A stretch of 48,886 nt of DNA, taken from Fragilaria crotonensis (taxonomy: Eukaryota > Bacillariophyta > Fragilariophyceae > Fragilariales > Fragilariaceae). Each line of letters starts with the position of its first letter. Position 1 is the stretch's first letter. The stretch covers positions 1 through 48,886 of the forward strand of contig JAKSYS010000489.1 in assembly GCA_022925895.1 (NCBI GenBank), in the 5' to 3' direction. Of this stretch, positions 1-48,886 are shown piece by piece. The position numbers were made by a program, and so were the translations under genes. Under the pieces are notes generated by a model. It ran no database searches. It was given only the letters and a program-made list of their open reading frames with translations, and was not told the origin of the DNA.

Positions 1-175
1 GGTTGACTCTCAATGCAAGACCACTGCCCATGCTGATGTAGAAGGACGAACGTCGATGAAAACTCGTGAATGAATATCCGTCTGATATCCATTAAGGATG
101 AAATGGAACTGAAAAACGAGGCTCACATGTGGACTTCTTCCTGCTTCTTATCATGTGCAACAATAGGACCATAAC

Positions 176-3100
176 TTAGTTATCTGACTCAACTTGAAGC
201 TGGAAAGTTCGAATCTGCATAGGCTTAAGTGTGACGGTGCAATTAACCTTGGAGTACTCGATTTGAGACTCCTCAGTTCTTGGAAGTCCCCTCCAATCTA
301 GCCTCTCGATCTGCCACCTTTGCAACGCACGGTTCCCAGATAGAGTCTTTTCCTCGCAGTTTACGACCTTTCTGCCGACTAGCGCTTCGAGGTCAACAGA
401 TACTTGCTTGGAAAGTTCCGGGTCTTCGTCCGCGGCATATTGGTGCCCGAGACGAACGAGATAAGAAACTTTTGGTTCGTGCGGTAAATACTTGAAGGTT
501 ATCAGCATGACATTTTCAGGTAACGGCGTCTTTATCAAAGCGAACGAATCTGCGAGGAAAGGTACATCAGTGCCTTGTTCAGCAGACCCGACAAACACGA
601 GTGGCTCAGAGAAGGCCTGATCCATCAGTGAGCGCGTGATGCTAGCACCTGCGTTCCCTTTGCCGATCACGATTCTGTGTTTTCCACTTATTACAACGCC
701 CTCGCCATATCGAGTGGCATCCCCGTATGGAGGATAGGGCCTAACGTCGCCGTCCGTCTCATTTAGTGGTTCTGCGACTCCGCGCTGATCATCTCTCAGT
801 GTACGCCTCTGAACCATAAACTCGGCGCATCCGTCCGTCAACGATGATCCACCTTGCGACCGGTCAGTCACGACACCCAGCGACTTTGTCTCGTCTTCGA
901 TGTATAAAGCAGCATTGACAGGGTAATAGTTTCCAGCGATGGGCTCGTGCTCTGTAAGGTTCCAGGACGGTCTGCTGGAGCGAACACGCTTCTGGAACTC
1001 TCGACCATTCGAGTCGGTGTAAAACACACCGTCACTTTTAATCCTTGTGAGGTACTGAGTGACAATTTCTTTTCCGCGACCATCGTCGATTGGAATCGGC
1101 CCAACGGTGTACTCAACTTCTAGGTATGGTGAATCCTTGTACAATCGCATTACTTCCTTGATCCATGGAACTTCATAGGAAATGTACACCTCGTCGATGA
1201 GATCGGGAACCTTTCTTTCTTCTGTACGGACTGCTGCAATGAATGTCAGATTTTGATCTGGTTCGCTTGGTCGAAAGATGTATGCGCCAGAATTCTGTGT
1301 TCCTGGAGTATCAATCTTATCATCGAAGGATGTATAGAAGCCCCAGCGCTGAATCACATCGACATTAGTGCCATCGTTGACATCGGTCATCCTAAAAGAC
1401 CCGTCATCTCCAAATTCAACCCTCAGTCGATTATTCGAAAGACTGGGATGCGCTCGCTTGAGTTCACGCATGGTCGACACAACTTCTCCTTCAACATCAT
1501 CCGGTGGCACTGACAACAGAAAGCAACAGCCCCAGTTGGAGGTATCAGACCTGTGTCGAAATAGACCACATACTTGCCGTTCTTTTCAACCGAGCTCGAC
1601 GATACTTTGACCTTGGAGTTGACGTTGTCTACGCGTTGTATGCTGTAGATACCTGGTGAGGTAACCGGGATGCCAACAATGGTGGACTTTACACTTGCCA
1701 GGGCGTTGTAGACAACAACGTAGAGGTCACTACCAATCCGCGATGCATCCTCAGAAATCTCACAGATAGTCTCGTTTAACAGTTGACAATACCCAAAGTC
1801 ATGGAGATACGTGTCAGCGGCATTTTTATCCAACAGAAGCTCCTTTATCTTCTTCGCCATGTATGAGGATGCTTTGTGGACACCAGCCGTAACTCTTTTA
1901 GCGTAATCATTTGCGACATGTTGTTTCGCCGTTCCGGAGATAGCATCGTGATGCTGCGCGACTCCAAGAGCGTCCTCCAAATCAAAGAGAGGTTCCATGC
2001 ATTTACATCCATCGACACCAGCGTTAGGACTGCGGTAACTTTCGACCTGACGAGCAGCCATCAACACAGAAGATGCTACTCGTTCCAATCGCTTAAAACC
2101 GGTTCTCGACACAAAGTACCCAGTCCAGTATCCGTTGTCGAAGTCAGCGTAAGGGAAGAAATCGTCTGTCTTGGTGTTCCATATTTCGCTTGTATCGTTT
2201 GCCGAAAACCGTCTCTGCATCTCGAGGTATTTCTGCTGGGTGTAGTAGTTCGGATTTGAGTAAAAGATGTTGATTCGATCGTATTCAGACTCGAAGATCG
2301 AGCTGACATCGATCTGTTTCGATTCCTGGAAGCGAATGACTGAATGAATCATCAGGTCATTATTCTTCATGAAGACTTCCGCGTTTTCATACTGTAGTGT
2401 CGGTGCGCTTTAGGAAACGTGGACATATGATTTTGAAACGGAGCAAGACTGACTTACATTGAAATCTTCACCCATGGTCAACATGATATGATCCCCCTTC
2501 GTCCTGTCACTTTGTACCTTGAAATCTTGGACAAGAGTCTTAATTCTCTCAAGAAGAATTTCCTCGCTCAACCCTACGAGGGGTTCGTCGTCGCATCCAG
2601 TGTCAAAGCAGAAACCTGCGGGAGGACCATAGTTTCCGCCGAAGCTCCCCGTCAGTCCCCAAAAAATAGGATCTCCAACATGAGGTGACGCATCCCAAAG
2701 GCCTTCGCAAGATTGACTTTCTTGGCGAAGCTTTAGATCTTGATGATCGATTCTACCAAAGTAGAGCGCATCGAAGCCCATGAGCGATGTCATGTAGGAG
2801 GCCTGGGATGACGAATGTCCGAATGGGTCTAGTTGCCACCCAACCGTTGGTACAACACCGAGCTCCTTCTTGAGAAAGGCGTGACCGAGGCTTGTCTGAT
2901 CGATCATCCCCATGAAATGTGTTGTAGCCTCGTCATGCATGCACCAACCACCATTGACAAAAGCGAAGCGATCCTCAGCTACCATCTGACGGACTGTTCC
3001 TTTGGTTTCGAGAGTTTGTTCGTTCCACCACATCGAAAAGAATTTCTGTTCAACGTAAGTGAAGGTTCGATTTTTGTTTTTGAGGAGTGACGAGATCGTA

Positions 3101-3489
3101 GAATCGAGGATGGCTTGAACATGGGCACGCTGAATTCTGTTTCGAAATGTATGATGTAATGGTGGTAATCACGTTTAGTCCTGAACGAGAGAATAACAAC
3201 GTAATTATGTCCAGTATCCTTCATCAGGCAACAGTTTCGTTACTCACGTGCTGTTAAAGCCGTAATAGTACTCCTCCACGGTCTTCAACCACCCCACATC
3301 GTCGTGAGTATGTGGGACCACGTGAACATTCAATACTTTGTCGTCTTGCGACGCTGCAAAGTTCGGAGTCTTTAGAATCGGTTCAGCAGAGCGCCCATGG
3401 GCTGCTTTCCGCACCCACAAACAACCAAAGGAAGCAACAATGAAGGCGGAGAGCAGCCGCGATGACATGTTCTTCGTTTCAAAGTGCAT
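176..3489 (-). CDS. Lysosomal/vacuolar-type alpha-mannosidase (GH38), 3 exons, one apparent frameshift
   Basis: Glycoside hydrolase family 38 alpha-mannosidase, which removes alpha-linked mannose from N-glycans, probably in the secretory or vacuolar system. I read three exons: 3489-3248, 3136-2458 and 2391-176, with GT-AG introns (donors GTGAGT and GTAAGT). The N-terminus has a short hydrophobic segment ([14 protein letters not shown]), a likely signal peptide or anchor, then the zinc/active-site block [11 protein letters not shown]. Exon 2 has [12 protein letters not shown], which carries the nucleophile Asp; exon 3 has QHHDAISGT. The C-terminal beta-sandwich half continues to the stop at 176. 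The reading frame is lost at a TTT run at 1520-1522: the peptide before it and LSVPPDD after it both fit the family, so one base appears missing. With that base the protein is about 1045 aa, normal for the family. A 41-nt intron here (GTCTGA...CAG) is possible but would remove family-like residues. The start at 3489 is the first in-frame ATG; a second Met lies 7 residues in. Confidence 0.93.
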
Positions 3490-5743
3490 GGGTATGGGGT
3501 GTATAGCTAGGCCACAATGGTGGGTGCTGGGTTGTGATGTCTGAAGTCTGAATTCGTGATGTCGCGATCCACAATTGATCGATTCGACTCAATAGCGACG
3601 ATCTGAAATCTGGCATGGTACTGTACTATACCTCTAGTACTATGCGAACGTATACTTCCCCTTCACGCATACAATCAATCTATTGATGCGATATTCATCA
3701 ATATTCCAGGTGCAAGCAGGTGCAAAGTACAAGTAGTTGTACTCGAAATACTTGTTCTGTACTTTGATCTTTGATGTACTTGGATGCGATCTATGATCTC
3801 TTATCTCTACACCTCGGAGTACAATTTGCAACAATTTTCTACCAGTAGCTCGAGCGCATTACATGCCAATGGCATGGTACAGAGATGCCTTGAGGTTGCC
3901 TCCACGTATAATAATGTTAATTTCATGGACTTCTTCTCAACAAGATGAAATGAACAAAAATCGCTGCTTATGCATTTGGCTACGTCGTCATCATATGAAG
4001 TTACTGGCTCTTTGCACTAGTTTTTTATCCATTATGATGGCTGGGACACTTGTATATGCTTTATGCTGCAATCGTTTGTTGAATTTCACGTGGTCCAGGT
4101 GCCAGCGGGCAGCAGGGTAGAAAGTAGTGTAGTACAAAATAAAGTATGTAAGCAAGTATGTAAGTTAGAAATTGAGTAACTGTGTTGTTTAACCAAGGGT
4201 CCCAGTCCCGTTGGTCAATTATTCGACTGGAAGATTCTTGGCTGCATCAACAGATCACTGCAGTTCAGTAAGTGAAACAACAGCAAGAGCATCTCATCGA
4301 CCTCCTGTCATGTATTTTCGACCCGATGCCAACCCCAATTTGGTTCCAAGAAATGCAGGAGCAGCAAGGACCACCTACAGTCAAATTCTCCCCCCGCTAC
4401 CAAAAACTGTAAAGTCAACACCCAGCAACGTGGGGTAGATTTCTTCATATGCGGACGTCCACCCGTACTTATGGTAGAACGCATTCGCAGAGATATCGTA
4501 GTGGGAACTAGGGACCCACCAATTTAGTGTACAAGCACCGATAGTGATGTCGGACGAAGTCCACAAAACATAACCTAAATTCATTATTCTTCCTGATTAG
4601 AAAAAGGTTCCAACTCATTTGACATCTGGCTGAGTAGATTGTCGAAATGGCATCTTCTCATTAAAACGATTATGTATTATGTGCCAAGACATGCACGACC
4701 TCAGTGCCCCCTTGTACGATCCAGCGCATCTAAACATGTACTGTCAGGCGTTCGAGGTTTGTCGTACTCGGATACGCTTGGAACTTTGAACTTACCGAGC
4801 GCGATGTCACGTATGAATTTGTCTTCGTCACTTCGATCTTGCTGTACATTGCGTAGTATACAAAGTTGCGCTGACATCGTTTCGGATTTATGCAGTCTGC
4901 GGTGAATCCAGTGAATTTCGTGACTTTGAAGCGGCACTGGAACATAACTGATAAACGGAAAGAGGCACATTCCATTGAGATGCATTTTCGAACTTCCAAT
5001 AAAGTCGAGCAGCAAAGAAAGTGCTGGAAGGTACTCGTCCTTATATGCATATAGCTGGTTGCATCATGATGATGATTTTCGTAGGATGCGTAGACCCTCG
5101 TATGGATTTATTTGACATTTAACGATTCTACGTACTGAGCCATACTAAACATCTCGTTCTGAATTTTTTTGGAAAGCATGGCGCGTGAGACTGTCCTATG
5201 GCATTTCCACAATGAGCGCAGCGGCATGTTCACCGATGTTGCCATAACTTTGTGAATTTCATTGCTGCAGTATTTCCATGAACGGTTTTCATTCATGGAC
5301 TTGAACACAAGTCTATAAACTCTCGTGGAAATACGGCAGCTCAAAAAACAACGGAGATCTTGAGAGATCTTTGAGCGCCATTGTGAGACGAACGAAGCGT
5401 GCAATTTGCCGTGATAATTTTAGTTCGACAGGGTTAATGCTATTCTTTTGTACTAGGGTCTACGTGGGCTACTATAAGTTTTCATTTATTGCAACCAGCC
5501 GTAGAGTGCATAGTGCTCATGTCCCTCGCACATGTCCGTGGTACTCGGAGTACTGTACACGCACGGCTAAGAAGCGATTACGATTATATTTACGACTACG
5601 GTACGATTGTAGTGATTTCATGTCAACACCTTTAATCCGTTAACAACTGCGTACTCGTATGATACACGAATTCGGAGTGCAGATCCAATGCAGAGACGCT
5701 CTTCGCAATCATAGCGAACTGGCAACGCCTTTCGCTTCTGAAA
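3490..5743. other. Intergenic region; right part is the left arm of the segmental duplication
   Basis: No gene recognised. The part nearest 3489 should hold the mannosidase promoter on the minus strand. From roughly 4510 onward the sequence matches the region upstream of the second HSF gene at about 20700-21508, for example at 4515-4550 and 4580-4650, and again just before 5743. A 455-bp insertion present only in this copy lies at 5052-5506. The stretch 3600-3840 is rich in GTAC palindromes, like other intergenic parts of the window. Confidence 0.6.
5052..5506. mobile_element. Candidate MITE inserted in duplication copy A
   Basis: A 455-bp segment absent from the paralogous copy B, where the flanks join directly (TTGTACTTATGGTGCTCATT near 21270). 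Its ends are short imperfect inverted repeats, TAGCTGGTTGCA at the left and TGCAACCAGCCGTA at the right. It is bordered by the direct repeat TGCATA at 5046-5051 and 5507-5512, a possible 6-bp target-site duplication. There is no convincing coding content. Superfamily not assigned. Confidence 0.55.
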
Positions 5744-7290
5744 ATGAATGAAAAACATGTCGATGTCGAGGCGACAGGAGGAAAAAGTATGAAAGTGGGC
5801 ACTCGAAAAAAATTCCTCGACAACTCGGACGATGTGAAAATTCAGATCGACGCGTCGTCGGAGTTCAGAGATACGACGTACGAGGCAAGCGATCGACAGT
5901 TAGAGGCGGGGGAATCTCTAAAGCGCGCTTCTGGGACGTCCGACGACATTGATATGGCTCCACCCAAGAAAAGGACGCAAGGGCAGCGAAATAATTCTAG
6001 AAACAGAACCGAAGGTAAAACACGACGCTTTTCTGGGCATTGAATCGTTCTATGAACAATAACTGACAAGGATTTGTTCTATTCCGTAGACTATCCAGCT
6101 GGCCGCGCCTCCGCAAATAACCATGCGCTCCCGACGGCGTCCCAAACACAAAGAGATTTACTTCGAGAACGAATCGTTCAGCAAAGAGACCAAATGGGTC
6201 AAGACTTGGTAGCGTCACTTATTTCATCAACTCATCGGGGTGGCGACAGTGGTGTTGACTTTGCAACGGATCTCTTTCAGCAACCTAGTGCATCTCTTCA
6301 TGGTCCCCGCTCATTGTACGACCTAGAACATTTCGCTTCTCAACGTGTACTTCTAGGAGGCCCCTTCCTCGGAGCTCGACAATCTCCCCTTCCTCGAAGT
6401 GCCCTATTAGAGTCCCCTCATTTACAAGGAACAAACCTCTATACTGGACCGATTCCTTTTGAAAACAGGCCGACTGACAGCACTCTTGCGGCATATACTA
6501 CATACCTGCGGACAGGTAGTTTAGGGATGCTGGATTCTGTCGGATTACTTGCCCGACGACAAGCCAACGTTGCTGCATGTGAAGGGGTAGGGAGGTTCCT
6601 GTTGCGAGAGGGCTTGCTAGTCAAACGGCCTCTGCATCCTTGACTTCATTCATTAACCGTCAACAATATCAACTAGCTCTTGCAAGGGAACGTTCAATGA
6701 TTAGCCAGCAGGCCACCAGGGGGAGCCACGCAATTGCTTCAAACATCATGGGCATGAATGTCGATCCATCGACTGGCGCTCCCCTATTCCCCACTACTTT
6801 GAACCGCCAACAAGAGAATTATTTAATACCTACCGATACTTCTTTTTATTCTGTACCGCGGACAGTTGTCTCAGCCCGCGACATCACAGATACTGCGGCG
6901 ATTCTGGAAATGGATCAAAGAGGCATTGAACAGAACGATGTGGACGCTTCCATTCTACTTTCAGAATCCTTTCCGGTCAAGCTGCATCGCCTTCTGCTGG
7001 ACCTTCAGCTGCATGATGGTGGGGCGGCTATTGCTTCCTTCCTACCCGACGGTGTCGCCTTTGCATTCCACGACGTGCATCGGTTTGAGACTGAGGTGAT
7101 GCGAAAGTATTTTCCTCGCATGAACAAATTCGCAAGTTTTCAAAGGCAGCTGAATCTCTACGATTTTCAAAGAATTTCAGACGGACCCGCGAGAGGAGCG
7201 TATTGCCATCCTAGCTTCAACCGAGATTTCCCACATCTTTGCAGAGGCATGAAGCGAACCAAAATCAAGGGCACGAGTACCACCGACTAA
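5744..7290 (+). pseudogene. HSF-type transcription factor, copy A (two exons, one 1-nt frame break)
   Basis: Heat-shock-factor family DNA-binding protein, expected to act in the nucleus. Exon 1 is 5744-6014 and exon 2 is 6090-7290, joined by a 75-nt intron (GTAAAA...CGTAG). The exon-1 tail is basic (PPKKRTQGQR...), a possible nuclear localisation signal. The HSF DNA-binding domain sits at the very C-terminus: FPVKLHRLLLDLQ opens it, and it contains the hallmark FASFQRQLNLYDFQRI. Compared with the intact copy at 21509, exon 2 lacks one base in GGGAGGTTCCTG at about 6591-6600. The frame then runs to a stop at about 6643, and the DNA-binding domain continues in another frame to 7290. The domain itself is intact and very close to copy B. 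The break could be true pseudogenisation or an assembly indel; other genes in this window show the same kind of deletion. If the base is restored, the protein is about 490 aa. Confidence 0.8.
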
Positions 7291-7740
7291 TTGGCTCACA
7301 CCTTTCGAACCGTCAGTAGGTACCTCAAACGGACCCGTGAGAGGAGCGCATTGTCATCCTAGCTACAAGCCGAGATTTCCCAAATCTGTGCAGAGGCATG
7401 AAGCGAACCAATAATCAAGGGCACGAGTACCACCGACTAATTGGCTCGCACCGTTCGAACCGTCAGTAGGTACGTCAAACGGACCCGCGAGAGGAGCGTA
7501 TTGTCATCCTAGATTCAACCAAGATTTCCCAAATCTGTGCAGAGGCATGAAGCGAACCAAAAATCAAGGGCACGAGTACCACCGACTAATTGGCTCGCAC
7601 CTTTCGAACCGTCAGTAGGTACGTCAAACGGACCCGCGAGAGGAGCGTATTGTCATCCTAGATTCAACCAAGATTTCCCAAATCTGTGCAGAGGCATGAA
7701 GCGAACCAAAATTTAGGGCACGAGTAGTATCGACTAATTC
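7181..7740 (+). repeat. Tandem array of about 149-bp units derived from the HSF 3' end
   Basis: Successive ACGGACCCG units start at 7181, 7329, 7479 and 7628, a period of 148-150 bp. Unit 1 is the last ~110 bp of the HSF coding sequence (from GGACCCGCGAGAGGAGCG through the stop in ACCGACTAATTGG) plus about 40 bp of 3' flank. Units 2-4 are degraded copies that keep the stop codon and the GAACCGTCAGTAGGTAC spacer. Because the period is not a multiple of three and each unit carries the stop, the array does not lengthen the protein. Copy B has a single unit. Confidence 0.9.
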
Positions 7741-8770
7741 GTGTGATAAATGTGGCTCGCACCTTTCCAACCGTCAGTAGGTCACATGAGTCACTAGCCA
7801 TCGCAGTTCTTTCTAGCTAAGCATGTCCTTCACTTGTATCAAATTTGAATCATGAAGTCGGTCGTCTATCGGCGAGTCGGCTATGGGGTGTTTTGGCACC
7901 TCTCTCACACCATCACAAATCATCGTTTCTAGTCTCACACAGTACAAGGCCCGAATTATGTGTTCGACCAGCGACATCTACCTGTGACACACATCCGCCT
8001 TCGAACACGACAAATGAGACCATTGAATGACTCTGGGGTCGCGTCGGGCGTCGTTGCATTTGCGGCCTTTTTGTTCAGAACTGCCTAAGTGCAGTGCGGT
8101 TCGAACGGTAATCATAAAATCCCGGCGGACAATGACCAGAAGAAACTGTTGCGTTGGACTGGGTACTCGAAACGGTATGTACGCCAGTTCTGACAAATCA
8201 GGACACGCTTTGCCTGCGACATTTGGCATCTCCGATTTCTTACGGAGCGCCAATTGAGGCTTATGTACACCTCCAGATGTTCGAATGACTGACATAAAAA
8301 GGCTGGACGCGCATGGAGGCACAAGCCGTTCCGACGTGAGACGTTCAATGCCATTTCCAATGCAATCACGTCAATCACAACGTGACAGCTCATAGCACAT
8401 GTAAGTTATCGCCAGAATTCCCGTATCAAAATTGTGTGCTTGTGCATGAGTAACAATTTACAATCAATACAAGGAACGCTCCTCTGCCCCCGGTATGCTA
8501 ACAACTCCTTGCATACTATATCCTTCCAATATCCCAGGAATTCCAGAACCCAATTGCCCGAAATATTCTAGATTACCCTCTGTTTGTACGCCAAACTAAA
8601 TCGCTGCGATGAATTGATCAGATTTCTCGATTCTGATTCTACTTTCCTCCGTCTATCTTGCTGTTTCAGACCCACTGCATGAAAATAATAAACCGTTCCC
8701 GATTCCCTGGTTCGGACGATCGAGTACACCAACAAATCACCCCTAACCCCAAGAAACAAAGCATTTTAAA
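7741..8770. other. Intergenic; 3' flank of duplication copy A with the transposon empty site
   Basis: No gene recognised. The segment 7741-8120 matches the copy-B flanks on both sides of the transposon at 23203-26829. Position 7897-7898 (CA, in TTTTGGCACCTCTC) is the uninterrupted equivalent of the TA target. From about 8120 to 8770 I see nothing I can assign, apart from scattered short open frames and the 3' flank of the minus-strand gene that ends at 8771. Confidence 0.6.
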
Positions 8771-10066
8771 TCAAAAGGAGTCTGACTGATTCGACTCGTT
8801 TGAGTCCTCTCTGAGCGATCGAGCGCGCTTCGATGGGCGGGCCTCATCTTTCGCAATGACGCCAGGTTCAGACTCGTAAACTGAAGTGCTTGCACTATCG
8901 CTCGCAATCACTGGCTTCCAAGAAAGGCATTTTTCGTCCCATTCTTCCCTAAGAAACTCAAGGATTTTCTTTCTCTTTTCAGGCGTATCGTAAGGAGGCA
9001 AGAAATTGGGTTGAAAGAAGTGGGTGATGTTTTGCCGATCTAGGAACAGGAATATCCCGCTATTGTTCTCGGAGGGGTGACAGAGGGGCAATCCCTTCGT
9101 ATCCCACCCAGTGTTAAGTGGTTTGGGTCCCTCAGCACGCCATTTGTCAATTACCGTCTGGCACTTGGCGAAGTATTGTTCACGATGCTGTCGATTGAGG
9201 AAATGGGGGCGAGAATCAAATGTCAGAAACCTCACGAACCAAGGAATGCATGCAGGAATCGGTGATTTACGAAGTAAGGCATACCTCAGGAGAGCGAAAC
9301 TCAGCTTTTCTTAATATAGTCGAATGGAATGCTCCGGGACAGAATCGACTTGGGAACTGAAAGTGTTTGAACAGTTGGTTGTGAATGAAGCGCAATGCCC
9401 AGTTTACGGGCAGAGGCGCGCTGAAATCCAAGAAATTAGGTATTGGAGGTTCCATATCGAATCGAATTTCTAATTCGGGGGGCTGATCAGGGTTGGCAAC
9501 TACAGCTGTAGGAAGGACTTCGATTTGTGGAATCAGAATCTTGCCAGATTCTATGGCTCTGGAGACGTCGATATCGCCGTGAGAATGAAGCCCCCGCCAT
9601 CACTTCGCGGGAAAATTGAATGCGGTTCCACTTACTCGATCACATCACTCTCTGCCAAACCGCCCCACTCGGGACGGTAGGTACCGATTCTTAGTATCTC
9701 AACATGCGCAGTGTCTTTGGCGGCCAGTTTGTAGCTGTTCGGAGGCCCAGGCTCGCCACCGCCGACAAGCCAGCCATCGTCATTTGTGGAGAAGATAAAC
9801 TCGTAATCTCGGTCTTGAACCTCATTCAGATCAAAAGCTTCTTGGTGAGTAATGGATTCCGGGTGGCCGCGACTGGAATGGCGTGTCAATGAGAGACCAA
9901 GAAAGGCAAGACCGTCGACCTTTGACCTATTGGGATCGAGGACTGGAGGCTACATTTCAATGAGGATATGAGAGATTGAATCAGCATTGAATCACGTCTT
10001 AATGTCTGTGTTATGATGATGAATGGCTATCACAAGCTAACCGAGTCCTACACACTCACTCACCAT
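8771..10066 (-). CDS. Conserved-looking protein of unknown function, 4 coding exons
   Basis: I do not recognise this protein. A consistent gene model is: exon 1 10066-10064 (only the ATG), exon 2 9949-9636, exon 3 9558-9285, exon 4 9187-8771, all with GT-AG introns and joining in frame, giving 335 aa. The unusual ATG-only coding exon rests on the donor ATG|GTGAGTG and acceptor TGTAG|CCTCCA. Visible features: an N-terminal half with ESITHQEAFDLNEVQDRDYE and a Gly-rich DDGWLVGGGEPGPP; a central CPGAFHSTILRK that faintly recalls the HxT/S motif of 2H phosphoesterases, although I see only one such motif; and a polar Ser-rich tail with SKRARS that could be a nuclear signal. Its 3' end faces the HSF duplication, and it is in the same orientation as the downstream-numbered PPIP5K gene. 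Function not assigned. Confidence 0.7.
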
Positions 10067-10566
10067 GATCAAATGACTCCGTTCGCCGATGCGATGGCAC
10101 AATCGAAAGTTATATGATCAGATTGGAGTGTCTTTCAGCGAACTCAACGCCTTCATGCACGTGTCTGATTTTTCACCAAAAAAAGATCCTCATTTCAACA
10201 GTAACGAATTACTTTGTATATCAATGGATATCCATATACACATGATGTTTACGTAGAGAGTCCATAGTCGATACTGTTGCCAGTACCCAGTACTCCTTAC
10301 AGATGAGCTCGTCAGTGCTTCGTACGACTGTACCCAGTTGACGAACAGACATCGACCAGCGACAGATCGTTTCAGGTTTCTACATATATATATATATCTA
10401 TTGTACTGTATATGAAAGCGACCATGTCAGCTTTGGTACCAGTAACCTATTTTTGGCAGCGTACAACAAGCCAATGGCTTGCTAATCTCCTTCTACAGCC
10501 TCTTTCAACAACTTGATGGCTTGCTGGTATGTCATATACCAGAGACTCTTAAATATAGCAATCGAC
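10067..10566. other. Intergenic between two minus-strand genes
   Basis: About 500 bp holding the likely promoter and 5' UTR of the gene ending at 8771, and the 3' region of the PPIP5K gene. It includes a short TA dinucleotide run at 10384-10397 and GTAC-containing palindromes (CAGTACCCAGTACTCC near 10280). No RNA gene is evident. Confidence 0.5.
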
Positions 10567-13500
10567 TCACATATTTCTGCTAAAACGTCGTCGGTATCGG
10601 GTTTGTTCCTTCATGTTCATGGAAAGAAACAAACACCCGGCTCCCACAAGAAAACTGGCGAGCGCAATTCCACGCCAGTACCATTGACGGGCGAGAATCT
10701 TTGCCATTCGATCAACATCTTCCTCCTGGCTTGGTGTTTTCTCAGGATCGTCATCGTCGGCAGCAGTGGGCTGCGATAAGGCTGGTGTCAAGACTTCTGG
10801 CTCCGAAGGTGAAAGCTGAGGATTCGAGTGATATGTAATAGGAAGACCGTCCTCTACAGAAGCCACCTCTCCCTTCGCGGTGGACTCTCGAGGAGGATCG
10901 GAAGCTGATAACATTGCATCGGGTTTCTTTTCTTTCTTCTTTTTCTTCTTTTTGGAAAGATTGCTTTGCACTGCTGTGTCAACTTCGCAGGTGTCAGCTC
11001 TGGGACCGCATCGAGTACTAGCGATGCAACTCCACTTACCAGAATCATCTGCCTTCCCATTAGCCACCGCCATCGCCTTGTTCCTACGCTTGAATTCATC
11101 CATGGTTGTCGAATTCGAAGCCAGTTCGTAAGTGTCCTCTTCCGTATGCCCCTCCGTAATGCAAGCGTTTAAGAATTCTTCGACTTCCTGGCAGGAGAGA
11201 TTGTCGCGACCAATTACCTTCAGAGGATCTGTGTCGAATCTGCTGCTATCAGAATCCCGATCCAACTCGGCCATGTGCATCGGCGTCGCGGTTGCGCCAG
11301 GACTAAAGAGAAGCTCTACTCGATAGCGCTGCGGATCATCGGCATCTCTCTTCGTGTCTTCGAACAAGCGGAAGATAACCTGAGTCAAGTAGCATAGTTC
11401 AGGTGCTTCGGCACATACCTTCTTGCCTTCTTCCGACATCGGGCTGCTGGCCAGGTCAGATCCACCAAATCTCAACACATTCAACAGAGTGTGGAGGTGG
11501 GACTCGGAAGTGAAATATAATCTGGTGCGGATCCTTCGGCCCATTGTAGTGATAGGTAGATCATTACCATACTCCATGTTGATCATGTAGCGCATGTCGG
11601 TTTGGTTGTCAGTCCTTGCGATGATCAAGTCATACTTAATCTTCTCCAGCAACGCTCGACACATTTTCGTACCAATAGAACGCTTCTCTGCAATAGTTGT
11701 ACCATACTCCTGTGGCACGAGGCAATCCGCCATTGACTTTGCTAGATGGTAAAGCTTTTCGAGCGTTGTTGTCAACCCAATATGTGGGTTGTGCAACATA
11801 TCGAAGCGAACATTATCTGGGGGGGAAAGACATATGAGCAAGACAATATGTTCTTTCGATGCCTCCCTTCGCGGGACTTACCGTGCACATCAGGAATTCG
11901 CGACAGATCAAAGGTGTCCTTGTCTTCGTCGTACAAACGTGAGTGAATGAAGCGCCATCGCTCGGTGAGCTCCAACAGCGTTTCCCCCTTGTAAAGTTTG
12001 ACTCCACTGAGCGCTAGATTTTCATCATCGCCTTGGAGGCCTTCACCATCAAGTTGATTCTCGTCTCCGCTTGATATCAAACCTAACATTTCCTCCAGTT
12101 GAGAAAGAAGCTCACCAATCGTATTGTGGATCTTAAATAGGCATTGGCGTGGGTTTCCAACGGCCTTCAATGCTTTGTGCAACGAGGAGATTTCTTCTGG
12201 TCCAACGAGTTGTGCATGTTCAGCGGTCGTTGTTTCTGAGAACTCCACGTCACGTTGCAGGTTAACATTAACTTTGTCCTTACATTCGTCGAGCTCCATC
12301 TTAACCTCTTTGTTTCCTGACGGGTCCAGCATGTGAATACTCTCATTCTCCTTGTGAACAAGAGAAACGAGAATGGGAGGAATCTCGCCTTCCAATTCAA
12401 GCAGGCCCTTTGCAAATGCCGCCGCTGTTTTCATCACCCTTCCTTCATCGCTGGTCTTGATTTTCAAATCATGACGAAAGGTCGAATGAAGACGAAGAAT
12501 GCCACCTCCGGGAGCGTCGGGGTACATTGAGTGACGAAAGTTCTGACCAAGATGGATGCTCTGTTTCTCCCCAAGCTTCGTGAGGTTTCCTCCCCATTTA
12601 AGAATCAACTGAAGCTCAGTGCAACGGACAAAAGTCTCACCGTCGTCATTCTGGAATTCTGCCCAATCGCGTGGCTTTATTTGCAGCTTCCTATTCAAGC
12701 CTGCAATTTTCCAACGCTCCAAAACATCTCGCATGTGCATAAGCTTATACAGAATTTCCATTTCATCTTGATTCTTCAAGCTCAGATCCCTCTTAGTAAC
12801 CTTCTCGGCGATCATCTTCTTCACTGTTCCCAGAAACTCAACCATCGGCGCCTTGGCCTTGACCTTTAAGTCTTTATGGCAGTTGTCAGTGTGTGCGTGA
12901 AAGTACTCCAGTAAATGTGGCTCAGTGGTATTGACCTTAAGCTTTTGCTTCGGTGTTCGGTCTCCGTGTCGGATGACAGCGATGACGCAACGCAATTCTT
13001 CTGGATGCACTGCATTCCTTGACGATCGGGATCCTCTTGCGTCGTTATCATCTGCAACTGAACTGGACGATGACGGACACATGGAGGCTGGTTCTGATGT
13101 CAAAGTGTCAGGGATTTCCCGAACGGGGACGGCGCCATCAACTAGCGTAGTCGCAGCGGAGACCGCTTCTTCACCCTGGAAGCCATCGGCGATAGTCCCA
13201 GTTTCTGCACGCTTTAACAAAGGCTTCTCCAGTTGGCTTGGTTCTTTGGGAGTGGCCACCTCGCCCTTCAGTATTCGTGTGACGCGTTGCAAAGTCGTCG
13301 TTTCCTCCTTTCTGAAAGAAGAATCACCCACGAGCTTAATCATAGGGTCTAAAGTTGAGAAGCACTGCAGCAACTTCGGTTTGACAGATGCCAGCATATG
13401 CTCAGTCAGAATTTGTGCACAATCATCATAGTACTTTCGACTGTTCTTCACGAATGACCACCCATTTACATCACAAACGTACGAAACGAGCGAGTCCCCT

Positions 13501-14634
13501 TCCTGGACACGCAACAAGTCGAATCCACAGACCCATTGCCTGAAGCCCAGAACGATTCGTCTCGCGATCTCTTTTCCCTTACCGTCAAAATGACTGGGAA
13601 ACGCACTTCTTTCCCATCCGAGTTGCGTTCCACCTTTCCATCAACGGTCGGTGACTTGCGAGCCTCGGCGTGGCCATACTCTGGACCGACAGTGTACATT
13701 TTTACGTCGGTACCCTGTGTTACCACGAACGCCTCATAAATGTAAGATCCGTCACGGCGAACCTCGTTAACGTCAGGATAGAACTCGGACGATCGATTGC
13801 CAATTTTGCGAAAGAGCTTTTTACAGCCACCTCCTGCGGAGGATGGATAGTAAATGGCAATGTTGTGGTCGTCGGCATCTACAGGCTTTTCGACAAAGGG
13901 CTTGTTGATCTGCACGCCGTTTAAGACAATGTGATCGTCATGTTCCTCCAGCTCCGTTTCGTTACTTCCGTTTCCACCTCCGCTTCCACTAGATACGTAA
14001 CCATCGCGACTCATGTATATGTGACGAGGGACATCGATGCCACTTGCCTCCAGAAGGTCGTACACCTTTCGTCGATCCTTGATAACCTCTTGCATCTCCA
14101 AGTCGTTTAGGATAACTGGCTTTCTCAGAGCTGCGTATGCCTTCGCTTTCGCAAGCGGATATCCTATGTCAAATAAGCGAGAAATATACCGTTAGAAATC
14201 AATTCGCCTGATAGTACAGCAATTTTCGTACCGTCAATATCCTCACCTGCAGAATAGAAAGCGATCAAAACATCGCACACAGGCCAATCTTCCACAGGTT
14301 CATTCTGGATCATTTTGTCGCCAAAGAAGACGACTCGAAAAAGTTTCTCATCTAACCTCGATAAAATCTCCCCCATGGGCTTGGACCTCGCTTTCTTGTC
14401 CATGGCACAGATGCCTAGCCGAATGCGTTCGGAAGGACAATCGGGTTCATCGGGAGTCGCCGCTGGAATGAAAATATTGCAAGTTTTTGATTTCTTCTTC
14501 AACTCTTTTCGTGGCGACGACACCTCCGGGAGCAACCAGTGTTCCGCACCAAAGAGATCAGTCTTTGTGTCAATCGTGATGACCTCGATAGCCGGTGGTG
14601 GAGGCGGAGTAGTGTCTCTAGCAACTTCTGTCAT
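10567..14634 (-). CDS. VIP1: Inositol hexakisphosphate / diphosphoinositol-pentakisphosphate kinase (PPIP5K, VIP1 family), 3 exons
   Basis: Dual-domain enzyme that phosphorylates InsP6/InsP7 with an ATP-grasp kinase and carries a histidine-acid-phosphatase-like domain; it makes inositol pyrophosphates used in phosphate and energy signalling. Exons: 14634-14247, 14163-11882, 11816-10567 (introns 83 and 65 nt). The N-terminal block [18 protein letters not shown] and VVFFGDKMI, then [17 protein letters not shown] and [15 protein letters not shown], mark the kinase. [14 protein letters not shown] (about residue 525) and [17 protein letters not shown] mark the phosphatase-like domain. The frame breaks at about 13580-13592, between FPVILT and KEIARRIVL; one base appears missing, because both sides fit the family. 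With it the protein is about 1306 aa. The C-terminus has a Lys-rich run ([10 protein letters not shown]), an acidic stretch, a hydrophobic segment ([17 protein letters not shown], near residue 1270) and a basic tail. Family members are normally soluble, so this predicted tail anchor is unusual. Confidence 0.94.
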
Positions 14635-16651
14635 GAGCAGTGAATTACAGATTCGAAACGAGTCAATAGTACAAACGCCGATTCAAAGCTGAGACTGAAG
14701 ATGATGCTAAACGGGAAAGAAATACGATGGACGAAGATTCAACAACCAACAACAAACGCAGCTCTGCATCTCTTCAATTATTCTGGTAGGGTCAACTTGT
14801 ACGTCTATTTGTGTACGAAGTAGTACTGCCGGTAGTACCAGTACTCGTTTCGAGTTGTGTTGTGGTCTGGTGACTGGAGGTGAGGCGAGGACAGACGTAG
14901 TCCCGCGTGGAGGTCCTGGCCTTTCCTTGCACTGTTGTAAATGGCTTACAGTAGAAGGTACTATTTTCAGTTAAATAGGAGTTGACGAGGAGTTAAGAGG
15001 GATGAATGTAGCTACTAAACTCTTCTTTACATTTTCATCTTAACTTCTACTCTAGGTATGACATAGGTGTATTTCATGTTACTAGCCTTGATGACACGCA
15101 GAAGGAGTTAATACACGACATTTCCTGATGTCAGCACAACCGCTGCTCTGCTTTCTCTGCAATCATTCACTTCTTATGCCTTGAAACCTGGTCCTTTTCC
15201 CTTTTAGATTCCAGTGGCATGTCATAATAAACACTGTTAGTTACTCTCCCAAACTATATTAAAGTCCTTTGTCAGTCATTTCCGCATGAATCTTTGGAGT
15301 AATGGTAACCATGTTCCATTCCTACAAGTACATGCTTTTGCATTGCGGTCATCTCTTTGGCAAAGTTGAGGCAAGCCAGCCATGAGGTACCTCAAGCTTC
15401 ACCTCTCTGCACCCTCTAATAGCACTTTGCCGTCAGCATCTTTTGCAATGCCAGCATCAATTGTATGTTATCAAAGTTGACCTTCGTCAATCCATTCTCA
15501 CTCCCATAGAACTTTCAGTAGACCTTGTACTAATGTATTGTGATTCTTCAAGCCATTATTGGCAATGGTCACACAGGATGTTGAGAGGTTCAGGCTCGGG
15601 TATTGTCTTGTTCCATGATATTCCAAGATTTTCCTGGTACAGGCGGTAGAAAACATTCATTTCAACTGCTGAGCTATCATTGTTGTGGTGTCTTCCAAAA
15701 CTGTCCATCTTCACATCATAAGGTGGACAAAAGAAAGAACTGTGTGTTGCCAACTTCTAAGGTAGTACCACAGCATGAACTGATTCCAAGGCACACAGTC
15801 TTGCATATGCAACAGATGCAATGCTCTTGCAGATGTGAACAAATATAGCTGCTTTGTATAGTAGTGAAGAGTTTCTTCAGTTGGCAAAAGCCTCCATAAA
15901 CCAGCAATCAAAGTTGGCTCTTGTTGCTCCTCTTGCTTGCAAAAGGAAATGAGAAACTTTGTCGCAAGATGTACCGTGAATTTGCGAGCTTCATCACTTG
16001 CTGCAGCTCCAATGACTATGACACAAACTCTGATTTTGAGGATGTCTTCATGAAACCTTCGGAGCTATGGGTGTTGTGTGATGAATTACTTTGGCACAAT
16101 CAAACTTCCGCTCTCTGCAATCCACAGAAGCAAACCCCGCAGGTGCAAGCGGAGTCGAGAGGACTCACAAGAAGTCTGACAATAGTGTTCAAACTAGTCG
16201 TTCATGAGCTCAGAAGGTCAATGCAAGGGTTAAGAGTGGAACCGCTATTCTATTCAATGCCAAACCACTTGACCACCAGACAGCTCCAACAAGGGGATAC
16301 TTGTTTCTGCCAGTGGATAGTACTTGATAAAGTTGGTATTGGTCTTGAGATAGCCGACAACAACAAGGACGACAACAATGGTGATCAAGCCATAGCTGAA
16401 GATGGTGCTGCTGGGGATGAGGTTCCAATTATTGATGATGACAAGGATTGTGATGACGAATTTGATCATCTTGATGTGTCGGGCAGAGTCAGCTGCAATC
16501 ACTGATCATGATCTATTTTGTTGGGTTTGAACGTGAACTTGAGGACAACGTCCTTGATGAGGAGGTACTACTCCCAAGAAATTAGTATTCTTTTATTAAG
16601 AAGTATGCTGCAATCGTCTCAATTGTACTACTACATAGTTCTCAAGAGTAG
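14635..16651. other. PPIP5K promoter and decayed, probably transposon-derived sequence
   Basis: 14635-14900 should hold the minus-strand PPIP5K promoter and includes GTAC-rich sequence (GTAGTACTGCC, CAGTACTCG). From about 15430 to 15910 the minus strand shows broken open frames that together look protein-like (for example QLYLFTSARALHLLHMQDC and YRLYQENLGISWNKTI), but they are split by frame breaks and stops and I cannot name a family. A 194-codon open frame on the plus strand at 15921-16505, with an acidic Asn/Asp-rich tail, overlaps this; I cannot support it as a gene. Best read as an old element into which the LINE-like fragment at 16668 later inserted. Confidence 0.4.
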
Positions 16652-16667
16652 TTGTTCGGAGCTCAAA

Positions 16668-18081
16668 CTGCTGTACCACGTAAACAGCCACCAAGTCGAG
16701 ACAACGGAGTTTGACCATCTTCCCTTTGAGGAACAACTGAATGTTCTATGTGACCGAATGGCAACGGCGCAATTGACACGCCAGACAACAGCCCATCCAG
16801 GCGAGCAGACCCAATCGCGCTCCCTACGCTCGCGTCATCTCCCTGTGGAAGTGTTTATGCGAACACAAAATATTCCTTCGCACTATATTCCACGCCTTCG
16901 ATGAAATAAGTTCCAGGAGGCATCGTGACTTTCTCCAAAAAAAGGATAAGTGGAGTGATCATACAATGGCTGACCTTGCCTGGGAGTCTTTTTTATTATG
17001 TGGCAACCGGGTCCGCAACGATCACGCGTCGACTCGATCAAAGCTGGTTCACAATTGGCTGAACTTGGGCGCACAACGAGCGAAGCATGGTACGACGAGG
17101 CTGGAGACTCTCCGAGAGTGCCCATACTGCGCCTCGCCTGAAGATTTTGTGCATCTCCTAAGTTGTACTGATCCTCGAGCTATGACATCCCGCTACGATG
17201 CTTCCATTGTTTTAAAAAAGCACTCACTGACAGTGCGGGGGGCAATGCTCTCTTCCGAGCAGTCAAACAGTGGACTCTTCATCCCACGGAAGCACCAACG
17301 GTTCAATCGTGTGCACCCGGATACCAGCCAGCAATCGATCGAGCTGTGAAATCACAATCAGACATTGGTTGGTTAAATCTTTTTCGTGGCTTCATCAGCT
17401 CTAAGTGGGGACTTGTCATTGCCACTACCGACGCATCCTACTTGCGGGAGGAATGCACACCACAGGCTATCAATCATTTGGCGGTGATCATCCGCTCTCT
17501 TCAGGACTACTCTCTTGCCATTTGGAAGAGTCGCAACGACATCCTCCATCAGAATGCTGAACAAAACAGTGCTATTCTCCACGCACAACTTCATCACGAC
17601 ATCACCTGCATGTACGCCCTACGAGACACCTTCTCGCCTATCATACAGAGCTACTTCTCCATACCTCTCGAGGACCATCTTCTTCGCTCGCCCCGCCAGA
17701 AACAAAGATGGCTCCGCCTTGCAAGATTAGACACCTCTCATGCCACATCAAAAGGCTCAAGGCAGCAAGGGATGTCGAGCTATTTTCCACATCAGACAGT
17801 TCCAGCGCCCAGCTCACGAGATCCTATACCCACACTGGCCACGTGGCCTCCCACAATATCGACTTACCACCAAGTACCGATACACCAGTACCTCTCGTCT
17901 CACGGTCTCACGAGCAGGATACTACCACTAACTCACCTCCTACTAATGTCTAACTTGCAACTATTTCGAGTTCGACAACCACCAGCCACTACAACATCAG
18001 CCCGCCCATGAGGCCAGCAACATGAAATGCAGCTGCCTAGAAATAGACATCTGATAAACATGTAAGAAGAGTTTAGTATAC
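16668..18081 (+). mobile_element. 5'-truncated non-LTR (LINE-like) retrotransposon fragment with 16-bp target duplication
   Basis: The insert is flanked by perfect 16-bp direct repeats TTGTTCGGAGCTCAAA at 16652-16667 and 18082-18097, as expected for target-primed insertion. It starts inside an RNase-H-like region (YHVNSHQVETTEFDHLPFEE, then LNVLCDRMATAQ). Downstream reading frames include a Cys/His cluster (CPYCASPEDFVHLLSC) and IGWLNLFRGFISSKWG ... LAIWKSRNDILH, a C-terminal arrangement I associate with reverse-transcriptase polyproteins in diatom genomes. Frame changes near 16880-16960 and near 17230-17350 show it is not intact. There is no clear poly-A tail; the 3' end is TAAGAAGAGTTTAGTATAC. 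It is non-functional by itself because the reverse transcriptase and endonuclease regions are absent. Confidence 0.75.
16966..18011 (+). pseudogene. C-terminal part of a reverse-transcriptase polyprotein (relic)
   Basis: Open frame 16966-17349, preceded in the same frame by HRDFLQKKDKWSDHT, encodes a helical segment with SKLVHNWLNLG and a zinc-knuckle-like C-x2-C...H-x4-C motif (CPYCASPEDFVHLLSC). The frame shifts before 17346-18011, which continues with the tryptophan-rich SLAIWKSRNDILH region and RQKQRWLRLARL. These lie in the order expected for the end of a LINE-type ORF. Part of the truncated insertion described for 16668-18081; no reverse-transcriptase catalytic motif is present. Confidence 0.65.
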
Positions 18082-18097
18082 TTGTTCGGAGCTCAAA

Positions 18098-18601
18098 GTG
18101 AAGGCGGTGCAAGGAGCCCTCAGTTTACACACTGCACGGTGCTGTGGCGTTGAAAAAATCAGTATGCAGTATACAGTACTCGGAGTACTACGGTACTGTT
18201 TCGAGTGCTTGCCAGATACTCCTACTGATGAGTCGCCCATTACAAGTACTGCGTACTAAACAAATTTGTATAATAGCACAATAAAATACAGCATTAAAAA
18301 CAAAATCAGGTGTATTGTATTATTTTAAGAAGACAATTGTCCGAGGTCTGACACCAAGCGCCTCAATTTACCTATTTTAGGCGGTGGTAGGCGCCCTGGT
18401 CGGATTTACTAAAAACACACCCCTGGACCTGGATGTGGAACCATCTATCGTGTCCCGTAATCCCTGGTACTAGTACTAGTATGCTAGTATGACACACGAC
18501 ACATTACGTTACTACGTTCTACCAGCTACACGGTCTGTATGTATCTACGTGATTGTACATACGATAGAGAGGTACGAAAAATCTATTTATTTGAGCACTT
18601 A
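18098..18601. other. Intergenic, GTAC-rich, with an hAT-like end fragment
   Basis: No gene recognised. 18170-18262 is dense in AGTACT/GGTAC palindromes. 18355-18432 contains AGCGCCT...TTTAGGCGG...GGTAGGCGCC and ends ACACCCCTGG, which resembles the right end of the hAT-type MITE at 30893-31254 (TTTAGCACCCCTG). I could not find a matching left end or target duplication, so it may be a partial or decayed copy. Confidence 0.4.
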
Positions 18602-19949
18602 GAGCATCCCCACCGCTGGAGCGAAATCTGAATCGGACATATTGGTCTCGAGCCTTTAGAAACCTATTTTGGACATATTGGTGGTATCTTTCTCGCACCG
18701 CGTTCAGATTTTTTTCGAGCAGCACGATGAAATTCTGACACCCGCTCTGTAAATTAGACGGCTTTTTCTGTCGGATTTTGTGGTAATGATGTCAATTTTT
18801 TGCATACAGATCACAGACAAACTGACATGAGTCACAGTGTGAACGTGGCATCCGTGATAAAATCCTATTGGTTAATTTTTTATTCGAATGGGTCGAATAG
18901 GACAAAACGAGGGGCGCGAGAATCTGGAGGTTCCGGAATTTTGGCTTTTTACTGTATTCGGAGTACTGCACCACGTCGAATCTGCAGATTTCCCACGTGA
19001 TAAATCATGCATCATGCTATCATGAAGCAAAAAGAATCCATGCTACAAAACGTCAATCGCGACCACGACAAAAAGTTTATCCTATGATAAAATGTCACAT
19101 CGATTGATGCAATAATTCAGGCATATAAATAAAACGTGTATGACTTCATAATAGAGGTTTTACTGTGTAGGGATAAACGAATATTCGGTTCGACTGAAAC
19201 GTTTCGCTTTTATGTGAAGCATTTCGCTTAAGCGTTTCGCTTCCACGAAGCGTTTCGCGTCAGCATTTCGCTTCAGTGACCCGTTTTGCATTAATAGGGT
19301 TTTTCCTCTTGCAGGACCTCGTCGCAGAGCCGAATTGGAGCACCGTCTATATCGTAGGGCTGGACGAGCTCATTCCTTCGCTATTGGTTGAATCGTTTCG
19401 TTTACGGGAGTAAAATCTGGAAGCGTTTCGCTTCTACGAAGCATTTCGCTTCAGCGTTTGCTTCAAGAGAGCGAAATGCTTCAGTCCAAATTTATCATTT
19501 TCTGTCATTACCCCTAAATAAGAAACGGACAGATTTTAAAATGTCATCCTATTCAAGTCGGTAGATGTTAGTAATGGACCAAGTATATCTTTTTCACATC
19601 AATTCATCGCATATGACAGAACCGATGCTGACGTTTCGGATTGTCATGGCTTTGTCCATCCATTGAACAATGAAAACCTACGGTAGAGAGGAAGCATTCG
19701 ATTATGCAGCGTGTACAGTACTCCAGTATAGTGAAAAAGTCAATATTCCGGAACCTCCTGGACCCGGCTCGAGAATTCAGCAATTTGGCTCTATGCATAT
19801 TCTCGAGCCCCAAATCAGATTTCGAGCCGCTCGGGCGCGAAATCTGAGGTATCGAGCCCAAGCGGTGCCATGCATTTTGGACAAAATTGTCGACACAAAT
19901 GGTCCTATCGGGTCATATCTCAGATTTCGCTCCAGCGGTGGGGATGCTC
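18602..19949. mobile_element. Non-autonomous PIF/Harbinger-type element with long inverted-repeat arms
   Basis: 1348 bp bounded by perfect 30-bp terminal inverted repeats that start GAGCATCCCCACCGCTGG (left at 18602, right arm ending at 19949). Flanking TTA at 18599-18601 and TTA at 19950-19952 form a 3-bp target duplication. Termini of this style with a TWA target are typical of PIF/Harbinger MITEs. Inverted similarity continues inward: 18918-18972 (GGAGGTTCCGGAATTTTGGC) pairs with 19707-19768. This makes a foldback structure around a distinct centre at about 19100-19600. No transposase gene is present. Confidence 0.88.
19195..19480. repeat. Array of short CRTTTCGCTT motifs inside the foldback element
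   Basis: At least eight copies or near copies of C(G/A)TTTCGCTT, often joined by AAG or by a short (T/C)CACGAAG / CTACGAAG spacer, lie between about 19198 and 19480, with one inverted copy (GCGAAATGCT) at the right edge. The spacer CACGAAG followed by CGTTTCG gives small palindromes. Position at the centre of the inverted-repeat element suggests it is part of that element. Possible protein-binding cluster; no function shown. Confidence 0.7.
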
Positions 19950-20128
19950 TTAAGTTGGGTACCAGGTGCTGGTCCCTAGTAATTGTACCTGGTACTCAGT
20001 ACATAGGACATGTCTTCCGTACAACAAGTACTTCTGCCTTTTGAGAACAGGGAGTCCTTCACAAACGCTCACCGCATTCGCTTCAACGCCGGTTGCGGAG
20101 CGCACAAAATGCTGATATGGTAACATGG

Positions 20129-20229
20129 TAATACGATAATACGATAATACGGCAATACGGCAATACGGCAATACGGCAATACGGCAATACGGTACTACGG
20201 TACTACGGTACTACGGTACTACGGTACTA
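20129..20229. repeat. 8-bp minisatellite with three unit types
   Basis: Three consecutive runs of 8-bp units: AATACGAT (about two), AATACGGC (about six) and TACTACGG (about five). Units differ by a few substitutions, so this is one array in which variant units expanded in turn. It lies between the foldback element and the second HSF duplication copy, in non-coding DNA. Confidence 0.9.
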
Positions 20230-21508
20230 AGGTTCTCCATGAGTACCGGTCCATTCAGAGTTGTACTACTGTGCGAGCAGAGGTTTGACAAAATCCACTA
20301 CGTACCCCTGTTCGCCTGGTACAACTATCATACTCAATACTTTTAGGCTTTATTGGGTAATAACCGCCGTCTAAACAAACTCGCCAACAACATCAAAACC
20401 GGCGGTCACGTTTGTGAAGTCAGGCTAGTAGTTTCAAGTTTGTTCTTGTAAACTTCCCTAAGGTGTGGGTATGTAGCGTTGTAAAGGATACTATGAGACG
20501 ACACCAGCACGCAATTCAAATTGGCAGCGCGTCCACTTCTCAAGATGGATGAATAGCACGAGGATGCCGAGGCAAAAGGCACACTACGTGCCAAATTGGT
20601 AGGCAACAGAAAAGACTGCCCTGCAACTCTGACAGTGGTGCGGAATTAAGCATGTCGACTGACATAATTACTTTGCTGAGTCCTCTATCCACTTTCCTAC
20701 TAGTTGGAACAAATGGACGCACCAATGTTTGTACAAGCACCTATTGTGATCTTGAACAATGTCAACACAATTTGAACCTAAATGAATTGTTCTTCCTGAT
20801 TACAGTAAGGTTCCAAATCTTTTGACATCTATCCGAGTCGATTGTCGAAGTGTCATCTTTTCATTTCAAGGATGTTTGTGTCCAAAGTCTAGTAGAGCCC
20901 ATACTAGCACGACCTCGGCACCCCCTCACGATGACCCGGCGACCAGCGCATCTTAACTCGGGGGCTCGAGGTTTGTCTGACTCCGATGCAAAAAGAACTT
21001 TGAACTCACCGAGCGCGATGTCAGGTACCACATTACTACGTTGAATTTGTCTTGGTCACGTCGAACTTTCTGTACACTGTGTGTATTATGTAGAGTGTAT
21101 CCACAGGTTCAGTGTCTCTTTTTTGGACTTAAGTATTCTGCAGCGAATCCGGTGAATTTACCGTAGTCACTTTAGAAGCGGCATTGGTACATGATTGACT
21201 GATTTGTCGAAATATCATATCGGCGAATTCCATGACGATGCTTTTTCGAAAGGAACTGCTGGAAAGTTCTTGTACTTATGGTGCTCATTCCCTGCTTTAC
21301 TGGTACTGCACAAGCACGGCTAAGGAGCGACTACGAAGACTACGACTACCTACGGTACGATTGTCTTAACTTCATATAGAACAAGAATAACACCTTTAAC
21401 CCTTGGCAGCTGCGTAATACTCGTGTGATACCCCTATTCGGATTGCAGTTCCAATGCAGAGATTCTCTTCACAATCATAGCAAACTGGCAGCGCCATCGC
21501 TTCTGAAT
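20230..21508. other. Intergenic; upstream flank of HSF copy B
   Basis: No gene recognised in 20230-20690. From about 20700 to 21508 the sequence matches the upstream flank of HSF copy A (for example GCACCAATGTTTGTACAAGCACC here against CACCAATTTAGTGTACAAGCACC there), which supports a duplication including promoter DNA. It lacks the 455-bp insertion seen in copy A. Confidence 0.6.
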
Positions 21509-23053
21509 ATGAATGAAAAACATGAGTATGCCGAGGAGACAGGGGCACAAAGTGTGAATGTGGGCACTGCAAAAAAACTCCTAGACAACTCGGACGATGT
21601 GAAAATTCCGATTGATGGGTCGGCGGAGTGCGGTCAAACGAAATACAAGAAAGGAGATCGACGCTTAGAGGCGGGGGAGTCTCTAAAGCGCGCTACTGGG
21701 ACGTCCGACGAGATGGATATGGCTCCACTCAAGAAAAGGACGAAAGGGCGGCGAAGTAGGACGAGACGCCGAAGCGAAGGTAAAAAACGACGCTTTTCTG
21801 GAAATTGAATCTTTCATTGTACAATGACTGACTAAGATGTGTTTTATTCTCTAGGCTATCGAGCTGGTAGCGCCTCTTCAAACACCCATGCGCTCCCGAT
21901 GGCGTCCCAAACACAAAGGGATTTACTTCGTGACCGAATGGTTCAGCACAGAGACCAAATGGGGCAAGATTTGGCAGCGTCACTTATCCCATCAACTCAT
22001 CGGGGTGCCATTGGTGGTGTTGTCTTTCCCATGACGCCGTCTCAGCAACCCAGCGCATCTCTTCATGTTCCTCGCTCATTTTACGACCTAGAACGTTTCT
22101 CTCCCCAACGTGTACTTTTGGCAGGCCCCTTCCTCGCAGCTCGACAAATTCACCTTCCTCGAAGTGAAGTATTAGAGTCCCCTCATTTACAAGGAACGAA
22201 CTTCTTTTCTGGACCATCTTCTTTTGAAAACAGGTTGACCGACAGCACTCTCGCGGCCTATTTTACAAACCTGCGCACAGGTCGATTAGGAATGTTGGAT
22301 TCTGTCGGATTACTCTCTCGTCGACAAACAAACGTTGCTGCCTGCGAGGGAGTAGGGGGGCTTTCTGTTGCGAGAGCACTTGCAAGTCAACCGGCCTCCG
22401 CCTTCTTGACTTCATTCATTAACCGTCATCAATTTCCACTAGCTCTTGCAAGGGAACGTTCATTGCTTACTCAGCACGCCACCAGGGGAAGCCACGTAAT
22501 CGCTTCCAACGTCCTGGGCATGAATATCGATCCACCTGGTGGGGCTCTCATCACCCCCACCACTTTGAACGATCAACAAGAGAATTATTTAAAAGCTACC
22601 GATACTTCATTCTATCCTGTACCGCCGACACTTTTCTCAGCCCGCGACATCACAGGTACTGCAGCGATGCTACACATGGACCAGAGAGGCGTTGAAGCGA
22701 ACGATGAGGACGCTTCCATTCTACTTTCAGAATCCTTTCCGGTCAAGCTGCATCACCTTCTGCTGGACCTTCAGCTGCATGATGGTGGGGCGGCTATTGC
22801 TTCCTTCCTACCAGATGGAGTCACCTTTGCATTCCACGACGTACATCGGTTTGAGACTGAAGTGATGAAAACGTATTTTCCCCGCATGAACAAGTTCGCA
22901 AGTTTTCAGCGGCAGCTGAATCTCTACGATTTTCAAAGAATTCCAGACGGACCCGCGAGAGCAGCGTATTGCCATCCCAGCTTCAATCGAGATTTCCCAC
23001 ATCTTTGCAGAGGAATGAAGAGAACAAAAATAAAGGGTGCCCGTACCGACTAA
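21509..23053 (+). CDS. HSF-type transcription factor, copy B (intact, 2 exons)
   Basis: Heat-shock-factor family DNA-binding protein, nuclear by inference. Exon 1 is 21509-21779 and exon 2 is 21855-23053; the 75-nt intron runs GTAAAA...CTCTAG. This gives 489 aa. The start ATG (MNEKHEYAEETG) aligns with the start in copy A. Exon 1 ends in a strongly basic stretch (LKKRTKGRRSRTRRRSEG), a likely nuclear localisation signal. Most of exon 2 is Ser/Pro/Leu-rich with no recognised domain. The HSF DNA-binding domain occupies about the last 105 residues, from ESFPVKLHHLLLDLQ to GMKRTKIKG, with the signature FASFQRQLNLYDFQRI. A C-terminal DNA-binding domain is unusual, since classical HSFs carry it at the N-terminus followed by a coiled coil; I see no heptad-repeat trimerisation region after it. 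If the intron is retained, translation stops within it and gives a ~100-aa basic protein without the DNA-binding domain. Confidence 0.9.
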
Positions 23054-23412
23054 TTCCTGGCTTGCAACTTTCCAACTGCCAGCAGGTCACATGTTTCACT
23101 ACTCCATTGCATTCCTTTCTAGCTTACTGGTGCCATGTACTTCTTTATCGAATCTGGATCATCACGGCGGATGAAATCTGTCGGCCATCATCGGTTTCCG
23201 TATGGCTGGGTGCAAATAAAAAGTACTTTGGGTAGCCATCGTAGCTCTCGTACAAAATAAATTTAGTTATCAATTTGTCTATGATGAACACCAGAAAGAT
23301 TTCTGTATAAAGAAGCTACAATATTGAATATTTTGAAAGCACGCTCTTCTGAATTCGCAGACGAGACAAGTGTCACATTCTTCCAAAAAAAAGCGCATCA
23401 TCACTCATCACT

Positions 23413-26400
23413 TCATGCCTCCATGATGAACTTGTAGTCAAAGTCAAATGCGCAACGGTGGGTTTTGAAGTTGTTGATCAACTTGTCAACAGCCACCGGG
23501 CCATACTTGAGGCAATCATGGCGAGTTTGAGCATCAACTTGTCCTGAATCAATAGCATGGTAAGCCATCAAGTATTGTCGTGCCCGACGTATATTTTCTG
23601 ACTCTCTCAATGGTTATTACTTTCTGACAGGCAATGATGTAGACTGGATTTGAAGTTGTCCTTCCTCTCTTTTCAGCAAGGCTAAACCGTCGATATTCGC
23701 CCTTTGCCCCGCCCCAGATGTACTCCACACCCTCTCCTGCGAGTTCGGCGTGGCACTTTGGCGTCAGGAGAACCTCGGTACCGAGACGCTTTGCAATGTG
23801 CTGAAGCATTCCTCTTCGTTGACAAAATCGTGACATAAACCCATGATATGCCGTAAGTTTGTACTGTAGTCAACAACAGTCCCAAAGTCGCCTTCTTTCC
23901 GGTAAGTGAGTACTGCTTGATCCTTGTGCTGTCAATTTTCCTCGCTCCCACAACACTTGTAATAACCCCTTCGCTTTCCCCATCCAACCCTCCTTGATTT
24001 TTCAGCTGTTCTTGTGCATGCAATGTCATTAGCTCTGCAAAGGTCAACCAGCTCGCTTGTTTTTGCCTTTTGTCAATATGCCTCGGCTTCGAAGTTCAAG
24101 CTCAAGTTCCGCTCGATTGCGTTCGATAACGTTCTCGACAGGTCTCGAGATTGGAATCTGATGTTGTCGACAGAGATCCCTCAACTGTCTTGTAGTTCTT
24201 TGTGAAGTGGCATCCTCCTCCGCAATGCCTTTCTTTCCAAGCTCTTCCTTCATTTCGGTGTTTGTGAGTTTCACGTTGTTAAACGTGCCGTATCGCTTGT
24301 CGTGACGGCATTCATCTCTCTGAGAATCCGAAAGCCAGAACGGACCACTATCTGATTCGCTGAAGACAAGCGACTGTGTATCTCCAGGCTCCAAGGTTCG
24401 GGGAAGCTGCCGAGGTATCCCTCTTCTTGTTCGATAAGCGTTGTTCGCATGTGCGTTGCCTTCCCTCCGTAAGAACGATTCATCCGAAGATGGTTGAGAC
24501 CATCGGGTCTTTGTTTTGCATGCCCTGAACTGTGATCAAAAAGAAAAATGAAGTCGTATTGTGGATGCATGACTCGTAGTACATCAACTGCATCCTCGAA
24601 TTGGATAACCATGTTGTTGTAATTCCAATAGCCCTCCTGATTCTCACCATACTCGAAGAATAAGAGGAATGGAGACTTGGATTTTGTAAGTGGCATTTTT
24701 TTCGAACATCCGTGAACTTCGATTGCTGCTTCTTCATCTGCATATACTTGTCCTAACCTTTGCTCATTCACTTCATCCAGAACCATATTGCTTATCTCGC
24801 GAATAATTCCATGCTCTCGTGTAACAAAAGTGGAGACCATTATTCCCGAGCCTTCGTCCTTCGGTAGAAGGGCGCGTTGGCCACCTGGAGCGACCCACAT
24901 CTTGTGGGAGAAGAGGAACTGCTTGAAGATGGCCTCATCTTGGCCGACATAGATAACAGGTCTTGCGGCAATTGGCTTTCGAATGCTCAGGTTTCCGCCA
25001 AAGGGATACCCAGCTAATTTATCATCAAAATGATATGACACGTCAACATGATACTCAATCATGTCAATCCCGTCATCATCAACATAGATGTAACCACAAT
25101 TAGTTGGAATTTGTTCGAGACTTTCCATTCTTTTTGATTCCTCCAATGTCATCTGTATCCATCGGTGCGCTTGCACTTCATGTGCTAGGTACTTCCTCGT
25201 GAACACTGGGCGGTACGCAAGGGTCTCGGGTCTCTCGTGACCGTCGACGAAGTAGTGCTTTTCCCGCTTCTTGAATCGGAAGCCAACAGCATACATCCAT
25301 CTTGCGATTGTAGTGATTCCTAAGGTCTTGAGGCCATATCTTTGGAGAAACGAATCCTTTAGAGTGTTAGGAGTAACCTCTACTATATCAAGGACTAGAG
25401 GTGGGGTTCGTGCGTTGTTGTTGGCACCAGCACTAGCATCGGTGTCTTGTCGCTCCGTACCGTCATCATCAAACAAACCATTCTGTACTGCATTTGACAA
25501 AAGCTTCGGAAGGAGATCCTGATGCACAAAGTTGTACATTAATTCAACGCAAAGATCTTGAATGTGCGCCACCCCATGTTTCTTGAAGGCCTCCAACGCA
25601 TCCGGATTGTCGCGAAAGAACGGTGGAATCAACAGCTTTGCCTCCGGAGTTGAACAAAAGAAATGTCGGTGTTTCGCCAGCTTCCTATGCCATCTTGCTA
25701 ATGTTCTAAAGTTCGTGTAGTACTCAACTCCAACATCATTCATGCGCTCGATCGCAAACACAAGGCATTTCTTCCATGTCCATTGTGTTTTCATGTCACC
25801 GGTAACGTGGCATACAAATTGACGTAAGGCCAAGGCAATGTACATACTCCGCAATCGCAGTGTGTGTATGTCTGATTCAGAGTAGGGGCATGCCTCCACG
25901 CTCCAAGACCCTGGCTCAACAACATTTGTCCACGTCTTTCCATTCCTATTCACCGACTCTAGCAGCTCAATGCGATCGAGCACGATTGATTTCACGCATT
26001 CCATTGTTTCATAGTTTACGGCAGAGGGAGCAAAGATTTTGCGGGCATCACCAGATTCCCACCAGGAATTAGGTGAAGATGAGCATGTTGCTGCCTGTCT
26101 GTGTTCCATCAGAAGCACCGCTGTCACCCAAAATAAGATCACTTTCGTCCATCAACACTCTCGGTCGCTTTGCTTCTGGTTCCGTAGTCATGTCAGTGGT
26201 GGACAATGGATGCATTCGGGCACCAAGAGTCAACCGCTTCAAGACGCAGTCTTGCTCCCATACTGTAGCATTAAGTTGCGACGGTTGTGATGGAATCAAT
26301 CCAACCTGGGTTGTGACCCAGAAGAAGTCCCTCCGAGTCCGATTTTGGTACGTATGTCGAAAGACTTGCAGCTGCAATCCATCTTGAATTTCAAGTATGT

Positions 26401-26632
26401 TTGCAGAAGTTCCCGTAAAAGGAAGCACCTTGTTCACCACTCTCTTCATTGTACTCAATGAGAACTTGATAGCATCTCCTATTTGGAACTTCATGTGCAT
26501 GTAGTCAACAAGTTGTTCGGCAGGTAGCCATCTCCCGTGCAGTTCCGGTTCGCTAAAAACGCCACGCAGACAAGTCAAGATAAATGCGGATCCGTTGTGT
26601 CTCCCGTGTGCACCGAGAGTGCGAATGCTCAT
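23413..26632 (-). pseudogene. DDE transposase gene of the 3.6-kb element (several frame breaks)
   Basis: Reading from 26632 toward 23413, the pieces in order are: an N-terminal part (MSIRTLGAHGRHNGSAFILT, RWLPAEQLVDYMHMKF); after a frame change near 26080 a long central part with a helix-turn-helix-like region (GITTIARWMYAVGFRFKKRE), VDGHERPETLAYR, then YVGQDEAIFKQF and FIFLFDHSSGHAKQRPDGLN, likely carrying the two catalytic Asp; after a frame change near 24398 (CCCC run) a segment beginning TLEPGDTQSLVFSE; then, with more changes, ELAGEGVEYIWGGAKGEYRR, which fits the position of the catalytic Glu; and a C-terminal helix ending at the stop at 23413. All parts of a full protein (about 1050 residues) are present, so it may be intact in reality and broken by base-level errors, or recently inactivated. 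Confidence 0.8.
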
Positions 26633-26676
26633 GATGTACTTGACGAAGCTTTTGAGCTATCGGTGCACACGGGAGG
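26600..26676 (-). promoter_or_regulatory. Inverted repeat (hairpin) enclosing the transposase start codon
   Basis: Arms CTCCCGTGTGCACCGAGAG (26601-26619) and CTATCGGTGCACACGGGAG (26657-26675) are near-perfect reverse complements, with about a 37-nt loop. The transposase ATG (26632-26630, minus) lies in the loop, and the 26601-26619 arm encodes part of its N-terminus (TLGAHGR). The related element at 27387-28870 has the same hairpin at the same distance from its end. In mRNA this would place the start codon in a stem-loop. A regulatory role is inference. Confidence 0.7.
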
Positions 26677-26831
26677 TGCCTTTGATTGGAAGGTAATGAT
26701 TGTCGAAGGTTGACAACAATGAAGCACGACGTTTGACGTGATGAGTGCATCGGCGGAGGGAAAATAACAAAAATGTCATACTATGGTGTACTAAGTCTAC
26801 CCAAATCCCTTTTTCCGTGCACCCAGCCATA

Positions 26832-27386
26832 CCTCTTGCCCACCATCACAAATTTTATGTCTGCAACACGTATTGTGACGGACCGAAGACATCTGGCTGT
26901 GACACACATTCACGTACGCCTTGGAACGGTAGTGACTGGAATGTGATGATTGAATGTGGAAGGTCTAAGTATTGCTGTCTGCCGTGGAGGCATGCGGCCT
27001 TTCTGATTTGCAGTGCATCATACTTGTTGTTGAGACGTTGGAGTAGTTTCTAAGTACCAGGTACAGAGTTATTCCGACGGGAGCCCGTGTATGACCCCTA
27101 ATCGAGCCGGCCTTGACCTGAAGTAGTGTACGGGAGTACTGAGTTCTACTCTGTAATGGTACAGTGTACGGTATTTCTATTCTCAGAGCAGCAGTCTGAG
27201 ATTCGTAGGTAAAGTTGATGTGTAACTTAATTTGCAATATAATTTATGGAGTCGATTTCTTTAGAAAAGCTCGATCGGCTCGATTAGGGGACATATGCAC
27301 ATACACGGCCTCCCCATAAAACCCTTATTTCATTATACTGGTGTACCGGGACGAGTACCGAGTACTCTGAATTCTCATTTACTCTA
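26832..27386. other. Spacer between two related transposons
   Basis: 26832-27020 is the distal part of duplication copy B. The remainder holds GTAC-rich sequence (GGGAGTACTGAGTTCTACTC near 27131; CGAGTACCGAGTACTC near 27350). No gene recognised. Confidence 0.5.
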
Positions 27387-28870
27387 TGGCTGGGTGCAGC
27401 TTTTGTGAATTTTGGGTAGCCTCCGTAGAGACAGTATGCTATTTATTTAGTTCACCGCCGACGTCCATGAGCTTATCTCGTTGATCCCCACACTTCATTG
27501 TTGCTGACCTTCACCAACTCATATCTTGTGTTCAGTTGTGTCTCCCGCGTGCACCGATAGCTCTATAGGTTCATCAAGGGCTCTTTGAATAGTGGAAGCA
27601 TCGGTGCACGCGGGAGACGCAACAGATTGACATTTATCTTGTCTTGATTGCCGATGGCTTTCAGCGAAAGATTTGTAATAGCGGTCCATCGAACTTGCTC
27701 TACTTATTCACATGTGCATGAAGTGTGTACCATTGTTAAACAACTCTCCGGCTGTACAAGTTGCTGTATCATGGTGCCGCTTCAAGATGCTGACCACGAT
27801 TATACAACAAATGAAGGTGAGTACATTTGAAGGCTAGAATTTCTTGTCAAAAAGCAGACGTACTCACGTCACTTTTCGACAACTTTCGAGTAAGAAAGAG
27901 GCACCGTCACCGCATCCTAGTGTTGGGAATGATTTTGTTTGAAATCCAATTGCCTGCACGCAGGCAGTAGTCATCTACAGTGCATCGAAAGGGGTCCGAG
28001 GTTTCTTTAGTATTTGCAGTGCACGGCCACGCTTGATTTGTGTGTGGTCTCTTCAATGTTGCCATAGTGTTGGCCTGGTGGTACGCTGAGTACGGTGATC
28101 CCGACAGCGCTTGACTTTCCCTGCTGTTGTCTTGTGAAGTGCACAAGAATGGTGCAGTGTTTTCACGCTGGTATTTGGAATCTCTGCATTATATTGCTAG
28201 GACGAGGCATGCTCCAGCATTTGCTGTGTTTGTCGCCAGTACCACTTCTTTCTGCATTATTTCTGAAATAAACTATTGCTGCCATCTGTGATGACGATCC
28301 ATGACTGCTGCATGACCATTGAGTAACGGCCAAACCAGTACCAATTCAAGCGGAGGTGTTGAATTCCGCATGCAATGTTCAGCATTAACCCTGTCGCAAA
28401 AATGAAGCTCTGCGATGTATTCGATATTTTCTTGACACTAAAGTTAACACAAGCTAGAATTACTCTAGAAGAACCTTGAAGGTTAATCAACCATCGGTTG
28501 TCATCTCTTTCATACAGCTAGCGAGTAGATGTTGCAACGTGTCACAACCACATAATGGAAACAATAGAGGACCTATGAAACCTCTCAATTATCCTTAGTG
28601 CTGGGCTTGGCAGCACCGTGATGTGAAGATACAAAGTTGACATTGGGTACAATTCTATCATGGGCATGCATATGATGATCTTTGTTCTTGTGATGTAATC
28701 AAATCCCATGTTCCAAGCTCCTAAGCTGGCATGCATTGCATAACAGCAGCAACAGTAAAGAAACGCGAAACGCCGCTGGCTCATCCAGAATATTCATTGT
28801 ATGCTAAATTTTTCTACCATACTACGACCTACTATGGCTACCCAAAGGACTTTTTTCCTGCACCCAGCCA
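27387..28870 (+). mobile_element. Non-autonomous relative of the 3.6-kb TA-inserting transposon, opposite orientation
   Basis: 1484 bp with the same terminal inverted repeats (TGGCTGGGTGCA...TTTGGGTAGCC) and flanking TA at 27385-27386 and 28871-28872. Its left ~270 bp matches the transposase 5' end of the element at 23203-26829, including the hairpin at 27541-27617 and the stretch after it (GGAGACGCAACAGATTGACA against GGAGACACAACGGATCCGCA). Its right end (AGTCCTTTGGGTAGCCATAGTAG read inward) matches the other element's left end. It has no long open frame, so it would depend on transposase from elsewhere. Confidence 0.85.
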
Positions 28871-30884
28871 TACGCAAAACGCAAATACAAATAGACTTTG
28901 AATAAGGGTCACCCTTTCGTACTGGTGCATGTAGCAAATCGTTGCGATGAATTATTCGCCCGCCGAATGTCGTCTCGCAAAAACAAAAATCGTCTCGCAT
29001 AGCTAAGCCCAGTGTTTTCATCCATTCCGTTCATGCAATGGAACCAGCGCAACAATAGCTATTCTTGGTGGAATACGCTTACGCACATGTTACAAGAATA
29101 CTGTAACAGAAGGCATTAGAGTGGTGCTTGATGATGCTTGTAAATCCAATTGACAGTATGCAAGTTCTCCCTTTTTCAACCAAAACAAACACCCACACTG
29201 AAGCCAGTCTGCTGACACCATACTGCCTACTAGTGATGTGAGTTATGTGTGTTATGCTGCATCACTCGTGATCACTAATACAATTTGATTTTCTCTCCCT
29301 TCTGAAGTCAGCAATCTGTATTTCTAATCATATACTAGGTCATCCATGTCAGAAAGGTGGTTGCAAGAGCTGCTGTTTTGAGTTGCACAGTAAACTACCC
29401 TCCCAGAGCCAAAAAATACTTGTGTGCTCCCTGTTTTTGGATGACACCACCTTTCTTAAAAAACAATATTGTCGTCTGCATTATGAGTTGTCCCTAATTG
29501 GCTGGCAATCACCAAGTACATTTGCTTATTTTTATCAAAGTGAACCAAAGCATCTTGAATGCAAGCCTCAGTGATTCTACTAGCTACCAAGTGTGGATGT
29601 GGCTTAATCCAGTTAGACAACAATGGGAGTCCTTCAGGAGACATCAAACAATTGCTGTTTGCTGTTTCTCCTCTTCACCAGCAGACAACTTCAAACGGTG
29701 GTTGCCCACCAAGGTGTCTCAACCAAGGTTAGAGAGACTCAACTAAAACATGGTGGTGAGCTGTACATCCTCAACAGGTTGATCCAACTCCTCCTGCACT
29801 GCACCACTGTGACGACCAGATGCATGAGCCATCATGAAGCACCGTGATGCAGCACTCGCACCTTTTGTTTTGCCAAAAGTTTCTAATGAGTGAGCTTTTT
29901 CAATCACAGCGCCCTGCATCCCAGCAATTGTTCTGATGTGAACTTATCATTGCAGTGTTGAGCAATGCTTCAAGGCTCAACATGTTGTGCAGCAAAAATG
30001 CTGGCATTTTGGTACATCAACAAGGTCAACCTGAGAACAGCATTTGCTCATCTTGCTTCTTGATTAAGGTGTGCACCTTTAACTCTCCTGAAGCATTATC
30101 ATAATCATTCAATTTGTTTGTTCTTTGTCCTACTATGTCGAGGAATTGCTGGTGCATCATGCATCACACAACACATGCTGTTGCCATGTGAAGTTGCTTG
30201 TGTATTTTGAGAAGGATGGTCAGCAGCACCATGATTTACCTGCCTCCAAGGATGTCAACTTTCATCAATACTACTAAGTTGCTTCATTAAGTTGAGCCCC
30301 AAACTTTCTTAGCAGCTTTTTGATGCTTTGTTTGGAGCACTTATTGATCGTCAAAACAGCTGCAAGATATGTTGAAACAATGGTAATCAAGAGTGGTCAG
30401 CTTCCTTCCTGCCCCAGCTGCCACAACAGGAGATTGAAGTCTATTGCTGCTTCATTTAATGAAACAGCAATGTCAATGTCATCCTCCTATTCCAACCAGC
30501 ACCCACAATAGACCGCATCACAAAGAGATTGGAGCTGCGTTTGTTGTCAAAAGGAGGAATCATCCAGAAAGGTACTCACTGTATTGTCCAGAGGCACAAC
30601 ATTTCATGAATGGTTCATTCCAGCCCCAAGCACCAATATAGGCATAGTTTTATGAATTTCACTGCTTGCTGCTTGCTGTCCTCAAAACCTTTCCACACAT
30701 GCTGCTGTTCTTGAAAACAAGTTAAGAACCTTTTGAGCAAATAGTATAGCTGCTTACGAAACCTCAGAGATCTTGACTGGGATTGCATGCGGGAAGATGG
30801 AATCATGGGATTTGCTGCGTTGTGTTTAGGTTCTTGTTGACAAGGTTTTATTACGAGCTTTTCTTTCGCACCCGCCAGTCATCA
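28871..30884. other. Two kilobases without a recognisable gene; decayed sequence
   Basis: I see no intact gene. The minus strand at about 29450-29950 has fairly open but interrupted frames (for example LPLLSNWIKPHPHLVASR, ALVHFDKNKQMYLVIASQ) and the minus strand at 30615-30806 has a short open frame; these look like worn protein-coding sequence of an old element rather than a live gene. Family not identified. Confidence 0.4.
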
Positions 30885-30892
30885 GTCATCAG

Positions 30893-31254
30893 CAGGGGTG
30901 CTAAATTTAGGCGATCTGGCCAAAGCGCCTACCAGCGCCTAAAAAAGTTTAATTTAGGCGCTTTGTCGAAGTTTAATTTAGGCGCTGGGGTTAGGGGTTA
31001 GGGTTACGGTACAGTGCCCTATGCCAGTACTACTCGGATTACAAACAAGACACAACAAGCAAGCCCACAGCCCACAGTAGTTCCTTATTGTGCTACTGGT
31101 ACTGGCTACTGGTTATAGTACTAGTGTCTACTGTATATAAAAATATAATCAGCATATATACCTTTATCTTCGTTTAATTTAGGCGCTTTGCCGAAGTCCA
31201 ATTTAGGCGATTATGCTCGTAACGGTAGGCGCGCGCCTAAATTTAGCACCCCTG
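30893..31254. mobile_element. hAT-type MITE, 362 bp, with 8-bp target duplication
   Basis: Ends are inverted repeats CAGGGGTGCTAAATTTAGGCG (left) and its complement ending CACCCCTG (right). The flanks are the perfect 8-bp direct repeat GTCATCAG at 30885-30892 and 31255-31262. An 8-bp duplication with CAGGGGTG termini is diagnostic of the hAT superfamily. Inside, a TTTAATTTAGGCGCTTTG motif occurs in direct orientation near both ends (about 30940 and 31172), and there is a short telomere-like GGTTAGGGGTTAGGGTT at about 30988. No coding capacity. Confidence 0.92.
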
Positions 31255-31280
31255 GTCATCAGTTATCAGCAATATTACTA

Positions 31281-31644
31281 CCGTATTTCACGGAGATTTG
31301 TACCCCGCGCATTCCTGTACCCACCCCTCCCAAAATTATGCACATTTTCGAACCACTCGACTCAAAAATGAACGTCCATTTGTGATCCTTTGGCAGAAAA
31401 ATCCTGGCATTTCACCGAAACGTCAGGTCATTTGAATTCCACTGGCTGAAAGCTATCTATGCAAGTATAACGCTAATGATCAGAAGACGAGTTTAAATAT
31501 TCATTTTCCTTTTTTTCCCTCGTCAGCCCGACAAAAAAATTTCACGGATTCCCTTTATCCATCTGACATTTTTGATGAAAATTTGGTGGGATTCCGGAAT
31601 CCCTCGATGAACATTTGGTGGGTACAAATCTCCGTGAAATACGG
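31281..31644. mobile_element. Mariner-type MITE, 364 bp, with TA target duplication
   Basis: Perfect terminal inverted repeats of 25 bp starting CCGTATTTCACGGAGATTTG, flanked by TA at 31279-31280 and 31645-31646. This end structure and target fit Tc1/mariner-derived MITEs. No coding capacity. Together with the hAT-type MITE it lies within 1 kb upstream of the gene starting at 31862. Confidence 0.9.
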
Positions 31645-31659
31645 TAGGAGTTCGGAGTA

Positions 31660-31660
<1 letters not shown>

Positions 31661-31691
<31 letters not shown>
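31661..31691. repeat. 7-bp microsatellite (TACACGG)
   Basis: Four and a half tandem copies of TACACGG immediately beside the mariner-type MITE. Confidence 0.9.
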
Positions 31692-31693
<2 letters not shown>

Positions 31694-31861
31694 CATTTTA
31701 CTCAACACCGCACCGTCATCAGTACTGTACTGGAGTACTCAAAGAACAGTACAGTAGACAAGTGAGGTGCATCCGCTGCTCAGCTTCGCCGTCATCAATT
31801 ACCAATCAGCAATCCCAACCTCTCTTTTCGTGTTCCAGAGTCCATCAGTCCAGTGCATCCC

Positions 31862-33184
31862 ATGGCGTCGCTTTCGTCACGCGCGCTTTCGCGACTGCGA
31901 ACACAGCATGTCACTGGAAGTCGACTGACTCGTGCCATGTCCTCCCAGCCTGCTGGAGGTGCAGAAGACGAACCTGCCATTGAACATCCTCAAAAGTTTG
32001 TTCAGATGAGGTTTGAACCTGGTGAATGGGACCCTGATCGTCGGGATCCACTGTTCAGGCCTCCCTTCAAGTCACGGGCCAAGATCATGAGTGCTGAGGA
32101 CTTTGCTGAACGCCCTCGTGTTGGTTTTGAAGAAGAGTTTGATTCTCTTGGAGATGCCATGATCACTCTGACCTGGTTGGATGCTGCGGCCACTTCCAGA
32201 ATTTATGACAAGTACCTTGAAATGATGAGTAAAGCAACTTCAGTCACGTCGCACGAGTACGTCATGCGAGTATTGGCTCAGCATTTTAATCTCACGCACC
32301 AACGCGTGGCAAGCATTGTCGAATTGGCTCATCGAGAAGAACAACATCGAAGAGCCGGAAGGCAAATCCACGACGATATTCAAGACTTGGTTGATGCTAA
32401 AGTCAGGGATCACATTGACAAAGCTTACGCTGAATTTCGTGAAACTGATCCTGAGGAGTTTGTGGAAGATCCCTTGGCTGTCACCGGCATTCCCAACCGC
32501 GAGTACTTGACAGGTTCGACTGTGCCGGTCGAAGACACGGTGGACGTAGATGGTCTCATGAAGGCAGCATTGATCCGAGAAACTGCCGAAGCCCGCCTTA
32601 AGATTGATGGCCACATTTATTGCGAGGATGTTGACGAAGAAACGATCTTCGTCAGGCCAACCAAAGAAACCTCGAAATTAATGAAGGCGAGGAGTGCGTT
32701 CCGTGATTCGAATGACCCCTCGCAGCGCCCTGAGAGCCTCCAACCGATGCCTGGCAACGAACAACCTCGTCGTAGCCGATGGAAGTTTGCGGCGTTTGCT
32801 GTCAATACACGAGAGGCCAAGAAGAAGAAGATTTCGCTTAGGCGCAAGCAAAACGACGTTGTCAATAACGTTATTGTGGAACATGATGGAGAGTTGCGTT
32901 TGGCGTCTGTGGCAGAAGTCAAAGCGACGTCGTGGAAGCCTGTGCGCGACTTGCATGAATTTACACACTCCAGTGTCAAAGCGGCATGGCTGGCGCGAAC
33001 ATTGAAGGGCGAGAAGGGCGGATGGGGCCGACAAAAGGCACCAGGCCAGGCTGCGGAGGAGGCGGATGAAGTCGGCGATGAGAGCGTGGATGACGAAGGT
33101 ACTGGTGTGGACGAAGTGCCTAAGGAAGAAGAAATCTCTGCTGATGATGAAGCTAAGGGCGAAGATGAGGACAAGAAGGAGTGA
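31862..33184 (+). CDS. Predicted mitochondrial protein, possibly mitoribosomal (Bot1/mS45-like)
   Basis: Single-exon 440-aa protein. The N-terminus (MASLSSRALSRLRTQ, continuing Arg/Ser-rich with no acidic residues for about 25 residues) is a convincing mitochondrial presequence. I start at 31862, whose context CCCATGG is better than the in-frame ATG at 31853; the two differ by three residues. The centre (about residues 90-160) has a helical region, IYDKYLEMMSKATSV then VLAQHFNLTHQRVASIVELA, that resembles the helix-turn-helix-like core of the eukaryotic mitochondrial regulator family (Bot1p/mS45); this is a similarity judged by eye. A basic segment (KKKKISLRRKQND) and a long acidic tail (EEEISADDEAKGEDED) follow. 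If the family call is right, it is a component of the small mitoribosomal subunit. Confidence 0.85.
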   Translation: MASLSSRALSRLRTQHVTGSRLTRAMSSQPAGGAEDEPAIEHPQKFVQMRFEPGEWDPDRRDPLFRPPFKSRAKIMSAEDFAERPRVGFEEEFDSLGDAMITLTWLDAAATSRIYDKYLEMMSKATSVTSHEYVMRVLAQHFNLTHQRVASIVELAHREEQHRRAGRQIHDDIQDLVDAKVRDHIDKAYAEFRETDPEEFVEDPLAVTGIPNREYLTGSTVPVEDTVDVDGLMKAALIRETAEARLKIDGHIYCEDVDEETIFVRPTKETSKLMKARSAFRDSNDPSQRPESLQPMPGNEQPRRSRWKFAAFAVNTREAKKKKISLRRKQNDVVNNVIVEHDGELRLASVAEVKATSWKPVRDLHEFTHSSVKAAWLARTLKGEKGGWGRQKAPGQAAEEADEVGDESVDDEGTGVDEVPKEEEISADDEAKGEDEDKKE

Positions 33185-33957
33185 ATCATATTGATTTGGA
33201 TGCTACGTGAGTGGACTTCGTGCCTAGAGTTTTGAACAGATGAGACCACTTCTAATTGACTACTCTAGGGCAAAGATTAATCATATGACAAGGTCGTTTG
33301 GCCCGTCTTGAGTGTTTCTAACAGGGTCAAACAGCGAATATCAGTATACCTGGACTTCATATAGAATAGTTCTCTTTTTCCAGTAATATAACACAATATA
33401 TATAACGCACTTGTCGTACCTTGTACGACTTTGTGAAGTAGAATGCGCCCGTGCTCCTGGCATGATCTATCAGACGTCAGACGACGAGGAATATGATGTG
33501 ATGGCGACCGTTATATATCTCGTGTCGTGTGCGGTTTGAGGCGTTCGATGGGCCGGGATGTAGGAAGGAATTGCGCGGTGCGCGATCAGATTGTAGTAAA
33601 AAATGCTGAAAAATGCACGATTCCGTGAGTTTCATTTCCACCTCTTCCACCTGCCACCACTCCAATCACTCGACACCCGACGCCCGTCTCAGTTCATCCC
33701 AATTCCTGTTTGTGCTGCAACCATACCAGGCGCAGTACACCTTTGTGTCGAAAGGAACGGCCATATCAATGCATTTTTGAATGGGTATTGCTACTAGGAG
33801 AACACATCATCGCCCTCTCTGACACTACACCAGGAGTTTTCATTCTCCACAACCCTCACCACCTCGCCAGCGACCGTTCCAGCTTCATCAATTCTGTTCT
33901 CTTTTCATACTGGAGTTCGTACCATACTTATATCACCACCGCAAAGCCTCTGTAACA
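33185..33957. other. Intergenic between two plus-strand genes
   Basis: About 770 bp holding the 3' region of the mitochondrial protein gene and the likely promoter of the gene starting at 33958. A short TATATATAACG run lies near 33395. 33835-33957 is pyrimidine-rich, with CTCCACAACCCTCACCACC, and could be the 5' UTR. No RNA gene is evident. Confidence 0.5.
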
Positions 33958-36900
33958 ATGCCACTAAATCAAAAGATAATCCGCAAGAGATCGAAGCGTA
34001 CGAATTCCTCCGCAAGAGCATTGTCAAAGGGAACGGAAGACCTGGACGATGGTGGCATGCACTCCGAGGTTGGCGAATCCATGAACGCACCACCAGGCCA
34101 GAAACGGACCGATTCTGGACTCGAACATCTCCGTGATTCAGAAGTGTCGTCTTCTGGGGATGAAATTGTTCATCCTGGCGACGATGATGACACTTCGTAT
34201 GGACGTCCAGCACCTCTCGACGACAATGACACGGATGAATCATCACTTAGCTTGGGGATTGAGACACCGCAAACGACACGAAAATCAGTGAAACGCAAGC
34301 AAACGACCAAGAAGAAACCCGCGACAAAATCGAAAGCAAAAGTCAGTCGGAAGAGTCCGGGGCGGCGTCGTACAGTCAAGGCAGCTGACACTGCGCAAGA
34401 AGAGATAGCCAAGAAAGGTCGATCGCTTCGTCAGCAGCGTCGAGCGCGGTCAGACGATATCAAGATTAATCGAAACGACGATGATTTCGATATTGATAGC
34501 GATGAAGAAATTAAAGTGGCAGAAACCAAGAGTACATCGAAACGAAGGAAGAAAGATATGTCTGCCAATGCCATGGAGAATGACGAAGACGAACAACCGT
34601 TCGAACTTCCCAGCGAATCCGGAGGCGAAACCAGCGACGATGACGACGATTACGAGAATGAAAAGTCATCGAAATCGACGAATAAGAAGAAAAGTAAAGT
34701 TAAATCAAAAACCACTACGAGGAAAGCCGGACGAACCAAAGGCAAGAAGATTAGGGCTACTTCCGACGACGATACGGACGACGATGTTAAGCCTCGCCGC
34801 AAATCGCCTCAATCCAAGCGGGAGAAGAAATCCAAGAGCCGAGTGAGTTCACCGAAGACTTCCACGAAACGTACCGATTTCGTTGTTGATTCCGACGATG
34901 AAGACGAGGTGCCGACCCACGATGCTAGCAAGGAAGAGGAGCGTGTCGCTGCGATCGGTTTCAGGAGGTCATCGCGGCGCAGGCACACACCGATAAATTT
35001 TAAGGAAGATTCGGCTTCGGATGCAGAGGAATATCTTGACAATCGAGCAATTGAAGCAATGACGTTCACGTCGCCCGTATCCGAAGAAAAGCGTGAAAGC
35101 AATGGCACTGCTAGTCGCCGACGAAGGGCATCTGTTCAACAAAACAAGGTTTCTGAAGAGGACGTTGATGACATCATTTTCTCTACTCGATCGAAGCGGA
35201 GGTCACCACGAGCGTCCGCTTCACAAGCAGCTCGGAAGATGGCACAATATCTAAAGGATAATGGGAATGACGAAGAGCAAATTCCGACAAACAGGAGTCC
35301 AAAGAAAGCTGAAGACGACGAAGCCTTCGAGACAGATGAGAACTCTGACAGTAGCGAAGCAGATCTCGGTGACGAAGACGAGGATTCCCTCGTCGACAAA
35401 GGAAATGTTGACGTAGACGCGAGCTTTCTTGACGCGGAAGAGTCTGACGACGCCGATCCTAAACAGCTGAGTACGCTAACGCCCCCGTCCTTTCAGAATA
35501 TACCGAGAAGACCTAAAGTGACCAACCTAGACGAGGAGCAGTGGAAGAGTGGTAGTAGTGACGATCAGAGTGACGAGGAAGCTGGATCGAGTCCCTCGCC
35601 AGCTCTTGCAAGTCCTCACATGCCTTTCTGCCAGTCAACTACTGATGCTATTACAATGGAAACCCTTCCCAAGAAGCACATTTGCTTTTTCATGCCCGAC
35701 GGAAAAACGAAACAGTGCTTTGCTTTAGAGACGCTACACAAGATCGCTTTGTCTGAACCTGTTATGTATGCGAACGAGAAAGCGACTTTCAAGCAGCCCC
35801 CTCATTTTCGGACCCCGATGTCGGCTGATATGGAGGACCAAATTGCTTCGAGATTCGGAAGAGCTGCGGTTAACATCCGTGGTCATTTTTACAATCCTGG
35901 CAAGCTTGAGTTCGACTATACGGTTAATCCCGAGGATCTTGACTACGACGAGGAGTTTGCGGAGCGTGTGAACAAGTACGTCAACAATTGCATGGGTAGC
36001 AGAGACGTTTACTGTTGCCCAATTTGTTACATCGAGGCACACCGGAGACTCGAAAACAACGAAATCGAAGACGCAAGGGATGACGATTCCAGCGAGGACG
36101 AAACGGAAAATCTGAATCTTGAATTTGTCGCAGATCCAATGACTATCTTGGGGTGCGTTGACAACGATGAATTCAAGCTAGCATCTGCGTTTTGCTTTGG
36201 CAAGCTCGTGCAAGTCAAGGAACATCTACGAAAGGACCACACGGTTGATACCTCAATATTGGATGGAAATGATTTGTACAAGCGTTTTCAAATCCGCGCC
36301 GCTGACGGCCTGCTTCAGCGCTTTTTGGACAAGAAAAAGAACAGAAACCACACGAATCACCGCATTTCCCGACAAGGAGAGATGGTGAGCTATTGGTTCA
36401 ACGGCAACAACGAGCTATTTGTGTTTTTACTCGATTTGATGGATCGATGGAGAATCGCAAGATCAGAAAATGACCTGAATTCTTCCAACGATGATGCCGA
36501 CGCGGTTGTTCACGAGTTTCGTGAGCTCTCAGAAAAGCTGAACCACTTTTGGTCCAGCTTTGCAAATCGTGGTAACCGTATCTGGGAGGTTGTCTCCGAG
36601 CCCTACCAAAAAGGAACGAGGCAGGAACTTGAAGACTTTCTCGAGGATGGAAACGAAGCTGACCAGGCTGGTGTTGCCATTCAATACCATTTAATCAACA
36701 GGGAAATTGAGGCTCATCCAACGCCTGAAGAAGAGATTGTTTCTGCTTTGAGGCAGAGCCGTGGGAAAGAATCTGAAGAAAGTAGCTACAGCGACGAAGA
36801 GGAGAATGAGAACGATGGTGACTCCAGCGAAGACGTTCAATTGGCGAGCTCGTCGGACGAACGAGCCCGAAGGTACTATTCTGAAGAATCAGAGGACGAT

Positions 36901-37122
36901 GAATGGGAACAGGAACTGAAGAAGAAGCGTAAAGCTAGAGTGAAGAAAGAGCGAGGACGACGCAATGTCAAAGTCGTGGAAGTGCAGCGTGCAAAGAAGC
37001 TGGGCGGCGGCAAGAAGCGACCAAGTGGTTTAAACCCTATTGCCAAGGCAGATGCTTCACGCTCTGTGGAAGCGTCGGCCTCGAAGAGACGACGCGTGAT
37101 CCAAGAGAGCGATAGCGACTAA
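33958..37122 (+). CDS. Large acidic/basic nuclear protein with a zinc-finger-like C-terminal region
   Basis: Single-exon 1054-aa protein I cannot name. Residues about 1-550 are low-complexity, alternating acidic (SDDDTDDD, DDDDDYEN) and basic runs (KKKPATKSKAKVSRK, KRGRRNV-type), with many SP/SD sites. This composition is typical of disordered chromatin proteins and includes several possible nuclear localisation signals. A folded region spans about 560-940: it begins KKHICFFMPDGKTKQCFALE, contains GHFYNPGKLEFDYTVNPEDL, then a C-x2-C pair (CCPICYIEAHRR) and later VKEHLRKDH, which together could form a C2H2-type zinc site with a long insert. It is followed by LLQRFLDKKKNR and FWSSFANRGNRIWEVV. 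A second acidic/basic tail ends KRRRVIQESDSD. The start ATG follows a pyrimidine-rich leader (TCTGTAACAATGCC). Role in chromatin or transcription is inference from composition only. Confidence 0.85.
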   Translation: MPLNQKIIRKRSKRTNSSARALSKGTEDLDDGGMHSEVGESMNAPPGQKRTDSGLEHLRDSEVSSSGDEIVHPGDDDDTSYGRPAPLDDNDTDESSLSLGIETPQTTRKSVKRKQTTKKKPATKSKAKVSRKSPGRRRTVKAADTAQEEIAKKGRSLRQQRRARSDDIKINRNDDDFDIDSDEEIKVAETKSTSKRRKKDMSANAMENDEDEQPFELPSESGGETSDDDDDYENEKSSKSTNKKKSKVKSKTTTRKAGRTKGKKIRATSDDDTDDDVKPRRKSPQSKREKKSKSRVSSPKTSTKRTDFVVDSDDEDEVPTHDASKEEERVAAIGFRRSSRRRHTPINFKEDSASDAEEYLDNRAIEAMTFTSPVSEEKRESNGTASRRRRASVQQNKVSEEDVDDIIFSTRSKRRSPRASASQAARKMAQYLKDNGNDEEQIPTNRSPKKAEDDEAFETDENSDSSEADLGDEDEDSLVDKGNVDVDASFLDAEESDDADPKQLSTLTPPSFQNIPRRPKVTNLDEEQWKSGSSDDQSDEEAGSSPSPALASPHMPFCQSTTDAITMETLPKKHICFFMPDGKTKQCFALETLHKIALSEPVMYANEKATFKQPPHFRTPMSADMEDQIASRFGRAAVNIRGHFYNPGKLEFDYTVNPEDLDYDEEFAERVNKYVNNCMGSRDVYCCPICYIEAHRRLENNEIEDARDDDSSEDETENLNLEFVADPMTILGCVDNDEFKLASAFCFGKLVQVKEHLRKDHTVDTSILDGNDLYKRFQIRAADGLLQRFLDKKKNRNHTNHRISRQGEMVSYWFNGNNELFVFLLDLMDRWRIARSENDLNSSNDDADAVVHEFRELSEKLNHFWSSFANRGNRIWEVVSEPYQKGTRQELEDFLEDGNEADQAGVAIQYHLINREIEAHPTPEEEIVSALRQSRGKESEESSYSDEEENENDGDSSEDVQLASSSDERARRYYSEESEDDEWEQELKKKRKARVKKERGRRNVKVVEVQRAKKLGGGKKRPSGLNPIAKADASRSVEASASKRRRVIQESDSD

Positions 37123-37502
37123 TGCACAAACACGCTTGTTCAGATCTTGACGGTCACGCCCGCTCTCAGTCGAGATTTCCCCCAGCGTCGGCCTCGGTAG
37201 GCCTTAATTCTTTTCAGTTTTTTAAAGTTTGAAGGCATAGATTGGAGCGATCCCAAAACCTCAAATTCTCAAATAGCCATTTCTTCCGTTGTACATGTAT
37301 TGAAGTCATGTTTTCCATGTGTACGACATGCAATACATGTTACACTAACACATGTAAAATGAAAAACAGTGTTTTGAGGAAATGGTGTGATATCATACGT
37401 AGAATCCTAAAACTCGAAACACGAGTATTAATTTTACCATCCAAGAACACCAGACAATCCACCGCACCTGTGCTCCGCTGCTGTTAGTACCTCATCTCCA
37501 CC

Positions 37503-38240
37503 ATGCTGGATGACATTGACATGATGCTGCTCTTCCTTCTCTACCGCAGAGAAACCAAGAAGAATTCATTTCAAGTCCATTCAAGGTATCGGAAGAAGTT
37601 CCTAAAGAATCTCGGGTCACTGCAGCGCCGATTGCGCCAACGTCGTATTCCTCGTGTTTCGCTTCAAGACGCTTCTCAAAGTGCGTGGAAAACGCTGTTC
37701 AACTCAGGTAATGATCAGGCGTTAATTACCTTGACAGGCTTAACCTTTGAAGTATTCAATTGGTTGTTGCCTAAGTTGAGTGAGTTGTATGATACGCATT
37801 CACCTTTTGGTTCCGCTGATGGTTCAATCATTGCAATTCACAATGATCAGGTGATCAACCGAGGAGGACGACCAAGGATGATGAAAGCAACAGACTGCCT
37901 TGGTATGTGTCTTGCATGGACCAGGACAAGGGGCTCAAGTATGGTGCTGCAGATTACTATCTTTGGGATGACTGCAACGTCCGTCAGCCTCTACCTTCGG
38001 TTCGGTCGACGAATTTTAGTTGAGGTTCTTAAAAATGAGCCACTTTCAGCCATCGGGATTCCCAGCATTGAAAATATCAGAACTTATCAGGCAGTTATTA
38101 GGGAGTCAACAGGATCCTGCTGCCAATAATGTTGCTGAGTTTGCCAGAGGTGTTAGAATGAACAGGAAGCAACTGCTATGCGGCAATCTGCCGAGTGGGG
38201 ATGCGGGCCATTCAGTCAACAGTCTGTCTTGTTTTTAATC
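37503..38240 (+). pseudogene. Harbinger-type transposase with central deletion
   Basis: The 208-codon frame 37503-38129 encodes the N-terminal part: LITLTGLTFEVFNWLLPKL, then RGGRPRMMKATDCLGMCLAW, FGMTATSVSLYLRFGRRILV and IPSIENIRTYQAVIRE. The order and spacing fit Harbinger transposases. Directly after this the sequence jumps to residues typical of the extreme C-terminus (RQSAEWGMRAIQST, readable in another frame around 38180-38215). The DDE catalytic region between them is missing, so the protein cannot be active. Confidence 0.85.
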
Positions 38241-38500
38241 AATTCGTAGATTCTCTTCGCTCTTCTCACATCTGGAGGACAGTTTGGGTCTCCAGTTGGA
38301 GTCTTCTCAAGATAAAGCTTTGCAAACTTTCGGCGCAAGGCATCTCGGCTCCTATCACGGTCAGGGTACATACTGTGATGCTGCCTTTCAACATCATCCC
38401 ATTCTCCCATTCCAATGGGTAGAATCTCTTCAATGACATCAAGGAGGGAGTCCAGCTCCGTTTGGGAGAAGCCCGGGCCTCTCTTCTTCCTGGGAGGCAT
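38216..38500 (-). CDS. Myb/SANT-like DNA-binding protein of the Harbinger element
   Basis: 94-aa protein, start ATG at 38500 (MPPRKKRGPGFSQTELDSLL). It has three predicted helices with conserved Trp and basic residues (VIEEILPIGMGEWDDVERQH, RDALRRKFAKLYLEK), the form of the second Harbinger protein, which binds the transposase and the element ends. Compact but complete; it overlaps the 3' remnant of the transposase gene on the opposite strand. Whether it is expressed is unknown. Confidence 0.8.
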   Translation of the reverse strand: MPPRKKRGPGFSQTELDSLLDVIEEILPIGMGEWDDVERQHHSMYPDRDRSRDALRRKFAKLYLEKTPTGDPNCPPDVRRAKRIYELIKNKTDC

Positions 38501-38811
38501 GAGAGGATGCGATGAATTGCAGTGTGAAAAACTTCTGATTCTTGTGTTGAGAGCTCTGTGCGTTTCGAAAGAAGCTGGTATGTTTTTGTCCGTAGACTTG
38601 AACGTGAACGGAAATTTGAGGTTCTGGGTATCATGACCAAATTCTGGTCAACCTCAATTTGAGTTTGACAAGAATTTGTGTTTTTGGGGATTTGACTGTC
38701 GCCCATTTCTGGCGCGAAGAATTGAAAAAAATCGCATCCCGCCAAAAAAAAAGATGATTTGGGTATTTGGTACCTGAAAATTATAGGTGTTTGAGGTTTT
38801 GGGATCGTTCC

Positions 38812-39292
38812 ATTATAAGACAACCCTTCGAAGCATGAAGATATTCCCTTTCTTTGCTATGAGTCAGTAGTCAGTAGTTTAAAAATACAGTATGCCGTGT
38901 TGAACGTTACCTACTGTATTCCGATTGCATTTTGTACAGTACGTCATAATTGGTACTGTAGTCTGTATTTTATAGTCATAGTGTCATAGTGGGTTCTCGA
39001 ACTTCTATTAACGTGGTAGAGTACTTGTACTGGAGTATGACAGTATGACATATGACGTGGGGTTTCCACCTTCATGTGAGCTTGATGATCGTCGGGGGTG
39101 GCGGGGGACGAAGATTCTGCGGGTGTATCTTTTTTGAATACCCGAATACTACTAGCTGGTACGTTGTACCGTAGTTCTATTCTCGAAGGCATTAGTTGTG
39201 CAGTTACAGGTTGTTCGCCCTTCACTTCGAACTCTTGCTTTCGCTTGTCATTGCCTTCCCCTGTCCTCCGGCCTCCGGAGTTGCCCTTCATC
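38812..39292. other. Intergenic / promoter of the TVP15-like gene
   Basis: About 480 bp with GTAC-rich sequence (TTTTGTACAGTACGTC near 38931; GAGTACTTGTACTGGAGTATGACAG cluster near 39020). The last part before 39293 is pyrimidine-rich (CCTTCCCCTGTCCTCC), consistent with a 5' leader. No other gene is supported. Confidence 0.5.
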
Positions 39293-40060
39293 ATGTCTTC
39301 ATCAACGCAAGCGACAGCACCCACTGAGACGTCCAACCTTTTGGACCCGGCATTGGCAGTTGCCGCCGCCACGGGCGGTGCCACCTTGATTAATGCCAGT
39401 GCGCAAAAGATTCAAAAGGCTCGGATGGAAGGACCACTGACCTACCGTGTCATGGCCTTCATCGGAGGGCTCGCCATGATCTTTAGCAACGGGATTGCCA
39501 TTCTCGATCGATTCTTTTCATTTCGCTTCGCATCTGCCATGATTGCTCTTTACAATTGCATCTTCGGAATTCTTATTGCCACCATTGAAGGGCCTGGTGT
39601 TTGCTCGAGGCCTTTGGGTAAGGGCATTCGATACTATGCGAAATTCTTGGAGTATACGTGGGGACGAGGAATGCTTTACTTCTTTTGCGGTTCCCTCCAA
39701 GTTTCAAATGTCAATATGCTGGACTGGTGTGTTGGGGGATGGATGATCGTCGTGGGGATTACCGCGATTGGTGTTGGAGTGGCTACCCAGAGGCAAATGC
39801 GTTTGCTAAAGTTTTCCATTAAATCGGAGGAGGATTTAAAAGAAAAATGGAAATTGTTTGATACATCTGGCGACAATATGTTGGACATCAGGGAGTTGAC
39901 TGCCTTTGCAAAAAATGCCGGTATTGATATGACACGCAACGAAATTGCGGCCACCTTTATGGCTTTGGATCGAAATTTCGATGACAAGATTGCCTACGAG
40001 GAGTTCTACTCCTGGTGGTCAAATTCGGGACCGAGTTCCGATCGAAGCATATCCGTCTAA
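39293..40060 (+). CDS. TVP15/COPI-associated membrane protein with C-terminal EF-hands
   Basis: 255-aa single-exon protein of the COPI-associated/TVP15 type, expected in Golgi membranes and vesicle traffic. Four hydrophobic segments are visible: VMAFIGGLAMIFSNGIAIL (about 55-73), FRFASAMIALYNCIFGILIA, GMLYFFCGSL, and CVGGWMIVVGITAIGVGVA. The cytosolic C-terminus has two EF-hand loops, DTSGDNMLDIRE (190-201) and DRNFDDKIAYEE (226-237), both with acidic residues at positions 1, 5 and 12, so calcium binding is plausible. Yeast TVP15 lacks EF-hands; the fusion may link calcium to vesicle traffic. The start at 39293 is the first ATG of this frame and follows a pyrimidine-rich leader. Confidence 0.87.
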   Translation: MSSSTQATAPTETSNLLDPALAVAAATGGATLINASAQKIQKARMEGPLTYRVMAFIGGLAMIFSNGIAILDRFFSFRFASAMIALYNCIFGILIATIEGPGVCSRPLGKGIRYYAKFLEYTWGRGMLYFFCGSLQVSNVNMLDWCVGGWMIVVGITAIGVGVATQRQMRLLKFSIKSEEDLKEKWKLFDTSGDNMLDIRELTAFAKNAGIDMTRNEIAATFMALDRNFDDKIAYEEFYSWWSNSGPSSDRSISV

Positions 40061-40613
40061 CTTTCTGCCGCTAACCGTCGGGCATCTTGTCTCTCAGAGC
40101 AAAAAGGGTATTGAGGCCATTGAGGCCATCTACCATGTCAAAATGTCATACTTTGTGGAACCTGCATTCTGTTGCCCTCTGAAGTTCATTTCCTTGGCAA
40201 GCTTGTTCGATTGCTCGCTACTAGGATGATTGGACTCAAGCGCTCGAGTGCAACTACGAGGAGGATAACAATCGTTTTTTTGTGTTCGTTACGTAGAGTT
40301 TATGGTGGAACTGTGTACTGCAGTCTTTTACAGTACTGGCTACGACTGGACAATAGACAGTATTTTAGACTACGGACTTCCCAGTAGTGCAGTAATGTAC
40401 GTTTTCACATTTCCACGGCCCTTAGCGAGAGGTTGTGTCCGTCCGTCGATCGATTCAACTCGAATTCTACTGTGGCACAGTGGCACATCGGCAGTCAACG
40501 GCGACAATACAGGATGAGGACAACCGCGGTCGTGTCTGATTTCAACACAAGCATCAGCTCTGCTCGACCCATTCCCACCAGGACTTCGAATCCATTTACT
40601 CGATTGTTCAGCC
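40061..40613. other. Intergenic / promoter of CWC15
   Basis: About 550 bp. No gene is supported; it should contain the TVP15-like 3' region and the CWC15 promoter. Scattered AGTACTG-type motifs occur near 40330. Confidence 0.5.
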
Positions 40614-41415
40614 ATGACAACAGCCCACAGACCTACCTGGAAGCCCGCTGTCGGTCGTTCGGACGGAGGAGGATGGACTGCAGGCGGATCGTCATCAGGT
40701 CGTCAAGCCACTCTGGACCTGGCAGCCCACACAAAATTGAAGTTCAGGAAAGGACCTCAGGTGGTGGACAAGAAGGCTGCCTTGCGTGAATCGCTCCTGA
40801 AGCTAGAGGAAGCGGAGAGTAAAGCTCCTAAAATCGGTAGACGCCCTGTTAATCCGATGATTGAGGAAGAAGGACGACTGAAACTGTTGAAACAGACTGC
40901 TGAAGTTGATGAAGAACGGTAAGCGTTGGACCTATTCACCAGAACTAGTGAGATAAATCTCCGAAAAACTAACTACCTTTGTCCTCTACAGTATAAGATC
41001 TAAATATAAAGACGACGATGGTGATGTAGGAGGTGAAGAGGAAGAGGAAGGATGGTCGGATCTCGACGAAGGCGACTCGGATTTAGACGACTCTGATGAT
41101 TCTGATGACGACGATGACGATGAGGCAGAGCTGGAGGCGGAGTTGGCCAAAATTCGAGCGGAACGAGAAGCTCTTAAGAAGAAGGAAGAGGAAGAAGCTG
41201 CTGCCAAGGAAGAAGAACAATTGGAAGAGGCAGCCCTTATTGGAAACCCTTTACTAGCCTCGGACGGCGTTTCTGGGAATCTGAAACGCAAATGGAATGA
41301 CGATGTTGTCTTTAGGAATCAAGCCAAAGGCGAACCGGAAGTCAAAAAGAGATTTATCAACGACACGATTCGTAGTGACTTTCACAAGAGGTTCCTGAAC
41401 AAGTTTATTCGATAA
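40614..41415 (+). CDS. CWC15: Pre-mRNA-splicing factor CWC15
   Basis: Component of the spliceosomal Prp19/NineTeen-related complex. Exon 1 is 40614-40918 and exon 2 is 40992-41415, with a 73-nt intron (GTAAGC...CTACAG), giving 242 aa. The N-terminus MTTAHRPTWKPAVG and the later LDLAAHTKLKFR match the conserved start of the family. The middle is a long acidic run (DDSDDSDDDDDDEAE) followed by a charged helix (ELAKIRAEREALKKKEEEE). The C-terminus GNLKRKWNDDVVFRNQA and DFHKRFLNKFIR is the family signature and ends at the expected place. Its 3' end faces the next gene with only 20 bp between the two stops. Confidence 0.97.
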
Positions 41416-41435
41416 ATTTGTACTAGTTACAACCT

Positions 41436-42179
41436 TTAAGTTCGCAAATCTTTGCCACTCTTCTGTACGATGTCCCTGAGCACCTGTAGTGCATCCTCCT
41501 CAACTACGAACTTGTTCACCCCCATCAGCAAACATTCCTCCGCTGTTTCTTCTGCATCGGCATGGCGGAGATCCACCACCAGTCTTGACTTCATCGTCGG
41601 ACCGCGGACATCTAGGTAAGACAATTCCTCGCAGAGTTGAACTGTATCCTCGGCAGAGGTAGTTCGATTCTGGTTCTGACCCAGCCACACAAACTCGCAC
41701 CCTCCAGTCGCATCGATCAAGCTTGCGATTCCATTTGCCAATTCAATTGGATCATAACTCATACTTGGTAAGTCGCCAATCCATAAACATGATTTCGATC
41801 TTCTGGCAACGTAATCCGAAAGACTAGCCATGCCGGAAGTCGATGAAGTATCAGCGTAGTCAAATACGGGAATGACCCCAGCAGGGTAGGATGCAATCTC
41901 ATTCTGCGATAGAGCCGGAGCGAAAAGTTCGAATTCGGGAGATGAAGATGCAAGGATCTTCATAGCTTCCAAATGTTCCTTCCTACCCGCAACCAGGCTC
42001 TGAGCCGAGAATTTGACTCCATGGAAGCCACTGGCTTTCATCGAATGAATCCGTTGCGTTAGGGTCTCCGCGTTGGCATCCAAATCATCACTCCATTCAA
42101 GATAGACAGATATCTCAGCATCATTGTGGAAAGGTACGTGAATCCCGGACTGGGAGTCGTAATAAGTTGTCGTTGTCAT
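41436..42179 (-). CDS. Protein of unknown function, possibly alpha/beta barrel-like
   Basis: 247 aa from the first ATG of the frame (MTTTTYYDSQSG at 42179) to the stop at 41436. I do not recognise a family. The pattern of alternating strands and helices, with repeated short hydrophobic strands ending in small or charged residues (ISVYLEWSDD, GFHGVKFSAQS, GVIPVFDYAD, SCLWIGDLPS, CEFVWLGQNQ, SRLVVDLRHA, GVNKFVVEED), suggests an alpha/beta barrel. The upstream 66 bp contains, in another frame, an ATG followed by a mitochondrial-presequence-like peptide (MILTRAFARRAAVPIVG); if a base is missing there, the real protein would start with a transit peptide. Convergent with CWC15. Confidence 0.7.
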   Translation of the reverse strand: MTTTTYYDSQSGIHVPFHNDAEISVYLEWSDDLDANAETLTQRIHSMKASGFHGVKFSAQSLVAGRKEHLEAMKILASSSPEFELFAPALSQNEIASYPAGVIPVFDYADTSSTSGMASLSDYVARRSKSCLWIGDLPSMSYDPIELANGIASLIDATGGCEFVWLGQNQNRTTSAEDTVQLCEELSYLDVRGPTMKSRLVVDLRHADAEETAEECLLMGVNKFVVEEDALQVLRDIVQKSGKDLRT

Positions 42180-42892
42180 GGCGGCGACGACACCGTCCAA
42201 CGATTGGCACCGCCGCTCGCCTTGCAAAAGCACGAGTGAGTATCATTTCGTTCGACGACTAATCTGGAATCGAAGGTCTGAAAAGTAACCCTTGCTAACA
42301 AGCCGTGAAGCGCCCGCTGTTCTGACTCAAGTATACTCCTGTCCACCCTCAGGTGTTAGGTGGATTAGGCAATTCTGACCATCCAAATCTGAAGCATGCG
42401 TTGACTTCGTGACTTGTGTAGTTTAGTGCGTTGTGTGGTTTGTGGATGCTGGATGATGGAGGCTGAGCTGCATTGTGCATGGAGTGAACATGCAACGGTG
42501 GAAGCGTTCGATTTTGGAGCCCAAGTACCAGGTACTGTATTACCTTGTACAGTGCCTCAATCATTCTCGGAGTACTTGAATACAGCACTGTGTACCGGCA
42601 ATCCGTGTACATGAGGAAAAGCACGTGCGCTCTACCGTCGACGGTACTACGTGAAAACCACAGTTCGTACGAGGGACTGGCGTACGACGTATGCATACAT
42701 ACTCAGAGTACAGTGTACGAACCTGCTCTACAGGTACTACTACAGTGCCAGGTATGAGTGTTGTACTGTTGTACTGTAAGTTTGGGCAATCACAGATACC
42801 AGATACCAGATACCAGATACCAGATACATATACTTCAACCAGAGCATCGCCGACGATGATGGCATGAATGTATCTAAAATTTCAAGCGTCAA
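42180..42892. other. Shared upstream region of two divergent genes
   Basis: About 710 bp between the start at 42179 (-) and 42893 (+), a candidate bidirectional promoter. It contains dense GTAC motifs at 42525-42750 (for example CAAGTACCAGGTACTG, GAGTACAGTGTACG). No gene is supported. Confidence 0.5.
42792..42828. repeat. 7-bp microsatellite (AGATACC)
   Basis: Five tandem copies of AGATACC/CAGATAC just upstream of the cyclophilin gene. Confidence 0.9.
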
Positions 42893-44419
42893 ATGAAATC
42901 GCTGATCCGTTGGTGTGTTTTCCTGCTACCATGCTCGTCGCTTGTTATTCGTAGTTCCCCCTCGCCCCGGCAACTCCTCACAAAAGTGAGGGGTACTCTC
43001 TGTTCAGAAAATCAAGAACCATGCGAAGCAGCCGATGACGATACCCAATACTCAGACCCAAGTCGAAGAAAGCTGTTCGCATGTACGGCTGCGTCACTCA
43101 GTTTTATTGCGCAACCTGCGAATGCTGCAAAGAAATCGCTCCTTTTGGTAAACCCCAAAAAAGTCGAGGACGAAAGAACGCTCAAGATCGGTACCGTCGA
43201 CACGTCCCCATCGCAATTAAGTGTCGAACGATGCCTCTTGCAACTACTTCCAGTCAAAAAGGAAGCCTTTCGGAGGCTGGAAAACTATGTGCTAGGTTTA
43301 TCATCTCTGCGATCGCAAGCTTCTGATCCAAATGCCATCAAGAATGCTCAAAAACGGTTAGAGAGTGCTATTGAATACCTTGACACGAACAGGCGCTTTC
43401 TCGAGCCCGTCTTTAACGAAGAAGATAGTGCCATATTCCAGATTGAAAAGGCGGAAAGAGGAGAGCGACTGATCGAATCATTTCGCAGCGAACTGTCAGT
43501 ACTCTTGGCCTATAGCAAGGTGAAGAAAGGCGAAGAACTCCTCGCGAGACAGAAGAAGGCTCTCCTTGCCTTGGCTGACATTGGAGAATTGTTGGTTGGA
43601 TCATTTCCGTATGATGTACCGACTGAAGGAAGATTTTCCTTCTTACCACGCTTGGAAGGCAGATGCAGGGTCACCTTTACCTTCAAGCGCGGCAACGAGG
43701 TCCTGGGAAATTGTATAATTTTGGCTGACGGATTCGCAGCGCCGATAACTGCCGGCAACTTCGTGGATTTGAGCTTGCGCGGCTTTTACACTGGTCTTCC
43801 CGTTAAGATCGTGAAGAAGAGGATAGGCAAATCACAATCTGTCAAGTCAAGTTTCTTCTCTGAGTTGGCCGAATCAGGTCGAGAATCGTTAGGTATGGAG
43901 CCGGAACAAGACTCTGAAAATTTGTACTTATCAAAAATTGCTTCATTGCCGTTGTTAGGATCCTACAAAGAAGGATTCTACGACCCGCTTACTGCAAGGC
44001 CAAGACGGATCCCTCTCGAAATTCTACGCCAGGAAAAGGCGACTGAGCTCTCGAGGCTCTCTTACGAACAAGGATTCAATAGGTTGTCTGATTCATCTGT
44101 TGGCACAGACCAGAACAGTAAGCCAGTGCTCAGCTTGGAAATACCAGGTTTAGTCGTCTTCAACCATGGTGACAGAACCTTGGGATCCTCAGAGTTTTTT
44201 ATTTTACCAGATGGCATACCTGCAGAAGAAAGACGCCTACTTAACGGACAATACGCTGCATTCGGCTACGTCATTGAGGGCAATGATATCCTGCAATCGC
44301 TGCAAGCTGGTGATTTGATCGCTGAAACGACTGTAAGTGAGTTCGGTCAAAGGAACTTGGTGAAGATTCGCGGGACTAGCTATTCTGATGTGATGCAAAA
44401 AGGAAGCGTGATCGAATAA
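42893..44419 (+). CDS. Thylakoid-lumen cyclophilin-type protein (CYP37/CYP38/TLP40-like)
   Basis: 508-aa single-exon protein. The N-terminus is layered: a hydrophobic signal-peptide-like segment (IRWCVFLLPCSSLVI), a Ser/Arg-rich stretch, then a twin-arginine motif with hydrophobic core and AxA site (SRRKLFACTAASLSFI...ANA-A, about 58-78). This is the arrangement for import into the plastid of secondary-plastid algae followed by Tat export into the thylakoid lumen. Residues about 100-220 form a helical domain (CLLQLLPVKKEAFRRLENYV) as in TLP40-type lumenal cyclophilins. The cyclophilin-like domain follows (TAGNFVDLSLRGFYTG, LGSSEFFILPD, GQYAAFGYVIEGNDILQSL). The usual PPIase residues are only partly kept, so it may act as an assembly chaperone for photosystem II rather than as an enzyme. 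Stops 39 bp from the convergent channel gene. Confidence 0.93.
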   Translation: MKSLIRWCVFLLPCSSLVIRSSPSPRQLLTKVRGTLCSENQEPCEAADDDTQYSDPSRRKLFACTAASLSFIAQPANAAKKSLLLVNPKKVEDERTLKIGTVDTSPSQLSVERCLLQLLPVKKEAFRRLENYVLGLSSLRSQASDPNAIKNAQKRLESAIEYLDTNRRFLEPVFNEEDSAIFQIEKAERGERLIESFRSELSVLLAYSKVKKGEELLARQKKALLALADIGELLVGSFPYDVPTEGRFSFLPRLEGRCRVTFTFKRGNEVLGNCIILADGFAAPITAGNFVDLSLRGFYTGLPVKIVKKRIGKSQSVKSSFFSELAESGRESLGMEPEQDSENLYLSKIASLPLLGSYKEGFYDPLTARPRRIPLEILRQEKATELSRLSYEQGFNRLSDSSVGTDQNSKPVLSLEIPGLVVFNHGDRTLGSSEFFILPDGIPAEERRLLNGQYAAFGYVIEGNDILQSLQAGDLIAETTVSEFGQRNLVKIRGTSYSDVMQKGSVIE

Positions 44420-44458
44420 ACATGTCACAACCTTCCGATGCCTCAATGCTAAGTTATT

Positions 44459-47400
44459 CTAGTCGATTTTATCCGTGCTGCTTTGGTTCACATTCTGTGG
44501 ACCCACCGCAACGTTGCGAAGAGTCGCCGAGCGAGGCGTGCCAATGCTTGTGGTAACGCTTCCATCATCATTGATTTGTATGCCGCTTGTCTCCAAATCT
44601 GATAGGCTTCGCGTCGCAACTCGTCGAAGCGACACACCAAACTGAGTGTACGATTCAGTACACGATTCACTTCGAATTGTCAGAGGGGAAGGATTCAATC
44701 CGCCGCTTATGGACCGGCTATGCTCAGCCGACGGTGGCACCGCCCCTCCGCTGAACGAGGGACTGCGCCCGAATGAAAACTGTGGACCATACGACAGAGC
44801 ATTTGCGCCAGGTCTTGGCGTGTCGATAACATCAGAGTCGTGCTTCACGACGCATGCAGGCTCTGACGTGAACACGAAGGACTTCTTCCGAGGATCCTTT
44901 GCCGCACCTCTAGCCAAACAGACAGGTACGTACGCCGCCTTGTGAGCGTCTACCAAGAATCGTCGGAAGGATTCTCGTAGTTCAGGCGATGTTGCTTCCT
45001 TCAAGTCATGACCATCGAGATCCGACACGTGGAACAACGATGCGTCCTCATAAGCACGATGGAAGGTCGACCGCATCGAATCCCGAAAATGGACACTCGG
45101 GATAAACGGGACGATTGCAAGAAACGCTGGCCCGAAAGCTTGCTTAAGGATCATCATCGCGGTCAAAATAATTTGGCCCACAAAGAGGGCAGACATGAGG
45201 ATTTCAAATAAAAAAGGCCACCGTGCTCCACCGGCGTCGTGGTTTGGCCGATAAACGAAGACGAGGTTGCGCTTGATCAACGGCCCGCAGCACAGAAAGT
45301 ATAACAGAGCGCAAGGTGCAACCAATGGCGATGCAGGAGCTAACGCCGTTGCACAAAGAAAAACTAAACCACCGTCGATGTATAGCCTGTAAGGCGTTTG
45401 TCCTCCTGGTCCGCCGCCGCGAACGCTAACGAATTCGGGATAAGTACACAGTTGAAGCCACCAAAGTATCAGAATCAACATGGAGAACTTACACCCTCGA
45501 GCAGCATTTCCAACCTATCGCTTGAAACACAAAAGCGTTCACCTGCAACAAGTAGTGTAACGGTAGCACGATCCACGAACGGACAATTATCCAGTTCAGC
45601 CACGTAGCACTGATATGCGTAGGAATTGTATTAGCGATTTGGCGTATGATTTTGAAGGTTTCTTCTTGAAAAGCTTTTTCAGTGAGTCCCTGAATAACAA
45701 TTGTACTCAATGAGTTGCCCCATATTGCTGTCACAACGTAGAACCACCAAAAATACTATCGCCAGCGCAAGTTTGAATTGGTCAGTTGGAAATTGGCACC
45801 ACCATCGAGGAAATGATGCGTGTGAATCAAGCGAGCTACAACGTACCTGCATAGCAGTATACTCTGCATGAAACTGACTCGTTGCGTTGCTTCCGAAATT
45901 GGCAATGAACTTGAACATAACCGGACACAAAGAGAAGAAGAAGGAAAAAATCAGACCCGACGCCAAACCAGCATAGATATCTTTGAACCAAGAGATGCTA
46001 TTCAACCATGCAGCGTATCCAGGAAACACTTGATCAAGTGATTGCGGATCCAACAGGGATGTCGCAGCTTGCAGCGGGATAGTATAGAATATATATATAG
46101 AAGCGGCAACGCTGTTGCACTGAAGAGATCAATTAGCGTGCTTCCTTTCTCAATGCGCAATCACAGGTGTCAGGACTTACATATATTTTCTCAACGATTT
46201 CTGTCTCTGATGAATGCTCAGGGAAACCGGACGGCAGCACCCACGACAGAAAAATAAGTTGAACGGTGCGGCATCAGCCAAGGGAGGCACCGGCAATGCC
46301 TTAGCGGTCACCCAACGGTTCTGCCCTCGACCGTCAGCCAGACACTGACGAGCCGCCACCGCGGCTTGTCGCGACATGAAAGTAATGACCGCATATGTAG
46401 ACTCTCTGACCAAGTGTGCAGCGACTTTTTCCTTGACATCGACTCCGAACTTGTGCAACTCATCGTGGATACCCTCAATTCCTTCAGGCCGCTGACCTGA
46501 TAAAGCCTGGTAGAGTCGTTCCATGCGGCTCGCCCCTTCCTTCGAGGATCGAAGGCCATTATGTGGTCGCTCGTGTAAAATTTTCTCAAACGTTTTCCAA
46601 TGGTGACTCGATAGATCAAACGTGGACATTCCTCGTTCCTTGCGCAAATATCCGGTTATATTGCCAAACAAGTTGAAGTCGTCATGAAGATGGTCCTTCG
46701 GCTGGTTGAATACCGGCATTGCGCGGTCTTCTTCGATTTTTGCCTCCTCGACATCAAGCGCTTGACTATGACTCACCAACGATGAACGCCAATTGTTGTC
46801 AGATCCGAGAGCACCTTGTTGAACCTCCACCGCTCTAATTTGAGCCTTCTCTAACAGGAGATTGGCGGCGTGGACTCTTTCCAATGCCTCCTTTTCCATT
46901 TCCCGAAGCTCGTCAATGGTTGCGCGTCTTACCCTTCCTCGAAACAACCATACGGGCAGCAGCTGGATGCTCCCTGGGCGAATTCACGACTGTACATGGC
47001 AGTCTGCTCGGGTCCAAAGTCATACACACCTAAGCCACTACCATGGTCAAAACCAAGAACAGTCCGGTAGTATTCTTGGTTCTCTGTGCAATCTCGAAAA
47101 ATTTCTCGGTCGATCTCTTTACGTCGTCTCAACGACGCTTTTATGCCACTGCCATCTGAATGATCAGCGGAATTTTTTTCTAGGACGTCTACACGCGCGT
47201 TGGGAACGTCGTCGTCTTCAAATTCGCCTTCATTGTCCTCGTCGAGATCATCGTTGATCTCATAACCAACCTTGTTCTGAATGACGCTCCGAATAAAACG
47301 CAAACGGCGGAGTTGACCGGCAGCTGCATACCACTTTCCCCATGCATTGGCCAATTCTGAGGCGGATGGCAGAATTGTGACGGCAGCTACAGAGGAAGAG

Positions 47401-48454
47401 TAGCCAAGCGGATTGGGAACGCACGAGTCGAAATACTTAGTGGCAAATGCTAGTTGCCAATCCACCCTCTTAGTGTTAGCCAAATCAACTGCTGCCTCAA
47501 TATCATCTTCGTCCATTTCTTCCTGCGGCATAGATGGAAGACCACCTACCAAGACTGAGTACAAACAAACATTGACAGCAGTTTCACGTTGCTCTGGGTG
47601 CTTTCAAGAACAGTGAGAAACGAGATGGTAAATGGATTGCGAGGAGAGTATTGAAACTCACGGGTATCCAGGGATCTCGTTTTTCCATTCGCTTATCTTC
47701 CTCGTCATCCAACCTCGACCTTAGCAGGCTGTCCTCCAATTCGCTTCGACGCTCCGCCCAATGATCCTTTTCCAAATAATACACGCGGCGCAGGGCCAGA
47801 AGAGTCTTCCATTCCCAATACAGGGCTTTGCAGGTTGCAAAGTATATTATCCAAGTGCACAAGACGATAATGTACAGACGCGCCAAAGTACCGGCATGTT
47901 GACTTGAAGATAGGCTGCTCACGGCGGATTGATTATCGGACAAATCAGGTATGTTCGCCAGCGTTGTTACGTCGTAATTGGTCAAGTTAGGTTGCTCCCA
48001 ATTGAAGCAGGCTACGGGTCCACCGGGGCTTTCTTCATAGTTACAACGTGCTGTCAGATTCAGGGGCAAAATAACAAACATACAAAGCACAGTGACTAGT
48101 GCACAAATCTTGAGGCAGAGTGATTGAAACCTTAGCAGGACAATTCCATCCATATTGACCTTGAGCAAGAGCCCATCCAGTCCTCCATTTCGAGTTCCAG
48201 TTCCTGGGACCCTTTCAACAGCGTTTCATATGGGATTGAATTGCACCACCATATCCAACCCAACATCGCGCCACCTCGTTGCTGTGAGTATCAGAGGGTT
48301 GTGGATTGTAAATGGTGTTCTTCGGACGAGCTGTACATCGAGGGGCGATGTTGGTGGAGCGGGATCGGACAGCGCAACCGAAGAAGAAAACCGAAGTAAC
48401 TGCCACCGCGAGGCTTCCGACTGCGGTGTAGCCAATGGCTTGGAGAGTTGTCAT
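44459..48454 (-). CDS. OSCA/CSC1/TMEM63-family ion channel (DUF221), 5 exons with three 1-nt frame breaks
   Basis: Hyperosmolality/mechanically gated calcium-permeable channel family, plasma or endomembrane. Exons: 48454-47662, 47600-46181, 46111-45847, 45755-45493, 45425-44459; introns 61-91 nt. The N-terminal domain has TM segments (AIGYTAVGSLAVAVTSVFFF; ICALVTVLCMFVILPL; LYIIVLCTWIIYFATC). The cytosolic part has VYYLEKDHWAERR, YSVLVGGLPSMP and AVITFMSRQAAVAARQ. The C-terminal pore domain includes GLASGLIFSFFFSLCPVMFK, YFWWFYVVTAIWGNSL and GGGPGGQTPYRLYID, followed by a ~190-residue Ser-rich cytosolic tail. Exon phases all agree only if one base is added at 46932-46934 (GGG), one at 48210-48212 (GGG on minus) and one near 48235 (T). 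With these the product is about 1236 aa and reads IQFPYETLLKGVPGTGTRNG across the N-terminal breaks, as in the family. Confidence 0.94.
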
Positions 48455-48886
48455 TTTACAGGATGGTCAGAGATGCTCGATGTGCCACTCGTTGACAGCG
48501 GTGGAACTCAAATATATGTTGAGCAAATGTTTTCTACGGACATAGAAATCGAAAGCCTTTCTCAGAGACGTTGAACGGAGAGATTAGAAGATAGAATGGG
48601 TAAAGAGAGGTAGAGATGGCTCACGTTTTGCCATGTTGTGGACGTTGTATACCATGTCTGTGGGCGGGATGGAGAACAAGGAGCAGGAAAGAAACTGTTT
48701 CCACATGTGTTGCGTCTTGCGTCATGCAGTTATTCCTAGGTATGTACGATGCAAGTTTCACGTAGCCCAAGTATTGTGCTGTACAACGTACGACGTACTC
48801 CGAGGAAAAGGCACACAATTTGCGAGCAACGGTTTCTCAATCACTTACATCGATAACGTCATACATAACTTCAATCTACACATCTA
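48455..48886. other. Upstream region of the channel gene
   Basis: About 430 bp at the window edge, likely promoter of the minus-strand channel gene. No other gene is supported. Confidence 0.4.

Follow-up and report, generated by a model that had tools for sequence, protein, structure and literature searches.

The bacterial elements IS10 and IS50 show fold-back inhibition at the transposase start, with the native transcript starting downstream of the first arm. In eukaryotes, the Drosophila P element carries internal 11-bp repeats, one at each end, and elements of the piggyBac superfamily duplicate TTAA at their target site. For piggyBat and piggyBac, published work describes palindromes bound by two domains of a transposase dimer, the letters of which are unrelated between the two elements, whose transposases are 28.7% identical (PMC11707139). 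Sailor elements have TATA duplications, 82 residues from the second D to the E, and transposases of 323-676 aa (PMC8533490). Here we describe a palindrome at the start of a diatom transposase gene, which is a 5′-subterminal feature of a large TA-flanked DNA transposon family.

Two elements and their hairpins in the window

The window is the whole stretch analyzed, one contig of 48,886 nucleotides from the 62.1-Mb Fragilaria crotonensis assembly. It encodes an alpha-mannosidase, a histidine phosphatase and a cyclophilin, among others, as well as two proteins with HSF-type DNA-binding domains (6640-7290 and 21842-23053), 14.5 kb apart. Two separate TA-flanked elements in opposite orientation, A and B, each start with TATGGCTGGGTGCA and finish with its complement. 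Element A (23201-26831, minus strand, flanking TA included) is a decayed autonomous copy with TATGGCTGGGTGCA inverted at its two ends. Its 5′ terminal repeat block covers the first ~69 bp (26763-26831, minus strand) and its 3′ terminal block the last ~75 bp (23201-23275, minus strand); the latter is common to the non-coding derivatives, and no palindrome was detected in it. Element B (27385-28872, plus strand) is a non-coding derivative of 1488 bp, flanking TA included, with its 3′ terminal block at 28815-28872 (plus strand). Between A and B lies a separate element of ~240 bp (27075-27318), with CGGGAGCCCGTGTATGACCCCTAATCGAGCCG and a near-complement as inverted ends and at least 42 matches in the genome (40 scored among 171 candidates, most at 87-92% identity), which is a putative young MITE-like family.

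In element A, palindrome arm 1 (26657-26675, minus strand) lies upstream of the ATG and pairs at 18 of 19 positions with arm 2 (26601-26619, minus strand) around a 37-nt loop (26620-26656). The loop contains the transposase ATG (26632-26630, minus strand) and TCGTCAAG, which is related to a conserved TCATCAA motif, and arm 2, the low-coordinate arm, provides the codons for about residues 5-11 of MSIRTLGAHGR. Folded as RNA, the hairpin reaches z = -5.19, and none of 200 shuffles gave an equal fold. The first-pass annotation had thus described the arms, the loop with its ATG and the coding arm correctly, and the folding of the 5′ mRNA end that it proposed as a check yields a very stable hairpin. 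It had also placed the same hairpin in element B at 27541-27617; the hairpin is there, but that extent is too short, the full one being 27532-27626. Arm 1 (27532-27558) and arm 2 (27600-27626) of element B, both on the plus strand, are 93% complementary and flank a loop (27559-27599) that has TTCATCAAG at 27570-27578 and has lost the ATG. Self-comparison placed the two hairpins at a similar distance inward of the inverted terminal sequences, and because A and B are oppositely oriented, the coding arm of A matches the far arm of B. The compensating change first noticed between the two elements, T-A versus C-G, turned out to be one among several compensated pairs.

Distribution of the palindrome across the transposon family

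Searching the genome with the hairpin region gave 61 matches, which collapse to 35 places. Fetching 5′ regions for hairpin, terminal-repeat and transposase matches gave 123 loci, with a 5′ terminus called in 113. To be accepted, a palindrome had to score at least 10, have a first arm that begins 140-200 bp inward and enclose 28-60 nt in its loop; this threshold was set after inspecting the data, thresholds and representatives being author-chosen and the survey covering one genome. It was found in 94 of the 113 called 5′ ends (41 of 55 clusters); when 1100 dinucleotide-shuffled segments were put through this test, 7 passed. Since many loci came from queries that contain the hairpin, 94/113 is a biased frequency. 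Among loci found through the transposase (L053-L068 and L083-L122; 56 fetched), 39 of 49 called ends pass.

The 19 failures are of several kinds. Nine match less strongly at the position where the palindrome is expected (L045, L046, L048-L052, L083, L151), with the scores of L048-L051 being no better than shuffles. Two have a strong palindrome but a miscalled terminus (L038, L053), two pair over 11 positions only when two G-U pairs are allowed (L059, L084), L058 has a weak core, and L097, L105 and L106 are degraded. In L064 and L065 the palindrome is not above shuffles. Across the family as a whole, palindromes are weak or broken in L047, L048, L050, L058 and L097. For the ten loci without a called terminus, the palindrome was present in L042, L100, L122, L140 and L141 and was not found in L055, L063, L090, L103 and L109.

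Of 16 elements, 14 show the pattern TATGG...CCATA at their two ends; in the other two, L079 and L080, the pattern did not match the left end. The TA target duplication is read from these flanks. In the last 350 bp of all 16 elements, neither a match to the arms beyond the level of shuffled arms nor an inverted repeat with a score above 9 turned up (for L075, the script having missed its hairpin, the arm was placed by position), and the idea that the arms belong to both element ends is rejected.

Two main clades differ in where the palindrome lies relative to the gene. In clade I, the type found in the window, the arms lie near +158-173 and +215-230, with the ATG near +200 in the loop, and arm 2 encodes the start of the protein. 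In clade II (38-39% protein identity), the arms are located around +189-203 and +248-263 and the ATG comes ~9 nt after arm 2, so that neither arm is coding. A distant pair, L101/L102, has an in-frame ATG within the loop and arms of a third, unrelated sequence. With clade II arms upstream of the ATG and the palindrome kept in non-coding families, a hairpin dictated by coding is rejected.

The transposase

The transposase of element A is split over two frames, a 187-aa 5′ ORF (26069-26632, minus strand) and a 623-aa catalytic-region ORF (24271-26142, minus strand), and its similarity to most relatives ends at residue ~582 of the latter. The intact relatives L070 and L069 have a single ORF of 1069-1086 aa. 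At least 81 genome matches were obtained with this transposase as query (71 scored of 736 candidates) and at least 64 with a second, distant one (46 scored of 1090 candidates). Conserved motifs are GQDE, FDHSxGH and HAExAGEGxEY, the G-x-E-Y part of which is missing from the broken L075 frame. By our own motif assignment, the presumed catalytic residues are spaced by 131-133 and 231-270 residues, the second range coming from three proteins. In L069 (278-3517), a SAP-like sequence lies between the second D and the presumed E (Pfam SAP E 0.13, below the cut-off).

Searches of Pfam and PDB sequences with the transposase returned no family above the cut-offs; a winged-HTH family, HTH_33, matched weakly in two of five proteins (best E 0.027, below the cut-off). 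The structural model of the 623-aa ORF has a mean pLDDT of 30.7, too low for reading the RNase H fold. For residues ~13-110 of the 187-aa ORF, one model out of five is confident and arranges the structural elements in the order of a winged-helix-like domain. The structures that match this N-terminal model belong for the most part to winged-helix proteins, spread over many families; the best has Z 7.7, which is within the range that the comparison tool calls common, and no Foldseek match had E < 0.001. No family assignment is claimed from them. Placement of the element in a superfamily remains putative, the TA flanks and DDE-like motifs being features of IS630-Tc1-mariner. In the presumed recognition helix of clade II, proteins of elements with AACTGCC arms have NKAISS, and those with ATCAG arms have NRAI followed by other residues; this comparison covers the first ~60 codons of the transposase in L066-L108 and amounts to one phylogenetic contrast.

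Non-coding derivatives

Several families keep the ends around different interiors. One group of related elements of 1.5 kb comprises B, L078-L080 and L127/L128. L081 matches B and L127 over the 5′ 440-500 bp and then differs, and L082 shares with this group nothing but ~260-280 bp on the 5′ side and the 3′ end. L076/L077, of 1.1 and 0.6 kb, additionally retain part of the 3′ coding region, and L124/L129 are 1.86 kb long. What families with unlike interiors have in common is 235-284 bp at the start and ~45-80 bp at the finish; L076 and L078, for example, can be aligned only at positions 1-66, across the hairpin (157-236) and at the 3′ end. Five non-coding representatives, compared region by region, have an identity of 0.80 over the first 69 bp, 0.64 over the spacer, 0.81 over each of the two arms and 0.77 over the loop; it is then 0.73 up to position 262 and 0.32 beyond. 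The ATG is lost in B and L082 and still there in L076, L081 and L127. All five carry exactly the same loop motif, TCATCAA, for which clade II has a counterpart; it might mark a transcription start or serve as an additional protein site.

B and L127, which have a homologous interior, differ by one fully compensated pair (C-G versus A-T), their other arm differences being one-sided, and the non-coding families may have received their arm variants from different autonomous ancestors. Twenty further clade II 5′ ends, fetched with a palindrome-containing query, all have palindromes scoring 9.5-17; in three of them (L133, L144, L149) the frames from the ATG run for 9, 24 and 74 codons. Elements with these ends but no palindrome were sought in ten stretches cut at single-ended terminus matches. 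The three with a called far end, L124, L127 and L129, all carry the palindrome, as does L128, which is ~100% alike to L127; no far end was called in the other six.

Covariation of the arms

The letters of the arms turn over while their pairing is kept. In the clade II alignment (17 sequences, 16 distinct), 92.9% of cells are paired and 43 cells have changed on both sides, compared with 14.4 after shuffling; covariation scores 0.518, compared with 0.139. Sliding the register by 1-3 columns reduces pairing to 27-50%. In the clade I alignment (22 sequences), the corresponding values are 82.5% paired, 39 versus 15.5 cells, scores of 0.251 versus 0.118, and 25-54% pairing after sliding by 1-3 columns. 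None of 500 shuffles reaches the covariation score in either clade. Counting pairs with any double change gives a weaker excess, equaled by 8 and 57 of 500 shuffles. Alignment rows were author-chosen (17 of 20 clade II references, L122 giving none, and 22 of 57 clade I rows).

Trees were built from sequence outside the hairpin, for 11 clade II lineages and 14 clade I autonomous lineages. Clade II shows 18 double pair-keeping changes against seven single breaks and two double breaking changes, every break being on a terminal branch, and clade I shows 22 double pair-keeping changes, nine single breaks, three double breaking changes and two single repairs. Over both clades, double pair-keeping changes outnumber breaking ones by 40 to 21 on all branches and by 23 to 3 on internal branches, ambiguous ancestral states having been settled towards paired, which favors the pair-keeping counts. 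The 18 families of recent copies instead contain nine single breaks and no double change, together with three single pair-making changes and one mismatch-to-mismatch change (Fisher p 3e-6 versus internal branches and 2e-4 versus all branches). Pairs thus break in inserted copies, but seldom in lineages that are still jumping.

Not every arm letter is free to change. In arm 1 of the 22 clade I sequences, a CTCCC block has C12, T13, C15 and C16 invariant and C14 nearly so, and it is kept even though columns 12 and 14 are unpaired in 14 and 12 of the sequences, as would be expected of an arm whose sequence is read.

These results agree with the suggestion of the first-pass annotation that pairing is selected independently of coding, which is supported by covariation in alignments and trees, by retention in non-coding elements and by the non-coding arms of clade II. 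Unpaired arm changes without covariation, which it had named as evidence against this, do occur in the families of recent copies and on terminal branches, and hardly on internal ones. Of the two functions that it offered for the structure, a transposase binding site near the element end fits the sequences best. A stem-loop limiting translation is weakened by the ATG-less elements that keep the palindrome and, in small numbers, by the G-U pairs considered below.

Possible explanations for the palindrome

There are several possible explanations for a palindrome that evolves in this way. The one that we consider fairly probable is that this transposon moves by cut-and-paste and has an extended 5′ end that its 3′ end does not mirror, with the hairpin as the palindromic core, made of two inverted putative transposase sites. 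The 5′ end (~236-266 bp) would consist of the terminal inverted repeat and two inverted 14-26-bp sites ~150-205 bp in, set ~37-57 bp apart; at the 3′ end, the terminal repeat alone was found. Two transposase protomers would bind the inverted sites as double-stranded DNA, perhaps through the winged-helix-like N-terminal domain, and through the bound sites the 5′ end would be brought into the transposition complex. The site and the beginning of the gene overlap, and bound transposase may therefore also repress its own gene, a form of autoregulation. Were the specificity of binding to drift from one lineage to another, the two arms would have to change in concert, and covariation would follow.

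The same gene start suggests an mRNA hairpin that acts as a translation brake on the model of IS10 and IS50, with transcripts reading in from outside folding at or before the ATG and the native transcript, starting in the loop, escaping for want of arm 1. The fold is very stable, it encloses the ATG in clade I and an in-frame ATG in L101/L102, it ends just short of the ATG in clade II, and the conserved TCATCAA might be the transcription start. A comparable arrangement is described for the bacterial ISPpu9, where a fold in the 5′-UTR at the transposase start limits translation, although that system works at the RNA level, whereas the palindrome here is kept in non-coding elements and has no G-U preference (PMC8450116). 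B and L082 keep the palindrome despite having lost the ATG, which a brake on translation leaves unaccounted for. Further, an RNA fold in the transcribed strand should favor G-U pairs. The 38 lineage-level deviations from Watson-Crick pairing comprise 6 G-U, 11 A-C and 21 others; the difference between 6 and 11 is not significant (p 0.33) and the numbers are small, and G-U pairs fall significantly below the neutral expectation with one of the two mutation mixes assumed and not with the other (p 0.015 and 0.13). Clade II has no G-U in the first 13 pairs; a U-G at its last pair in four rows falls outside the 38 deviations. Taken together, arm turnover with pairing, retention in non-coding elements, non-coding clade II arms and G-U pairs that are not favored argue, from sequence evidence, for a cis-acting DNA site of the 5′ end rather than mainly an mRNA brake, which we regard as unlikely.

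A DNA site might equally be recognized by shape, as an extruded cruciform or hairpin bound by the transposase or a host factor, in which case any arm letters would do provided that they pair. The covariation predicted is identical for a cruciform and for two inverted sites, and the turnover of letters with pairing kept, along with arms reaching 26-28 nt in non-coding copies, would suit a cruciform well. The outer letters of arm 1, however, are conserved even where unpaired, and loops of 37-57 nt do not favor extrusion, which makes this reading distinctly unlikely. Slightly easier to entertain, yet still rather unlikely, is that pairing itself, and not the reading of two sequences, is the function, with a DNA cruciform needed for mobilization and the same fold blocking the start codon in read-in mRNA; if so, one covarying structure would serve both as a transposon end and as a brake on accidental expression. 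Mutation alone might also maintain the palindrome without selection, through template switching that copies one arm onto the other, a direct source of double changes with no G-U bias. The recent copies, with no double and nine single breaking changes, show the opposite of the lineages, which disfavors homogenization of the arms in place, and the 5′ block is conserved against replaced or diverged interiors; we hold this to be the least likely of the explanations. Nearly as improbable is a site that serves only as an autoregulatory operator on the transposase promoter and has no part in mobility: the palindrome does lie at the gene start and turned up at the 5′ end alone, but families without the gene still keep it. 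We return to the two inverted putative transposase sites, with the palindrome probably being part of the handle by which the transposase grips its DNA.

The family offers a natural record, in many lineages of one genome, of coordinated evolution within a transposon end and presumably between that end and its transposase, and the non-coding derivatives keep this evolving end too. Its site pairs and winged-helix-like domains are material for studying how transposase specificity changes, and whether the palindrome is read as two sequences or as one structure becomes a testable question. More generally, strong covariation in the 5′ leader of a gene need not imply an RNA structure.

Comparison with known systems

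Likeness to IS630-Tc1-mariner, including the DD82E group Sailor (PMC8533490), lies in the TA-rich target, the DDE-like motifs and the weak HTH_33 match. The TA flanks, the 231-270 residues in three proteins by our own assignment and the length of 1069-1086 aa differ from Sailor itself. The Drosophila P element is similar in having terminal and internal repeats, asymmetrically spaced internal transposase sites and internally deleted non-autonomous copies, and differs in its 8-bp target duplication (PMC7776569). In the family described here, unlike the P element, the two arms sit together at a single end, where they covary.

Of the described arrangements that we found, the left end of piggyBat is, by analogy, the nearest. 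There too palindromes lie inside the transposon end, and in piggyBat in the left end only, but they are short and imperfect, three of them within the first ~120 bp, and belong to another transposase (PMC11707139). Our family has one palindrome, with arms of 14-26 nt and a spacer of 37-57 nt, 150-205 bp from the tip, which overlaps the gene start; its ends are TA-flanked and not TTAA-flanked, which speaks against membership of the piggyBac superfamily. Among the titles listed from the open-access literature that we searched, none pointed to a description of this transposon family or of such a covarying palindrome. Asymmetric palindromic transposase sites are thus a known type, of which the sequences examined here appear to present a new variant in an unplaced transposase family.
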